Shown one piece after another: positions 1-64,000 of a stretch of 64,000 nt of DNA. The notes beneath the pieces are model-generated. The model was not told the origin of the DNA. It did not search any database and saw only the letters and a program-made list of their open reading frames with translations. The stretch is taken from positions 124,001-188,000 of the forward strand of contig CANRIS010000002.1 of NCBI GenBank assembly GCA_947630725.1, given 5' to 3'. Position 1 is the stretch's first letter, and the number at the start of each line of letters is the position of its first letter. This DNA comes from an uncultured Clostridia bacterium. Its GTDB lineage: Bacteria > Bacillota > Clostridia > Lachnospirales > CAG-274. A program made the translations under genes and the position numbers.

Positions 1-3000
1 TTTGCTGATATTTCAAGAGGGAAGTCAAATTCGATCCTTGTAAGGGTGATGTCGGCAGATGCGCTGCCTCCCACGATCTCCGTTGCGCTCTTATAAACGC
101 CCTTTGCACCCTTAGCTGATACGGTATAGGTTTCACCCTTTATAAGCTCTACTCCTGTGGATTTATACTCATCTGCGCTTATAGTCTTTGTCTCTGTCTG
201 ACCCTTGAGAGTAAGCATTATGTCAGAATCCGTACTTTCTATGCCGTTTACGCTGCCCTTTGTAAGTACAAGCTCCTCCTTGGGCAGCTCTGACTTCTTT
301 ATGCTTACTTTCGGTATATAAAGATTTGAGCCTTCACATACTGCAAGATAAAGAGTCTCGGGTGCAGCGTCAGCCTTTTTGTATATAATCGGAGCGCCGC
401 TTGCAGCAGGTGTTCCGTTTGCAGCTTGTTCCTTATACAGACCTAATGTACCTTCGTTTACCTTTGTATATTCTATGGTATACATAGCCGCCTCGTCTGC
501 CACAAAGGATAATATGGGCTTTCCTGCCGATACCTTTGTGCCGTACTGAAGACTGCTCGCATTAAGGTACTGTATACCCGAATCATATATGCTTACTTCA
601 AATTTCTGACCTTCGTCATTTGTATATGTACCCGTATATACTCCGTCAACATAGTCCGTAGCGTCTCCCTCATAGAGGTCGTATGCCTCCTGCTGTGTAA
701 AGTCGAGATAAATTTTGTTGGGCTTAACTTCGGGAAGCTCCTCTTTTGAAATGCTTACATCCGAAATATAGAGATTATTTGAAACGGAGGCTGAGAAGTA
801 GAGAGTCTCCGGTCCCTCGGTCGTCTTTGTATAGACTATCTCTCCGGGTTCGTCTTTATTTATTGCATCATCTGCAACGCTTGTGCCAAGGGCGCTGTCC
901 GAGTAGAGATTTACTGTGCTTGCGCTGTCGCAGGTAGACGCCGTTGCCTTAACCGTATATACTCCCGGCTCGGCTGCGTCAAACGAGAACAGAGCCTTGC
1001 CCTTGATGGCCTTTGTGCCGTAGGACGCTGTGCTTTCGTAATAGCTGATGGCGTCCTTGTATACGCTTACTCTGTATCTCTGTCCGTCAGCGTTCTTATA
1101 TGTTCCCTCATATACGCCGTTTTCGTCAAAGGTAGTCGCTGCGTTTGTATCATAGAGAGCGAGAGCCTCATCTGAGCCAAAGTTCAGATTAACTTCCTTC
1201 ACCGAACCCGAAAGCGAGTCGAACAGCTCCTGTCCTACCTGTGACCAATAGCTGCTTTCTTCGTAATTCATGTTCTTTGCCGTAAACTTGGAATCTTCGA
1301 TGGTGAAAATATATTCTCCGTCAGAATTTTCGCCATATACCGTTTCGGGCTGAACAACATACTTTGAAGGAGCGATATTAGCGTCCTGTATCCACTTTGC
1401 AATAAGACCTGCAATTATAACGCCGCCTGTCTTATTGTTGTGTGTGCCGTCCTTCTTGCCTTCCGATGAAACAGTCATTATATCATATCCGTTTTTATCG
1501 GATTTGCAATCCTTATAAGCATCCTCATAGAGCTTCTTTGTAAGTCCGAAACCGTCTAAATAAAGAACGCCCTTATCCTTGTTTGCCTCATATACCTCTT
1601 CACAGGCTCTTACATAGGCGTTGTTTGTTGTGGCAAAGTCCTTTGTAAGGTCGTAGCTGTCGCCTGCATCGTGGTGAGGTTTGATTGTTCCGTCAGATGC
1701 ATAACTAAGTCTCGATACGGGAGATACAACAACAGGTATTGCGCCCTTTTCAAGAGCATGGTCAATATAATACTGCAAATATCCCTTGTATGTAGCTCCG
1801 CAGTCCCATGTGTAGCGACCGTCCTTCTTCATACTCGGATCGGGCTGTACAGTGGGGAAATTGGAGTCGCACTTCTGATCGGCGGGGTAGAAAAGAGGTA
1901 CGAATCTGTTTTCTACATAGTCGCTGTCTTTGCTGTTTGCGCAGTCGTTGTGACCGAACTGTATGAAAAGGTAGTCGCCTTCCTTTATGTTCTGCATTAT
2001 AGCGTCAAATTTGCCCTCATTGAGGAAAAGACGGAGACTTCTGCCGCCTTCGGCATAGTTGTTTACCTTTACATAGTCGGGGCTTTCAAAGAAATACTGC
2101 AAAAATTCGCCCCATGAGCCTTCGTTCCTTTTGGACGGATTTGTATAGTCCTTAACGGTCGAGTCGCCTGCAAGATAGATATTTATGCCTGAGCCGGGAG
2201 CTATACTTCCGGGATCATCGGGGTCAGACCATTCACTGCTTACGGGAGCATTTGTATTTATCTGATACTTGGGGCTGCCCTTAAGTCCCGATACGGATAT
2301 GGGGGTAACAACCGCCATAATATACTTTCCTGCACATTCCATAGGTACCTGGAATGTCTTTGATGCTGCTGCCGAACCCGAGCTGAGGAGCGTTGACTTC
2401 TGAAGCATAGTGTCAAGGCTTGTTCTGTCGGCATCCGGATCAACGGCATACCACGATATGAGAGACGCATCGTTTTCGACATTCAGCTTATAGCTTACGG
2501 TTATCTTCATACCGGGGTTGGGCAGAAGAGGATCGCCGTTTGTGGAGAATGTGGGATCTTCGGTAAATGCTATCTCAGATACGGTTTCGGGCGTATAGTA
2601 TGTGGGAGTCCAGCCGTTTTTGATAAATACGGTCTCTACCGAATAGTCGTCCATATTTACGCTGTCCTTGGCTGCTACCACTCTCTTGGAGGTATCTACC
2701 TTTTCACCGTTGTAGGTTGTGTTGTATTCAACAAGGGTCACACCGGGGTCAGTGGGCTTATTGTCACCCATTTCCGACCAGCCCTCGGGGATAATCATAT
2801 CCTTATCCTGAAGCTGAGTGTTGAGGAACGCTACCTTTGCGCAGCTGCCCCACATTCTGCCGAAGCCTCCGGGAGTAGTGTCACGCTCACTGTTGTAGGA
2901 AACATAACAGCCTCTGAATATATAGCCGTAAGTATCCTCTTTCTTTGAGTTGGAGTTGGCTGTAATATAACCTCCGGACTTTGTTCCGTCATAACCGCAG

Positions 3001-5630
3001 AAGTTAAGCTCGCAGCCGTCAAAAATAACATCGCCGCTGCCGTATATGTAGTCTGTCTGACCCTCTATATAGCAGTTCTTATAATATGACTTGTGATTGT
3101 CTGTATTTGTTGTATAGAGAGTATCCTGACTGCCTAAGAAAGAGCAGTTATTAAACTCTATCTGATCTGCGTAGTTTACAAGAGCCGCAGCTCTCTCCGT
3201 AGCCTCTTTTGTATCTACATTTGTATTTTCTTTTCTGGCAACATTTATTGACTGAAGTCCGTTTGGCTCTACGCCGTCTGATATTTCTTCCTCTGTCATA
3301 TACTTGTTGAAAGAATTTTCAAATGTTACGTTCTCTGCTTTGAAGCCTGTGGCTGTCTTCTGAGTTATAACAGTAGCGCCCCAGTGTTTTTCAACATTGC
3401 CCTTTTCAAACTTGTCATAGTCTGCATAGGGGTCATATAAGTTGTTTACACAGCTATAATACTTATAGCCGATGCCATAATACCATGTTATCTTTGTGTC
3501 GTCCCTTGATGCACCCTCAAGAGTAATGTTAGGCGCATTTATATTAACCTGTTCGCGGTAGGTTCCGGGATCGAGCTTTATAACAACTCTTTCGTTTTTG
3601 GGTCTTGTCATAGCGGATACTGCATCCACAGCCGCCTGAACAGTCTTATAATCCTTGTCTTCGCCGACCGTAAGAGTATCTTTATATTCAACGGTCTTGG
3701 GCGTTGTGTCCTTAAGAAGAAGATCTCTCGTTACCGCTCCTCCCTTAACAACAACGTGAGTAGATGTGGAATATCCGTCTGCCGTTATCGAAGCGAGATA
3801 GCTTCCGTCTCTCAGAGAGGCTGTATATCCGCCCTTTGAAGGCGTACCCTCGTATTCATATTTGTCGTCTACATTTGTAAACTTTATTGCCGTGGGGGTA
3901 ACGTCGCTGAGCGTGTCATACTTTCCTCTTTCCTCTGTAAGACCTAAAAATCCTCCGCTTACGTTATATTTTTCAACGGGTATAAACTCAACGGGCTGAT
4001 CTACGGGGTCTGCCGTATCGTACTTTGCAGTGATCGCTTCTTTGAGCTTATAGTCCTTTGCGCCCTCTACGACAAGAGTATATTTTTCGCCTGCCGCAAG
4101 GAGAGCCGAATATGTAAGTCCATTCACATCAGCATTCTCATTGGGTTCTGTGACGGACGATGCGTTTGCATCATATGTGATCTCGCTCACCGAGAACGCA
4201 GTCTTTGACGCTGCAAGAGAATTGAGACTGAATGTTGACGTTTTTGAAGCTACCTTTTCGCCCGAAAGTGTGACAACATAGGGTGTGACCTTTATTTCGG
4301 CGTCAGGGTCTTCGATATCTGTTATTGTGAATGCATACAGATAGGGTTTTTTGAGATCATCGGATGTTACCTTGGAGCCTGCTATGGACGTATACACAAC
4401 ATTTGTGTTTTTGTCTGCACTCTTGCCGTCCGACTCAAACATAAAGCCTGCCTGCTTATATTTGAGGTTGTCAACGCCCGAAACAAAGCTTATTGCCTTG
4501 TCGCCCGAAAGCTCGGCCTTTACGCTGCCGTCATTGTCGCCGGGCGTTGTCTCCGATGTGGTTTCGGACGGATTTTCGGATGTCGTTGATGTTTCGGTCT
4601 CGGATGGGTTTTCAGGTGACGTTGACGTCTGGGCTTCGGAGGTAGTCTCCGAGGGTTCGTCCGAACCGTTTATGGTGGCCTTTACCCTGTCAAAGCTTGC
4701 CGAATCTTCGGGTACAAATATAAGGCTTAAGTCCGATGTGTCATAATCATCGGGAAGTCCCAGTATGTCGCCCGATATGGTATAAGAAACGCTCGCCTCT
4801 ATGGTAAGGTCCTTGCTGAGAGTGCCGTTGCCTGCCGAAACGCTTAAGCTTCTTGATTCGTTTGTGAACGAATAGGACGTAGCGATGCTGCCCACAAGAT
4901 TTACCGAATATTCGCCGGGCTTTAAGGATACCGAATATGAGCTGCCGTTCACGTCAATGATTTTTTCAATATCGGTAGTCTTTTCGATAAACTTGATCTT
5001 ATAGGGATCGGTGGGGAATGTGCCTGTAGAGTCGGTTATGGTACCCGATACCTCTCTGTAGGGCACAAAGCTTGCCTCATAGCATGCCATCTTTGAGCCT
5101 GTTACGGTAAAAAGATATGTATTTTCCTTTTCCGTCTCGATGTCAAGCTGCCACCCACTTTTTCCTGCGGTCTGCTTGAAAACGCCGGGAATATATACCG
5201 GATCCACAGCGCTGTTTGTGTTGAACTCAGCCAGCACTTCTACGGTACCGTCAGGCTTTACTGCGTTCAGATAGGCTGATTTGTCGTTGCTTGTGTTGGC
5301 AATGTTGATCGTAAAGGTTCCGTCAGACGCAGGCTTGAACTCTGCGTAGGAGCCTGCGCTCTTGTCTATGATTCCTTTGTTTGCTTTGCCGTTGCTGTTG
5401 TCTGAACGTATACCGTCACCGTTTTTAATGATTACGGTTGTGGGACTGTAATATGTGAGATCAAGTCCCTTATAGGTTGCTTTGCCGCTGTTAGTCTCAT
5501 TGGTTATCGTCCAGTTTCCGTTGACGATCTCCTCGGCAAATACCATTTGCTGAAATACGCCAAGTACCATAATTACAGACAGAAGAGCAGCCAGAACCCT
5601 CCTCAGTCTGTAAATACTTTGTTTGACCAT
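1..5630 (-). CDS. Secreted multidomain pectin esterase (pectinesterase CE8-like plus GDSL/SGNH rhamnogalacturonan acetylesterase CE12-like), C-terminus beyond window
   Basis: Open minus-strand frame from ATG at 5630 with SD ggagg; signal peptide MVKQSIYRLRRVLAALLSVIMVLGVFQQMVFAEE; pectinesterase-like stretch (YKTVQAAVDAVS..., FLGSQDTLYTT, CYIEGQTDYIYGSGDVIFDGC, GRMWG); SGNH block (IYLAGDSTVKDY, FIQFGHNDC, DGTHNN). No stop before position 1, so it is absent from the ORF track. Confidence 0.88.
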   Translation of the reverse strand, partial: MVKQSIYRLRRVLAALLSVIMVLGVFQQMVFAEEIVNGNWTITNETNSGKATYKGLDLTYYSPTTVIIKNGDGIRSDNSNGKANKGIIDKSAGSYAEFKPASDGTFTINIANTSNDKSAYLNAVKPDGTVEVLAEFNTNSAVDPVYIPGVFKQTAGKSGWQLDIETEKENTYLFTVTGSKMACYEASFVPYREVSGTITDSTGTFPTDPYKIKFIEKTTDIEKIIDVNGSSYSVSLKPGEYSVNLVGSIATSYSFTNESRSLSVSAGNGTLSKDLTIEASVSYTISGDILGLPDDYDTSDLSLIFVPEDSASFDRVKATINGSDEPSETTSEAQTSTSPENPSETETSTTSENPSETTSETTPGDNDGSVKAELSGDKAISFVSGVDNLKYKQAGFMFESDGKSADKNTNVVYTSIAGSKVTSDDLKKPYLYAFTITDIEDPDAEIKVTPYVVTLSGEKVASKTSTFSLNSLAASKTAFSVSEITYDANASSVTEPNENADVNGLTYSALLAAGEKYTLVVEGAKDYKLKEAITAKYDTADPVDQPVEFIPVEKYNVSGGFLGLTEERGKYDTLSDVTPTAIKFTNVDDKYEYEGTPSKGGYTASLRDGSYLASITADGYSTSTHVVVKGGAVTRDLLLKDTTPKTVEYKDTLTVGEDKDYKTVQAAVDAVSAMTRPKNERVVIKLDPGTYREQVNINAPNITLEGASRDDTKITWYYGIGYKYYSCVNNLYDPYADYDKFEKGNVEKHWGATVITQKTATGFKAENVTFENSFNKYMTEEEISDGVEPNGLQSINVARKENTNVDTKEATERAAALVNYADQIEFNNCSFLGSQDTLYTTNTDNHKSYYKNCYIEGQTDYIYGSGDVIFDGCELNFCGYDGTKSGGYITANSNSKKEDTYGYIFRGCYVSYNSERDTTPGGFGRMWGSCAKVAFLNTQLQDKDMIIPEGWSEMGDNKPTDPGVTLVEYNTTYNGEKVDTSKRVVAAKDSVNMDDYSVETVFIKNGWTPTYYTPETVSEIAFTEDPTFSTNGDPLLPNPGMKITVSYKLNVENDASLISWYAVDPDADRTSLDTMLQKSTLLSSGSAAASKTFQVPMECAGKYIMAVVTPISVSGLKGSPKYQINTNAPVSSEWSDPDDPGSIAPGSGINIYLAGDSTVKDYTNPSKRNEGSWGEFLQYFFESPDYVKVNNYAEGGRSLRLFLNEGKFDAIMQNIKEGDYLFIQFGHNDCANSKDSDYVENRFVPLFYPADQKCDSNFPTVQPDPSMKKDGRYTWDCGATYKGYLQYYIDHALEKGAIPVVVSPVSRLSYASDGTIKPHHDAGDSYDLTKDFATTNNAYVRACEEVYEANKDKGVLYLDGFGLTKKLYEDAYKDCKSDKNGYDIMTVSSEGKKDGTHNNKTGGVIIAGLIAKWIQDANIAPSKYVVQPETVYGENSDGEYIFTIEDSKFTAKNMNYEESSYWSQVGQELFDSLSGSVKEVNLNFGSDEALALYDTNAATTFDENGVYEGTYKNADGQRYRVSVYKDAISYYESTASYGTKAIKGKALFSFDAAEPGVYTVKATASTCDSASTVNLYSDSALGTSVADDAINKDEPGEIVYTKTTEGPETLYFSASVSNNLYISDVSISKEELPEVKPNKIYLDFTQQEAYDLYEGDATDYVDGVYTGTYTNDEGQKFEVSIYDSGIQYLNASSLQYGTKVSAGKPILSFVADEAAMYTIEYTKVNEGTLGLYKEQAANGTPAASGAPIIYKKADAAPETLYLAVCEGSNLYIPKVSIKKSELPKEELVLTKGSVNGIESTDSDIMLTLKGQTETKTISADEYKSTGVELIKGETYTVSAKGAKGVYKSATEIVGGSASADITLTRIEFDFPLEISA

Positions 5631-5804
5631 AGTTTTTCCTCCTTTTTTTAAGTATGTTTCCTCTTCAGACCACAGTCGTCCTGCCGCATTATCCCTGTTT
5701 TTTATCGGGTCCGTCATAAACAAAGCCGAAGCGTCTCGGGGCTTCCGCGAAAAGCCGCCGAAGGTAAGGATCGCAGCCTGAAAGAGCAGTCTGACTTATA
5801 ACAG

Positions 5805-5835
5805 ATTATAAACTATGACATAGGTTGAGGGTCAA
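5805..5835 (-). promoter_or_regulatory. Predicted MerR-type promoter for the pectin esterase gene
   Basis: Minus strand TTGACC - 19 nt - TATAAT, with dyad CTATG-T-CATAG (5813-5823) in the spacer; divergent MerR gene next door. Confidence 0.6.
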
Positions 5836-5904
5836 CACATTTTTTAAAAAAAGTGTTTGGTTTTTTATTATTTTTGTGATAAAATAATAAACAAAATAAG
5901 CGGT

Positions 5905-6738
5905 ATGGGTGAAAATATGAAATATTTGATAAATAATATTGCAAAACTTATGGGAATTTCTACAAATGCCGTAAGATATTATGAAAAAAAGGGCATTATA
6001 CATTCCGAAAGAGACAGATCGAATTACAGATGGTACAGCGACTTTGATATAATAAAAATATCGGCTGCCAGACTGTGTATAAAATGCGGATTCTCTCACG
6101 AACAGATACAAAAAATGCTCGGCAGCAGCGACAGTGACATAACCGACATATGGAGAGAAAAGCTCTCCTCCATAGACCGACAGCTCGAAAACCTGAAGCG
6201 TATGCGCCATTGGCTGAAGGACAACATACAGCTTATGAATACCCTTGACGAAATAGGCGACGGGTATTATATAATGGAATGTCCCGAGGTTAAATATATA
6301 GTATACAGCAAGGGCGGCGAATTGCTCTGTGAGCCCGACAGACTGAAGAGCATAAAAACCTTGGTGTACGATGCCCCCGAAATACAGCTTATCGAAATTT
6401 TCGGTCTTGAGGACATAAAAAGGGGCAGCTTTGTGTCACGCAAGGGCTGGGCAATAAAGGAAATGGACATATCCAAATTCGGTCTGGAGGATTTTGTGAA
6501 TGACAACGGATATATAATGACATATCCAAAGAAAAAATGTCTCTATTACACTATGAAGATCCCCTCCGAATATGGCTATGACCGCTCGTATATGAACAAA
6601 AAAAGAGCCGAATATTTTGAAAAAGCCTCGGCATATGCCAAAAGCTGCGGTATGAACATCTGCGGCGACATAATGGAATTTATTGTAAGCGCCCTCGGCA
6701 GCACTGTCGGTATGCTCGTCTGTATGCCCGTTGAATAG
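5905..6738 (+). CDS. MerR-family transcriptional regulator with GyrI-like C-terminal region
   Basis: N-terminal HTH (YLINNIAKLMGISTNAVRYYEKKGII); ORF track starts at 5857 but M at 5905 or 5917 is more likely. Confidence 0.85.
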   Translation: MGENMKYLINNIAKLMGISTNAVRYYEKKGIIHSERDRSNYRWYSDFDIIKISAARLCIKCGFSHEQIQKMLGSSDSDITDIWREKLSSIDRQLENLKRMRHWLKDNIQLMNTLDEIGDGYYIMECPEVKYIVYSKGGELLCEPDRLKSIKTLVYDAPEIQLIEIFGLEDIKRGSFVSRKGWAIKEMDISKFGLEDFVNDNGYIMTYPKKKCLYYTMKIPSEYGYDRSYMNKKRAEYFEKASAYAKSCGMNICGDIMEFIVSALGSTVGMLVCMPVE

Positions 6739-6807
6739 CTTCCAACGTCATACAGCGCAGGCTTTCGGCATAAATATAAATAGAAAAAAGCCTCAGAAAG
6801 GCACGAT

Positions 6808-7545
6808 ATGGAAAAAACGATATTGTCTTTTCTCAAAAACGCTCTCAGACCCATAGGCGGCTGTCTCTACATTTACGGCGGCGGCTGGGATGAAACCGAT
6901 ACAAAAGCAGGAGACGAGGCTCGCTGCGCCCGGGTGTGTCCCCTGTGGTCTGAATTTTATGAAAGCCACAAAAGCCCCGACTACAATTTCAGAAATTTTG
7001 ACATAAAAAAAGACCCCTCCCTTATACACATGGGTCTTGACTGCAGCGGATATGTAGGCTGGGCAATATACTCCGTTCTTGAAAACGAAAACGGCAAAGA
7101 AGGCTATGTGTACAAATCCACCGAAATGGCAAGAAGGCTTTCAGAAAGGGGTCTCGGCTCCTTCAGAACCTCCGCCGAAGCAGATACATACCTTGCAGGG
7201 GACATACTGAGCGGCGAAAAAACCGCTCATACGTTCATATGCCTGTCTGTTTGCAGTGACGGAAGTCTTTTGCTGCTGCACAGCAGTCCGCCTACGCCCA
7301 TGCTTTCGGGTACGTTTACGCCTGACGGAGAAGAAAACAGCGCTGCCATAAGGCTTGCAAAGGTCTTTATGAAGGAGGTCTTTCCCGAACATTATGCGGT
7401 TTTTCCCATTGTTTCAAGACCCGACTCTTATCTGCGCAGCCATAGCCTTTTCAGATTTGACGAAAAAATACTCCCCGATCCCGACGGCTGCAAAAAAATG
7501 TCGCCCTTTGAGCTGCTTGACAGGCTGTCGGCTGCGGACACTTAA
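6808..7545 (+). CDS. NlpC/P60-like cysteine peptidase family protein
   Basis: LDCSGYVGWAIY catalytic-Cys motif followed by GDILSGEKTAHTFICL. Confidence 0.65.
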   Translation: MEKTILSFLKNALRPIGGCLYIYGGGWDETDTKAGDEARCARVCPLWSEFYESHKSPDYNFRNFDIKKDPSLIHMGLDCSGYVGWAIYSVLENENGKEGYVYKSTEMARRLSERGLGSFRTSAEADTYLAGDILSGEKTAHTFICLSVCSDGSLLLLHSSPPTPMLSGTFTPDGEENSAAIRLAKVFMKEVFPEHYAVFPIVSRPDSYLRSHSLFRFDEKILPDPDGCKKMSPFELLDRLSAADT

Positions 7546-7573
7546 ATTATCAAAAAATCTTATAAAAAAATAT

Positions 7574-7602
7574 GGCAGAACCTTTCGTCCTGCCGTTTTT
7601 TT
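7574..7602. terminator. Convergent Rho-independent terminator
   Basis: ggcag...ctgcc stem followed by gttttttt on + and by A/T-rich tract on -; lies between convergent genes. Confidence 0.55.
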
Positions 7603-7618
7603 ATTTTCTGTATAAAAA

Positions 7619-8239
7619 TTACATATAAAAGCTTTCGCCCGTTTTTATGACCGCCCTGCCGCCTGCGCTCTCCGAAACAGCCGCCGAAAGAGCGTCCTCA
7701 TTCCCGAAAATGCAGGCAACGGTTATTTTTACCTTGTCCGAAAAAACCGTGTCGGTTATTTTGTGTCCCTCCTTAAGCAGAAGATACTGTACCTTTCCGT
7801 GCTGAAAATAGTCCACGGTTATTTCCATAGCGGTATATTTTGTCCTCTCGACTATCCCCGCAGACGAAAGACCCTCCTTTGCAGCCTGACTGTAGGCTCT
7901 CACAAGACCGCCCGTTCCCAGAAGAACACCTCCGAAATATCTTGTGACGACCACAAGAACATCGGTTATGCCCTCTCCCTTAAGTATGTCCAGAATGGGT
8001 ATGCCTGCGGTACCCTGGGGCTCTCCGTCATCGGAATATTTTATAAGCTCGCATTTTTTGCCTATCTGCCACGCATAACAATTATGCCTTGCGTCATAAT
8101 ATTTTTTTCTTGTTTCTTCAAGCCTTGCGAGAGCCTCATCCTGCGAAACAACGGGAAAAACGCTCGCAATAAACCTCGACTTTTTCACGACAATCTCGGT
8201 CTTGGCAGTCCCACCGACCGTTTTGTAGCTTTCCGCCAT
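7619..8239 (-). CDS. YigZ/IMPACT family protein
   Basis: KKSRFIASVFPV, YYDARHNCYAWQIG, DDGEPQGTAGIPIL, VVVTRYFGGVLLGTGGLVRAYSQA motifs. Confidence 0.92.
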   Translation of the reverse strand: MAESYKTVGGTAKTEIVVKKSRFIASVFPVVSQDEALARLEETRKKYYDARHNCYAWQIGKKCELIKYSDDGEPQGTAGIPILDILKGEGITDVLVVVTRYFGGVLLGTGGLVRAYSQAAKEGLSSAGIVERTKYTAMEITVDYFQHGKVQYLLLKEGHKITDTVFSDKVKITVACIFGNEDALSAAVSESAGGRAVIKTGESFYM

Positions 8240-8934
8240 TATAAGCCTCCGTTTGCCCCCGTGATAAGCATCACAATGGGGTTGAATTTATAAAACACCC
8301 TTGCGATCATAGAGCTGTCGAGGGCATCAAATATAAATATAAGCTTCGGGCTTGCAAGAAAAATGTTCAGCCCCGCAAGCACCAGCCATATAATAATGCA
8401 GGCAGCCAAAAATCCTGCGGCGCCGCCGAGACCCGCATTGCAGAAATGAATGACGGGCAGCTTTGAGAATATGTTGAGCATAAGCAGAACAAACAGCACC
8501 GCCAGACTGACTATCACAAACGTAAGCACATACGAAAGCATAGTAAGGGCATAGTCAGCCACAAATTCGCTTATTGTGCTTGCAAGGGTGGCTGTTGCGT
8601 CATTCTTTATTTTTCTGAGATAGTCGCTGGCAAGAAAGCTTTTTTTGATAAAGCCCGGCAGATTGAGAGAATTTACCGAATATTCGGTGATCTCGGTCAC
8701 TCCCGACGACAGATTGAGCTTTTCCACAACAAAGGATTTTATAAACTCCTTTAAAAAACATCTTTCCAAAAACAGCTTTGTATACGGAAAGAGCCACTTT
8801 GCAAGCCACAGCGAGACAACCATTGACAGAAGTCTGAAAACAGACTGCAAAAAGCCTCTCTTTACTCCCACAAATACAAATACGGCAACTAAAAACAATA
8901 TGACAAGATCAAATACTATAGATAGTGTATTCAT
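8239..8934 (-). CDS. CvpA family membrane protein
   Basis: Multiple TM segments, CvpA-like N-terminus VFDLVILFLVAVFVFVGVKRGFLQSVF. Confidence 0.7.
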   Translation of the reverse strand: MNTLSIVFDLVILFLVAVFVFVGVKRGFLQSVFRLLSMVVSLWLAKWLFPYTKLFLERCFLKEFIKSFVVEKLNLSSGVTEITEYSVNSLNLPGFIKKSFLASDYLRKIKNDATATLASTISEFVADYALTMLSYVLTFVIVSLAVLFVLLMLNIFSKLPVIHFCNAGLGGAAGFLAACIIIWLVLAGLNIFLASPKLIFIFDALDSSMIARVFYKFNPIVMLITGANGGL

Positions 8935-8960
8935 ATTTTTTTCTCCTTTCAGGCTGCTGA

Positions 8961-10541
8961 TTACGCCTCAGCCTCGGCTTTGTCGTCCGCATCGGCTTTA
9001 TCGTCTTTATCGTCTTTGTCGTCTGCCTCGGCTTTATCGTCTTTATCGTCTTTGTCGGCTTTATCGGCGTTGTTATCCTGCGTTGTTTTCTCCGTGACGG
9101 CCTCGCTCCGATTTTCGGCAGGTTCGCCGCCTGCAGCCTTGTCGGTTTCGTTTCCGCCGACCGTCTCTTTTGTTGTATCCTCTCCGTCAGCCTCGGCAGC
9201 CGTTGTATCGGCTGCGCCTTCTTCCGGCACACCCTCGTTTTCTTCCGTATCCGCAGGCTCCCCGGCGCTTTCGTCCTCGGTAGTTTTATCGTCTCTGCGG
9301 TTTCTTATCTCGGATATGACAGTCCTTATGCCCCTTGCCTTTACCTCCGTAATAAAGGCCTCCTTTGACGCCGCTATCAGCGCCCGTGAGTTTCCGCTGT
9401 AGAGCAGCAGCTTGTCCACGTCCTGCGTGACTGTGTGAGACAGCACCTTTGCGCCGTGTCTGTTGAATGCATCGAAGGTTCTTCCCGTTTTTACAACGAC
9501 CGTGCCGCCGCTGCCGGGATAAAGCCCGTCAATGTGTTTTTCCATAACGGTTTTGAAAAGTTCCTTCCCTCTAAGGTCATACATAACAAGGGTGTTTTCT
9601 TCTTCGGTCTTTTCAAGGTTCAGCTTTTTTTCTCCCAGCCCCAGTACAAAAAGATTCTTCCCCACGGTAGTCATTGCGCTTACGCTGTTGGTGAGGGTCT
9701 TTGACCAGTTTTCGCTGCATTTTACACTGTTGTTTTCGGCGTTCAGCGAAACGCATACCATCTCCGAATCCGAAAGGCCTATGAGTTCGTTGCCTTTCAT
9801 AAACCTTATAATGCCCATTATCTGTCCGTCCCTTACGAGAGAGGCTATCATTTCTTCCTCCTCTTCGGGGCTTGTGTCCACAGTGGTATCCTGCTTAAGA
9901 TTGTAGAAAACTATTCTTGTTTCAAGCTCCGTATAGCCCGTATAGACGTAGGCTATGGCAAGAAACCTTCCGTCATCCGAAATGTCGCAGCCCACAGGGA
10001 ACCCCTCCTCAATGGGATTTTTAGCCATAAAGGAGGCAAATCCGCTTTCGGTATATGTGTTTATTGTATATTCGCTCTCCGTCTCGGTAATAAGCACCGA
10101 TGCTCCCCTTTTGTTTACGCCGAAGGTCACTATATCCGCATCGGCGTTTATTTTGTAGAGGTTGCCGCCCGTGTTGTATACGGCAAAAACGCTGCCACCC
10201 GATTCGGTGACTCCCAGAATGTCCTCGTCACCCTGAATCACGGGAGCCATCATTGTATATGTATCCTGCCATTGTATGACAGAGCCCTTTTTGTTCATAA
10301 ATATGACTCCGTCCTTTGTGACAAAATATATGCCGTCGTCTGTGGTATAAAAATCAGCCTTGTCGGCCTGCTCATATCCTATGGAGGATATAGTCTTTCC
10401 TATGGTGCTGCCGCCTGCCGAGCTGAAATAGCCCTGATAGAGCCTTATAAGTATGAATATGACGACAAGCGCCCCTATTATGGCTGCCGCCCGTTTTATT
10501 AAAATTTTTCTGTTTTCGTTCGGATTGTTGTTTTCGTCCAT
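8961..10541 (-). CDS. Membrane-anchored beta-propeller-like protein (DUF5711-like) with acidic low-complexity tail
   Basis: Single N-terminal TM, large extracytoplasmic domain, C-terminal DDKDDKAEADDKDDKDDK tail. Confidence 0.6.
   Translation of the reverse strand: MDENNNPNENRKILIKRAAAIIGALVVIFILIRLYQGYFSSAGGSTIGKTISSIGYEQADKADFYTTDDGIYFVTKDGVIFMNKKGSVIQWQDTYTMMAPVIQGDEDILGVTESGGSVFAVYNTGGNLYKINADADIVTFGVNKRGASVLITETESEYTINTYTESGFASFMAKNPIEEGFPVGCDISDDGRFLAIAYVYTGYTELETRIVFYNLKQDTTVDTSPEEEEEMIASLVRDGQIMGIIRFMKGNELIGLSDSEMVCVSLNAENNSVKCSENWSKTLTNSVSAMTTVGKNLFVLGLGEKKLNLEKTEEENTLVMYDLRGKELFKTVMEKHIDGLYPGSGGTVVVKTGRTFDAFNRHGAKVLSHTVTQDVDKLLLYSGNSRALIAASKEAFITEVKARGIRTVISEIRNRRDDKTTEDESAGEPADTEENEGVPEEGAADTTAAEADGEDTTKETVGGNETDKAAGGEPAENRSEAVTEKTTQDNNADKADKDDKDDKAEADDKDDKDDKADADDKAEAEA
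8992..9057. repeat. Direct repeat within the coding tail
   Basis: 30-nt identical unit tcggctttatcgtctttatcgtctttgtcg at 8992-9021 and 9028-9057 (36-nt period). Confidence 0.85.
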
Positions 10542-10600
10542 TTCGTCCTCTTTTTATACAGGCGTCACAGGGCGCCGCAAAAATTCGTCTGTGGTGTGGA

Positions 10601-11650
10601 TTATGACCGTGACTGCGGCAGTTTATTCCGCAGCGTACGATTTCTTTTTTTGTGGATACTTTGCATTTCTCTCATATAATTATATACTATAAGTAAAATA
10701 TTTAAAAGACCCAAAATGCCAAAAAAGGGATAAATTTTGTCAACTATTCCCGAAAATCCCAAAAGAGAGCATAAATATCCCGCGGCAAGCACAAATATTT
10801 TCCCTCCGGGAACATCCGCCATTTCGGAAAGAGCAAAATAATTTCCCACAGCAGTGGTAAACACGGCGGCAAAAAGCGCCGCTGCGCATATGCCGTAAAG
10901 TATCCCTCCCCCATATCTGCCCGTAAGCGTCAGAATGGGGAGTTCTCCTCCCTCCGTAGGATTATAGTATAACACAAGAGTATAAAAAAGGCAAACCCCA
11001 AAAATCAGCATAAGGAGACTTCCGAAAAGACCTGCCATAAGCCTTACGCCTTTTTTTGCAAGGTCGTCTCCGAACGGGAACATAACGGCTGTCAGCGACA
11101 ATATGTTGTAGGATACATACAATACCCCCGATATCATAGCCTTCGGCAGGCTGCCGTCTCCCGTCTGATCCGCCCTTCGTCCGCCCGAAAGACAAACGGA
11201 GGCTGCGCAGACAATGCCAAGGACTATCAGCAGAGGCGTGAGAGCCGAGCTTGTGCCGAGAAGTCTTTCCTTTCCTCCGACAGCGCATATATAAAGCAAT
11301 ATGCAGAATATAAGTCCCCCATACTCCTTCTTTATGCCTATCGTTTCTTCTCCCATAGCTTCAGCAGCCGCTGTCATAGAGGCAAAAAGCACAAACATAA
11401 AACAAAAATTCAGCGCCATAACCACCCTGCCCCATTCAAGCGCCGAAAAAGCGTCCTTTGAGCTGTTTTCGCCAACAATGCGGAATATCATACACCCAAG
11501 AACAAAATACAGCGCAAAAGCTGCAGCCAAGCCCCATATGCCTGTTTTGCCGAATCTTCCGAAAAACTGCCACAGCTCCCTGCCCGATGCAAAGCCCGCG
11601 CCTATGACTACTCCGGCATATACAAAGCCAAGTCCTATTCCCTTTTTCAT
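10601..11650 (-). CDS. YkvI-like multi-pass membrane protein
   Basis: MKKGIGLGFVYAGVVIGAGFASGRELWQFF start plus about 10 TM segments. Confidence 0.7.
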   Translation of the reverse strand: MKKGIGLGFVYAGVVIGAGFASGRELWQFFGRFGKTGIWGLAAAFALYFVLGCMIFRIVGENSSKDAFSALEWGRVVMALNFCFMFVLFASMTAAAEAMGEETIGIKKEYGGLIFCILLYICAVGGKERLLGTSSALTPLLIVLGIVCAASVCLSGGRRADQTGDGSLPKAMISGVLYVSYNILSLTAVMFPFGDDLAKKGVRLMAGLFGSLLMLIFGVCLFYTLVLYYNPTEGGELPILTLTGRYGGGILYGICAAALFAAVFTTAVGNYFALSEMADVPGGKIFVLAAGYLCSLLGFSGIVDKIYPFFGILGLLNILLIVYNYMREMQSIHKKRNRTLRNKLPQSRS

Positions 11651-11829
11651 AATTTCTCCGAAAATGTCTTTGTATAAGGCTATTCGCAAGCCCTATATTT
11701 TATGAATACCCTTAAAACGCAGAAAAATACCGCCTGCGGATATTTGATTTAAAATAAAAAATTAAAAAAAGCCTCCCACCGCAATATACATAATATATGC
11801 GATAAGAGACTATATTTTATTCGGGGTAA

Positions 11830-12918
11830 TTATCCGAGAACATAAACATTTACGTTTTTTCTGCCGTAGTTAACGGCCTCGTTGTATGAATTGAAGCAAA
11901 GGTCTATTTTGTTGCCCTTTATTGCTCCGCCCGTATCAGCAGCAATACAGTAGCCGTAACCCTCAACATAGAGGTTTGTTCCCAAGGGTATAACTCTGGG
12001 ATCTACCGCAACAACACCGTACTGCGCCCTTATTCCGCTGGCAGTAATGCCGTATCCCGGCATACCGGGGCTTTTGCCCGTGCAGGCATAGTCTATTGAA
12101 TATGCCGATGAATTCATAACAAGCTGCCTTATGACATTTCCGCCTGCGGCCGCAGCGGGAACATAGGGAGATTCAAACACAGGTTCAACGACCTTTTCTT
12201 CCTTTGTGCCTATCTCAACGACCCTGTTTATAGGCGCTTCGATCGTCTTTTCGCTGAGTACCTCTGTGGAAACGGCTGCTCCGTCCTCATAATTTACTCT
12301 CACGACAACCTCCTTGCTGCCGTTTACGCCCTCGGTCAGCACATTGGTGACGCCCTTTTCAAGCTCGGGGTTCTCGACTGTCTCAGTCTCAAAGCTCTGA
12401 TCGACTATCTTTGTTTCTACCTTGCTGTAGCCCGAAACAACGGGAATAACGTTGACTGCGTTATAAGCCTGAGAGGAGCTGCAGCCCTCTCCGAGAGTAT
12501 AGTTTATGCCCTTTTCTTCCTTAAGGAGCGAAAGAGCCTCTCCTATGGTATTGACATTCATATAGATAGAATAAGTTTCTTTGTCATCAATAAGAAAAAT
12601 AACGTCCTCGCCTCTTTTTATATTGATAACCATACCCTGTTCAAGATTGTCATCAAGGCTGCATTTGAGAATATCAATATCGCCAAGAGTTATGCCCTGC
12701 TCCTCAAACAGCTCGCCCACCGTTTCGGTATCGGTCGTATATACTCTTGTTCCGAAAATGTTGTCCTGTACGACAACGGTATACTTTCCGTTTTTGACCT
12801 CTTCCTCCTCGGCGGCCTTTGTTATTGAAGAAAACATAAACATTATGCCGAGTACCAGAAGTCCATAAACCAAAAACTTAAGTGTCCTTTTTTCTTTTCC
12901 TGTTGCAAAACTAATCAT
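11830..12918 (-). CDS. YabE-like cell-wall protein (DUF348, G5, 3D domains)
   Basis: DUF348-like repeats, G5-like KVETKIVDQSFETETVENPELEKG, C-terminal 3D domain TASGIRAQYGVVAVDPRVIPLGTNLYVEGYGYCIAADTGGAIKGNKIDLCF; SD aaggagg upstream of ATG at 12918. Confidence 0.9.
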   Translation of the reverse strand: MISFATGKEKRTLKFLVYGLLVLGIMFMFSSITKAAEEEEVKNGKYTVVVQDNIFGTRVYTTDTETVGELFEEQGITLGDIDILKCSLDDNLEQGMVINIKRGEDVIFLIDDKETYSIYMNVNTIGEALSLLKEEKGINYTLGEGCSSSQAYNAVNVIPVVSGYSKVETKIVDQSFETETVENPELEKGVTNVLTEGVNGSKEVVVRVNYEDGAAVSTEVLSEKTIEAPINRVVEIGTKEEKVVEPVFESPYVPAAAAGGNVIRQLVMNSSAYSIDYACTGKSPGMPGYGITASGIRAQYGVVAVDPRVIPLGTNLYVEGYGYCIAADTGGAIKGNKIDLCFNSYNEAVNYGRKNVNVYVLG

Positions 12919-13226
12919 TAATATAATCCTCCTTCCGGACAAGAAAAACAGAATTTTTCTCAAAGGCGGGTTTTCGCCCTGCCTCTTTGTCCTTCGATTG
13001 GGAAATCAATAATATATGAATTATTGTTTCCTAAAATTAACGGATCTTATACATATCCATTAATTTTTTCATCGTTAGTTTTAAATTTCATGATTAAAAT
13101 ATTAAGAAATTACCGATCAAAAATATGAAACCGATCGGTCTTTCCTTTAAATTTTGCAGCCTGAATCCAAATTTCCTTTTCCTTGGATCAACAGTTACAG
13201 GAACTATATTAACACATTCGTAACAA

Positions 13227-14003
13227 TTATGCAACAATTATTTTTTTGCCGAAAAGCCTGAGCGCAGAATCTCGAGTTATTTTTTCAACTTTTTCGGGTG
13301 AAATTTGTTTAATTTCACTAATTTTATCCACTATATATCTCAAATTTTGTGAATCATTACGGCGACCTCTCAAAGGCACGGGAGATAAATATGGCGAATC
13401 CGTCTCTATGAGAATGGACTCTATGGGTATGTTTCTTACCACTTCAACGCCTTTTTTTGCGTTTTTGAAGGTTATCATTCCGCCTATGCCGATGAAAAAT
13501 CCCATCTCTATATATTCGAGAGCCATTTGGGTATGTCCGCTGTAGCTGTGGATAACCCCCTGCCTTACATTGCTTTCCTTTATCATATCAAATGTCTCTG
13601 CGGCGGCCTCTCTCGAATGTATTATAACAGGCAGACCTGTCTCGTCCGCCAGACATAGCTGCCTGCGAAAGGCTTTTCGCTGAACCTCCCTGTCGCAGAA
13701 GTCATAGTGATAGTCAAGCCCTATCTCTCCTATCGCCACACACTTTGCATCGGAGGACAGCCTCTTAAGCTCGTTATAGCTTTCATCGTTCATTTCGTCC
13801 GCACTGTGAGGATGTATACCGACAGCAGCATAGAGGTTGTCCCATTTTTTGCTCATATCGAGCCCAAAGCGGGAGGATCTCATGTCACAGCCTGCATTCA
13901 CGATATATTCAACATTCCCATCACGAAAAAGAGAAGAAATCAATTCTTCTCTGTCATCGTCGAATCTTTCATCGTCATAGTGCGCATGGGTTTCAAAAAA
14001 CAT
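13227..14003 (-). CDS. tatD: TatD family hydrolase
   Basis: MFFETHAHYDDERF, GEIGLDYHYDF, PVIIHSREA, LIETDSPYLSP motifs; start just after metG stop. Confidence 0.93.
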   Translation of the reverse strand: MFFETHAHYDDERFDDDREELISSLFRDGNVEYIVNAGCDMRSSRFGLDMSKKWDNLYAAVGIHPHSADEMNDESYNELKRLSSDAKCVAIGEIGLDYHYDFCDREVQRKAFRRQLCLADETGLPVIIHSREAAAETFDMIKESNVRQGVIHSYSGHTQMALEYIEMGFFIGIGGMITFKNAKKGVEVVRNIPIESILIETDSPYLSPVPLRGRRNDSQNLRYIVDKISEIKQISPEKVEKITRDSALRLFGKKIIVA

Positions 14004-14004
14004 A

Positions 14005-15999
14005 TCAGGATATTTCGGCTCCGTCAGGTATGTCACCGACACTGACAAGCGAAAGCCTGTCCCCTTTTGATGCCGCAAGAAGCATACCCTGTGAAAGCAC
14101 GCCCCTGAGCTTTACGGCCTTGAGATTTGTCACAACAACTACCTTTTTGCCTACCATTTCATCGGGGGAATACCATTTGGCTATTCCCGAAACTATCTGC
14201 CTTACCTCGTCCCCTATTCTGACCTGAGATACAAGCAGCTTGTCGGAATTTTCGACCTTTTTGCATTCAAGAACAAGCCCGACCTTAAGCTCGACCTTTG
14301 AAAAGTCATCGATAGTGATCTCCTTTTCGGCCTTGTCGTCATCGGCATTTTTGTCTGATTTTTTGTCTGATTTTTTCTCGGCTTTTCTCTCCGCCTTTTC
14401 TGCCTTTTCAGCCTTCTCCTTCTTTTCTGCCACCGTCTTTTCTATGTCAAGCAGCTCTTTCTTTACGTCTATTCTCGGAAAAACAGCGTCCCCCTTTGCA
14501 ACACGGATTCCCTCGGGTGTAAGCCCAAAACTGTGAACGCTGTCCCACTTTGTAAGCTCTCCCTCGGTTATGCCGAGCTGTGAAAAGCACTTTGACGGTG
14601 TTTCGGGCATAGCGGGCTCTATGAGTATTGAGATTATCCTCAGTCCCTCTGCAAGAGTATAGAGAACTCCCCCAAGCTCATCCTTCCTGCTTTCGTCCTT
14701 TGCAAGTATCCACGGAGTAGTTTCGTCAATATATTTGTTAAGACGTCTTATAAACGCCCATATTTCGCCGAGCGCGTCCGAAAACAGCATATCGTCATAG
14801 TATTTTTCGGTTTTTTCAACTGTTTTTTCGGCGAAAGCCTTTATTTCATCGTTAAGTGGCGTATCCGCTCCCTTTCCGGGCAGTATTCCTCCGAAATATC
14901 TCTCTATCATACCCACCGTTCTGGACAAGAGGTTTCCAAAATCGTTGGCAAGATCCGAGTTTATTCTGCCTATAAGGGCTTCGTTTGTAAAGTTTCCGTC
15001 CTGACCGAAGGCTATCTCTCTCAGAAGGAAGTATCTGACTGCATCTACACCGTATCTCTTGCACAGCTCAACGGGATCCACAACGTTTCCCTTTGATTTG
15101 CTCATCTTGCCTCCGTCTATAATAAGCCAGCCGTGGCCGAAAACCTTCTTCGGGAGAGGAAGATCCAGCGCCATAAGTATAGCGGGCCATATGATCGTGT
15201 GAAAACGCACTATTTCCTTTCCCACAACGTGAACGTCAGCAGGCCAGTATTTTTCAAAGTCGCTTTCATCGTCCGAACCGTAGCCGAGAGCCGTAATGTA
15301 GTTTGAAAGAGCGTCGATCCAGACATAGACTATGTGACCCTCGTCAAAATCCACAGGCACGCCCCACTTGAAGGATGTCCTCGATACGCAGAGATCCGTG
15401 AGTCCGGGTTTCAGAAAGTTGTTTATCATTTCGTTTCGTCTTGAAGCAGGCTCCAGAAATTCGGGGTGCTCTTCAAGCAGCTTTATTATTCTGTCGCCGT
15501 ATTTTGAAAGCCTGAAAAAATAGCTTTCCTCCTTTACCTTTTCAACGGGTCTGCCGCAGTCGGGGCATTTTCCGTCAACAAGATCCTTTTCGGTAAAAAA
15601 TGATTCGCAGGGCGTACAATAAAGCCCCTCATATTTGTCCTTGTATATTTCGCCCTTGTCATACAGAGCCTTGAATATTTTCTGGACGCTCTTTATGTGA
15701 TAGTCGTCCGTAGTCCTTATATATCTGTCATAGCTTATGTTCATAAGCTTCCAAAGCTCTTTTACAGACTTTACAATATCGTCAACATAGGCCTTCGGCG
15801 TCACTCCGTGTTCCTTGGCTATCCTCTCGATCTTCTGACCGTGCTCGTCCGTTCCCGTAAGGAACATAACGTCATAGCCCCTCAGCCTTTTATACCTTGC
15901 CATGGCGTCTGTAGCCACCGTGCAGTAGGAATGTCCTATGTGAAGCTTGTCGCTCGGATAATAAATAGGCGTTGTAATGTAAAATTTTTCCTTATTCAC
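14005..15999 (-). CDS. metG: Methionyl-tRNA synthetase with C-terminal tRNA-binding domain
   Basis: FYITTPIYYPSDKLHIGHSY, FLTGTDEHGQK, KMSKSKGN; C-terminal DFSKVELKVGLVLECKKVENSDKLLVSQV. Confidence 0.97.
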   Translation of the reverse strand: MNKEKFYITTPIYYPSDKLHIGHSYCTVATDAMARYKRLRGYDVMFLTGTDEHGQKIERIAKEHGVTPKAYVDDIVKSVKELWKLMNISYDRYIRTTDDYHIKSVQKIFKALYDKGEIYKDKYEGLYCTPCESFFTEKDLVDGKCPDCGRPVEKVKEESYFFRLSKYGDRIIKLLEEHPEFLEPASRRNEMINNFLKPGLTDLCVSRTSFKWGVPVDFDEGHIVYVWIDALSNYITALGYGSDDESDFEKYWPADVHVVGKEIVRFHTIIWPAILMALDLPLPKKVFGHGWLIIDGGKMSKSKGNVVDPVELCKRYGVDAVRYFLLREIAFGQDGNFTNEALIGRINSDLANDFGNLLSRTVGMIERYFGGILPGKGADTPLNDEIKAFAEKTVEKTEKYYDDMLFSDALGEIWAFIRRLNKYIDETTPWILAKDESRKDELGGVLYTLAEGLRIISILIEPAMPETPSKCFSQLGITEGELTKWDSVHSFGLTPEGIRVAKGDAVFPRIDVKKELLDIEKTVAEKKEKAEKAEKAERKAEKKSDKKSDKNADDDKAEKEITIDDFSKVELKVGLVLECKKVENSDKLLVSQVRIGDEVRQIVSGIAKWYSPDEMVGKKVVVVTNLKAVKLRGVLSQGMLLAASKGDRLSLVSVGDIPDGAEIS

Positions 16000-16072
16000 A
16001 AAATCTTCACTCCTTTTTTATTTTTATGGCTGAATATTAAGTATGTCGGCATCCGTCATAAAGTATTGGGCG

Positions 16073-16207
16073 GCGTACTTTTGCCTGCGGCAAAAGTACG
16101 CTCCTGCTGCCGCAGGCAGCAGGAGCAGCTCCGAACCGACTTTGTCGGTTCGGAGCGCCGCCCCCTTGCGGCTCCGCCTTTGGGAGGGAGCGCCGAAGGC
16201 AGCTCCC
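16073..16207. repeat. String of adjacent perfect or near-perfect hairpins upstream of metG
   Basis: gcgtacttttgcc-tgc-ggcaaaagtacgc; ctcctgctgcc-gca-ggcagcaggag; gctccgaaccgac-ttt-gtcggttcggagc; gggagcgcc-gaa-ggc(a)gctccc. Confidence 0.85.
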
Positions 16208-16314
16208 GTACAAAGGTGTGAGCGCACAATTATGTGACAGCCGTATACTGCAAAACAGCCATTCTATTTTTCATTTCTGTCTATTATATATTTTTTTATC
16301 CCATAAATCAACCG

Positions 16315-16740
16315 CTATTTTAAATCGTCCTCGTGCAGTTCGCCGTCAGCAATCTGCCTGAGAGTGATATGACCGAAAAATTCCTCCGTAAGCTCCTTGT
16401 ATTTTCTCCACATAGGCAGAGTAGGACATATAGCCGCCCTTTCGCATTTGTTTTCTCCGTCCTCAAGACAGGCGACAGGGCTCAGAGTCTCATCGGCAGC
16501 CCTGAGTATCTCGGCAGCCGTATACTCTTCGGGCGACCGAGCCAGCCTGTAGCCGCCTCCCTTGCCTCTTATTCCCACCAAAAGACCGTTTTTGACCAGC
16601 CGTTTTACAATAGCTTCAAGATATTTTTCCGAGATATTCTGATTCTTGGCTATTTCCTTCAGAGTGACATACTTTTCCATGTCGTATCCGCAAAGCTCCG
16701 TCATAACTCTCAGAGCATATCTTCCTCTTGTAGAAATCAT
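16315..16740 (-). CDS. Rrf2 family transcriptional regulator
   Basis: MISTRGRYALRVMTELCGY, ISEKYLEAIVKRLVKNGLLVGIRGKGGGYRLAR, CERAAICPTLPMW; upstream TTGAAC-17-TATTAT. Confidence 0.92.
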   Translation of the reverse strand: MISTRGRYALRVMTELCGYDMEKYVTLKEIAKNQNISEKYLEAIVKRLVKNGLLVGIRGKGGGYRLARSPEEYTAAEILRAADETLSPVACLEDGENKCERAAICPTLPMWRKYKELTEEFFGHITLRQIADGELHEDDLK

Positions 16741-16932
16741 ATTAAACCCCACCGTTTCAAATTGATATAGGCAAATACCTTCCTTTGCCGTAATACATAA
16801 TACCACAAAAAACCTACCTGTTCAAGATGTTTTGTGATGTTGTCTCCACATAAATGTCAGAAGGGAGCGGCAGTCCCCTGTCGGGATTTCCGCTCCCCTC
16901 TGTTATTTTCAGCTATGTCCCATACACAGGGA

Positions 16933-18678
16933 TCAATGCTTCATTATTTTGCTTCTGTCAACATATGTGGTATGGAGCAGCTTATGAGCCCTCGGACTTC
17001 CGGGGTTTCCGAAATATTCGTCATAAAGCTGTTTCATAACGGGGCTTTCGTGAGATTTTCTGATTTTCAGGCTCTTGTCGGCGTCATAGAGTACCTTCGA
17101 GCGCAGACCCTTAAGATCCGTATAGTTTCTTACGCTGTCGCTCTGGACAGGCTGTCCGCCGCCGTTTATGCAGCCTCCGGGACAGGCCATTATCTCTACG
17201 AAGTCATATTCTCTTTCGCCCGACTTTATGCCCTCTATTATTTTTCTTGCGTTTGCAAGTCCCGATGCAACGGCAACCCTCACGCTCTTGTCGCCTATCT
17301 TATATACGGCCTCTTTGATGTCGTCGGTACCTCTGACCTCCTTGAAGTCCACCTTCTTTATGCTCTTGTCGAGAGTTGCTGCAGCCGTACGCAGAGCCGC
17401 CTCCATAACTCCTCCCGTGGCACCGAAAATAACTCCGCCGCCGCTGGCAATCTCAAATGGATCGTCAAAATCCTCATCGGCTATGTCACTGAACACTATG
17501 CCTGCGCCCTTTATCATCTTTGCAAGCTCTCTTGTCGTGAGCGATACGTCCACATCGGGATACCCCATAGCCTGCTGTTCTTCCCTCGTGACCTCAAATT
17601 TCTTTGCCGTACAGGGAATTATGCTGACAACAAACAGGTCCTTGGGAGAAATGCCGTTTTTCTGACAATAATAGGTTTTGAGTACAGCGCCGAACATCTG
17701 CTGAGGAGACTTGCAGGTAGAAAGATTGGGCATCATTTCGGGATAATAATGCTCCACAAACTTTACCCATCCGGGACAGCACGATGTAAACATAGGCAGC
17801 TTGCCTCTGCCCCCTACTCTTTCAATAAACTCGTGAGCCTCCTCCATAATCGTGAGATCGGCAGTTACATTCATATTGAATACCTTGTCCACTCCCAGCC
17901 TTCTTACAGAGGCTGCCATTTTGCCCTCCACGTCCGTGCCGACAGGCATATTGAAGCACTCTCCGAGAGTAGCTCTTATAGACGGAGCGGTAAAGAAAAC
18001 CACCTTTTTATTGGGATCCGAAATAGCCTCCCACACCTCGTCTATCTGGCTTTTTTCGTTCAGAGCGCCTACGGGACAGGCTACTATGCACTGACCACAG
18101 CCTACACAGGGCGAATCGTCAAGACTTTTTTCAAAGGCGCAGCCAACGTGAACGCCGTATCCTCTGTTTATAGGCCCTATAACGGACACCGACTGTACGT
18201 TTTTGCACGCTGCGACACATCTCATACACTGTATGCATTTGCTGTTGTCTCTTACTATATAAGGAGACTTGTCGTCAATGGGATAAAATTCGTCCTCTCC
18301 CTTAAAACGATCCTCGTCTACTCCATAGTCGAAGGACAGCTTCTGAAGTTCGCAGTTGTTTCCCCTCACGCAGGAGAGGCATTTTTTGTGATGGCTCGAA
18401 AGTATAAGCTCTATTGTGGTCTTTCTCGATGCTCTTACCTTAGCAGTGTTTGTAAACACCTCCATACCCTCCTCGACAGGGTATACACAGCTTGCCACAA
18501 GGCCGTTTCTTCCCTTTATTTCCACAACGCATACACGACAGGCGCCTATGCAGTTTACGTCCTTAAGATAGCACAATGACGGTATCTCTATATGCAGCTT
18601 TTTTGCAGCCTGTAATATAGTAGAACCGGCAGGTACCGTTACGGGAATATTATTTATTTTTAAATTTACCGTATCCAT
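16933..18678 (-). CDS. hydA: [FeFe] hydrogenase catalytic subunit (NAD(P)-linked HydA type)
   Basis: N-terminal 2Fe-2S, HHKKCLSCVRGNNC, two 4Fe-4S motifs, H-cluster motifs TSCCPGW, IPCTAKKFE, MACPGGCINGGGQP. Confidence 0.95.
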   Translation of the reverse strand: MDTVNLKINNIPVTVPAGSTILQAAKKLHIEIPSLCYLKDVNCIGACRVCVVEIKGRNGLVASCVYPVEEGMEVFTNTAKVRASRKTTIELILSSHHKKCLSCVRGNNCELQKLSFDYGVDEDRFKGEDEFYPIDDKSPYIVRDNSKCIQCMRCVAACKNVQSVSVIGPINRGYGVHVGCAFEKSLDDSPCVGCGQCIVACPVGALNEKSQIDEVWEAISDPNKKVVFFTAPSIRATLGECFNMPVGTDVEGKMAASVRRLGVDKVFNMNVTADLTIMEEAHEFIERVGGRGKLPMFTSCCPGWVKFVEHYYPEMMPNLSTCKSPQQMFGAVLKTYYCQKNGISPKDLFVVSIIPCTAKKFEVTREEQQAMGYPDVDVSLTTRELAKMIKGAGIVFSDIADEDFDDPFEIASGGGVIFGATGGVMEAALRTAAATLDKSIKKVDFKEVRGTDDIKEAVYKIGDKSVRVAVASGLANARKIIEGIKSGEREYDFVEIMACPGGCINGGGQPVQSDSVRNYTDLKGLRSKVLYDADKSLKIRKSHESPVMKQLYDEYFGNPGSPRAHKLLHTTYVDRSKIMKH

Positions 18679-18715
18679 AAATTACCTCCTTATACCGATC
18701 TTCGGCCGATCGGCA

Positions 18716-20611
18716 TTATTTCTTCACTATTGCGTTAAACTTGCAGTTCTGAACGCACAGACCGCACTTGATGCATTTTTCCTTATCTATGACGTGAGGA
18801 GTCTTTACCTGACCGCTGATAGCCTTTGTGGGACAGTTTCTCGCGCAGAGAGTACAGCCCCTGCAAAGTCCGGGCATTATCTCATAATACATAAGCGACT
18901 TGCATACTCCTGCGGGACAGGTCTTGTCGTTTATATGCGCAAGATATTCGTCTCTGAAATATTTTACCGTGGAAAGCACGGGGTTGGGAGCCGACTGACC
19001 CAGAGCGCAGAGGGACGATGACTTCATATGGAGCGCAAGCTCCTCTATTTTTTCGAGATCCTCGGGTTCGCCGTTTCCCGATGTTATCTTTTCGAGAAAC
19101 TGCAAAAGCCTTCTTGTTCCTATACGGCAGGGAGTACATTTTCCGCAGGACTCGTCAACGGTAAATTCAAGATAAAACTTGGAAATATCCACCATACAGG
19201 TGTCCTCGTCAAGTATTATAAGTCCTCCCGAGCCCATCATGGAGCCAAGCGCAATAAGACTGTCATAATCTATGGGAGTATCTATGTGACAGGCAGGTAT
19301 ACAGCCGCCCGAGGGGCCTCCCGTCTGAGCCGCCTTGAATTTCTTTCCGTTCGGTATGCCTCCGCCTATCTCCTCTACGATCTCTCTGAGGGTAGTACCC
19401 ATAGGTACCTCCACAAGTCCTACGTTAGTTATCTTTCCTCCAAGAGCAAAAACCTTTGTTCCCTTTGAGGTCGCAGTACCTATGGACGAGAACCACTCCG
19501 AGCCTTTCAGTATGATCTGAGCTATGTTCGCATATGTCTCCACGTTATTGAGTACGGTAGGCTTTCCGAAAAGACCCTTTACCGCAGGGAAAGGCGGTCT
19601 CGGTCTCGGCTCGCCTCTGTGACCCTCTATGGAGGTCATAAGAGCCGTTTCTTCTCCGCAGACAAATGCGCCTGCGCCAAGTCTGATTTCTATGTCAAAG
19701 CAAAAATCCGTTCCGAAAATGTTTTCGCCCAGAAGTCCGTATTCCTTAGCCTGATTTACGGCTATCGAAAGTCTTTGCACCGCTATGGGATATTCCGCTC
19801 TGATATATACATATCCCTTGGAGGCTCCTATTGAATATCCTGCAATAGCCATAGCCTCTATAACGCTGTGGGGATCCCCCTCGAGGATCGAACGATCCAT
19901 AAACGCTCCCGGATCGCCCTCATCGGCGTTGCAGCAAACATACTTTATTTCTCCCTCGGCAGCCTTCGCAAAGGACCATTTTCTTCCCGTGGGAAATCCT
20001 CCGCCGCCTCTGCCTCTGAGACCCGACTTTGTTATTTCGTCTATAACTTCTTCCGGAGTCATTGACGTAAGCACCTTCGCAAGAGCCTGATAGCCGTCAG
20101 ACGCAATATACTCCTCTATGTTTTCGGGATTGATAACGCCGCAGTTTCTAAGCGCCACACGAAGCTGCTTTTTATAGAATCTCGTTTCGTTAAGTGAAAT
20201 TATGCTGCCGTCCTCGTGAACCGTCTCGGCGTACAAAAGCTCCTTGACTATGTTTCCGTTTTTAAGATGCTCCTCGGCTATCCTCCTTACGCCATCGGGG
20301 GTCACCTGACTGTAAAAACACCCCTCGGGATAGACTATCATAATGGGACCGAGGGCGCAAAGTCCGAAACAGCCTGTCCTTACGACATAAATTTCCTTTT
20401 CTATACCCAGTTGGGCAAGAGAGCTTTCGAGAGCCTCAACGACCTTTTTGGAGCCTGACGATGTGCAGCCCGTACCTCCGCACACAAGCACCTGCTTTCT
20501 GTAACCCGTCTTTTTTGAAAGCTCCTCTCCCTGCTCACTGACAACTCTCCTGACAAGCACAAGTTCTTCTTTGGCGGCTTTTATTTTGTTCAGTTCTTCA
20601 ATAGTCATCAT
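18716..20611 (-). CDS. hydB: HydB/NuoF-like NADH-binding subunit
   Basis: GRGGGGFPTGRKW, CNADEGDPGAFMDR, ESCGKCTPCRIGT, C-terminal 2x[4Fe-4S]. Confidence 0.95.
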   Translation of the reverse strand: MMTIEELNKIKAAKEELVLVRRVVSEQGEELSKKTGYRKQVLVCGGTGCTSSGSKKVVEALESSLAQLGIEKEIYVVRTGCFGLCALGPIMIVYPEGCFYSQVTPDGVRRIAEEHLKNGNIVKELLYAETVHEDGSIISLNETRFYKKQLRVALRNCGVINPENIEEYIASDGYQALAKVLTSMTPEEVIDEITKSGLRGRGGGGFPTGRKWSFAKAAEGEIKYVCCNADEGDPGAFMDRSILEGDPHSVIEAMAIAGYSIGASKGYVYIRAEYPIAVQRLSIAVNQAKEYGLLGENIFGTDFCFDIEIRLGAGAFVCGEETALMTSIEGHRGEPRPRPPFPAVKGLFGKPTVLNNVETYANIAQIILKGSEWFSSIGTATSKGTKVFALGGKITNVGLVEVPMGTTLREIVEEIGGGIPNGKKFKAAQTGGPSGGCIPACHIDTPIDYDSLIALGSMMGSGGLIILDEDTCMVDISKFYLEFTVDESCGKCTPCRIGTRRLLQFLEKITSGNGEPEDLEKIEELALHMKSSSLCALGQSAPNPVLSTVKYFRDEYLAHINDKTCPAGVCKSLMYYEIMPGLCRGCTLCARNCPTKAISGQVKTPHVIDKEKCIKCGLCVQNCKFNAIVKK

Positions 20612-21129
20612 TATTTATCACCGCCTTTTCTGCTTTTTTTGATATATGAATCAATAATGGAATCTACCTTATCGACCGTCATTTTTCCGTACACATCATC
20701 GTTTATCATCATTACGGGCGCAAGGCCGCAGGCTCCTATGCAGCGTGTGCAGTCAAGCGAAAAAAGTCGGTTTTCGGTACATTCTCCGCTCTTTATGCCA
20801 AGCTTGTTTTCGACTGCCTCAAGTATCTTGTCGGCTCCCTTTACATAGCAGGCCGTACCCAGACAGATGCTTATGCGGTTTTCTCCCTTTGGCACAAGAG
20901 AAAACTGCGAATAGAACGTAGCCACGCCATAAATTTCGGACATTGATATTCCCATTCCCTCGGAGATCATACTCTGCACCTCTATGGGCAGATAACCGTA
21001 TATCTCCTGAGCCTCCTGGAGAACAGGCATAAGTCCGCCCGGCTGATTTTTGTGCCTTTCAATAACCTCCTTAAGCTGATTTTCCTGCGCAGCCGTACCT
21101 GTAAAAGCGTATTTTGTCTTTGCCTCCAT
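20611..21129 (-). CDS. hydC: HydC/NuoE-like 2Fe-2S subunit
   Basis: GVATFYSQFSLVPKGENRISICLGTACYVKG, CTRCIGACGLAPVMMIND; overlaps hydB start. Confidence 0.95.
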   Translation of the reverse strand: MEAKTKYAFTGTAAQENQLKEVIERHKNQPGGLMPVLQEAQEIYGYLPIEVQSMISEGMGISMSEIYGVATFYSQFSLVPKGENRISICLGTACYVKGADKILEAVENKLGIKSGECTENRLFSLDCTRCIGACGLAPVMMINDDVYGKMTVDKVDSIIDSYIKKSRKGGDK

Positions 21130-21231
21130 ATATTACCTCCTTCTTAATTTTGCCTGTCCTTTTCCGATTCTTACGGATAAAAAAATTTTTTTAAAATTTT
21201 TTAAAATTACAAAAATTTATATGCCGTAATT

Positions 21232-21344
21232 TAACCGACAAGTAAGTCCCCCGCCTCTTTAGGCGGTGGGTACTTACTGTTGTGTTCGGTGGGAGATGCA
21301 AGCTCCCATCCGAATACAAAGGCTTCATCAGAAGCCGTCGGTTA
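21232..21344. ncRNA. Compact multi-stem element with IS200/IS605-end-like hairpin (candidate structured RNA or non-autonomous element)
   Basis: Outer stem taaccgac/gtcggtta enclosing hairpins 21241-21278, 21281-21318 and 21321-21336 with linkers of 0-2 nt. Confidence 0.55.
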
Positions 21345-21400
21345 TGAGCGCGCAGCGTAAGCGGAGTGCGAATATCATTTAAGGACAGATACTTAAACGG

Positions 21401-21516
21401 CGCAGAAAAATGCCGCATAACAGATAGAAATTATTGTCCCTCGGCGAAAATAAAACAGTGTGTACGGTGGGGTCGGTCATTCGCCGAAGATAATCATATT
21501 CTGCGGTTTTTCTGCG
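21401..21516. repeat. Long imperfect inverted repeat
   Basis: cgcagaaaaa/tttttctgcg, ccgca/tgcgg, attat/ataat, tcggcgaa/ttcgccga nested in order. Confidence 0.75.
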
Positions 21517-21827
21517 TTTTGTTTTTTTTATACACTTCTCTGACAAAAAAGATTATACTATATGTATTTTTGTTTTTCAACACATAAATATCATTTTACA
21601 GCATTTTTATAATTTTTCTGTTATATTGAAACAGATTCGGCATATTTTTATGCATACAAAACAAAAAGGGCAAATTTCCCTCAAAAATAATATCCCGTGA
21701 GAAATCTGCCCAAAAAAAGCCAAAATATCAGAATGTCAAAAAAGCAAATCCGCTTATACTTATAATATATAAGAAAAATTTTTGACAAATATATTATATG
21801 CAGCGTCGCAGACTCTAATCCGCAGGT

Positions 21828-21919
21828 GGTGTCCGAAAGATGTCGGATTGCCCGAAGGGCAACTTTTCCGTAAGGAAAAGCACTGAGCGCAAGCTTTGCC
21901 CGTCCGACAGTCCTACACC
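21828..21919. ncRNA. Candidate structured multi-branch element downstream of spoIIIAH
   Basis: Outer ggtgt/acacc and tgtcgga/tccgaca stems enclosing ttgccc-gaa-gggcaa, cttttcc-gtaa-ggaaaag and agc-gcaa-gct. Confidence 0.5.
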
Positions 21920-21969
21920 CAAATAAAGCCGCTTACCTTTACAGGCATGCTCATTTTGATGAAAGCGTG

Positions 21970-22671
21970 TCAGCCCGTTTTTTCCTCTGTTTTCTTCATA
22001 GGCGTTATCCTTATATTTTTTACGTCTATGCCCGTCTTTCTTTTGACTATATCCTGTATTTGGGCTGTTTCTGCGCTTGTCAGCTCCTCCTTTGACACCA
22101 CAACGTCCACAGTGTCGTCGTCTATCCTTACATATACCTCTTTAAAGCCCTTCGCCTCTATCATGGATTCGGCGGCTGTCTCCTTTTCAATCCTTTTCTG
22201 TATTTCAAGCATACTGTCGGCGCACTCCTGCTTTTTTGCCGTATCCAGATTTTCGTTTGAAAGCATTTCGGTGAGTATTTCCTTTTCTTTGGCTCTGGCC
22301 TGCTCTCTGCCGAGCTTTGCCTGAATGAAATAAGACGAATCGTTTGACGTATTTACAAAAACGGCTTTTCCCGCTTCATCGCCTGCCGAAGCCTCGGCGC
22401 CGCCCTCCTCGCTCACAGCCGCTGCGCTGTCGGCGTTTGCCGATGCCGATATTGAATCGCTGTCATACTCTATGGCTATATCATCGTCATAGTATATGTC
22501 CCCTGCGGCCTCAAGCTCGTCATAGCCATAGTCCGCAAGCTCGCCGTCCTCATTGAACATAAGCTCATGGGGCTTAAGCGTTGTTTTGTCTATGTAGCTC
22601 AGGTATCCGGCAACAGCCACCATTGCCACAAGCGCCGTTATTATCATCTGATTTTTTTTTAAAACAAACAT
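21970..22671 (-). CDS. spoIIIAH: Stage III sporulation protein AH
   Basis: Last gene of spoIIIA-like operon; N-terminal TM, charged region, C-terminal ring-building-like fold KEVYVRIDDDTVDVVVSKEELTSAETAQIQDIV. Confidence 0.9.
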   Translation of the reverse strand: MFVLKKNQMIITALVAMVAVAGYLSYIDKTTLKPHELMFNEDGELADYGYDELEAAGDIYYDDDIAIEYDSDSISASANADSAAAVSEEGGAEASAGDEAGKAVFVNTSNDSSYFIQAKLGREQARAKEKEILTEMLSNENLDTAKKQECADSMLEIQKRIEKETAAESMIEAKGFKEVYVRIDDDTVDVVVSKEELTSAETAQIQDIVKRKTGIDVKNIRITPMKKTEEKTG

Positions 22672-23211
22672 TTAGCTACCTCCCATTTTTAAAACTTCTG
22701 TTTTGTTTGCCTCTATTCCGAAAAGCGCTGTGCATCCGTTTATCAAGCTGCTCCTTATCCGCACATTCCCTCCTCCTTCGCAGGTTATAAGCACTCCCTC
22801 GACCTCCGGGCAGCTTCTGTTAATAATATATGGCGAGTTCCCTTGGGATAGAAGTACTTTTGTTTCTTCTCTTTCCAGGTTCCCTCCCGTTCCTCCGCTG
22901 CTTTTTTCTCTCTGTGTGTCCTCAGCCAGTCTTTTTTCGCCTTCGTCCTTGAATGTTATCATAACCTTTATCCTGCCCACCCCCTCCACAACGCCGAATA
23001 TGCCTTCAAGCTCTCTTTCCATACTGCGCCTGTAGTCCTCCCGAATATCCTCCGAAGAAACCTCATCCTCCTCATTGTCGGGAGCCCTCTCATCTCCGCC
23101 GTCAATAACCCCGCCTATAAGAATAAAGCCTATCCCAACGGCAATAGCTATAAATATATTTATAAACGTCTTTTTGTCCTTTTTTTCAAAAAGTTCTTTC
23201 AGAAATCCCAT
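22672..23211 (-). CDS. spoIIIAG: Stage III sporulation protein AG
   Basis: Position, N-terminal TM, GVGRIKVMITFKDEGEK...PEVEGVLITCEGG. Confidence 0.9.
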   Translation of the reverse strand: MGFLKELFEKKDKKTFINIFIAIAVGIGFILIGGVIDGGDERAPDNEEDEVSSEDIREDYRRSMERELEGIFGVVEGVGRIKVMITFKDEGEKRLAEDTQREKSSGGTGGNLEREETKVLLSQGNSPYIINRSCPEVEGVLITCEGGGNVRIRSSLINGCTALFGIEANKTEVLKMGGS

Positions 23212-23214
23212 ATT

Positions 23215-23709
23215 TCACTCAACCTCTCCGCAGAAAAATATTTTATCCTCTCCCACACCGAATATTGCCGAAAGCTCTCCTTTAAGACCTGTCGGGTCTG
23301 CGCCGGGCTTTTGCCTGCCCCATATGCGTATCTCCTCCACATCAAAATCATCTCCCAGAACAGCCTCCGCCCTGACACCCGAAAAGCATTCTCCGCAGAG
23401 ACTCTCAGCCCTCTCCTCTATAAGTCTTTTGTGTTCTTTTTGGGCTATTTCAGCCCCCTCCTCAAAGCCCTCTGCGCTTATAAGCGCCCTGCCAAGCTCT
23501 GCGCTGCGGCTGTATATATGATCCTCCAGATCGCTGCTCCCCATGCGGAACAGTCCTTCAAAGGGGCTCAGCATAATTATTATAAAAACTATGCCTATGA
23601 ACATATCCACATAACTTCTGAAGCTGCCCTTCGGCACGGCAAGCCTTATAAGAGATGCAAAAACAACAAAATATCCTACGTTTTTTATATATCCGCATAT
23701 CCACCCCAC
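23215..23709 (-). CDS. spoIIIAF: Stage III sporulation protein AF
   Basis: Position in operon; two N-terminal TM helices with PKGSFRSYVDMFIGIVFIIIMLSPF. Confidence 0.85.
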   Translation of the reverse strand: MGWICGYIKNVGYFVVFASLIRLAVPKGSFRSYVDMFIGIVFIIIMLSPFEGLFRMGSSDLEDHIYSRSAELGRALISAEGFEEGAEIAQKEHKRLIEERAESLCGECFSGVRAEAVLGDDFDVEEIRIWGRQKPGADPTGLKGELSAIFGVGEDKIFFCGEVE

Positions 23710-23738
23710 GGCTTATCCCCTCCGTTAGACTTTATATC

Positions 23739-24851
23739 TCATACTGCGGCAAAGGCTGCAAAAACAAGCACCGAAAACATAAATACATACGAAACAAGAA
23801 ACATAAGCCCCAGTATGAGCATACTGCAGTCGCCTATGCCGTCCACAAGGCCCGCTATTCTCTTTCCGCACACAGGCTCTATTATGCCTGCGGTCAGCTT
23901 GAATGCCGCCGCCGCAATAAACACCCTCAGAACGGGCAGAGAGGCATACAGAGCCAGAAGAACGATAAAAACTATGCCTGCTCCGCTTTTTATGCTGCCC
24001 AGAACCAGCATTCCCGTATCTATACTTCCCTTTATTATGTCTCCTGCCACAGGCACCATCTCAACCATTGTCTTTGCGCCCTTTCCTATAAGACCGCCTC
24101 CCGTTTCGGATGCCAGTCTGTAAAGCCCCGTTATAAATGTAAATCCTACGGCGCAGACCTTTATAGCGGCGCTCACCGCCGACTGAAGTGTGTCCGACAG
24201 CTTTTCGAGCATTTTCTCCTCGGTCAGATTGTTTATAATACACATAATAAGGGCAAGCTTCATAAGCGGCACAACTATATATTCAATGCTGTTTGTGACG
24301 GCTCCCGAACAGCCTGCCACAATACCGCTGTAACAGACCGCCTGAGCAGGACCTCCGCCTGCCGTTATGAGAGCCGTCATAAGCGGCAGCCCGCCCATCA
24401 TAATGTTGCTTATGCCGCCGCAAAAATCCTCCGCCAGCCCTATAAGGGACATAAAAACGCCCATACCGGTTCCCACGATAAGTATGTAGCATACCGCAAA
24501 GCCCGTTTCGGCAGCGTCCTTGTCGCCGAACGAAAGCATAAGGTTGTTGAGAAACCCTCCCAGAACCGCCGTTATAAAAAGACCTCCGAGAGAAAACAAT
24601 ATGCCTCTGCTCTCCCCCAGCAGCCTGTCCTTAAAATACTCCTTGGCAAGCTCAAAAAAATCGCTGCCGTTTCCCGCTGCGGCGTTGTATACCATTGTTC
24701 TGAAATCCACCCTGACCCCTGTACTATCTGCGAAAACGCTCTCTATTTTTGAAAAATCATATTCCGACAGCCTGCCGTCAAGATCCTCGGCATATATGTC
24801 TGTTTTCATAAAAATACATAAAAACAAAAAAACCGCAAGTACCCTTTTCAT
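23739..24851 (-). CDS. spoIIIAE: Stage III sporulation protein AE
   Basis: Multi-pass membrane protein of expected size and position. Confidence 0.92.
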   Translation of the reverse strand: MKRVLAVFLFLCIFMKTDIYAEDLDGRLSEYDFSKIESVFADSTGVRVDFRTMVYNAAAGNGSDFFELAKEYFKDRLLGESRGILFSLGGLFITAVLGGFLNNLMLSFGDKDAAETGFAVCYILIVGTGMGVFMSLIGLAEDFCGGISNIMMGGLPLMTALITAGGGPAQAVCYSGIVAGCSGAVTNSIEYIVVPLMKLALIMCIINNLTEEKMLEKLSDTLQSAVSAAIKVCAVGFTFITGLYRLASETGGGLIGKGAKTMVEMVPVAGDIIKGSIDTGMLVLGSIKSGAGIVFIVLLALYASLPVLRVFIAAAAFKLTAGIIEPVCGKRIAGLVDGIGDCSMLILGLMFLVSYVFMFSVLVFAAFAAV

Positions 24852-24864
24852 ATGTACTCCCTTT

Positions 24865-25251
24865 CTACGGCAGAAGTTCGCTAAGCATATCCAAAAGCCC
24901 CGTAATAACGGGAATGGAATATATGAGAATGATTATTTTTCCGCCAAGCTCTATTTTGTCCCCTATGGAGGATTCTCCGAAATCCCTGCATACCCCTGCC
25001 CCGAATGAAGAAATATAGGCTGCGGCGGTTATTTTGAGTATAAGTCTCACATAGCCCTTTTCTCCCGCAAGCATACCGTTTATCCTGTCCAGAAGATAAA
25101 AAACAGCCTTAAGCTCGGGCAGCACAAACCCCAAAATGACGACCCCCGCAGCTATGCTGACTGCCATGGCAAGCTGCGGATTCTCTTTTTTAAGAGCAAC
25201 GGAAAGCACCGCTCCTATGAGCCCCACCGCCGTAATTCTGTATATGTCCAT
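24865..25251 (-). CDS. spoIIIAD: Stage III sporulation protein AD
   Basis: Position; FGAGVCRDFGESSIGDKIELGGKIIIL. Confidence 0.93.
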   Translation of the reverse strand: MDIYRITAVGLIGAVLSVALKKENPQLAMAVSIAAGVVILGFVLPELKAVFYLLDRINGMLAGEKGYVRLILKITAAAYISSFGAGVCRDFGESSIGDKIELGGKIIILIYSIPVITGLLDMLSELLP

Positions 25252-25260
25252 ATTTGTTCC

Positions 25261-25455
25261 TCACAAATTAAAAATCGTCTCCATAGTATTGAAAAGCTCG
25301 CTTATATACTGTATGAGCCAGAAAAGCACCACCACAAGCCCCGCAAGGGTAGTCATCATGGCCTGTTCTTCTCTGCCTGCCCGTATAAGCACCTGATTCA
25401 GCACCGCAACAAGTATGCCCGTTGCGGCGATTTTAAAAATTATCTGTATATCCAT
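25261..25455 (-). CDS. spoIIIAC: Stage III sporulation protein AC
   Basis: 64 aa, two TM; position between AB and AD. Confidence 0.92.
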   Translation of the reverse strand: MDIQIIFKIAATGILVAVLNQVLIRAGREEQAMMTTLAGLVVVLFWLIQYISELFNTMETIFNL

Positions 25456-25469
25456 ATGTCAAGACCCCC

Positions 25470-25982
25470 TTACAAAAGCATAACCACCGCAAGTATGCCT
25501 CCCAAAACCGAACAGCTTCTGTACAGTCTTTTTGTACCTGCGGCCTCGAGAGCAAGCTCCTTTATTTTTCTGTCCATATAGCCATAAAGAACATCTATGC
25601 CCTTCTGCTGTTTTTCGGTATCGAATCCCTGAAGGATCCTTCCGAGAGGATACAGACTGCGTATGTCCTCCGCCTTGAAAAATGTGCTTTCGTATCTGTC
25701 CGTGAGCGCCCTTATCCACGCCCTGTCTATGCTTTCTCCGTTTCTGAGCCTTTGTGAAAAATCCGCAAATATGCCCTTTATGGGTTCTCTCAGCCTGTCC
25801 GCTACGGTTTCTGCGGATATATACACGGGCGCAAGTCTCATTTCAAGATCCCCCGTAAGAAAGCCTATGCCAAGCTCAAGCTCGGCGAGCTGATCTCTTC
25901 TGAATTCTGTTCGCATACCGAAATACTCGCCCAGAATAAGGCTGCCGAGTATTACGGTCACAGCGCCTGCAAGCCTAAGCAT
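25470..25982 (-). CDS. spoIIIAB: Stage III sporulation protein AB
   Basis: MLRLAGAVTVILGSLILGEYFG start, position. Confidence 0.9.
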   Translation of the reverse strand: MLRLAGAVTVILGSLILGEYFGMRTEFRRDQLAELELGIGFLTGDLEMRLAPVYISAETVADRLREPIKGIFADFSQRLRNGESIDRAWIRALTDRYESTFFKAEDIRSLYPLGRILQGFDTEKQQKGIDVLYGYMDRKIKELALEAAGTKRLYRSCSVLGGILAVVMLL

Positions 25983-26787
25983 ATATTTTCTTTATTCTCC
26001 CTTCTCCTTTTTTTCCTTCGAGAACGACCTTGCACTCAAAAAGCTCTCCAAGCTCACTGTCGGGTCGGTCTCCGTGCAGGGTGGCTATGACCCCAACCCC
26101 CATATAAGAGGCTCGCCTTATGGCGTCTCTGTCCTCTCTGCCGCCAAGCTCGTCCACGGCTATTATGTCGGGAGAAAGTCCCCTCACAAGTATTTCAACT
26201 GCCTTTGACTTAGGACACCCCTCCATAACGTCCGTCCTTATCCCCAGATCCCTAAAGCAGTCAAGCTCTCCTCTTTCATCGCAGACCCCCAGCGTATAGC
26301 CCCTTTCGCTCAGGCTCCTTACGGTGTCTCTCAGAATGGTGGTTTTTCCGCAGCCGGGAGGAGAAATTATGACCGTGCTGCGAAAGCCCTTGTCATAAAG
26401 TCTCATAAGCTCCCTTGCGCAGCCCACAACATTTTCGGGTATCCTTATATTTAGGGACGTGCAGTCGGTAATCGTTTTAAGCCGATCTCCATCAACGACA
26501 GCCCTGCCGCAGACCCCCACTCTGAAACCCCCCTTAAGGGTGATAAAGCCGTTTCTTATTTCTTCTCTGAAAGCAAACGCCGAATATTCGGACATTTTGG
26601 ACAGCGTGTCGCTTATCTCACCACAGCCAAGACGCAGTCTCAGCACCTTTTCTCTGCGGCCGTATCTGAGTATAACGGGCTTGTCCGCTCTTATGCGTAT
26701 TTCGTTAAGACCGTCAATGCCCTCGCAGAGTATGGCCTCCGCTGCTTCGGCCTCAAAATATCTTTTTATAATGTCTCGGATCATCAT
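25975..26787 (-). CDS. spoIIIAA: Stage III sporulation protein AA (ATPase)
   Basis: NEIRIRADKPVIL, ISPPGCGKTTILRD Walker A, VCDERGEL, DIIAVDELGG. Confidence 0.95.
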   Translation of the reverse strand: MMIRDIIKRYFEAEAAEAILCEGIDGLNEIRIRADKPVILRYGRREKVLRLRLGCGEISDTLSKMSEYSAFAFREEIRNGFITLKGGFRVGVCGRAVVDGDRLKTITDCTSLNIRIPENVVGCARELMRLYDKGFRSTVIISPPGCGKTTILRDTVRSLSERGYTLGVCDERGELDCFRDLGIRTDVMEGCPKSKAVEILVRGLSPDIIAVDELGGREDRDAIRRASYMGVGVIATLHGDRPDSELGELFECKVVLEGKKGEGRIKKIYA

Positions 26788-26807
26788 TTGAAATCACCTC
26801 TGATATA

Positions 26808-26836
26808 AGCCTATGCTTTTCCAAAAATTATTATTC
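26808..26836 (-). promoter_or_regulatory. Predicted SigE-like promoter for spoIIIA
   Basis: Minus strand GAATAAT - 14 nt - CATAGGCT, close to the GAATATT / CATACAnT consensus as recalled. Confidence 0.5.
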
Positions 26837-26837
26837 T

Positions 26838-26866
26838 GTATATAATTTTTATTTCGTGGGAATATT
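26838..26866 (+). promoter_or_regulatory. Predicted SigF-like promoter for the divergent M23 gene
   Basis: GTATA - 15 nt - GGGAATATT, matching GGnnAnAnT. Confidence 0.45.
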
Positions 26867-26952
26867 TTTTAAATGCAGGTCATATATTTAGGTAAACGCC
26901 GATATAAGGAATCGGGCGTTTTCACAGATAAAACTACAGAAAAGGTGATAAA

Positions 26953-27360
26953 ATGGACGACCGCAACAATATAGGCGGCAGAGCGCCCCAAAGAACGGCA
27001 GGAAGTCTGAGAGCGTCAAGAAAAAAGACCCCTCGCCGCAAAAGGGCATCGGGAGCCGAAAAAAGCAGCTTTATAGTGCGTTTCAACATAGCTCTCACAC
27101 TTACAGCCGCTGTACTTCTTATGTCAAAAATAAATACGGAGCTTACAAGCAGCATAACCGCCAAGGCTGTCTCTGTCATTTCACAGGGGGCTTCTCTTTC
27201 GGATATAAAGGCAAAGGCCGAGGAGATTTATGCGGGGCTTCTGGGAGATGACGACGAAAGGGCAGTATTTTCTGAGGACAACGATGCGGATATAGAAAAA
27301 AGCATAACAGAGCAGATAGACCGTGAACGTGAAATGGAGGAAAACCTAAAAAATCAATAA
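26953..27360 (+). CDS. Membrane-anchored N-terminal part of SpoIIQ-like protein (zero-frame product)
   Basis: Basic N-terminus, TM FNIALTLTAAVLLM, coiled/charged segment; SD aaaggtg; stops right before the M23 ORF in the -1 frame. Confidence 0.7.
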   Translation: MDDRNNIGGRAPQRTAGSLRASRKKTPRRKRASGAEKSSFIVRFNIALTLTAAVLLMSKINTELTSSITAKAVSVISQGASLSDIKAKAEEIYAGLLGDDDERAVFSEDNDADIEKSITEQIDREREMEENLKNQ

Positions 27361-27391
27361 GCGCCGTTCGTTTATACTATACGGGCGGCGC
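27348..27391 (+). promoter_or_regulatory. Candidate programmed -1 ribosomal frameshift signal
   Basis: A_AAA_AAT (27348-27354), 6-nt spacer CAATAA including zero-frame stop, then 10-bp stem gcgccgttcg/cgggcggcgc (27361-27391); GGAGG at 27336-27340. Confidence 0.55.
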
Positions 27392-27404
27392 TGCAAAAGA
27401 TAAA

Positions 27405-27893
27405 ATGTCTCTTATAATAAAGGCTGTGCCGTCACTCAGGGTCTTTGACGTAAGAGGCAGCAATGAGCTTGCGCTTTCGGTTTCGGCACCAAAGCCCGAG
27501 GGGTGGCTTTTTCCCGTTGAAAACGGTATAATAACATCGGGCTTCGGCGACAGGACAAGCCCCATTTCGGGCAGCGCCGAGACCCACAACGGTGTGGATA
27601 TTGCCGTTCCCGAGGGTACCGAGGTAAGGGCTGTTTCGGACGGAATAATCACATCGGCAGGACTTTCGGAAAGCTACGGACTATTCATAAGGGAACAGAC
27701 CGATGACGGCTATACGGCTTTATACGCCCACCTTTCCGCCCACAAAATATCCGAGGGCGAAAGGGTCGAAAGAGGCTCTCTGATAGCCCTTTCGGGGCAT
27801 ACGGGCTGGACGACAGGCCCTCATCTTCATCTTACGGCCGAAAAGAACGGACAGGCATTCGACCCTATGACAATGTATAAAGAGCTTGGCTGA
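27405..27893 (+). CDS. M23 (LytM-type) peptidase domain, -1 frame relative to the upstream ORF
   Basis: GIITSGFGDR, THNGVDIA, ALYAHLS, GHTGWTTGPHLHL; frame stays open upstream to 27333; no convincing SD before ATG 27405. Confidence 0.85.
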   Translation: MSLIIKAVPSLRVFDVRGSNELALSVSAPKPEGWLFPVENGIITSGFGDRTSPISGSAETHNGVDIAVPEGTEVRAVSDGIITSAGLSESYGLFIREQTDDGYTALYAHLSAHKISEGERVERGSLIALSGHTGWTTGPHLHLTAEKNGQAFDPMTMYKELG

Positions 27894-27959
27894 AAAGCCC
27901 CAAAGCCTTTCAAAGCCCTGCAAAATATATCCCAAAGGACAGCAAAATACAATACAAAA

Positions 27960-28003
27960 AACCTCTCCCATAATGTTTTTTAAACTTCGGGAAAGGTTTT
28001 TTG
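27960..28003. terminator. Convergent terminator
   Basis: aacctctccc/gggaaaggtt stem with flanking T/A tracts between convergent genes. Confidence 0.6.
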
Positions 28004-28072
28004 TGTATTTTCGGGATATTTTTTATATTTTGTATATTTTTTATATTCCGCTGCAATTATTTTTCGGCTCGG

Positions 28073-28486
28073 TTATTCCAAAAACGGCAGAGGTTCGGCA
28101 ACGGTTATGCTCCACAGCTTGTCGCCCATACAGACATAGTCTCCGTCTTCCTTTATATAAAGCTCAACGGCTGCGTCCTCGCCGTCTCCGACTGTGTTGA
28201 ATATATAGTATACATCGCTGTCAATGCCTGTTTCTTCGTCAAAGTCAGCCTCCTCATACTCTGCGTTTCCAAACCAGTTTTTAAGCTCCTCAAGATCGTC
28301 TCCCTCAAAGCTTGCATCGCTGATATTGCCGTAATTGTTGCATACCATATCTATTTTGGCAATATCGTCTCCTATAAAATCGTTTATTTCCTGCGGAATA
28401 TCGTCTCTCACAACTGTATTTTCGGCGTTTTTGCAGCCCGAAAGCGCAGCCGCCGCAATAACAAGCATAAATAATATCTTTTTCAT
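28073..28486 (-). CDS. Small predicted lipoprotein
   Basis: MKKILFMLVIAAAALSGC lipobox. Confidence 0.75.
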   Translation of the reverse strand: MKKILFMLVIAAAALSGCKNAENTVVRDDIPQEINDFIGDDIAKIDMVCNNYGNISDASFEGDDLEELKNWFGNAEYEEADFDEETGIDSDVYYIFNTVGDGEDAAVELYIKEDGDYVCMGDKLWSITVAEPLPFLE

Positions 28487-28508
28487 ATAAAATTAATCCT
28501 CCTTGAAT

Positions 28509-29543
28509 TCAAAGTGCCCTTTCGAGGGCTTCTATATCCCTTTCGGTGGTTGCCCAGCTCGTGACAAGCCTTATAACAGTGTTGTCCTCGTCATATTTTT
28601 GCCATACGCTTATGTCTATGGCATTTTTAAGCCTTTCAAGCCTTTCGTTTTCTATTATTACAAACTGCTGATTTGTGGGCGAATCTATATAGTATCTGCA
28701 TTTTTTCTTTTTAAGCACCTCTTTCATTTTTTCGGCTGCGTCTATGGCAGCCCTGCCTATTTCAAAATACAGACCGCCGTCAAAAAGAGCGTCAAACTGA
28801 ACGCCCACAAGCCTGCCCTTTGCAAGAAGGGCTCCTCTCCTCTTGGCAAAATTTTCAAAATGAGGCGGCTTGTTGTTTTTGGTGAAAACAACGGCCTCTC
28901 CGCATAGGGCTCCAACCTTTGTTCCTCCGATATAAAAAACATCGCAGAGTCTCGCTATATCCTTTATGCCCACATCAGTACGCCTGCTCATAAGACCGTA
29001 TCCCAGCCTTGCGCCGTCAAGAAAAAGGGGTATTCCGTACTCTGAGCATATTTCCGATATTTCGGACAGCTCGTTATAGGTATAGAGCGTTCCCAACTCG
29101 GTGGGATGAGATATGTACACCATACCGGGAAAAACCATATGCTCCCTGTTTTCATCGGCAAAAAAATCCGAAAGATACCTTCTAAGCGCAGACGGAGGGA
29201 GCTTTCCCTCAACGCCGGGTATCGTAAGCACCTTTTTGCCCGTATACTCCACAGCCCCCGCCTCATGGACGGCTATGTGGCCTGTATCGGCTGAAACTAC
29301 TCCCTCAAAATCCCTGAGCATAGAAGAAATGACAGCAGAATTTGTCTGAGTGCCGCCCACAAGAAAAAACACGTCTCCCTCATCGAGACCGCAGACATCG
29401 CATATCCTCTGCGCCGCTCTCCCGCAATAAAAATCACTTCCGTATCCCGAAAGTCTCTCCATATTTGTTTCAAAAAGCCTTTCCAGAACCTTCGGATGCG
29501 CTCCCACATTATAATCGTTTTCAAACGAGACCCTTTCATACAT
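28509..29543 (-). CDS. L-threonine aldolase-like (beta-eliminating lyase)
   Basis: FLVGGTQTNSAVISS, HEAGAVEYTGKKVL, PLFLDGARLGYGL, DVFYIGGTKVGALCGEAVVF. Confidence 0.88.
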   Translation of the reverse strand: MYERVSFENDYNVGAHPKVLERLFETNMERLSGYGSDFYCGRAAQRICDVCGLDEGDVFFLVGGTQTNSAVISSMLRDFEGVVSADTGHIAVHEAGAVEYTGKKVLTIPGVEGKLPPSALRRYLSDFFADENREHMVFPGMVYISHPTELGTLYTYNELSEISEICSEYGIPLFLDGARLGYGLMSRRTDVGIKDIARLCDVFYIGGTKVGALCGEAVVFTKNNKPPHFENFAKRRGALLAKGRLVGVQFDALFDGGLYFEIGRAAIDAAEKMKEVLKKKKCRYYIDSPTNQQFVIIENERLERLKNAIDISVWQKYDEDNTVIRLVTSWATTERDIEALERAL

Positions 29544-29610
29544 AACAATTATCCTCCCGAAAACAGCCCCGACCGCACGAATGGCAGACATTTCCCTTGA
29601 TAATATACTC

Positions 29611-30201
29611 TCAAGAATCCTTCCGACCCTCTCTTATGCCGTCCTCCCTTATAACGCTCACAAATGTCCTGGCGATTATTCCGAGGTCGGTCATAAGGCT
29701 CATTTTTTTCACATATTCGCCGTCATATGCTGCCTTTTCCTTTATAGAAAGCTCGTCTCTGCCCCTTATCTGGGCAAGCCCCGTAAGCCCGGGTCTGACG
29801 GCGTTTGCTCCATACTTGTCCCTCTCCGCCACAAGGTCGTATTGGTTCCACAGGGCAGGCCGTGGGCCTACCACCGACATTTCGCCCTTTAGTATGTTGA
29901 AAAGCTGAGGAAGCTCGTCAAGGGAGGTCTTTCTCAAAAATTTTCCCGTTTTTGTGATAAAAGCCTCGGGGCTTTCGAGAAGGTGTGTGGGCATATCGGC
30001 AGGAGCCTCCGAATACATTGTCCTGAATTTATATATTCTGAATATTTTTTTATCCTTGCCTATTCTTTTTTGTCTGAATATTATGTCTCCGGGGGATTCG
30101 GCCTTTATAATAAGCCCTATACCCGCCATTGGCAGTGAAAAAACGACTATGCCTGCGAGAGAAAACGCTATATCCATTCCCCTTTTTATGATACTGTACA
30201 T
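29611..30201 (-). CDS. Undecaprenyl-phosphate sugar transferase
   Basis: KRGMDIAFSLAGIVVFSLPMAGIGLIIKAESPGDIIFRQKRIG, KFRTMY, TSLDELPQLFNILKGEMSVVGPRP. Confidence 0.95.
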   Translation of the reverse strand: MYSIIKRGMDIAFSLAGIVVFSLPMAGIGLIIKAESPGDIIFRQKRIGKDKKIFRIYKFRTMYSEAPADMPTHLLESPEAFITKTGKFLRKTSLDELPQLFNILKGEMSVVGPRPALWNQYDLVAERDKYGANAVRPGLTGLAQIRGRDELSIKEKAAYDGEYVKKMSLMTDLGIIARTFVSVIREDGIREGRKDS

Positions 30202-30223
30202 ATTGTCTACCTCACACATTCTG

Positions 30224-32161
30224 TCAATAGAGTATTTCTGTATCTATACCGTTGTCGGTGTTGTTGAAGCTCGGCACAATATCCTTCATGGCTTCGACAG
30301 TGTTCTTTCCCTTTCCGCAGGACGCCCTGAGCCTTTCAAGCTTTTTGTCGAAATTCTGCGTGTCGAACTCGGCAGGCTTTGCTATAAATATCTTTCTGTG
30401 GCTCGTTGTCCGCATAGTGTCCTTTTCGTTGTCGGTCGCCAGCTCTTCAAAAAGCTTGTCCCCGGGGCGAAGTCCCGTATAGACTATATCTATGTCGGTA
30501 TAGGGCTTGTAGCCCGACAGCCTTATGAGATTCAGCGCAAGGTCGTTTATCTTCACAGGCTCTCCCATATCCAGAACGAAAATACTTCCCGAAACTCCCA
30601 TACTGCCTGCCTGAAGCACAAGTCTTGAAGCCTCGGGTATCGTCATAAAGTATCTTGTGACGTCCTTATGGGTGACCCTGACGGGGCCTCCCTCTTCTAT
30701 CTGCTTTTTGAAAAGCTGCACCACCGAGCCGTTTGAGCCAAGCACGTTTCCGAAACGGACTGCCATAAAGCGAGTTTTGCTTTTAAGAGCCATTCTCTGT
30801 ATTATCATTTCGGTAATGCGCTTTGTTGCGCCCATTACGTTTGTGGGGTTCACGGCCTTATCGGTAGAAAGCAGCACAAACCTTTCGGTGTTGAATCTGT
30901 CCGCCGCCTCCGCCACGTTGAGAGTGCCGAAAACATTGTTTTTCACAGCCTCTCCCGGCACATACTGCATAAGCGGAACGTGCTTGTGAGCCGCCGCATG
31001 AAAGACCACCTGCGGAGAATATATGCCGAATATCCTGTTTATAAGCCTTCTGTCACACATCGTGCCTATAATTACGATTATATTCAGCTTATCCCCATAT
31101 TTATTCTTAAGCTCGTGAAAAAGCTCATAGGCATTGTTTTCATACACATCGAATATAATAAGCTGCCTTGGCGAAAATTTGGCTATCTGTCGGCACAGCT
31201 CGCTGCCTATGGAGCCGCCTCCGCCCGTAACAAGCACGGTTTTGCCCTCCAGATAACCCCTCACATCGCCTATGCTTATTTCCACCTCGTCTCTGAAAAG
31301 AAGATCGGATATTTTCACGTCCTGCATTATCCTGTGAAAGCTGCCGTTTTCGGGCACATCGCTCATAGGAGGGATAATTTTGAGGGCGCAGTCGGTTTTT
31401 GCGCAGTTTTCCATTATGCGTCTGAGCTGGATATTGTTTGCCGAAGGTATGGCGATTATGATCTCGTCGATCTCATATTCCTTAGCAAGTCTCGGCACGT
31501 TTTCGATATTGTGCGTGACCCTCACGCCCTGTATGGTGGTGTTGTTTTTGCTTATGTCGTCGTCCACGATTATAACCGCCATACGGTTTTCATAGCCCTT
31601 GTCATACTGCAGAATACTTCTTACGGTGTTATAGCCTCCGTAGCCTGCGCCTATTATCATAACTCTCTTTGTGCCTGTTTTTTTAAGAAATCTGTTTTCA
31701 AAATGTATGATAAGCCTTTTTATGAATCTGTAGCCCGATCTTGAAAATACAAAGAAAAAAATATTTATAACAAAGGCTATGGCGAGCATTCTCTTTGGAA
31801 GATCTATATAGCCGTAGCCCTTCAGAACGCATCTGTCGAATATAAACAGGGCGGCGAAAATCACCGTCTGACATATGAATATTTTTATAAGCTCTTCTAT
31901 GTCGGCATACTTCCATATTTTGGAATAAAATCCGAACAGAAAATATACTCCAACAGCCACAGCGGTAGCAAAGCCCGCCATACCTCCATACCATTTCCAC
32001 ACGCTGTCGTTAAATGTAATATATCCGCCGCCGGGTATGCTGCCGCCGTACCACAGGCTCATGGCGATAAGCAGCGACAGGTTGATGAGGATAGCGTCAA
32101 GAGCCACATACAGAGCCGTTCTCTTTATTGTTTCAAATCGTTCGTTAATATCGGAAATCAT
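30224..32161 (-). CDS. Nucleotide-sugar 4,6-dehydratase/epimerase, CapD/WbpM family
   Basis: N-terminal TMs; TVLVTGGGGSIGSELCRQI; FHAAAHKHVPLM; STDKAVNPTNVMGATKR. Confidence 0.95.
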   Translation of the reverse strand: MISDINERFETIKRTALYVALDAILINLSLLIAMSLWYGGSIPGGGYITFNDSVWKWYGGMAGFATAVAVGVYFLFGFYSKIWKYADIEELIKIFICQTVIFAALFIFDRCVLKGYGYIDLPKRMLAIAFVINIFFFVFSRSGYRFIKRLIIHFENRFLKKTGTKRVMIIGAGYGGYNTVRSILQYDKGYENRMAVIIVDDDISKNNTTIQGVRVTHNIENVPRLAKEYEIDEIIIAIPSANNIQLRRIMENCAKTDCALKIIPPMSDVPENGSFHRIMQDVKISDLLFRDEVEISIGDVRGYLEGKTVLVTGGGGSIGSELCRQIAKFSPRQLIIFDVYENNAYELFHELKNKYGDKLNIIVIIGTMCDRRLINRIFGIYSPQVVFHAAAHKHVPLMQYVPGEAVKNNVFGTLNVAEAADRFNTERFVLLSTDKAVNPTNVMGATKRITEMIIQRMALKSKTRFMAVRFGNVLGSNGSVVQLFKKQIEEGGPVRVTHKDVTRYFMTIPEASRLVLQAGSMGVSGSIFVLDMGEPVKINDLALNLIRLSGYKPYTDIDIVYTGLRPGDKLFEELATDNEKDTMRTTSHRKIFIAKPAEFDTQNFDKKLERLRASCGKGKNTVEAMKDIVPSFNNTDNGIDTEILY

Positions 32162-32188
32162 TATAAACCATTCCTCCGAAAATAATTA

Positions 32189-34033
32189 TCACTCCCGAAA
32201 GCCCTTTTGGGACAGTCCGCAGCCTACCCCCAGCATTATCCAGAATATGGGAGCCACCGCAACCGTGCTGTCGGTAGTAAGCGCCGTAACGAGATAAGCC
32301 GTTATGCCTGAGGCAAAGGCAGCTCTCAGAGCGTTAAGGACAGGATCCTTTTCGGCAAAGACAGCCTTGACAGTCGAAAAGAGGTATATCAGCACGAGAG
32401 CGACAAAAGCTGCCAGAGACAATACGCCCGTATTTATTGCTGTCTGAAGAAACTGATTGTGAGGCTTGTCAACGATAACATATGGGTTGCCCAAAAAACG
32501 GGTCTTTCCCCTCAGATCGTTCTGAGGAAATTCGAGAGCGAAGGTGTCGGGCCCCGACCCTATCAGAAACGTCTTTGGCTTAAAAACAAGGGGCAGCGAT
32601 CTCGACCAGATATAGCCTCTGCTTGATCCCAGATATTCATACCCTTCAAAGCCTATATGCCTTACCTCGGTATCGAGGTCATAGTCTCTGCCGCTGCGGT
32701 CAACGGCTGTCATTCCGTGGTCTGTCGGTCTGAACATAAAGTCCACCGTGTTTATTCCGTCAAAGCCCTCAAAATATATTATGCCTTCCGAAAGCATAAC
32801 CTTTGCGCTCTGCATATTCTTTATGTTGTATGTGTATGTGACGACTCCGTTCTCCTCAGATACTCCCGTATTTTTAAGGACAACGTCTTTTTCGGTCACC
32901 ACAGGCTCTCCGTTTTCGTCAAGACCTATGGTTATTTCATAATTATGCACCGTAATTACGCCGAGATCGCCTCTCACGCTTAAATCCTTCCAAAAATAAG
33001 GACTGCTCTGAACCTGCTTTCCCGTAAGGGTATCGAATATCGTGCCTGCTTTTCTGAGGATAATGCCGTCTGCCGAAAACAGCCCTGCGCCAGCCACTCC
33101 CAAAACTACGACAGCTATTGCAAAGCCTATGGCGACAGTTGAAGAAAGCTTTTTAAACACGCCCTTTCTGATGGCATACACAAGTCCTGCCGCAGCAGAC
33201 AATACTATGGATACAAAAACCCCTAAAAGTCCTCCTACAGAGCCGCTGCCCACAATGTTTACGGCGCAGATCACTACAAGTCCCAGCGAAACATATTTAA
33301 GCTTGTTCTTGGTCGGCAGCGCAAATGCCATAACGCCGAAAAACGGCAGCATCAGGGCAAAAAAGCTGCCTACGCAGTTGGGGTTGTAGAGGGTCGAATA
33401 TACTCTGTCATACTTTACCGTAAGCGTACTTCCGCTTGAATAGCTGCTGCCGAATATCATTCTCGCCGCAGCCTCCGTTTTGAATATGTCATATCCGAAA
33501 AACTGTCCTGCGCCTATAAGTCCCACAAGCAGCGCCGAAAGCACTATACATATTACGATAAAATTCAGCCTTTTTATATTTCTGACAAAATACATACCTA
33601 CGAGAAAAAGAAAAATATAGCACAGAAGCACTATAAGACCTTCGTATCTTTCGGTTATCCCTGCGAAGGCCACATATTTATATTTTGAAAAAACAGCCGA
33701 CAAAACGGCAATAACGCCATAAATGCCGCAGCATATGACAGCAGGATTTTTAAGTGTCGAAAGGCTTTTTTTCTTATACGCCGTTATATAGTCGGATATA
33801 AGAAAAAAAAGCATAACAAGCACAGCCGCAATAAGCGCCCATCTCTTATAATAGACAAAAACATCGGCGCTTGTCATACTGCTTCTTATACTTCCGTATT
33901 CATCGGGGGTGACCCTGACTGTCTTAAGCCCCACAATAATGGGTATTATAGCGATAATAAACCCAAGACACGCCATAACCGCCCCTTCGGTAAATCCTGT
34001 TCTGTTTGAGTTGTTTTTTTTGTTTTTATCCAT
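32189..34033 (-). CDS. O-antigen ligase/polymerase-like membrane protein
   Basis: Multi-pass; large extracytoplasmic loop; GSGPDTFALEFPQ, DKPHNQFLQTAINTGVLSL. Confidence 0.85.
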   Translation of the reverse strand: MDKNKKNNSNRTGFTEGAVMACLGFIIAIIPIIVGLKTVRVTPDEYGSIRSSMTSADVFVYYKRWALIAAVLVMLFFLISDYITAYKKKSLSTLKNPAVICCGIYGVIAVLSAVFSKYKYVAFAGITERYEGLIVLLCYIFLFLVGMYFVRNIKRLNFIVICIVLSALLVGLIGAGQFFGYDIFKTEAAARMIFGSSYSSGSTLTVKYDRVYSTLYNPNCVGSFFALMLPFFGVMAFALPTKNKLKYVSLGLVVICAVNIVGSGSVGGLLGVFVSIVLSAAAGLVYAIRKGVFKKLSSTVAIGFAIAVVVLGVAGAGLFSADGIILRKAGTIFDTLTGKQVQSSPYFWKDLSVRGDLGVITVHNYEITIGLDENGEPVVTEKDVVLKNTGVSEENGVVTYTYNIKNMQSAKVMLSEGIIYFEGFDGINTVDFMFRPTDHGMTAVDRSGRDYDLDTEVRHIGFEGYEYLGSSRGYIWSRSLPLVFKPKTFLIGSGPDTFALEFPQNDLRGKTRFLGNPYVIVDKPHNQFLQTAINTGVLSLAAFVALVLIYLFSTVKAVFAEKDPVLNALRAAFASGITAYLVTALTTDSTVAVAPIFWIMLGVGCGLSQKGFRE

Positions 34034-34116
34034 ATGCGAATCTCCCGTTTGATTTTTTTTATTTTATCATATTATAATTGTTTTATCAATCCTTTTGGCA
34101 GCCCGACCAAAGCAAT

Positions 34117-34770
34117 TTACTCCTTCAGAAGGTCATTCAGAGGCCGATGCAGTCTGCCCGAAAAGAATTTCACCGTCATTCCCGTAAAAAATGCCGAAAA
34201 TATCGTTCCCTCTCTCGTGCCTGCTATGGTAAAGTCGAAAAACAAAAGAGACAGTATTATCGAAAGGCTGACGCAAAAAATATCGAAGGCTATCTTTACA
34301 TTTCCGAATTCAATATGCACTGTATCGGACACAGCCTTTACAAAAGCCTCTCCTGCGTTCATTATGACGTTGGCGATAACAGCAAGGGATATGCCGAAGC
34401 CGAGAATGACTATTCCCGCAAACACCATAAAAAGCCGCATAGGATATATGTTCGCAGGTATAAAGGACACTATGAACATACCTATGTCTGTAAACCACCC
34501 GAACAAAAACGAGAGCGGCACCTGCAAAAGCTGTATTATCTGAAAATTTTTCCGCAGTATGACTATCTGACCCAGTATGAGTATGCAGTTCCAGATTATG
34601 AGCCATGTTCCCATAGAAACTGTCGGGAACCTCAGATTCATAATATTTGCCACCGAGGATATGGGCGATACTCCAAGCTCTCCGTGCTTTGTAAAGGCAA
34701 CCCCCAAGGCTGCAAAAAACAAGCTTATTATAAATAATATGTACCGTTTTAAAATTTCCGTTCTTTTCAT
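34117..34770 (-). CDS. YczE/YitT-like membrane protein
   Basis: FFAALGVAFTKHGELGVSPISSVANIM; five or more TMs. Confidence 0.75.
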   Translation of the reverse strand: MKRTEILKRYILFIISLFFAALGVAFTKHGELGVSPISSVANIMNLRFPTVSMGTWLIIWNCILILGQIVILRKNFQIIQLLQVPLSFLFGWFTDIGMFIVSFIPANIYPMRLFMVFAGIVILGFGISLAVIANVIMNAGEAFVKAVSDTVHIEFGNVKIAFDIFCVSLSIILSLLFFDFTIAGTREGTIFSAFFTGMTVKFFSGRLHRPLNDLLKE

Positions 34771-34933
34771 TTGTATTATCCTTTTTTTATTTTCTTCCAC
34801 ACAGCACCCGTCTCATATGCATACACAAACTATCCGTTTGATATGATGATATGATTATAACACATACTGCCGGAAAAGTAAATTAATCGGTAATAAAAAA
34901 TTTAATATAAGATAACAGGTATGCGCCGCAGCC

Positions 34934-35320
34934 CTATGGGTCGGGTGCATACCTGTCGTTAAGGGGAGCTGCTCTGTATATATATTTATACTCCGAAATG
35001 CAAAAGCTGAAAACGACAACGCCGTCCACGGTCTTTTCAAATGTCAGCTTCTCGGCGGTCAGTCCGTTGAGATATGCGGTATGCCCCGAAAGAGCCGTCA
35101 TAACCTCATCGGGATCCTTTGCAAAGCGTATCTCGTTTTTTATATACTCCGCCTCGGTTTCTGCAAGGGCGTCGGCGGACAGCTTTGTTTGTGCCGCATA
35201 AACCAGATTGCAAACGGCCGATATGCCGAATATAAACATCATCGAAACAACAGATGCCACAACGGCGGCAGCAAGGGTCTCTGCCGTTGTAAATCCGCCC
35301 TTTCGCCTAATCTCCCACAT
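34934..35320 (-). CDS. Type IV pilin-like minor subunit
   Basis: KGGFTTAETLAAAVVASVVSMMFIFG prepilin N-terminus. Confidence 0.7.
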   Translation of the reverse strand: MWEIRRKGGFTTAETLAAAVVASVVSMMFIFGISAVCNLVYAAQTKLSADALAETEAEYIKNEIRFAKDPDEVMTALSGHTAYLNGLTAEKLTFEKTVDGVVVFSFCISEYKYIYRAAPLNDRYAPDP

Positions 35321-35555
35321 ATTTATATCCCCCGTCACACGGCACAACGTCCATTTCGGTTTCGTATGAGGAGTCTCCGAGAGCGAATACAATATTGATC
35401 CTGCTGTCAGCAGCCTTCGGCTCATACGCCTCATCCGAAGAAAAAATCGCCGAGCAGGACGTCCGCAGCATTATCAGCGCCAGCATAGCCACTATCACCG
35501 CCACAAGCACCTCGGCAAAGGTCTCGCCGCTTTTTGAATAGGTTTTTTGGGACAT
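35307..35555 (-). CDS. Short type IV prepilin-like protein
   Basis: KSGETFAEVLVAVIVAMLALIML prepilin motif; overlaps next gene by 14 nt. Confidence 0.7.
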   Translation of the reverse strand: MSQKTYSKSGETFAEVLVAVIVAMLALIMLRTSCSAIFSSDEAYEPKAADSRINIVFALGDSSYETEMDVVPCDGGYKYVGD

Positions 35556-35583
35556 TTTATCCTTCCTTTCATTAACGTCACGT

Positions 35584-36057
35584 TCAGTACACACGTTCTA
35601 TAAGAGCGTCCTTTCGGTTCCATACGGGTATGCCGGGGATTTCGGGAGCTATCTTCAGTATAAGCTTAAGAGAGCCTGACGTGACCTCGGCGTTCATATT
35701 CAGCTCATTGTCAAAATATACCGTGCATACCGAATCGGGCAGTCCGTCTGCCTGCACTGTCATAGTAAGGGTCTCGCCGCCGTCTGCGCACTGCAGGCAA
35801 GCCCCTGTAATAACATTTACGCTCATGGGATAAGCCAACGAATCCCTTATCAGTATGGCAGCCGATGAAGCCGATGCATATTCTCTTTCAAACCTCCGTA
35901 TGAGAGAGGAGCGATAGACTGACGATATACGGCATGACGTTATTGCGAGAGCTGCGGCGGCGCATATCATAAAAAGCATAAGCGCCATAGGCAGCGTGAT
36001 CCCCGACCGCCGCTTTGAGGTCTTTTTTATAAAATTTTTTCGGTATATGCGTCTCAT
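35584..36057 (-). CDS. PilX-like pilus assembly protein
   Basis: RRSGITLPMALMLFMICAAAALAIT N-terminus, position in cluster. Confidence 0.55.
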   Translation of the reverse strand: MRRIYRKNFIKKTSKRRSGITLPMALMLFMICAAAALAITSCRISSVYRSSLIRRFEREYASASSAAILIRDSLAYPMSVNVITGACLQCADGGETLTMTVQADGLPDSVCTVYFDNELNMNAEVTSGSLKLILKIAPEIPGIPVWNRKDALIERVY

Positions 36058-36695
36058 AGCCCAAAAAACGCCGCAGGAGCCGTATCTGCCATAGCGGTTA
36101 TAAAGGCTCCGACTGCTATAGAAGGCGCAAAGGGAAACGCCGTCCCCTTTTCTATGCCGTTCAGAGCGCAGAACACAAGACCGACTGCGCAGGATACAGT
36201 CACCAAAAAGTCCCCTCCCACGGGACCGAAGTACAGACCCAATACCGAAAAAAGCTTTATATCTCCCCCTCCGAGAGATTCCCTGCCCGTTATGGCCTCC
36301 GCAAGCCACGACAGAAAAAGCATAGCCAAGCCTATGACAAATGCCCCTAAAATACCTCTCGCCAGTATGAACGGCATATGGGGCTCAAAGGGCAGAAACG
36401 CAAGAAAACAGCTTGCCGCCCCGAGGTGTATATCATCGGGTATTTCGGTCGTTTCAAGATCCGAAACAGCCGCTCTTAACAATAGTCGGAAAAGTATGCA
36501 CATATTTAAACAGCGCGGCGTAACTCCGAACCTGAGTACGGCAAACGCATATTCTGCGCCGCATATAAGCATGGCAAAGGGCTGTCGGCAGGGCGAAAAG
36601 CCCCAAACCGCCCCGACCCCCGCCGCTGCGCCCACACAAAAGGCCGCTGTGACCGATATGGCGGCGGTCAATGTCCTCCAAGCATACCAAGCCAT
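36054..36695 (-). CDS. Prepilin peptidase (A24)
   Basis: AAVSDLETTEIPD and GRESLGGGDIKLFSVLGLYFG. Confidence 0.85.
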   Translation of the reverse strand: MAWYAWRTLTAAISVTAAFCVGAAAGVGAVWGFSPCRQPFAMLICGAEYAFAVLRFGVTPRCLNMCILFRLLLRAAVSDLETTEIPDDIHLGAASCFLAFLPFEPHMPFILARGILGAFVIGLAMLFLSWLAEAITGRESLGGGDIKLFSVLGLYFGPVGGDFLVTVSCAVGLVFCALNGIEKGTAFPFAPSIAVGAFITAMADTAPAAFFGL

Positions 36696-37099
36696 GTGTT
36701 CTCCGAAATTTTGCCGTCCTCAACGGTTACCTCAAGCTTAACGTCCGCAAGCTTTGAGGATCTTGCCTTTATTTCCGTTCCGCCGGAGACGTTGTTGTCA
36801 TCGTCAAGCTCTGCGCCGCCGCTGCTGTGGGACATTATAAAAAGGTTGAGGTTGTCGTCCGTACCGAAGGTATAGGTTATGGCGCCGCCTTTTTCGGCTT
36901 CGTTCGTATGAAAGAGCATATATTCGGAGTATGCCAGAGCCGAAGCCGCCTGCGCATTTGACATATCAGCAATTTTTCTTGCCCCTTCAAGCTGCAAGGA
37001 AAATGTGGGTACGGATATTGCAGTCAGTATGGCAATTATTGACATTACAATGAGCAGCTCCGCAAGAGTAAAGCCTTTTTTGCTTTTTATTCTTTTCAT
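36668..37099 (-). CDS. Type IV pilin, probable major subunit
   Basis: MKRIKSKKGFTLAELLIVMSIIAILTAISVPTF. Confidence 0.92.
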   Translation of the reverse strand: MKRIKSKKGFTLAELLIVMSIIAILTAISVPTFSLQLEGARKIADMSNAQAASALAYSEYMLFHTNEAEKGGAITYTFGTDDNLNLFIMSHSSGGAELDDDNNVSGGTEIKARSSKLADVKLEVTVEDGKISENTWLGMLGGH

Positions 37100-37151
37100 G
37101 CTGTCTCCCTCTTTTTTAATATATGCGTTATTTTGTCGGCGCAGCTTTCCG

Positions 37152-38216
37152 CTACATCCAAAACGCAATAACGTCATACATTGACAATACAGAGACAAAT
37201 ACAGATATAACGATGAACGCCGCAAAAAGTCCTGCTGCCACGGTCAGTACAGGCTCTAAAAGAGCCAGAGCCCTGTCGGTGTGCGCCATAGCCTCCATAT
37301 CATAATAATCTCCTGCCGCAGCCATAACATCGGACAGCGTGCCCGAGGCCTCACCCACGGCGGCCATTTTGCATATCATCGGCGGAAGATATTTTTCGGC
37401 GCAGAGAGCGCAGCCCACGCTGTCTCCGCCCTCTATTCTTTCGGCTGCATATCCGAGTCTTTTTTCTATCAGAGGATTGTTTGTCACGCCCTTTGCAATA
37501 TTTATTATTTCGGGCATGGCAAGCCCCGACAAGGACAGCAGCGCAACAGTGTGGGCAAACTGTGCCGCAGTTTCAAAAAGCTTTATCTTTCCTATCACAG
37601 GCAGCCGCAGCTTTAACGCCGATAATATGAGCCTGCCCCTTACGCTTGCGCAGACAAGCCCTATGACAAGGACTGCGGCTGCCGACAGCGCCGCAGCGCA
37701 GCAGAGATTTTTTGAGAAAAAGTCAGAAACAGCCTTAAGCATTCTCAGCGGAAAAGGCGGCACTGCGCCTGCGGCAGCAAAAACGGAGGTCATAACGGGC
37801 GCAAGAAAAACGACAACGCTCCACAGCGCGGCGACAGTGAGCGCAATCAGAAACAAGGGGTATCTTACAGCCGTATAAAGCCTCTTTTTCGCCTTGCTTT
37901 CGGCGCTGTAATAAGCCCTCAGATAGTCGAATATTTCAACAAGACGGCCGCTTTCTTCCCCTGCTTTTAAGGCTCCCGAAAATACACGGGGCATATCCCC
38001 ACACGATGCCAAGGCCTCCGAAAGGCTGTCTCCCTTTTCAAGTCTGTCAACGCATATTTTCAGTATGCGCCGCATTTTTCTGTCGGAAGTTTCCGATGAA
38101 ACTATCTTAACGGCGTCATATAGAGTTACCCCCGAGCGCAAAACCGCCGCAAGCTTGCCTGCCGTCAGAGCCAGCACCATATCGTCAATGGGGAAAAAGG
38201 ATATATCAAAGCGCAT
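37152..38216 (-). CDS. Type II secretion/pilus inner membrane protein (PilC/GspF)
   Basis: GVTLYDAVKIV, LEKGDSLSEAL, ALKAGEESGRL repeated T2SSF pattern. Confidence 0.93.
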   Translation of the reverse strand: MRFDISFFPIDDMVLALTAGKLAAVLRSGVTLYDAVKIVSSETSDRKMRRILKICVDRLEKGDSLSEALASCGDMPRVFSGALKAGEESGRLVEIFDYLRAYYSAESKAKKRLYTAVRYPLFLIALTVAALWSVVVFLAPVMTSVFAAAGAVPPFPLRMLKAVSDFFSKNLCCAAALSAAAVLVIGLVCASVRGRLILSALKLRLPVIGKIKLFETAAQFAHTVALLSLSGLAMPEIINIAKGVTNNPLIEKRLGYAAERIEGGDSVGCALCAEKYLPPMICKMAAVGEASGTLSDVMAAAGDYYDMEAMAHTDRALALLEPVLTVAAGLFAAFIVISVFVSVLSMYDVIAFWM

Positions 38217-38220
38217 TATA

Positions 38221-39267
38221 CTACACCTCCCAAGCCGCAGTTATTCCGCCCTCGGCAAGTCTGCGGCAGTTTTCTTCAAGCGCTTGATCTGCTTTTCGCA
38301 GACCCTCGGTCAAGGCCTTTTCCCCTTTCGGAAAAACCGCTATGCCGAACGCTCCTATGCGTCCCATGTATCCTCTGCCGCCGCAGTCCTCACAGCCCCG
38401 TCCGCCGCAGCCCTTGCAGACTCTCCTCAGAAGCCTCTGTATTATGACCCCCGAAAGCACCTCTTCAAGCATCTGCCTGCTTATGCCCAGATCCTCCATT
38501 CTGACAGGCAGAGACAGGGCGTTCGCCGCATGGACGGTGGCGAGAGTGAGCCTGCCCGTTGTCGCCAAAATATAAGCCGTCTTGGCTGTTTCGCTGTCAC
38601 GCACCTCTCCTACGGCAGTTATATCCGGATCCTGACGCAAAACCGACTTTAGTCCGACCGAAAAGCTCAGACCTGCGTTTTCGTTCATTGAGACCTGATT
38701 TGTCCCTAAAATACTATATTCAACAGGATCCTCCAATGTTACCGTGTTTACATCGTCACGGGCAAGCTCCGTCAGCATTGCATACATAGTAGAAGTCTTG
38801 CCCGAACCCGTAGTCCCTGCAATAAGTATAAGTCCGCTGTCCGAACGTATAAGCTCATTGTAGCGAAGGAGGTTTTCGCCATCTATCCCCAACAGCCTTG
38901 CCTCCCGTGGGCACAGATCTTTGTTCAGAATCCGTATAGCAACCTTTTCTCCATACAGTGTAGGCAGCACCGAAACCCTTATATCGGTGTTTTCGTCAAT
39001 ACTCCCCCTGCCCTCCTGGGGCTTTCTCCTTTCTGTCAGATCCATATCCGATATTACCTTAAGCCTTGATATGACCTTGCCGCAAATATCCGCAGGCACG
39101 TCCGCAGCATATCTGAGATCTCCGTCAACACGAAATCTGACTGCCATACCCTTTTCACGAGGCTCAAAATGGATGTCGCCTGCGCGCTCCTTTATGGCGA
39201 GCCTGAATATATCGTCAACAAACCTGACTGCCGAGTTGTCCGTCTGTACGTTTTTCATAGTCCTCAC
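38221..39267 (-). CDS. Pilus extension ATPase (PilB/GspE)
   Basis: AGDIHFEP, AGTTGSGKTSTMYAML, VEDP-like TLEDPVEY, GEVRDSETA, CKGCGGRGCEDCGGRGY. Confidence 0.95.
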   Translation of the reverse strand: MRTMKNVQTDNSAVRFVDDIFRLAIKERAGDIHFEPREKGMAVRFRVDGDLRYAADVPADICGKVISRLKVISDMDLTERRKPQEGRGSIDENTDIRVSVLPTLYGEKVAIRILNKDLCPREARLLGIDGENLLRYNELIRSDSGLILIAGTTGSGKTSTMYAMLTELARDDVNTVTLEDPVEYSILGTNQVSMNENAGLSFSVGLKSVLRQDPDITAVGEVRDSETAKTAYILATTGRLTLATVHAANALSLPVRMEDLGISRQMLEEVLSGVIIQRLLRRVCKGCGGRGCEDCGGRGYMGRIGAFGIAVFPKGEKALTEGLRKADQALEENCRRLAEGGITAAWEV

Positions 39268-39529
39268 CTCACATAACCGACCTATAAGCTGAAATTTTTT
39301 ATTTTTTAAGTTTCCTCATATGTTTTGGGCGCTGTCCCGAAATTTTTTCGGAAGCCTCATCACTCCGTATCCGAATATACGCCCACCAAAATAATATGCC
39401 TATACTGCGGATATTGTTTTTTGTTGAAATATTTCGGAGAATAAAATATAATTAAAGACAGACAAAATACATGGTCTTTAAGTATCAATCAGTCTTATTT
39501 ATAAAAAGGCTAAAAACAAGGAGAAGCAT

Positions 39530-40042
39530 ATGATATATACATACGGATACAAATCGCCTTTGGGCAAAATAACACTGGCAGGCAGCGAGAACGGCCTGTC
39601 GGGTCTTTGGTTTGAAAATCAAAAATATTTCGGAAAAGGTCTGCCCGAAAACCACGAGGAAAAAAGGCTTTCGGTCTTTGATATGACAATACGTTGGCTC
39701 GATGTCTATTTCGCAGGAAGCGTCCCCGACTTCACTCCTCCCTTATGCCTAAAAGGCACAGACTTCCGGCGTGAAATATGGGATATACTCCTCTGCGTTC
39801 CGTACGGAAAAACAATTACCTACGGAGAGATCGCCCGAATAACAGCCCGCAAAAAAGGCCTTGAAAAAATGTCGGCTCAGGCTGTCGGAGGTGCCGTAGG
39901 CCAAAACCCTGTTTCTATCATTATACCCTGTCACAGAGTTGTGGGATCGGACGGCTCTCTCACAGGCTATGCAGGCGGCACCGACAAAAAGCTCCTTCTG
40001 CTCAGACTCGAAAAAGCAAAGTTTAACGGCATAGCATATTAA
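39530..40042 (+). CDS. ogt: Methylated-DNA--protein-cysteine methyltransferase
   Basis: IPCHRVVGSDGSLTGYAGG active site. Confidence 0.95.
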   Translation: MIYTYGYKSPLGKITLAGSENGLSGLWFENQKYFGKGLPENHEEKRLSVFDMTIRWLDVYFAGSVPDFTPPLCLKGTDFRREIWDILLCVPYGKTITYGEIARITARKKGLEKMSAQAVGGAVGQNPVSIIIPCHRVVGSDGSLTGYAGGTDKKLLLLRLEKAKFNGIAY

Positions 40043-40110
40043 CCTTTGTTTTGAAATCCATATTTATCCTAAAAAATTATCGGCGGCACTGATTTTTAAA
40101 AAAAATAAAA

Positions 40111-40138
40111 GACCGACTGTTTAGCCGATCTTTTTTTT
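40111..40138 (-). terminator. Terminator downstream of the HIT gene
   Basis: Minus strand gatcggct-aaac-agtcggtc then T-rich tract. Confidence 0.6.
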
Positions 40139-40146
40139 GTGATTTT

Positions 40147-40560
40147 TTACAGATTTGCTTTTATTTTGTTTATTATTGTTTCGTACTCCTCGTCTGTGAG
40201 GTATTTGGGGGGATTTACGTTCATTTCAAAGGTTCCGCCGAAGGTGTGGCCGCCCTCCTGCTTGGGGGCAATATGTACATGGAGATGAGGGAGAGTATCC
40301 GAAAACATACCATAATTTACCTTTGCGGGGCTTACGGCCTTGTTGATGGCTGCGCCTACCCTTTTTACATCGGCAAAAAGCTCTGCCACCTCTTCATCGG
40401 ACAGGTCAAAAAGCTCTCTGCCGTGATCCTTATAAGCTACAACGCACCTTCCGTAATACGTCTGCTCTCTGAAAAGATACAGCTTTGAAACCTTAAGATC
40501 GCAGATAGGTATCATAAGCGAGTCAAGCTTTGCCTTATCGTCACAATATAAACAGCTCAT
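40147..40560 (-). CDS. HIT family protein
   Basis: CLYCDDKAKLDSL..., LPHLHVHIAPK histidine triad. Confidence 0.93.
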   Translation of the reverse strand: MSCLYCDDKAKLDSLMIPICDLKVSKLYLFREQTYYGRCVVAYKDHGRELFDLSDEEVAELFADVKRVGAAINKAVSPAKVNYGMFSDTLPHLHVHIAPKQEGGHTFGGTFEMNVNPPKYLTDEEYETIINKIKANL

Positions 40561-40754
40561 AAAAATTACCTCCTTGATGTGTGAATGATCACTGTTTTCA
40601 TTCGTTGCTTGTGTTCTGATTATACACCATTTATATCCAAAAAACAATAGTCCAAAGCCAAAAAGTTATGTAAGTATATCAGGGGCTTTGGCTTATGCCG
40701 CCTGTCGGTACGTTTTTTTCATAAAGATTTGTTCTAAAAAAATATCCGCAAAAA

Positions 40755-40816
40755 AGGCTGTCCGCCTTTCGTGACCGAAGCAAGGTTTTTGCTTCTGTCG
40801 GAAGGTCGGACAGCCT
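40755..40816. terminator. Strong bidirectional terminator downstream of the giant gene
   Basis: aggctgtccg/cggacagcct with nested cctt/aagg and gaagcaa/ttgcttc; T tracts on both sides. Confidence 0.8.
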
Positions 40817-40849
40817 GTTTGATTTTTTATTTTTTATGGTATATTCGGC

Positions 40850-43800
40850 TTATTTTTGCGTATTCCTAAGGCTTGTCCATTTTTCGTGGGCATCGTCTGT
40901 GAGGGTATAATTGTGGCTGTTTGCCGCCTCTTGTACGGCGATATAGTACCACGAGTTTTTATCCGCATTGTCGGTGAATGTTATCATTCCGTCAAGCAGA
41001 TCCTCCTCGGATTCGGGTATACGCTTAAGCACTCTGTTTATAAGGCTTACTGCCTCGGCTCTTGTTATGTTGTTTTCGGGTCTGAAGGAACCGTCTCCAT
41101 AGCCGCTGATCCATCCTCTTGCGGCAGCCCTGTTTATCTCGGCCTCAGCCCAGTGTCCGCTTATATCGTCAAAGGCTGTCACTGTCTTAGACGTGTTGCT
41201 GTCAAACCTTGCGCAGACAGCAGCAAACTCAGCTCTTGTGACAGGCGCATTCGGATCGAATCCGCCGTTGTCCCTTCCGTATATTATATCCAGAGCGGAC
41301 AGTGTGGAAACTGCCTCGGCATACCACGCATTTTCGCTTACATCGTTAAAGCTGTTGGTGCTTGTGATATGTTCGTTTCTCAGATCCTCATTCAGCAGTC
41401 TGAAGAATATCATGGCTACCTCTGCTCGGCTTATGTCGGCATTGGGTCTTACCGTTCCGTCGCCATAGCCCGAAATATATGACATATGGTCGCTGCCGTT
41501 AAGTCCCGAAGGTACTGAACCGCCCGAAGTATCGGGAACATCCGCCGCAGTGCTTTCTCCGCCGTAGCCGCTGCCGCCACCGTTCCAGCCTGCATATACT
41601 CTCTTGTCAGAGTTCATAACAACGCTTGTAACAGGTATTTTAAGCTCTGCATCCGAATACCAGCCCGTAAAGCTATAGCCCGTTCTTTCGGGAATCTTGT
41701 TAAGCCTTACCTCCGTTCCTCTTGAATATGTCTCCGAGGGATATTCGGTGCCGCCATTTGATACATAGGTCAGTCTGTAGACCGTGGCTCCTCCGCCACC
41801 GCCGCCACCGCTGCTGCCGCCGCTGCCTCCGTTTGTGAGCCAGCTTGCCGTCAGTACGGTGTCGCCTGCGATAACAAATTTGTCACCCGGCATAAGCTTC
41901 TTTGTTCCATTGTTCCAGCCGTTAAATACATAACCGCTTCTTTCGGGAGCAGCCTTGACGGTTATCTCTTCGGAATATCTGTGATATTCGTCCGAATAAT
42001 CGTTTTCAGCCACAGCCGAGCCGCCGTTGAGGTCATATCCCAGCTTGTATGTATTGAGATCATAATAAAGCATAAACTTAAGGCTGCCATCCTCGTCAAC
42101 ATTACCCCACGAATATGATTTGCTCGTGTTGTATTTATAATGCTCATAGGTCTTTGGCTCTGCCTCTGCCCTGCTGCCTACCTGAGCGCTGAAGCTGTCA
42201 ACGCTTTCAAGCTCATAGCTGCCGTCAAGCTTTTGCAGATAATGCTCTGTCTTATAACCCACGATAAACGGCTCAAACGTATATGTATATTTTTCGGTTT
42301 CTCTGCCGCTGACAACAAGAGGAGGTTCTACATCCCAGCTGCCGCCTGTATAGCCGTAGTCGGGTACCATACCCTCGGGAGCCGTCAGTATTGCGCTGCC
42401 GTTTGTGTCAAGCACGCCGCCGAGAGTAAGTGTAACATAAATGTATTTTTCCTTATTGTCATGGCCGTCCCATGTACCGTTTACAACATCGAAATAAATT
42501 CTCTTCTGGTATATATCGGGAACGCCGTCCGGTTTGTCGGGATCATCGCCGTCAGCATACTTGTCGGCGTACCACTGCGCAGTGAATATCCAGTCAATGC
42601 CCTCTTCTTCGCAAACGTCTCTCTCCCATCCCATAAATACATATTCGTCTCTTTCGGGATCTTCAAATATGCAGCTTTGTTCTATAACGAGGTCTGTGGG
42701 AGTAAAGCAGTCTCTCCATACTCCTCCGTTGGGGTCTACCCTTACCTTGGCGCCATAGTTTACTTCTACGTCCGCGCCTGCGGGGAACCTGCCGTCATTG
42801 GCCTCATTGTAGGAAATATTGGGATTGTCGATCTTTCCGAATCCGTAGGTATATACGGCGTCCGTATAGGGACTGCCTGTGATCAGCGCGCTGCCCGACT
42901 CTATCATATCGGGAGCCTTGCCGATCCAATCGCCGCCCTCATAGCCGTAGTCGGGGGTCATGCCCGAAGGCACCTCCACAACTGCGCTGCCGTTTTCCGA
43001 CCAGTTGCCGAATTCGTCAAAGAGCTGTACCAGATGCGAAATGTCGTCCTTTCCTCCGCCGTCCCATGTTCCGTTAAGGACTTTGAAGATCACCCATTTC
43101 TGATATCTGTCGGGTATGCCGTCAGGGCCTCCGCCCTTTACGTCAATTTCCCACCTTGCGACAAACTTTGTATCTTCGTTTACCACGAAGGTTTCGCCGG
43201 GCTGATAAAGGCTGCCCTTGAAGCTCCATCCCATAAATACATAGTCCGAAAGCTCCGGCATAGGCGCTATGGTTATGCTGTCGCCGCCCTTTACTATCCT
43301 GTCATATTCGGCTCCCGTAACGGGTATGCCGCCCTTAAGGTCATAGCTTACGGCGAATCCGTCAAGATCATAATACAGCCTTAATGTGAGCATAAGGTCG
43401 CCTTCGCCCTCGTTAAAGTTTGTATATACTCTTCCGCTGACTACCGAAAGCTCTCTGTTGAGAGCATAGCCCTCATACTCTTTTTCTTCCGCCGTAACCT
43501 CGGAGCCTACGATTCCCGAAAGAATAACCTCGTCAACACATTCATAACTTCCGTCAAGCTTTTCGAGAAGATAGCATACCTTGTAGTCCGCCATATCGTC
43601 GTCCCATACCGCAGTAAGGACAATATCCTTGGTTACCGTGATTTCGTCGCCGGGCTTATATACCCTTTCGCCGTCGCTCCAGCCTGTGAATACATGGCTG
43701 TCATATACGGGCGCAGGCAGAGCCTTTATTACCGAGCCGTCCTTTACCTTAAAGCTGCCGTAGTCCACGCCGTCCACGGGTGTGCCGCCGTTGGGATCAT

Positions 43801-46800
43801 AGCTTACTTCAAATTGGTCGATTATTTCTGTAAATCCATAGGTGTATTCCGTGCCGTTTATGAAATCCGAACCTATCCGCACAGGAGGCTGACTATACCA
43901 CGAGCCTCCTTCATAGCCGTCGAAGGGTTCCATTCCGTAGGGTATTTCGGCAATTCCCACCGAATCGCCGCTGTCGCTCCAAAGTCCCTTGTCATAGAGT
44001 GTGACCCAATGCTCTATCGGATCGGTGGTTCCATCTGACCAGCTTCCGTTTTCTACCTTGAATATCATAAGTCTCTGGCAGTTGTCGGGTATGCCGTCAC
44101 CCGTATCGGGATCGGAGCCGCCCTTGCTGTCGGCAGCCCATTTTGCTCTGAAAATCAGATCTGCGCCGCCTTCGCCCGACTGAACGTCCCAACCCATAAA
44201 CTTATGACCGTCCCATACAGGATCTTCAACCTTAAGGTTGTTGTTTTCGGAGATCTCAACGGTTACATCAAAGCCCTTGTCGGCGTCATTATGAGCGTTT
44301 CCGTTGGGATCCGTCCACAGACCGCCCTCGGATACAAACTCTACCTTTGAGCCGTAATCCACGGGAATGTCGTTTATTTCGGGATCCTTTCCTCCGCTGG
44401 GGTCGGGCTGCTTGTATTCTATATCCGAGCCGTCAAGCGGATAGAATATGTAGGTGTATGTATAAGCGTCCGTTCCCCTTACCTTGGCCGCAGGCTCATC
44501 GACCCACGCTCCATGTCCAAAGTTTTCATTGGGTTTCATATTTTCGGGAATAATGCCGCTTATATCGGCATAGCCTGTTTCGCTCCACTTTCCGTCTGCC
44601 GTGCCGTCTGCAGTAAGGCTTACCTTTGCGCTTATAGGCTCTCTGCTGCCGTCAGCCCATGTACCGTTTATAACTCTGAAGGTTATACTCTTCTGATATT
44701 TGTCGGGGATACCGTCAGAATCTCTGTCGATCTCCCATACGGCCGTGAATATATAGCGTATGTTGCTGCCTGCCTTGCCTTCTGTCACTCTCCAACCGAC
44801 AAATATAAAGTCGTCTCTTTCTTCGGGGTCGGAGATCCTTATTTCTTCATCGGTTATTTCGATAACTGCGGTTTCGTATCCGCTGTAAATCGTACCATTG
44901 GGAGCGATCCAGTCTCCTCCGTTGGGATTTACTATTATTATGTCGTTGTAGACTACGGGCTTTCTGTCGGGTTCGGGGTCGTTTCCTCCTTCGGGCTCCT
45001 TGTTGTAGTCTATTTCGGGGCCGTCCATAGGCGTATATCTGTATACATATACGACTTCTGCGTCCGTGTCGGCGTTCACAACTCCCGAAGGTTCGGGATC
45101 GTCCCATCTTCCGCCTTCATAACCGTTAAGAGGCGAATAGTCCGTAGGCGGAGTATATCTGCCCCGGCCGTTTTCGTCATAAGAGGTGCCGTCTCCTGCA
45201 TAGAGATTTACCCATATGTCCTTGCTTACGGAGCCGTCCGACCATATTCCGCCGACAACATTGAATATAATGTGTCTCTGGAACTTGTCGGGTATGTCGT
45301 CCCCGTTTATATCGTCGTCCCAGATTGCCTTAAGATTCATATCTCTCGTTACTGCGGTTATATCGCCGGGCTTATATTCTCTGCCCGAGCCGTCTCTGTA
45401 GCAGCTAAACTTCTTTCCATCAAGGGACGGAGCGGGAAGAATGGTTATATCCTCGCCCCTCTTAACTGTCCTGTCGGAATAATCCACTCCGTCGACAGGC
45501 GTTCCGCCGCTCAGGTCGTATCTGACATTGAAGTCCTCGGCTATGTCATAGTACATATTGAGAGTAAGCACCACAAGCTCACCGTTTTCGGTAACAGGCA
45601 TACTTACAGTGCCGCTTACCGTTGAAAGAGCCTCGTTGAGCCTGAAGCCCTCATAGCCCTCAGCTCCCGTTTCGGCCTTGCCAACAGCCCTTACGACTGT
45701 GCCTGTCTCTCCAAACAGCGGGAACTCCGTCTCATAAAGCTCATATGTGCCATCGGGCTGCTGCAGGTAGTGCAGTACCTTATATGCCGAGCTTATGGGT
45801 TCGAGAGGCGTCTGATCGGGCAGCCACTGAGCCGTAAGCGTAATGTCCTTTTCTACGACAATATCCACACCCGGAGCATATTCGTTGCCGTCGGCGTCCT
45901 TCCATGATGTGAATGTATACTTGTCACGGCTCGGAGCGCCTGCGGCTGCCACGCTTTCTCCGACAGTTATGAGCCTGTCGTCATAGCTTATGCCGTCGGC
46001 AGCCTGTCCGCCGTTTAAGTCATACCTTATCCATCTCTGGTTCTTGTCGGGTATATTGTCGCCGTTTATATCGTTCTCCCAAAGAGCATAAAGCGTATCG
46101 AGGAATCTGTTCTTTGTGAACGTGTTGGCTGCCGAATTTCCGTCATAGATCATATTTGACGAATTGAGTCTCCAGCCTGTGAATACATAATTTTCTCTTT
46201 CGGGAACATTCTTTGAAACCGTTACTCTGTCGCCCGTCTCGTATCTGTTGGAATCCGTGGGCATTCCCTCTACGTCATCGGCAGTATTTTTGTCATATAC
46301 TACCTGACTGTAATCGGGCCGCAAGTCGCCGTCTGCATCGGCAGCCCATACCGCATAAGCGTTTATTATTCCGTCATCGTCCGCATCGTTTTCTGCGTCT
46401 ACGGTATAAATGCTGTCAAGAAGGTCTGTGGGCGACTGTACCGCAAGGCTTTCATATCTGTTGAGACTCCATCCCACAAATACGCCGCCTGCAGGAGGTA
46501 TAAGATCCTCTCCCGAGCTTAAACTCAGGCTTTCGCCGTTAAGCAGACCGCCGATCTCATCGGGAACAACACCGTCTCCGCCGTTTGCGTTATATCTGAA
46601 GGTGTATGTATCTTCGTCATAATCCGGGGTTCCGTCTCCGTTCTTGTCTGCTGCCCAAAGAGCAAATACGATAATATCCTCGTTTTCAAATACAACGCTT
46701 TCCGCCGCTAACTTCTCTTCCGTCGCCTTGTCATATATCAGATCCTCGTGCCTGTCCGTACCAAAGCCCACAAGAACTGCGCCGTCTCTCTGTACACGCT

Positions 46801-49800
46801 GCTTTCCTTCTTCGACCGAAAGAATGTCTGCGCTCTGACCGGGCAGACGGTACTGCGTATAGTCCACAAAGAATATGCCGTCAGCAGGCGCAGGGAATCC
46901 GCCGTTTGAATGATATTTCACAAGGTGCATATCGTCCGCATAGTCGGGTCTGTTGTCGCCGTCAATATCCTCAGCCCATACAGCATAGACGTTTACATCG
47001 CCGTTCGGTATAAGCTCGCTTGTTATAAGCGTGCCTACGGGAGGCATTTCGGCATAGATCTCATCCGACTTTGTCTCGTCATCGGTCCAGCCCACAAATA
47101 CAGCCTTTTCGTCTGTTCTTTCGGGCAGGCTTTCGCTGTTCGCAGGCATCCAGAGAGCCGCAGTATCGCCAAAGCTGTAGCTTCTGTCACGGAAGTCCTT
47201 GTCAACTACATTGGTTTCGTCCGTATCGAGGACATCGTTTATATAATAGTTGACCTTATAGGTTTCCTCGCTCCACATAGCGTAGAGAGTCACGTCCTCA
47301 GTACCCATCTTAAGCGTCTCTCCCGGAGCGTATGTGCGTCCGTCTCCGTACTTGTCGGTATTCCAGCCGAGGAAGTTGTGCTTAACGCCGTTTTCATCGG
47401 TATAATAGGATACGTCAAGGCTCTTGACGGTTACATCGTCATCCTTATACTTTCTGTTGTCGGGTTCGGGTATAACCGTGGTTTCGGGTGCGCCGTTTCT
47501 GTCGTAGCTTACGCTGTATCCCTCTGTCACAGGTACATAGAGAACTCCCGAAGCTCCTTCAAGGGCGTTGTATCTTATTCTGATATTCTCCTCCTCGTTT
47601 ATGTCGATTATGTTTCCGTCATAGTCAACATAGCTGTCGCCCGATTTTGATTTTCTGAACGGCATACGGTATATGGGTATGTCGTCTCCTGCATAAGCCG
47701 AATAGGTTATGTAGGGTCTTAATACATATCTTTCGTTCGCTCCGTCATCCTCTCTGTCTTTGAGAGTCAGTACAAACTCATAATAAAGAGGTTCAAGTCC
47801 CGAAATCGTTATCTGACCCGACGTATCTTCAAAGTGTTCATAGTCGGATACGGCATCTATCGCTGCATTTGTATCATCGCAGGTTGGGTCTGTATATCCC
47901 GCCGCATCGGGGCTTATGGTAACTTCCATTATGTCGTTTATCTCAAAATTGTTTATAAAGTCCTCGTTTCTCAGGTCAAACTTTCTGTTTCCGTTCTTGT
48001 CGTCATAGAGCCTTACGGTAACGACCGCTGCGGTAACAGGCCGCCATATAGCGTACAACGTATCGTTTCTGCCCGGAGATTTGTCAAATTTGTAGGGATT
48101 TCCGAGAGTGTTGCCTGAGCCTGCATAGCGCAGGGTATCGCTGTTGCCCGACGGGTCATTGAGACACCAGCCCATAAAGGCATAGTTCTTGACCTTGAGT
48201 GAGCTTGATCTTATATAAACACGCTCTGTAAGCTCTCCTACGGGTACGTCCTTATCTTTTGCGTATATGTTGTTTCTGTCAGAGTCCGTATAGTCGTCAA
48301 GGCTTAAATATCTCCTGCCGTTTATGTCAAACAGTGAGGTTTCTCTGCTCAGAGATCCGCCAAAGCTGTCTGCGGTTATTCCCACAGGAAGATTTATGTC
48401 ATAGAATACCTGCTGATAATCGGGTATTCCGTCCGACTCGTGATATATAAGATCTCCGTGGGCGCATTCCTCGTGGTCGTCGCTGTTTATTTTGTCACAG
48501 CCTACGCCGTTAATGTCAACAAGTCTGCCGCCCACATCCTTAGCCCATACGGCATAAACCGTACATGACTCCGAAACGGTCATATCGCCTATAAGAGCGT
48601 CTTTTATTGTAGCATAATCCGTTACGGGCTCGCTTATCTTGGTTAGCGTCCAGCCTACAAACACCGCTTTGTCTCTTGTTATTTCGTCAGCCCTCGGGAA
48701 GTATGTCTTTATATCTCCCTCGGGCTCGTTGTTGAGGTTTATGACAGTGTTTCTGCCAAGCCTTAAGGTGTGGTTTAACGTACCCTCGGGCCATACGGTC
48801 TCTGCACCGCCCTCGGTTGAAAATGCTCCGTCGTTTGCGTCAAAGCGCAGCATTACGTCATTGAAGGGATCGTCCCATACCGCATATACTTCAAGATTAT
48901 GCTCGGGCATACAATATCCGCTGCCGTTGGTTATAAGTCCGTCATCGGCCTCTTCTGCATCGGGTTTTGTACTCCATCCCAAAAATCTGTGTTCAACGCC
49001 TGCCGCATCGACATAGACGTCATCGCCTTTGTTAAAGCCCACAATATCCGAGGCTTTTGCAAGGCTCACTATACCGTCATAGGCTCTTGCGCCATCGGTA
49101 TAATATTCTCCGTCCCCCTCGTGATAAGCATAGTCGCTGTCGGGGACAAAGCCCTCTCTGAAGTCTACCGTTGAAGGCGCTCCGTTAAGATTGTATATAA
49201 CGTCATAGGGTCGTGTTATGCCATAGCGTATAACTCCGTTGTAGTTGTCGCTTGGGAGGGTTATACTGTGGCTTATCTTAAGCGTTCCGCCTGTGAGATT
49301 TGCCGCAGCGTCCGGTGAGCCGATCTCTCCGCCAAGAGCGTAGCCTACTCCCGTGAATCTGTCGAACATATCGTTTGCGCCGTCTATGGTTATTTCTATA
49401 CGATATTCTCCCGAAGAAAGCTTTTCGTATACAACTCCGCCGCCGTCCTTATGTTCGCCTATGTTTTCGGCTATGGGGTCGGTCTCCTCGCCCTTATAGA
49501 GCCTGATATTTTCAACAGGTACGGCCACAATGGCGCCCTCTCCGCCATAAACTCCGTCATTGTTATAGTCATCAAATACCTGTATTATAAGAGATCTTTC
49601 GTTCTCTTTCCATACAGCGTAGTATGTACAGTCGTTTGTTATCTCTACGCTCTCGCCGGGGTCATAAAGCCTGCCGTTGCCGTCTTTTGACAGACACCAG
49701 CCGCTGAAGGTATAACCGTCTCTTATGGGAGCCACAGGCATATTTATACTTCCGCCATACTTAACCTTTTCTTCGGGATATTCATAGCCTGCCTGAGGTT

Positions 49801-52800
49801 CGCCGCCGTTTAAGTCATAGTTCACGTCATAGGCCATTCTCGAATAGTAGAGTTTAAGCGTAAGCTTATCCCTTCCCGCGCCTGTGACTATACCCGATAT
49901 TTCGGAAAGCTCCTCATTAAATTCATAATATCTTTCACTTCCCGTATAATCGGTATCGGCAGTAACATAAGCTCCTACAAAATCTTCCTGCTCTTTTGTA
50001 AGTCCGTCTGCCTTTACATATCTTCCGTTAAGTCCCTCGGTATAATACTCGATAATATATGTATTCTTATCGGCTCCCTCATCGCTCCATTTTGCGGTGA
50101 GAACGGTATCGCCCGTTATTATGACCTCGTCTCTCGGATAATATGTATTTATGCCGTCACTCCAGCCCATAAATGACTTGCCTGTCAATGTGGGCGCTGC
50201 TGCGGCGTATACTCTCTGAAGGTATCTGAGGTTTCTCTTTGTGGAATAGTCCTCGTCCTCCTTGCCTTCGCCGCCGTTTAAGTCATATTCAAGAGTGAAG
50301 CTGTTGTAAGTATAGCTGTATGTAAATGTAAGGTCTGTATTGCCTGATACCACATAGCCGTTTTTAAGATCGGAAATATCCCATGTGCCCAGAACATAAC
50401 CCTCATCGGGTCTCATTCCCACAGGAACATTTGCAAGCTTGCCTCTGCCGTCTCCAGCGGGGGTTCTTCCGTCTATCTGATAGAGATTTACATACTCGGT
50501 CAGGTCTTCCTTTGTTCCGTCCGACCATGTTCCGTTTTCAATATGATAGGTTATCTTCTTCTGATACTTGTCGGCAACACCGTCATTGTTTATATCGTCA
50601 GTCCATTTTGCCTTAAACTTCGTATCCTTTGTGATAGTTACGCTGTCTCCCGGCTGATAGACCTTGCCTGCTCCGTCTCCTGCAACAACTTCCCAGCCCT
50701 CAAATACATTGTCTGCAAGAGTGGGCGCAGGCGGCATAACCGTTTCGGCTTTGCCTTCCAATGTAGGAGGAGTTACCGCAAGTATTTTTTCTTCATACTG
50801 ACTTTCGGTACCTGCGACTGCTGTTCCGCCTTGGAGATCATATTCTACCTTGTGTCCTCCGTAGTGGAACGTAAACGTAAATACATTGTTCTTCTCGTCA
50901 AATGTATCTCCGTTTATTACTTCCGGCGGCGATGTAATAACTCCGCCTGAGCTGTTTGTCCAGTCGCCGCTGTTGACATATCTTTCATCGGGTACCATAA
51001 GCTTAGGCACGATGACCGTGGCGCTTCCCGATTCGCTCCACTTTCCGTCGCCATCGGTCAGATCCACATACTGATGTTCTACTGTCTCCCATACATATCT
51101 TCTGTTGAGAGCGTGGTCTATGCCTACATCGGTACGTTTTCCGTTCACTACCTTGAATATTATGAGCTTCTGATATCTGTCGGGAACGCCGTCCGCCGCA
51201 GGCTCTCCGCTTTCGGTAAAGCCGCCCTTCACATCAGGCTCCCACTGCGCCGTATATCTGTATTCAACGGCTGCCCTTTCATCTCCGTAGGTTTCGCCCA
51301 CAAGCGCCTCTGACTTCCAGCCCATAAACAGATTGCCCGGCTTTGTGGGGTTGGCAAGCAGCTTGTTGTCGTCAACCTTTATGTATATATCTTCGTCTGT
51401 GGAGTGTTCTCCTCCATCGGGGTCTGTCCAACTGCCTCCTTCGAGATCCACAACAATATAGTTGTTGGCGTCTACCGTATCGACTGCTCCGTCGGGTACT
51501 TTGCCCTCTACATACTCATTGTAGGTCACGTTTCTGTCGCCAATGGGATAATATACAAAGGTATATGTTACAGGTTCGTTGCCCGTTACGACAGGGCTGA
51601 AGCCCGTTATCCAGTCGCCGCTTGCATAGCCCGAATCAGGGGTCATACTGCTGGGAACATACGGCAGGCTTCCGCTGCCCGTCTGGCTCCATCTGGCTGT
51701 TTCATCGTCAAACAGCTCTACCCATTCCACAATGTCCTGATTCGTATACTCTGTTCCGCCCGATTCGACTACATTGTACTTATCGTCAAGGCGCACGTTC
51801 CAGTTTCCGTTTCTTATCTGAAGCGTAACGACCTTCTGATACATATCGGGTATGCCGTCCTTGTTTGTATCGGCTCTCCATATAGCCTCAAAGCTGTATT
51901 CTACCCCTTCGGTGCCGTCCTTTTTCTCCCAGCCCATAAATACATATCCGTCTCTTGTGGGGTCTTCAAGATTGATATCCCCATTGGCTGTCAGAACAAT
52001 GGCGCTTGTGTAGTCAGTGTATAGGGTGCCGCCGTATCTGCCCGAACCTCCGCCGAGAACAACGCTTATGGTCTTGCCCTTTTGAATACTCTGAACTGAG
52101 GCTCTGGGACGTCCGCCGTCCTGTATGAACTCATTGTAGTATATATTTACATAGCCTTCAATTTCTGCAATAAAAGCATATGTAAATATTGTCTCCATAG
52201 GCGATTTGTTGTCTATTACATATCCGGTCGGATCCTTTCCGAGCCACTTGCCTTCGCCATCTACCCTTGCAGGATCGTATTCGGGTGAAGCCTTACTTAC
52301 ATCGGGTATAACATAGCCTTTGGCAACATTTTCGTCATCTGTGTATGTGCCAAGAGTTGCTTTACCGTTTACGGAAGGATTGCCCTCATCGTCAAGCAGG
52401 GTTACATAATAGAGTTTTTCCCTTGCGTCCTTGCTGTCCCAATATCCATTGAGTATGGTAAACTTGACCATCTTCTGATATTTGTCAAGTATACCGTCAT
52501 TGTTTCTGTCAGGCTCCCATTCGGCAAAGAATACAACATCGGCTGTGACAGTATAAGAATCGCCCGGCTGTCTCTGTACAGTGTTAACGATACTGTCTCG
52601 CCAGCTTATGAATATATAACCGTCTCTTACGGGAGCGTCCTTAAGATTTATTTCACTATTAACAGGTACGTCCTCGGGGGCATAATAACCTGCGTCCTTA
52701 TCTTCGGCGGGTCTGCCCTCGCTTAAGTCATATATTACTCTGTATCTCTTTACATCGAATGTGTACGTAAACTCCTCGGGCTCGCTGCCTGTCACAACTG

Positions 52801-55800
52801 CGGTGGCAGTACCCATACTGTCAACAACAGGCTCAAAGCCTTCGTCCCATGCGCCCTTGTCAAATCCCTCATCGGGCTTCATTCCCGTGGGGACAACAAC
52901 AGTGCCGCTGCCCGATTCGCTCCATGCTCCGTTTGCTGCGCCGTTTTCTTTAAGCTCAGCATATACGGTGATAGGATCTTTTCCATCATCCGACCAAGTA
53001 CCGTTCTTTACCTTGAAAGTAACCGCCTTCTGATATCTGTCGGGAATATTGTCGCCGTTCTTATCTTCTTCCCACATAGCGGTATACTTATATCTGCAGC
53101 CGTCTGTACCTGTCTCTTTCTTCCAGCCTAAGAATACACAGCCGTCTTTTATCGGATCGGGAATATCCTTGTTTTCTGTTATATTTTCGATCTTGTCTGA
53201 AATATCCACGCCCTCAGCCCATTCGCCTTCACTCAAATCAAGCTGAATGTTGTCGCCATTGCTTACAGGGTCGCTTACACGGCTGTCGGCGCTTATACCT
53301 CTGCCCTCCGTATAGCGGTTATAGCTTATAAGAATGCTGTCCTTGCCATAATAGGTATATGTGTATGTTATGGGGTCGCTTCCCGTAACGGTTCCGCTGA
53401 AATAAGGCTCCCAGCTGCCGCCAAGCATTTCTGCTCCCGGCTGAGGCTCAGGCGCTGTCACCGTACCGCTGCCTGATGCGCTCCACTTTCCATATACGTC
53501 CTTAAGCTCGGCATATTTGGTTATGGGGTCGCTGTTTCCTGTTTCGACCCATGTACCGTTCTCTACCTCAAATGTAACCTTCTTCTGATATACATCGGGT
53601 ATATTGTCATTGTTTTCATCTTCAAGCCATTGGGCAGTATATGTATATTCGAGATTTTCGGGTTCGGCAGGCTCTTCCTCGTTTTTGCTGCTGACAAAAC
53701 CCATAAACATATGACCTTCCCATACGGGATCATCAAGGGTAATATTCTCCGTCACGCCAAGGGTCTTTTCTTCAGAATCTCCCTTCCATGTGCCGCCGTC
53801 GGGATCTATTTTTATGCTGTGGCCATAGGGCAGCCTGTCGGGTTCCTCGGTCATTGAAGGCGGCATACCCTCGCTGTAACTGTTGTACCAGACTTCGGGT
53901 ATAATGGGATCATATGTATATACATATGTCATTTCGGAGGTATTTTTCGCCGTTCCGTCGGGTACATTTATACCCCAGCTTCCTCCCTCAAAGCCCTCAT
54001 CGGGAGTGCTTTCGGGTATGTCATAGGTTCCGCTGCCGTCAATGCTGTAGTTTCCGTCCTCATTTTTAAGAGGTACCCATATGGTTTTTGTGGTTTCTCC
54101 GTCGTCCCACGTTCCGCCAACGACATTGAATGTTATCTTCTTCTGATACCTGTCGGGTATGCCGTCGCCGCCGCTCGGCTCTCCGCCCAGCTCATCGGTT
54201 TCCCACTGAGCCGTCAGAACGTCAAGCTCGTCAGACTTTGAGAAATAATTTATGGTAGCGTCATATAAGTACAGATTTTCGTCCTCGACAGCCTTCAGGT
54301 TTGTTCTCTTCCAACCCATAAAGACATGACCTGCCCATTTCGGCTCGGTCTCCGAGATAGAAACAAGCTCTCCTGCTCTGTAGGTTCCGTTATCGGTCGG
54401 CATACTATCACTATCGACAGACTCTGCCGCATCGCCTGCATCATATCTGACCTGATAATAGTCCGCTACGCCGTCTCCGTTATAGTCGTTTGCCCAGACA
54501 GCATAGAGTTCATCCACATAGGGCATTGACCTGTCCGAAGTTTCGTCATATTGACCCGTATGGAAAACAGCTTCCGGCAGATAGAAATCACTGAGATAGC
54601 CTGCCTCGCCGCTCTTTTCGGGATCTGTCACAGGCTCGGATGTCATAGGAGTATCCTTTTTATCCGTAGTCCAGCCAAGGAACAAATATCCCGAAGCCTT
54701 GGGTATATTTTCCGAAAGAGTTTCGTCGTTGTTCTGAAGAACAGACTGATTATCAGGCATATCTTCAGCGCTCACAGTCGTTTTGTTATAATAATTTATA
54801 ACGCCTCTTTCATTATAGTCGGGCACCATGTTGTTGTTATAGTCCTCTGCCCATACTACATAGATAGTCAGGTTCTTTGGCTCCTGACTGTTATCCCACT
54901 TAGGCATAACCAAACCATTATAATCTTCGGATATGAGAACTCCGCCATCAGTGAGGTAGCCCGGATCTTCGGCAAAAACCTTATCCTGCCGTGCGGTGCT
55001 CCATCCCACAACGACCTGATTTTCTTTTCTTATAAGGCTCTTTGCGCCCTGTATTATTGAGCCTGATCCGTCCTCGGTGTCCTCGATCTTAAATATGTTT
55101 TCATAGGGAATTTTTTCTTCGCTGTCATAATAGTGAGTGCTGTAACGGAAACATCCGCTCTCATCAACGGTAACTCCTACGCCCGTACCGCCGTTTGCGT
55201 GGTATGCCACTCTGCCTGCGGTATATTTGTTTGTCACCGTAAACTCATATTCTGACGAGGGCAGGCTTTCGCCCTTTTCGTTGCATCTTGTCACAACAAT
55301 GTGGTCAACATCGTCATTGTCGGGGTTATCCACATCATAGACCTTCTGAGTGTATACCTTATAATATACATAGACCTTGCCCTCGGGGTCAACGGGAGTT
55401 ACGCCCTTAATACCTTCCATCTCCTTTTCGTCCTCGTCTACAAGATAACGATAGAGATAGGGTGTGTTTTCCGTTGCGCCGACGCCGTCCTCCAACGTAA
55501 ACTTAATTGAGCCGAAGTCGACTATATCAGAAGATATTACGCTGCCGTCAACGTCTTTTATGATATTGTGGACTGTCTTTGCTCCCTCTCCGTCAAGACC
55601 ATCGGGCATTGGCTGGTCGGGATAAGGTTTAAAATCTGTCGGAGCCGTTTCTACTGTTGAATTTTTAAGCTGTGCCCTTCCCTCGGCAGTCAGCTTGAAA
55701 GAAAATCCGTCTTTGAGATCATTTTCTTCGGCAATAGTCAAAAGATCTACCGTAGGATCGGAGCTTTCAAGAACTTTCTGTCCCCTCAGCTGAACGTCAT

Positions 55801-58800
55801 ACTCCTCGGAGTTGTATATATTTGTGAAAACAATGCCGTAGGTATTTTCGCTGTCGGCAGGAGTTCCCTTTTCATAAACAACAGTATTTTCTTCGCCGCC
55901 CGAAACTTCCGCAACCTTTGTTATTTCCGCAGTCAGATTGCCCTTATACTTGCCGTCTTTATCCTCTGCATTGTCAACTTTGATATGTATGCGGTATGTC
56001 TTGTTGTCATAGGTTATACCGGGTATTGCGTTGAAGCCTGCGGTCACATCTCTTAAGGGGTTCAGTTCTCTTAAGTTATAAACATACTCTCCAGTCTGAG
56101 TGAATGTTATTGTTGCACCCGTGTCCGTTCCACCATCATTGTTGGGCAGGATAACACTTCCGCCCGGAATATCTTCCTTCGCCGTATATTCGAGTATATT
56201 TGTAACTTTACCGTCTTCTTTATCATTTATTGTGGGAGCACCGTCTACAGGCTCTATCATAAACCTGAAATTGTCGCCCTCAAGAATGCCTCTGTCATTT
56301 CCCGAAGCATACTTACCTTCGACTGTCTTCTTGAACTTAAGGCCAAGATCGGGATATTCGTCCACAATATTTCCCACATCAAAAGTAGTTTCGGCGGAAT
56401 ACGAGTTTGTAAAGGTAAGACTTTCTCCCGCGGTATCAAGAGGTCTGCCGTCTTCATCGCACATCTCTACATTTATTGTCTGAACCTGTCCGTCATCTGT
56501 TCCCGTCAGAACCTTGTATACTCTGATATAAATATATCTCGGCTCATTTTGGTCATAAACGACACCGTCTTTTCTTTCGCCCTTTGTATAATCTTCGGAA
56601 GGTTCGTTCTCAACAACCTTATATTTGTAGAGCATAGCGCTCTCTACGTCTTCGCCTGCATCCTTTTCGCTGAATGTCAGACTGCCGAAATCTATTGTTG
56701 CGCTTCTGACAGGATCCGCTGCCGGATCTACCTTAAGAGTAAGGTTTCCGCTGCCGTCTACCTTGCTCGGCACAGGAGCAACACACGTAGCCCACTCGTC
56801 TTTCTCGGAATTTCTCAGTCTCCTGCCAATAAGCTCAACATTGAAGCTGAAAGGCGGCAAGTCTTCAAGCCCTACATCTTTGACCTCTGTATTCAGTACC
56901 TTTGTACCCGTAAGAGGTATACTTATATTGTATGGATTGAATGTGTTTGTAAACACGATTTCATTTGCAGGATCAGTCAATTCTTTCCAGCCACCATCGC
57001 CGTTTTGCTTATACCACTTAACTTCACTGATTTCAAGCTGCTGATATATGTCCTTAACATAAACGTCCATTCTGTATTGTTCGGTCGAATATGTCAGACC
57101 CGGGATAGCCGCCTTGTCATTATCTTCCGTATAGAAATCATCATAGAAGGGTCTGGCCTCTCTCAGTATGTAGCTGTAGGGCTGAGTTTCTCCTTTATCG
57201 TCCTTTTTCTCGGTGGTAAATTCAGCATATGTTCCGTCATCGAAAGCAAGCTCCAATATTTCCTTTCCTATATTTTCATCGTCTGCCGAAAGCTCAATGC
57301 TCTTTCCGGGTTTATTGTCCTTGTCGCCTCCACTGACACTGAATGCAGGCGCATCGTCAACAGGCTCCAAAAGCAGCTTGAACTTGTCGCCCTCTTCAAA
57401 CTTTCTTTCGTTGAGATAACCGTCAACTTTTTTCGCAGTGCTTTCTATCTTTATTTTAGCCTTTATTTCAAGGCCTTTGTCTATATTTTTATCCTTGTCG
57501 TACTTATCAAATTTGCCTTTGTTTCCTCCCGAGCCGTCCTCTACAGAGTCAGCCCCTGAACCATCGCTGCCATAACCCTCAACGGCTATGGGCTTGTATT
57601 CGTTTACATAGTTTATAAATACCGTTCTCGATGTTATGGGCGTGCTGCCATAGCGGTATTTGTTGTTGGCAAAAATATTTGCAAGGGAATAGCCCTTCGG
57701 CATATATGTGAGATTATCCGTTTCTGTGCTGCTTCCGTTTTTGTCGGCCTTCTCCTCGGAAGAAGTATTATTATTGTTGTCATACTCCCAAAGGCTATAC
57801 TCTGTATTTGCCTTTATGTTGGGTATGGTTATTCTTTCGCCTGATTTGAGTTCAAAATCAGATTTCCATATATCGGTTCCGTCTATCTGCGTAAAATCAA
57901 TTACCTTGTCGCCATCTTCCGCAGGTCCTTCGGCTCCTGTTGTTATATTTGTATTGAAGGTTTCGGTCGTTACCTTTACTTTATCGCCTTCTTCGGTGCC
58001 CTGTGGCTTGCCCTTCAGCTGAAGCTCAAATCTAAATAGCTCATTCTGTATATATCCCTGTATTGTTTCATCGGGACTATAGCCTGCTATATTGATTATC
58101 TTTTTTATGCCCAGTCCGCCCATAAAGCCATAGCCGACTTCAGCTTTTTGGCTGCTTTCGTCTATCTTACCTACGCCTATGTCTATATACTGAGTTACCT
58201 TCGCCGCTGTCTCGGAGGCTTCGATGGTTCCGTTTGCATCTTCTTTTTTGTCACTTGTCTGAGTGGCAGAGTTATACACCGAACCCTTGGGCAGTGTTAC
58301 AGTCACACGATAGTGACCTGCGATCATACCTTTTAATTCGACCTGTCCGTTTGCATCGGTTTCCAGCACATCGCTATTTCCTATCCTTTTAAGGTCTCCG
58401 ACTTCTGACGCACTCTTATAATCGGGAGCGTGTTCAAAAGCGTCATAATATCTGCTTTCGCCCTCCTCGTCTCCGCCATAAATCTGAGTTGTCTCATTAC
58501 GCTTGGCTATTGTTACGATCGCACCCTCTATGGGCTTTTCATCCTCATCATGTGAGCCGTTCTGGTTTGCATCATACCATACGGTTTCGATAAATGTGGA
58601 AGGTACTATACTGTTTGTAAAATGCCAATAGTCGTACAATACTTCATCGCCGTAATATGGGTGATCGGGGGTATGTTCTATCTTTGTTTCGTATGTACCC
58701 TCTTTTATCTGAATTACCCTATATACTATATCTTCACCATTTGTGCCATCTGCCTTGAATATACAACCCGGCAGATCCGTCGTTGTAAATATACCGCCAA

Positions 58801-61800
58801 GAGCCGCATCTACCGATACCTCGGGGAAGGGTACTACAAAGGCATGTTCTTCAAAGTATTTGTTCTTTGCCTCGATCTCCTCGGGAGTTGTATCGCCTCC
58901 CTCATAAGCTTCGGCAACACTTTCAAGAACGCCTACAATTTTAAATTTGGAGCTTAAAGTTATATCCTTAAGAGCCTCGGGTTCCCATGTGTCCTCTATA
59001 AGTAGATTTTTTGAATTTGAATATGTATAACCTACATTGTCGGCATAGATCTCCCTCAGATCCGCCTTTATCGTTCCTAAATCTATGGTCTGCACGCTTA
59101 TATTTGCGGCGCCGCCGCTTGTCTGAGCATATTTGCGATCTGCTGTACCTGCCGTACCTAACGTAGTGACCTTATATGTGGTGTGGTCTGCATCCTTATT
59201 ACTCATATTGGGGTCAATATACTTAACGGTGATCTCAACCTCTTTTTTATCTGCTCCCGCACTGAAATAGTTCATATCAATGGGAATGCTGTAATATCCG
59301 TTGGTATTTGTCGTAGTAGTATACTCATTTGTATAGCCGCCTGCAATACGGTTTACTAAATTCGACAATGCTCCGGCGGTAGGCGAAAAGTCGCCATATC
59401 TTGCTGTGACTTCGGCAAGAGGCAGCTCTCTGTCGTCTGTGGTCTTGTCATAAGTACCCGTAGTCGTTTTTGGAGTATCGAGATATACAAAACCTGTGAT
59501 TATTCTGTGGTTTGCATAATTGTCAAGCTGTATTTCATCTTTGAGATAAAACTTATCGCTTTCCTTATTGGATATAGCGTATGACCACATATCGGCTATA
59601 CCGTGGTCTATACCGTCGGATGTGGCTACTGCAGCATTTTTTGTCAAGACTCTGTCATCTACGGATCCTTTTCCTGCTCCACTATATTCATATGAAGGTA
59701 CTCCGTCCAGACTTTTATCCTCAAATACTGCTTCACCTTCAACCCATTGCCTGTTAGTCTTTTCTGCGTTACTGCTCTTTTGTCCTGCTGCGCTAATGCT
59801 TATATTTCTCGGCAGATTCCATACCCAAGCCATATTAGCATTTCCCCACTTTGAGCCGTTATCTGCTGTCGGGACAATGTTAACGCCACAAAAATCTCTC
59901 AAAAGACTTTCATCAAGATTGTTAAAATAAAGCTTTGAGCGCGATTTTATCTGCTCTGTCAAATCAAGATCATCACCATTGGGAGCTTTCTTCATCCAGT
60001 CCGGGGCGTTTTCAAGCCATATTGAAAAGCCGTTTTGTGCCCTTTCTACATCGCAGAGAGGAAAGTGTATCTCTCCCGCTTTGGCCTGAACATATACAGT
60101 ACCTCTGCCCGTATCACCGAAATATGTACCTATGGGCAGTATCCTTCCATAGTGATCTCTGCCGTTCCATTTGATCCTGTCTGTCTTGCCGTCTACGGCG
60201 GCATTTCCAAGCATGACCTTGCCGAGACTCTTATAATCACTGTCAAGGTTTGCAGGCTTGGTTATTGGCTCATATATAATCAAATCTTCAAGCTTTTCGC
60301 CGTTTTCATTTGAAGGGTGTCTTTTGCTTTTATCTGTTGTTCTTATACTGTACCACTTACTATCTTTTGGATCCTGATATATAAAATTCTCATCACCTTC
60401 AACGCTTAAGCATATTGCGTCATCCTGATAGACTGCATCTGTACAACTTTCTTTGTTTTCATTGTGATATTTCTTTGCGTACATATTGCTCATATCTATA
60501 ACAATCTGATAAGAGCTTACGCCGTCTGTTCCTATTTCAAAATATCCTCCGACACCCGAATAGCCGTCTTCGTTTCCTTTATCCTCGGAATCTTCTCCCG
60601 TACGTCCGTCATAGCGGAGGGATGTTATTTTGCCAATATCCTTGGGCTTTGTGAGTATAATGCTTTCAGGCATAGAGGTATCGGGATAGTTAAAGAACAT
60701 ATGGTAGGGAGAGTCTATGTCCGTAACCTCGTTGTCGGGGCCTAAAATATATACGCCGTCGGGGTTTCCGTTTTTGTCCTTAAGATTTTTATAAAAGTCA
60801 AAGGCCGTATAATTTGCAAGAGGTGAATGAACGGAATGATAAGCCGATGCGTTTGTACCGGAACCTATGTTTCCTCTTGAATTTGAATAAAAGCTTATTG
60901 TATAGGGCTTGCAGCCGTTGAGACCGAACTTCCATATATAGCCGTCCCTTGTTACAGCGTATAAATTGGCATAAATACCTGAAGCATCACTGCCATTTGT
61001 CTGCAATGAAAAAGCGTCAGCCCACACACGGCCGTTTACAGCAAGATATTCATCGTTGGATTTTTTGGCAACGGTAATATCCCATGCGTGAACCGTTGAG
61101 CCGCTGCTGTAAAATTCATCACTATAACTCAGAGGATACCTGTCATAATTTAAGCCTGAAGCACCTGCTTTATATTTTCCGCAGTTGTCTGCTTTAAACT
61201 CAACCTCATATATACCGGAATGTTTAATTTCATACACATAAGGTGTAAAGGCATCCTCACCGCTTATGGCGTCCTCATATGTGCCGTCTCCCTTGGGCAT
61301 TTTTACGCCCTTGGGTCCTGCTTTTTCAGCGGCTCTGTTAAGTATCTGACCTGTGCCGGGCTTTACTGTCTTTGCATATTCGTCCGCCCCTCTATTTGTG
61401 TCAGTTTTAAGAAGCTCATTACTCGCCATTTCGGTTGTTCTGTCGGTTCCCAGATCTATATTTTCGCTACTGCCGTTTGGAAGGTGTATTATTACATCTA
61501 CATCTTTGCCTACCGAACTTGATGCTATTAAGACAACCTCGCCTTCATAGGCATAAAATTTCATTTTCTGCTGCGTTGCAACACCCATAAAGGTAGAATT
61601 AGCACTGTCACTGGATCTTATGCTCCATCTTGCAATTGCACTTGCGTCTGAACCTTCCGGATCTTTTACTCCAAGAGCCTTTGCATTGTCGATCGAAGTC
61701 TGAATTATCTCCCTCGAGCCCTCGGCATAAACCGTCACGCACGAAAAAAAGGCGCAGAAAAGCACGCCTAATGTGAGCGCCACAAAGGAGAGCCTCCTGC

Positions 61801-61876
61801 CGAAAGCCCCTCTGCGTACGCCGCCATGATTTTTTTTGCATAAAAGTTCAGCAAAAAAGCAGTATATTACATTCAT
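40850..61876 (-). CDS. Giant (7008 aa) secreted SLH-anchored repeat protein (adhesin-like)
   Basis: Single ORF, SD aggagg before ATG; signal peptide ending VTVYAEG; SdrD-B-like module (VWYDANQNGSHDEDEKPIEGAIV); pilin/T-antigen-like domains (YVYNLREL...GITYDNKTYRIHIKV); many InlB/Flg_new modules (GYVFMGWE..., GYTFSGW); three C-terminal SLH repeats (ISGYGDGTVRPNADISRAEVA, FDPNAPVTRAEFAAV, ISGYGDGSFRPENNITRAEAV). Confidence 0.95.
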   Translation of the reverse strand: MNVIYCFFAELLCKKNHGGVRRGAFGRRLSFVALTLGVLFCAFFSCVTVYAEGSREIIQTSIDNAKALGVKDPEGSDASAIARWSIRSSDSANSTFMGVATQQKMKFYAYEGEVVLIASSSVGKDVDVIIHLPNGSSENIDLGTDRTTEMASNELLKTDTNRGADEYAKTVKPGTGQILNRAAEKAGPKGVKMPKGDGTYEDAISGEDAFTPYVYEIKHSGIYEVEFKADNCGKYKAGASGLNYDRYPLSYSDEFYSSGSTVHAWDITVAKKSNDEYLAVNGRVWADAFSLQTNGSDASGIYANLYAVTRDGYIWKFGLNGCKPYTISFYSNSRGNIGSGTNASAYHSVHSPLANYTAFDFYKNLKDKNGNPDGVYILGPDNEVTDIDSPYHMFFNYPDTSMPESIILTKPKDIGKITSLRYDGRTGEDSEDKGNEDGYSGVGGYFEIGTDGVSSYQIVIDMSNMYAKKYHNENKESCTDAVYQDDAICLSVEGDENFIYQDPKDSKWYSIRTTDKSKRHPSNENGEKLEDLIIYEPITKPANLDSDYKSLGKVMLGNAAVDGKTDRIKWNGRDHYGRILPIGTYFGDTGRGTVYVQAKAGEIHFPLCDVERAQNGFSIWLENAPDWMKKAPNGDDLDLTEQIKSRSKLYFNNLDESLLRDFCGVNIVPTADNGSKWGNANMAWVWNLPRNISISAAGQKSSNAEKTNRQWVEGEAVFEDKSLDGVPSYEYSGAGKGSVDDRVLTKNAAVATSDGIDHGIADMWSYAISNKESDKFYLKDEIQLDNYANHRIITGFVYLDTPKTTTGTYDKTTDDRELPLAEVTARYGDFSPTAGALSNLVNRIAGGYTNEYTTTTNTNGYYSIPIDMNYFSAGADKKEVEITVKYIDPNMSNKDADHTTYKVTTLGTAGTADRKYAQTSGGAANISVQTIDLGTIKADLREIYADNVGYTYSNSKNLLIEDTWEPEALKDITLSSKFKIVGVLESVAEAYEGGDTTPEEIEAKNKYFEEHAFVVPFPEVSVDAALGGIFTTTDLPGCIFKADGTNGEDIVYRVIQIKEGTYETKIEHTPDHPYYGDEVLYDYWHFTNSIVPSTFIETVWYDANQNGSHDEDEKPIEGAIVTIAKRNETTQIYGGDEEGESRYYDAFEHAPDYKSASEVGDLKRIGNSDVLETDANGQVELKGMIAGHYRVTVTLPKGSVYNSATQTSDKKEDANGTIEASETAAKVTQYIDIGVGKIDESSQKAEVGYGFMGGLGIKKIINIAGYSPDETIQGYIQNELFRFELQLKGKPQGTEEGDKVKVTTETFNTNITTGAEGPAEDGDKVIDFTQIDGTDIWKSDFELKSGERITIPNIKANTEYSLWEYDNNNNTSSEEKADKNGSSTETDNLTYMPKGYSLANIFANNKYRYGSTPITSRTVFINYVNEYKPIAVEGYGSDGSGADSVEDGSGGNKGKFDKYDKDKNIDKGLEIKAKIKIESTAKKVDGYLNERKFEEGDKFKLLLEPVDDAPAFSVSGGDKDNKPGKSIELSADDENIGKEILELAFDDGTYAEFTTEKKDDKGETQPYSYILREARPFYDDFYTEDNDKAAIPGLTYSTEQYRMDVYVKDIYQQLEISEVKWYKQNGDGGWKELTDPANEIVFTNTFNPYNISIPLTGTKVLNTEVKDVGLEDLPPFSFNVELIGRRLRNSEKDEWATCVAPVPSKVDGSGNLTLKVDPAADPVRSATIDFGSLTFSEKDAGEDVESAMLYKYKVVENEPSEDYTKGERKDGVVYDQNEPRYIYIRVYKVLTGTDDGQVQTINVEMCDEDGRPLDTAGESLTFTNSYSAETTFDVGNIVDEYPDLGLKFKKTVEGKYASGNDRGILEGDNFRFMIEPVDGAPTINDKEDGKVTNILEYTAKEDIPGGSVILPNNDGGTDTGATITFTQTGEYVYNLRELNPLRDVTAGFNAIPGITYDNKTYRIHIKVDNAEDKDGKYKGNLTAEITKVAEVSGGEENTVVYEKGTPADSENTYGIVFTNIYNSEEYDVQLRGQKVLESSDPTVDLLTIAEENDLKDGFSFKLTAEGRAQLKNSTVETAPTDFKPYPDQPMPDGLDGEGAKTVHNIIKDVDGSVISSDIVDFGSIKFTLEDGVGATENTPYLYRYLVDEDEKEMEGIKGVTPVDPEGKVYVYYKVYTQKVYDVDNPDNDDVDHIVVTRCNEKGESLPSSEYEFTVTNKYTAGRVAYHANGGTGVGVTVDESGCFRYSTHYYDSEEKIPYENIFKIEDTEDGSGSIIQGAKSLIRKENQVVVGWSTARQDKVFAEDPGYLTDGGVLISEDYNGLVMPKWDNSQEPKNLTIYVVWAEDYNNNMVPDYNERGVINYYNKTTVSAEDMPDNQSVLQNNDETLSENIPKASGYLFLGWTTDKKDTPMTSEPVTDPEKSGEAGYLSDFYLPEAVFHTGQYDETSDRSMPYVDELYAVWANDYNGDGVADYYQVRYDAGDAAESVDSDSMPTDNGTYRAGELVSISETEPKWAGHVFMGWKRTNLKAVEDENLYLYDATINYFSKSDELDVLTAQWETDELGGEPSGGDGIPDRYQKKITFNVVGGTWDDGETTKTIWVPLKNEDGNYSIDGSGTYDIPESTPDEGFEGGSWGINVPDGTAKNTSEMTYVYTYDPIIPEVWYNSYSEGMPPSMTEEPDRLPYGHSIKIDPDGGTWKGDSEEKTLGVTENITLDDPVWEGHMFMGFVSSKNEEEPAEPENLEYTYTAQWLEDENNDNIPDVYQKKVTFEVENGTWVETGNSDPITKYAELKDVYGKWSASGSGTVTAPEPQPGAEMLGGSWEPYFSGTVTGSDPITYTYTYYGKDSILISYNRYTEGRGISADSRVSDPVSNGDNIQLDLSEGEWAEGVDISDKIENITENKDIPDPIKDGCVFLGWKKETGTDGCRYKYTAMWEEDKNGDNIPDRYQKAVTFKVKNGTWSDDGKDPITVYAELKENGAANGAWSESGSGTVVVPTGMKPDEGFDKGAWDEGFEPVVDSMGTATAVVTGSEPEEFTYTFDVKRYRVIYDLSEGRPAEDKDAGYYAPEDVPVNSEINLKDAPVRDGYIFISWRDSIVNTVQRQPGDSYTVTADVVFFAEWEPDRNNDGILDKYQKMVKFTILNGYWDSKDAREKLYYVTLLDDEGNPSVNGKATLGTYTDDENVAKGYVIPDVSKASPEYDPARVDGEGKWLGKDPTGYVIDNKSPMETIFTYAFIAEIEGYVNIYYNEFIQDGGRPRASVQSIQKGKTISVVLGGGSGRYGGTLYTDYTSAIVLTANGDINLEDPTRDGYVFMGWEKKDGTEGVEYSFEAIWRADTNKDGIPDMYQKVVTLQIRNGNWNVRLDDKYNVVESGGTEYTNQDIVEWVELFDDETARWSQTGSGSLPYVPSSMTPDSGYASGDWITGFSPVVTGNEPVTYTFVYYPIGDRNVTYNEYVEGKVPDGAVDTVDANNYIVVDLEGGSWTDPDGGEHSTDEDIYIKVDDNKLLANPTKPGNLFMGWKSEALVGETYGDERAAVEYRYTAQWEPDVKGGFTESGEPAADGVPDRYQKLIIFKVVNGKRTDVGIDHALNRRYVWETVEHQYVDLTDGDGKWSESGSATVIVPKLMVPDERYVNSGDWTNSSGGVITSPPEVINGDTFDEKNNVFTFTFHYGGHKVEYDLQGGTAVAGTESQYEEKILAVTPPTLEGKAETVMPPAPTLADNVFEGWEVVAGDGAGKVYQPGDSVTITKDTKFKAKWTDDINNDGVADKYQKKITYHIENGTWSDGTKEDLTEYVNLYQIDGRTPAGDGRGKLANVPVGMRPDEGYVLGTWDISDLKNGYVVSGNTDLTFTYSYTYNSFTLEYDLNGGEGKEDEDYSTKRNLRYLQRVYAAAAPTLTGKSFMGWSDGINTYYPRDEVIITGDTVLTAKWSDEGADKNTYIIEYYTEGLNGRYVKADGLTKEQEDFVGAYVTADTDYTGSERYYEFNEELSEISGIVTGAGRDKLTLKLYYSRMAYDVNYDLNGGEPQAGYEYPEEKVKYGGSINMPVAPIRDGYTFSGWCLSKDGNGRLYDPGESVEITNDCTYYAVWKENERSLIIQVFDDYNNDGVYGGEGAIVAVPVENIRLYKGEETDPIAENIGEHKDGGGVVYEKLSSGEYRIEITIDGANDMFDRFTGVGYALGGEIGSPDAAANLTGGTLKISHSITLPSDNYNGVIRYGITRPYDVIYNLNGAPSTVDFREGFVPDSDYAYHEGDGEYYTDGARAYDGIVSLAKASDIVGFNKGDDVYVDAAGVEHRFLGWSTKPDAEEADDGLITNGSGYCMPEHNLEVYAVWDDPFNDVMLRFDANDGAFSTEGGAETVWPEGTLNHTLRLGRNTVINLNNEPEGDIKTYFPRADEITRDKAVFVGWTLTKISEPVTDYATIKDALIGDMTVSESCTVYAVWAKDVGGRLVDINGVGCDKINSDDHEECAHGDLIYHESDGIPDYQQVFYDINLPVGITADSFGGSLSRETSLFDINGRRYLSLDDYTDSDRNNIYAKDKDVPVGELTERVYIRSSSLKVKNYAFMGWCLNDPSGNSDTLRYAGSGNTLGNPYKFDKSPGRNDTLYAIWRPVTAAVVTVRLYDDKNGNRKFDLRNEDFINNFEINDIMEVTISPDAAGYTDPTCDDTNAAIDAVSDYEHFEDTSGQITISGLEPLYYEFVLTLKDREDDGANERYVLRPYITYSAYAGDDIPIYRMPFRKSKSGDSYVDYDGNIIDINEEENIRIRYNALEGASGVLYVPVTEGYSVSYDRNGAPETTVIPEPDNRKYKDDDVTVKSLDVSYYTDENGVKHNFLGWNTDKYGDGRTYAPGETLKMGTEDVTLYAMWSEETYKVNYYINDVLDTDETNVVDKDFRDRSYSFGDTAALWMPANSESLPERTDEKAVFVGWTDDETKSDEIYAEMPPVGTLITSELIPNGDVNVYAVWAEDIDGDNRPDYADDMHLVKYHSNGGFPAPADGIFFVDYTQYRLPGQSADILSVEEGKQRVQRDGAVLVGFGTDRHEDLIYDKATEEKLAAESVVFENEDIIVFALWAADKNGDGTPDYDEDTYTFRYNANGGDGVVPDEIGGLLNGESLSLSSGEDLIPPAGGVFVGWSLNRYESLAVQSPTDLLDSIYTVDAENDADDDGIINAYAVWAADADGDLRPDYSQVVYDKNTADDVEGMPTDSNRYETGDRVTVSKNVPERENYVFTGWRLNSSNMIYDGNSAANTFTKNRFLDTLYALWENDINGDNIPDKNQRWIRYDLNGGQAADGISYDDRLITVGESVAAAGAPSRDKYTFTSWKDADGNEYAPGVDIVVEKDITLTAQWLPDQTPLEPISSAYKVLHYLQQPDGTYELYETEFPLFGETGTVVRAVGKAETGAEGYEGFRLNEALSTVSGTVSMPVTENGELVVLTLNMYYDIAEDFNVRYDLSGGTPVDGVDYSDRTVKRGEDITILPAPSLDGKKFSCYRDGSGREYKPGDITAVTRDMNLKAIWDDDINGDDIPDKFQRHIIFNVVGGIWSDGSVSKDIWVNLYAGDGTSYDENGRGRYTPPTDYSPLNGYEGGRWDDPEPSGVVNADTDAEVVYVYRYTPMDGPEIDYNKEPEGGNDPEPDRKPVVYNDIIIVNPNGGDWIAPNGTIYSGYETAVIEITDEEIRISDPEERDDFIFVGWRVTEGKAGSNIRYIFTAVWEIDRDSDGIPDKYQKSITFRVINGTWADGSREPISAKVSLTADGTADGKWSETGYADISGIIPENMKPNENFGHGAWVDEPAAKVRGTDAYTYTYIFYPLDGSDIEYKQPDPSGGKDPEINDIPVDYGSKVEFVSEGGLWTDPNGNAHNDADKGFDVTVEISENNNLKVEDPVWDGHKFMGWDVQSGEGGADLIFRAKWAADSKGGSDPDTGDGIPDNCQRLMIFKVENGSWSDGTTDPIEHWVTLYDKGLWSDSGDSVGIAEIPYGMEPFDGYEGGSWYSQPPVRIGSDFINGTEYTYGFTEIIDQFEVSYDPNGGTPVDGVDYGSFKVKDGSVIKALPAPVYDSHVFTGWSDGERVYKPGDEITVTKDIVLTAVWDDDMADYKVCYLLEKLDGSYECVDEVILSGIVGSEVTAEEKEYEGYALNRELSVVSGRVYTNFNEGEGDLMLTLRLYYDLDGFAVSYDLKGGIPVTGAEYDRIVKGGDSITIAPMPELSDYVFMGWSFKGSLYQPGETFVVNEDTKFVARWEIDVKGGGPDGIPDRYQKWVIFKVLNGTWDGGGKDDISHLVQLFDEFGNWSENGSAVVEVPSGMTPDYGYEGGDWIGKAPDMIESGSALITGSPYTDAVYTYGFGKIDNPNISYNEANDGRFPAGADVEVNYGAKVRVDPNGGVWRDCFTPTDLVIEQSCIFEDPERDEYVFMGWERDVCEEEGIDWIFTAQWYADKYADGDDPDKPDGVPDIYQKRIYFDVVNGTWDGHDNKEKYIYVTLTLGGVLDTNGSAILTAPEGMVPDYGYTGGSWDVEPPLVVSGRETEKYTYTFEPFIVGYKTEHYLQKLDGSYELESVDSFSAQVGSRAEAEPKTYEHYKYNTSKSYSWGNVDEDGSLKFMLYYDLNTYKLGYDLNGGSAVAENDYSDEYHRYSEEITVKAAPERSGYVFNGWNNGTKKLMPGDKFVIAGDTVLTASWLTNGGSGGSSGGGGGGGATVYRLTYVSNGGTEYPSETYSRGTEVRLNKIPERTGYSFTGWYSDAELKIPVTSVVMNSDKRVYAGWNGGGSGYGGESTAADVPDTSGGSVPSGLNGSDHMSYISGYGDGTVRPNADISRAEVAMIFFRLLNEDLRNEHITSTNSFNDVSENAWYAEAVSTLSALDIIYGRDNGGFDPNAPVTRAEFAAVCARFDSNTSKTVTAFDDISGHWAEAEINRAAARGWISGYGDGSFRPENNITRAEAVSLINRVLKRIPESEEDLLDGMITFTDNADKNSWYYIAVQEAANSHNYTLTDDAHEKWTSLRNTQK
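41530..55200 (-). repeat. Protein-level tandem modules of the giant protein (InlB/Flg_new-like plus DxNxDxIPDxYQK-type modules); boundaries approximate
   Basis: Recurring EDKNGDNIPDRYQKAVTFKVKNGTWSDDGKD...GSGTVVVPTGMKPDEGFDKGAW and GYxFxGW...G...Y motifs. Confidence 0.85.
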
Positions 61877-61881
61877 TTTAA

Positions 61882-61922
61882 CAACCTCCTTTTAATTTTA
61901 TAAAAATCTTTTATGGAGGTTG
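61882..61922 (-). promoter_or_regulatory. Candidate SD-sequestering hairpin in the leader of the giant gene
   Basis: Minus strand CAACCTCC - ataaaagatttttataaaattaaaa - GGAGGTTG; right arm contains the SD. Confidence 0.65.
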
Positions 61923-61930
61923 CTTAGATA

Positions 61931-61939
61931 CCCCCCCCC
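61931..61939. repeat. Homopolymeric C9 (G9 on minus) tract upstream of the giant gene
   Basis: ataCCCCCCCCCacatg in the sequence. Confidence 0.9.
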
Positions 61940-62047
61940 ACATGTATTTTTGTTTATAGCCAATGTGTACGCAGCTTCTGCGCATCACAAAGTCAATAGT
62001 CCACCAGTTCTGTTGATCAGAAATATTATATAATATTTTACAGACTG

Positions 62048-62239
62048 TCAAAGAAGTCCCTTATCTCTTGCAAGATTTTCTATGCTTCTGTCATAGGTCG
62101 CTTCGGCTTCAACCGAGAAAAAGCATCCCGGCACACCTTCATTATTGTCCCTGTGGTACGCTACGCAGGCGCAGCATTTACCGTGCCTTGGGCAGTCATA
62201 AGTACAGGGGCATGGTCTTTTGTTGTCACAACCGATCAT
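62048..62239 (-). CDS. Small Cys-rich DUF6485-like protein
   Basis: MIGCDNKRPCPCTYDCPRHGKCCACVAYHRDNNEGVPGCFF; SD agggag before ATG 62239; longer ORF start at 62296 less likely. Confidence 0.75.
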   Translation of the reverse strand: MIGCDNKRPCPCTYDCPRHGKCCACVAYHRDNNEGVPGCFFSVEAEATYDRSIENLARDKGLL

Positions 62240-62316
62240 TCTGATTTCTCCCTTTTTATATAATTTGTCAAAAGCTTTTATTTCATATATTGACATTTTT
62301 CTTTATGAGCATTATA

Positions 62317-62347
62317 ATTATAACACGTTCACCTATGAACAAGTCAA
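62317..62347 (-). promoter_or_regulatory. Predicted MerR-type promoter for the DUF6485-like gene
   Basis: Minus strand TTGACT - 19 nt - TATAAT with dyad GTTCA-tagg-TGAAC in the spacer. Confidence 0.65.
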
Positions 62348-62366
62348 TAGTCGGGAGTGATTTTTA

Positions 62367-63218
62367 TTGAAAAAGTTTTTTACCATAGGTCAGGTCTGCA
62401 AATGCTGCGGCATTTCACGTTCGACTATTCTGCGTATGGAGAACAGAGGGCTTTTGTCTCCTGCGCACGTCGATGAAAATACAGGGTATCGCTATTATGA
62501 TATTTATAATGTAACAAAGGTCTTGCATATTCAAATGTTTCTGAATATGGGACTTACTTATGACGACGCATATTCGTACTATGCGTCAGTAGGCAATTCG
62601 CCCGAGATACTTGCCACCCTCGAAAACCGTCTTGCGATTGTTACAAAAGCATATGAGGAAATGAAGCTGAGAATGGACAATAAACAGCACCTTAAACTGG
62701 AAATTATAACTCTGCCCGAATATGTCTGTTATCAAAGAGAATTTAAGGGTGCGACTTGGGGCGAAAAATACCGTGATATGTATAACCTTTTCGGCGAGGT
62801 TATAGAAAAGGGTTACAGGCCGCTTATATCGGAACGGCTTTTTACTGTAAGTAAATACAATGGCGGGCATAAGAAAGAAAGCGAAAACGCTTATATTTGC
62901 TGTGTGCCGCTTGAACCGTCCTGCGCTGATGCCGACACTGTGTTCCATCCAAGCTGTACGGCGGTTTCTATGCTGTGCTATGGAAACGAAAAAACCGCAA
63001 AAAAGGCGCATGCCGAGCTTGATGAAAGGATCCTCGCTCTCGGTCTGAAACCTAAAGGCTATATACTTGGTATGGGTATTGTAAGCGGTTATACCGGCAA
63101 AGAATTTTCGCAGGAAAATTATGTATCACGCCTTATCGTCCCCATCGAGGATTTAGACAATGAAGAAATTGACAGGCTGAACAGAAGCGGATTGATTAAA
63201 AACATATCATGGAGCTGA
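62367..63218 (+). CDS. MerR-family regulator with GyrI-like effector domain
   Basis: FTIGQVCKCCGISRSTILRMENRGLLSPAHVDENTGYRYYD; TTG start. Confidence 0.9.
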   Translation: MKKFFTIGQVCKCCGISRSTILRMENRGLLSPAHVDENTGYRYYDIYNVTKVLHIQMFLNMGLTYDDAYSYYASVGNSPEILATLENRLAIVTKAYEEMKLRMDNKQHLKLEIITLPEYVCYQREFKGATWGEKYRDMYNLFGEVIEKGYRPLISERLFTVSKYNGGHKKESENAYICCVPLEPSCADADTVFHPSCTAVSMLCYGNEKTAKKAHAELDERILALGLKPKGYILGMGIVSGYTGKEFSQENYVSRLIVPIEDLDNEEIDRLNRSGLIKNISWS

Positions 63219-63225
63219 ATCACAG

Positions 63226-63271
63226 AAAAAGGGAGAATATCGGTTCAAAAAAACGTATGCTCTCCCTTTTT
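63226..63271. terminator. Convergent terminator
   Basis: aaaaagggaga ... tctccctttttt-type stem between convergent genes. Confidence 0.7.
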
Positions 63272-63300
63272 ATATTTCTGATGTTTTGTCGGAATATTCG

Positions 63301-63819
63301 TCAGAGCTTTTCTGGCTCGGGATAATCAACTCCGAAGGTCTCGGCAGTTATTTTAGCGATTTTTTGTTCATTTATAGGCCTGTCTCTGAAGTCGGTAGGT
63401 GTTTCGGCTATTTTGTCCACTATGTCCATGCCCTCCGTCACCTTTCCGAAAGCGGCATATTGGCCGTCAAGATGAGGAGCGTCCTTGTGCATTATAAAAA
63501 ACTGTGAGCCTGCCGAATGGGGGTTTGCAGCTCTCGCCATAGAAAGCACCCCTGCCGTATGCTTAAGAGTGTTTTTGTATCCTGCCGAATCAAATTCGCC
63601 TTTTATGGTATATCCGGGGCCGCCCGTGCCTGTGCCGAGAGGACAGCCGCCCTGTATCATAAAGCCCTCTATTACTCTGTGAAATATAAGTCCGTCATAG
63701 AAGCCCTTATTTATAAGGCTCAGAAAATTTCTCACCGTGTTGGGGGCAATTTCGGGAAAAAGCTCCGCCTTAATAACATCGCCCGATTCAAGCTCTATGG
63801 TTATGACAGGGTTTGACAT
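63301..63819 (-). CDS. Cyclophilin-type peptidyl-prolyl cis-trans isomerase
   Basis: FYDGLIFHRVIEGFMIQGGCPLGTGTGGPGYTIKGEF, AGSQFFIMHKDAPHLDGQYAAFGKV. Confidence 0.96.
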   Translation of the reverse strand: MSNPVITIELESGDVIKAELFPEIAPNTVRNFLSLINKGFYDGLIFHRVIEGFMIQGGCPLGTGTGGPGYTIKGEFDSAGYKNTLKHTAGVLSMARAANPHSAGSQFFIMHKDAPHLDGQYAAFGKVTEGMDIVDKIAETPTDFRDRPINEQKIAKITAETFGVDYPEPEKL

Positions 63820-63878
63820 TGTTTTATCTTCCTTTCGATTTTCGATGTACGCCGTGCAAAGGTTCCCAAAAAAGGGGG

Positions 63879-64000
63879 TTATTTTGCCACGATATTAAGA
63901 ATTTTGTTCTTTACATAAATTTCTTTTATGATATTCTTTCCGTCAAGAAACTTCTTGACTCCTGCCGCCTCGTGAGCCTTTGACTTTACGCTTTCTTCGT
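63879..64000 (-). CDS. leuS: Leucyl-tRNA synthetase C-terminus (partial, 5' part outside window)
   Basis: Minus translation EESVKSKAHEAAGVKKFLDGKNIIKEIYVKNKILNIVAK stop, typical LeuRS C-terminal tail. Confidence 0.75.
   Translation of the reverse strand, partial: EESVKSKAHEAAGVKKFLDGKNIIKEIYVKNKILNIVAK

Follow-up and report, generated by a model that had tools for sequence, protein, structure and literature searches.

Next to the spoIIIA operon of an uncultured Clostridia bacterium, a short ORF coding for a TM protein ends, and an M23 (LytM) peptidase domain follows in a different frame. Do these ORFs code for two proteins, or do ribosomes change frame and join them in a single one? In the latter case, which sporulation protein is it? 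We have analyzed the complete 64,000 nt stretch of DNA which contains this locus (the window), and we have compared the locus with related genomes. The comparison makes it very probable that both ORFs are a single spoIVFA-type gene, with a TM anchor, a linker and a LytM domain, and that its expression depends on a programmed -1 ribosomal frameshift. The features of the locus are the following:

26941-26949, + strand: SD of ORF1, AAAGGTGAT (sequence)
26953-27360, + strand: ORF1, with a basic N-terminus, a single TM (residues 40-58, approximately) and then a linker; the zero-frame product has 135 aa
27336-27340, + strand: GGAGG, an SD-like element 7 nt 5' of the slippery heptamer (sequence)
27348-27354, + strand: slippery heptamer A_AAA_AAT (sequence)
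27354-27893, + strand: -1 frame extension, consisting of linker and M23 (LytM) domain, with a TGA stop at 27891-27893
27358-27360, + strand: UAA, zero-frame stop (sequence)
27360-27392, + strand: putative 3' stimulator stem-loop, 12 bp (27360-27371 with 27381-27392) and a 9 nt loop (fold, compensatory changes)
27405-27503, + strand: 33 aa insertion between the shift site and the M23 domain, carrying the ATG at 27405 (alignment)
27582-27866, + strand: Peptidase_M23 domain with intact zinc ligands HNGVD and HLH (Pfam PF01551, 99 bits)
21970-26787, - strand: spoIIIA operon, the divergently transcribed neighbour, from AA (25975-26787) to AH (21970-22671) (Pfam Spore_III_AA, SpoIIIAC/AD, AE, AH)

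A preliminary description of this DNA had placed the TM ORF and the M23 part in different frames, and its coordinates agree with the sequence. The zero frame of ORF1 ends with gaa aac cta aaa aat caa taa. The slippery heptamer and the GGAGG are found as described. The hairpin announced after the heptamer is also present, but it has 12 bp starting at 27360 and a 9 nt loop, instead of 10 bp from 27361 and an 11 nt loop. Likewise, only 5 nt separate the heptamer from the stem, not 6. From 27333 onwards the -1 frame has no stop before the TGA at 27891-27893, and the predicted fusion has 313 aa and a junction peptide LKNSISAVR, both already given in that description, as were the intact zinc ligands. 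The split gene is flanked by spoIIIAA and, on the other side, by a small lipoprotein-like ORF. A AAAGGTGA-like SD precedes ORF1 in most of the relatives whose DNA we have read. Nothing in the window matches a known RNA element of Rfam.

How strong is this signal? Three dnaX-type features are present: an X_XXY_YYZ heptamer in the zero frame which allows re-pairing in both the P and A sites, a 3' stem and an upstream SD-like element. The downstream stem has an MFE of -21.2 kcal/mol, compared with a shuffle mean of -10.2 (z -4.38), a value which none of 200 shuffles reaches. There are 27 in-frame A_AAA_AAN sites in the ORFs of the window: The downstream fold of the site at 27348 is the strongest of all, and just one more of these sites is found 10 codons or fewer from a stop. 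The codon which precedes AAA AAT is CTA, whose A is the first base of the heptamer; it accounts for just 16 of 1394 Leu codons (1%) in the ORFs of the 64 kb window, from which codon usage was computed. The exact dnaX heptamer, A_AAA_AAG, is absent from the genus of the window, which has AAU or AAC instead, and is found in other genera (L144, L206, L245, L264, L231). In E. coli, A_AAA_AAC is a weaker shift site than A_AAA_AAG (PMC5009743).

The split gene is found in all nine genomes of the genus (g1); in one of them, G004, the contig starts within ORF1. The eight relatives are 62-68% identical to the window in the M23 part and have the short frame again. The order of the parts is common to all nine: TM ORF, GAGG, CTA AAA AAY, one codon, stop, stem and M23 in the -1 frame. 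The heptamer is A_AAA_AAC in the other eight species, compared with A_AAA_AAT in the window, and the zero-frame stop is UAA, once UGA. The comparison of orthologues which had been proposed leaves heptamer, nearby stop and stem in place in 9/9 genomes, and none of them has an altered A run giving a single ORF. The stem has z values of -3.5 to -5.5 in the eight genus loci measured, and two of its pairs show compensatory changes: G-C becomes A-U in four species, and C-G becomes A-U at the other pair in three.

Codon usage points to the same elements. Eighteen columns of ORF1 have an invariant amino acid (excluding M and W), and only three of them are also identical at the codon level: GAG, CTA and AAA. 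The nine species are related and do not represent nine independent draws, but elsewhere their synonymous divergence is high, with dS above 1 in several pairs. These three positions are precisely the signal: GAG in the SD-like element, and then CTA and AAA; the GAGG upstream of the heptamer and the CTA at the shift site are both present in 9/9 genomes. The dN/dS ratios within the genus are 0.08-0.20 for ORF1 and 0.07-0.19 for the M23 frame. Since they are low in both frames, neither half is a pseudogene, and both reading frames are, judging from these ratios, under purifying selection. The conserved cassette, the covariation, the constraint on a rare codon and the scarcity of alternative starts give strong comparative support to the programmed -1 frameshift which had been proposed for this locus. 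Each of the three refuting observations named in the preliminary description was looked for, and none of them overturns it.

We have extended the comparison to the whole order, apparently Lachnospirales, by a profile search of 392 genomes, reading the DNA of 128 loci. A -1 shift is needed in 74 of these and a +1 shift in 36; fifteen are single ORFs, and three are unclear, two of them owing to contig ends. The 110 split loci are broken at the same protein boundary and are spread over ten families and about 42 genera, a count which does not include f6, the largest family, whose orthologues are below the search threshold. Most of the loci we have inspected outside the order consist of one uninterrupted ORF of 200-330 aa which starts with a TM, and in many cases an ORF containing HExxH comes immediately after it.

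Could the two ORFs code for separate proteins which interact, the M23 part being translated from its own start, either the ATG at 27405 or by termination-reinitiation? This ATG does exist in the window, and G008 has an ATG overlapping its zero-frame stop; in these cases reinitiation could play a part. Moreover, in 31/110 split loci the M23 frame contains an ATG at some point before the domain. Nevertheless, the ATG at 27405 has no SD, as had been pointed out, and it lies in the 33 aa insertion (27405-27503), which the alignment shows in the window genome only and in none of its genus relatives. Because of this ATG, the M23 part resembles a separate ORF. The window and G008 are the exceptions in the genus: The other seven of the nine genomes have no ATG, GTG or TTG in the M23 frame before the domain. 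The same absence is found in 47/110 split loci of the order, and ATG is missing in 79. By itself, the M23 part would lack both a TM anchor and an obvious signal for export. In addition, reinitiation predicts neither an invariant CTA AAA AAY nor a fixed relation between frame and type of site. We consider separate translation very improbable.

An assembly error or a decaying pseudogene should also be considered: Most of the genomes are drafts in several contigs, and A runs are a typical place for a wrong indel of one base. However, 110 loci share this break, among them those of single-contig genomes (such as G037, G083, G150 and G268) and of a culturable isolate, Anaerotignum propionicum DFI.7.94 (Lachnospirales, Anaerotignaceae). 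Its locus (L036, match at 3001) is split with a TCG CCC TAG junction, which requires a +1 shift, and the species falls within f17 on the M23 tree, the reason for which we take the order to be, apparently, Lachnospirales. A sequencing indel is ruled out by the same break in 9/9 genus genomes and the 110 loci of the order. The dN/dS of 0.07-0.20 over both frames and the invariant zinc ligands speak against decay. The probability of this explanation is negligible.

Under programmed frameshifting, our preferred explanation, the sites fit the direction of the shift. In the 36 loci which need a +1 shift, found in f17, f1 g4 and f5 g120, the last codon of ORF1 and the stop are CCC-UAG (34), CCC-UGA (1) or UUU-UAG (1), and the P-site tRNA is able to re-pair one base forward at all of them. 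These sites have no stem (z near 0) and no long homopolymer. Several have GAGGA or GGAGGA 3-4 nt upstream (g83, several g27), and the SD-like element is weak in g64 and g90. On the other hand, 50 of the 74 loci which need a -1 shift have an in-phase X_XXY_YYZ heptamer in the overlap, compared with 15.8 expected from equal stretches of the same ORFs; in the family of the window the heptamer is found in 25/27 of the -1 loci. Several types exist: A_AAA_AAC/U (g1, g9), A_AAA_AAA-UAG followed by a stem (g10, 8 species), A_AAA_AAG (g5, f16, f10, f25, f7), A8 with a stem (g3), A9 (g8) and U_UUG_GGG (f24). Stems with z values of -1.7 to -4.6 are found 3' of other A-type -1 sites, both in the window family (g3, g9, g10) and in other families (g15, g20, g35, g48). 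As far as can be read from these junctions, the direction of the predicted shift matches the type of site across the order.

No classical heptamer is present in 24/74 of the -1 loci. In f5, several candidate sites (A_AAC_CCN, G_GGG) are found within a long overlap. An inverted repeat, CCACAG(A)TTCCGG .. CCGGAACTGTGG-like, is also found in the ORF overlap at the f5 junction (L267, L265, L271 and others), possibly another stimulator. In f17 g98 (L218, L223, L230, L232) the M23 frame is offset by -1, and three of the four loci have neither a slippery tetramer (Z_ZZN) nor a heptamer in the overlap; the fourth, L218, has only a distant A_AAC. The junction ends with GAA TAG CC in 3/4 of the g98 loci.

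The A runs raise another explanation: RNA polymerase, and not the ribosome, might restore the frame by slippage. Such slippage has been described in bacteria for runs of 9 A (PMC5009743), and g8 has precisely an A9 run without a stem. Nevertheless, the window and its genus have only A6, invariably preceded by an SD-like element and followed after 5 nt by a stem, the layout of a ribosomal shift, and the lack of long homopolymers at the +1 sites does not fit slippage either. We consider this very improbable as an account of the locus, although slippage may operate in g8.

The predicted frameshifting at one boundary has two directions in this order, and their history may be followed in the tree of the M23 domain. 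On this tree (136 rows, 141 columns, many weak forks) the three states, -1, +1 and single ORF, need 10 changes, at least three of which, for +1, are forced by well-supported branches. Since these branches force the +1 changes, the direction of the predicted shift has switched. Single-ORF states are nested in split clades: g6, beside the +1 genus g4, and members of f5 g45. The shift site thus appears, from these sequences, to have been rebuilt several times by evolution, as -1 or as +1, at one protein boundary. Within the window family, g4 (L131, L133, L136, L140) uses the +1 site UCU CCC UAG, and its sister g6 has a single in-frame ORF. A different case is g7, which retains only the TM/linker ORF, 5' of SpoIVFB, terminating where the shift site is found in the others; a LytM domain does not follow. 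The short product may therefore be useful alone. The g7 ORFs are:

L304, 2121-2600, - strand: TM/linker ORF
L305, 2501-3010, - strand: TM/linker ORF
L306, 3151-3603, + strand: TM/linker ORF

Which protein does this gene code for? The preliminary description chose a SpoIIQ-like label because the gene adjoins spoIIIA in the genus of the window. Both synteny and the scores of the models have led us to reject this identity. The gene is directly 5' of an M50 protease in the sister genera g2-g5 and g8-g10 and in part of g6, a protease with the layout of SpoIVFB, so it occupies the position of spoIVFA. A radical-SAM gene (Pfam) is found beyond the SpoIVFB-like gene in several genera. DUF2344-like and RNase-G-like ORFs are found there as well, names given by reading the sequence alone. 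The NCBIfam SpoIIQ model gives only 33.6 bits to the M23 domain of the window (cut-off 250, rank 11), compared with 54.1 bits (rank 1) for a 284 aa M23 protein which this genome encodes elsewhere, on contig C1. This protein (L161:5725-6579; G000 C1:99751-100044), the better SpoIIQ candidate of the genome, adjoins rho and not spoIID. The clostridial SpoIIQ gene sits between spoIID and spoIIID. The split gene does not match this neighbourhood: It is found with spoIIIAA and a small ORF in the window, and with M50 and radical-SAM genes in the sister genera.

By hydropathy and Pfam, the predicted fusion matches the layout of SpoIVFA: a cytosolic N-terminus, a single TM and an extracytoplasmic LytM domain. 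The zinc ligands are invariant in the family alignment of the M23 part. No SpoIVFA model is found among the Pfam or NCBIfam matches of the gene. The position upstream of SpoIVFB in sister genera and the model scores support a spoIVFA-type assignment in place of SpoIIQ. According to Galperin et al. 2012 (PMC3533761), clostridia carry non-orthologous LytM proteins at the spoIVFA place, and no frameshift is mentioned there.

The genus of the window differs in its partners. A protein query for SpoIVFB gives 0/9 genomes, and the same query, as a control, finds it in 30/48 genomes of the family. A divergent SpoIVFB in G000 has also been considered and rejected: There are only an RseP-like M50 protein (357 aa) and a sub-threshold 203 aa match without HExxH. 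BofA is found in 9/9 genomes of the genus (weak matches) and SpoIVB (S55) in 6/9. As SpoIVFB is undetected, BofA and SpoIVB are kept and the gene adjoins spoIIIAA, the partner of the split gene may have changed in this genus.

The mechanism we propose would operate as follows. Ribosomes would reach CTA AAA AAU with an anti-SD contact at GGAGG and a 12 bp stem 5 nt downstream. Part of them would stop at UAA, giving a 135 aa anchored protein without LytM, and the remaining ribosomes would re-pair one base back and produce the 313 aa protein, which would place a LytM domain with complete zinc ligands in the intermembrane space. The cell probably makes use of the two products, at a ratio which may be constant or regulated. 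The gene would be one of many orthologues spread over the order, whose common break is crossed by shifting either -1 or +1. We infer the occurrence of the shift in the cell and its efficiency, and also that the ratio would matter for the SpoIVFB/sigma-K checkpoint. This role in sigma-K activation is uncertain in the genus of the window, because SpoIVFB is not detected there: The ratio would perhaps matter for the SpoIIIA complex instead, the SpoIIIA proteins being equally possible as partners.

The B. subtilis protein offers a clue about the short product. Its TM contacts BofA, and models put the segment between the TM and the C-terminal domain over the gate of SpoIVFB; SpoIVB and CtpB cut SpoIVFA in that segment, releasing the SpoIVFB protease (PMC9042235, PMC12632252). 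Here, too, it is between TM and C-terminal domain that the frame changes, so the short stub would resemble the cut form, and recoding could then set the level of the checkpoint. This leads to a wider proposal, which we regard as possible and distinctly tentative: Most of the order would make two SpoIVFA-type isoforms by recoding, whose ratio sets or gates SpoIVFB, the output being kept and the mechanism swapped. As parts of this same tentative whole, the short isoform would end near the SpoIVB/CtpB cut of the Bacillus protein and act as if pre-cleaved; the ratio, sensitive to zero-frame termination, would govern SpoIVFB activation and the late sporulation programme; and decoding would have been replaced repeatedly (-1 with a stem, -1 on long A/G runs, +1 on CCC-UAG), g7 having the short isoform only.

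Recoding of this sporulation gene seems to be undescribed: In the open-licence literature, including GeneTack clusters and work on frameshifting in Clostridia, we have found no prior report for SpoIIQ or SpoIVFA. It could control the timing of spore formation. SpoIVFA has been reported from two spore-forming Clostridia only (PMC12632252). These scarce reports may be explained by annotation, since a gene which is split and has diverged is readily taken for a pseudogene or for two ORFs without any relation. PMC12632252 leaves open if SpoIVFB is regulated in Clostridia and by what means, which can now be tested directly.

Few conserved frameshifts are known in ordinary chromosomal genes of bacteria: prfB, dnaX and a handful more. 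A developmental gene found in many genera of a single order, with a direction which appears to have switched several times at one boundary, would serve as a natural experiment on the reasons for which recoding persists. The closest likeness is to dnaX of E. coli, which shares the upstream SD-like element, the A_AAA_AAN heptamer, the 3' stem-loop and two products with a common N-terminus. Nevertheless, the A-site codon is AAC or AAU here and AAG in dnaX; the shift would give the longer product here, as the zero frame ends soon after the site, and the reverse is true of dnaX, which codes for a polymerase subunit and not for a sporulation membrane protein. The +1 orthologues are reminiscent of prfB (release factor 2), since they put a re-pairable P-site codon before the stop, some with GAGGA or GGAGGA 3-4 nt upstream. 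However, they have CCC-UAG instead of CUU-UGA, so the stop would be decoded by RF1; the SD-like element is not universal among them, and autoregulation is not expected. CCC followed by a stop is also found in the tsh gene of Listeria phages PSA, A118 and A500, whose +1 shift site is CCC_UGA (PMC5009743), but this is a phage gene, and here the sites are chromosomal and mostly CCC-UAG.

As regards the protein, SpoIIQ of bacilli and clostridia also combines a TM with an M23 domain, and the gene adjoins the spoIIIA operon in the window genus, as noted, but the score with the SpoIIQ model is weak, the genome contains a better-fitting gene, and the sister genera group the split gene with SpoIVFB. 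In B. subtilis, one ORF codes for the whole of SpoIVFA, whose LytM domain is degenerate (PMC3533761), and here the zinc ligands are intact. SpoIVFA has a single TM followed by an extracytoplasmic LytM-type domain, as predicted here, and the gene is found upstream of spoIVFB in our sister genera. The break between TM/linker and C-terminal domain corresponds to the region which SpoIVB and CtpB cut in B. subtilis (PMC12632252, PMC9042235).
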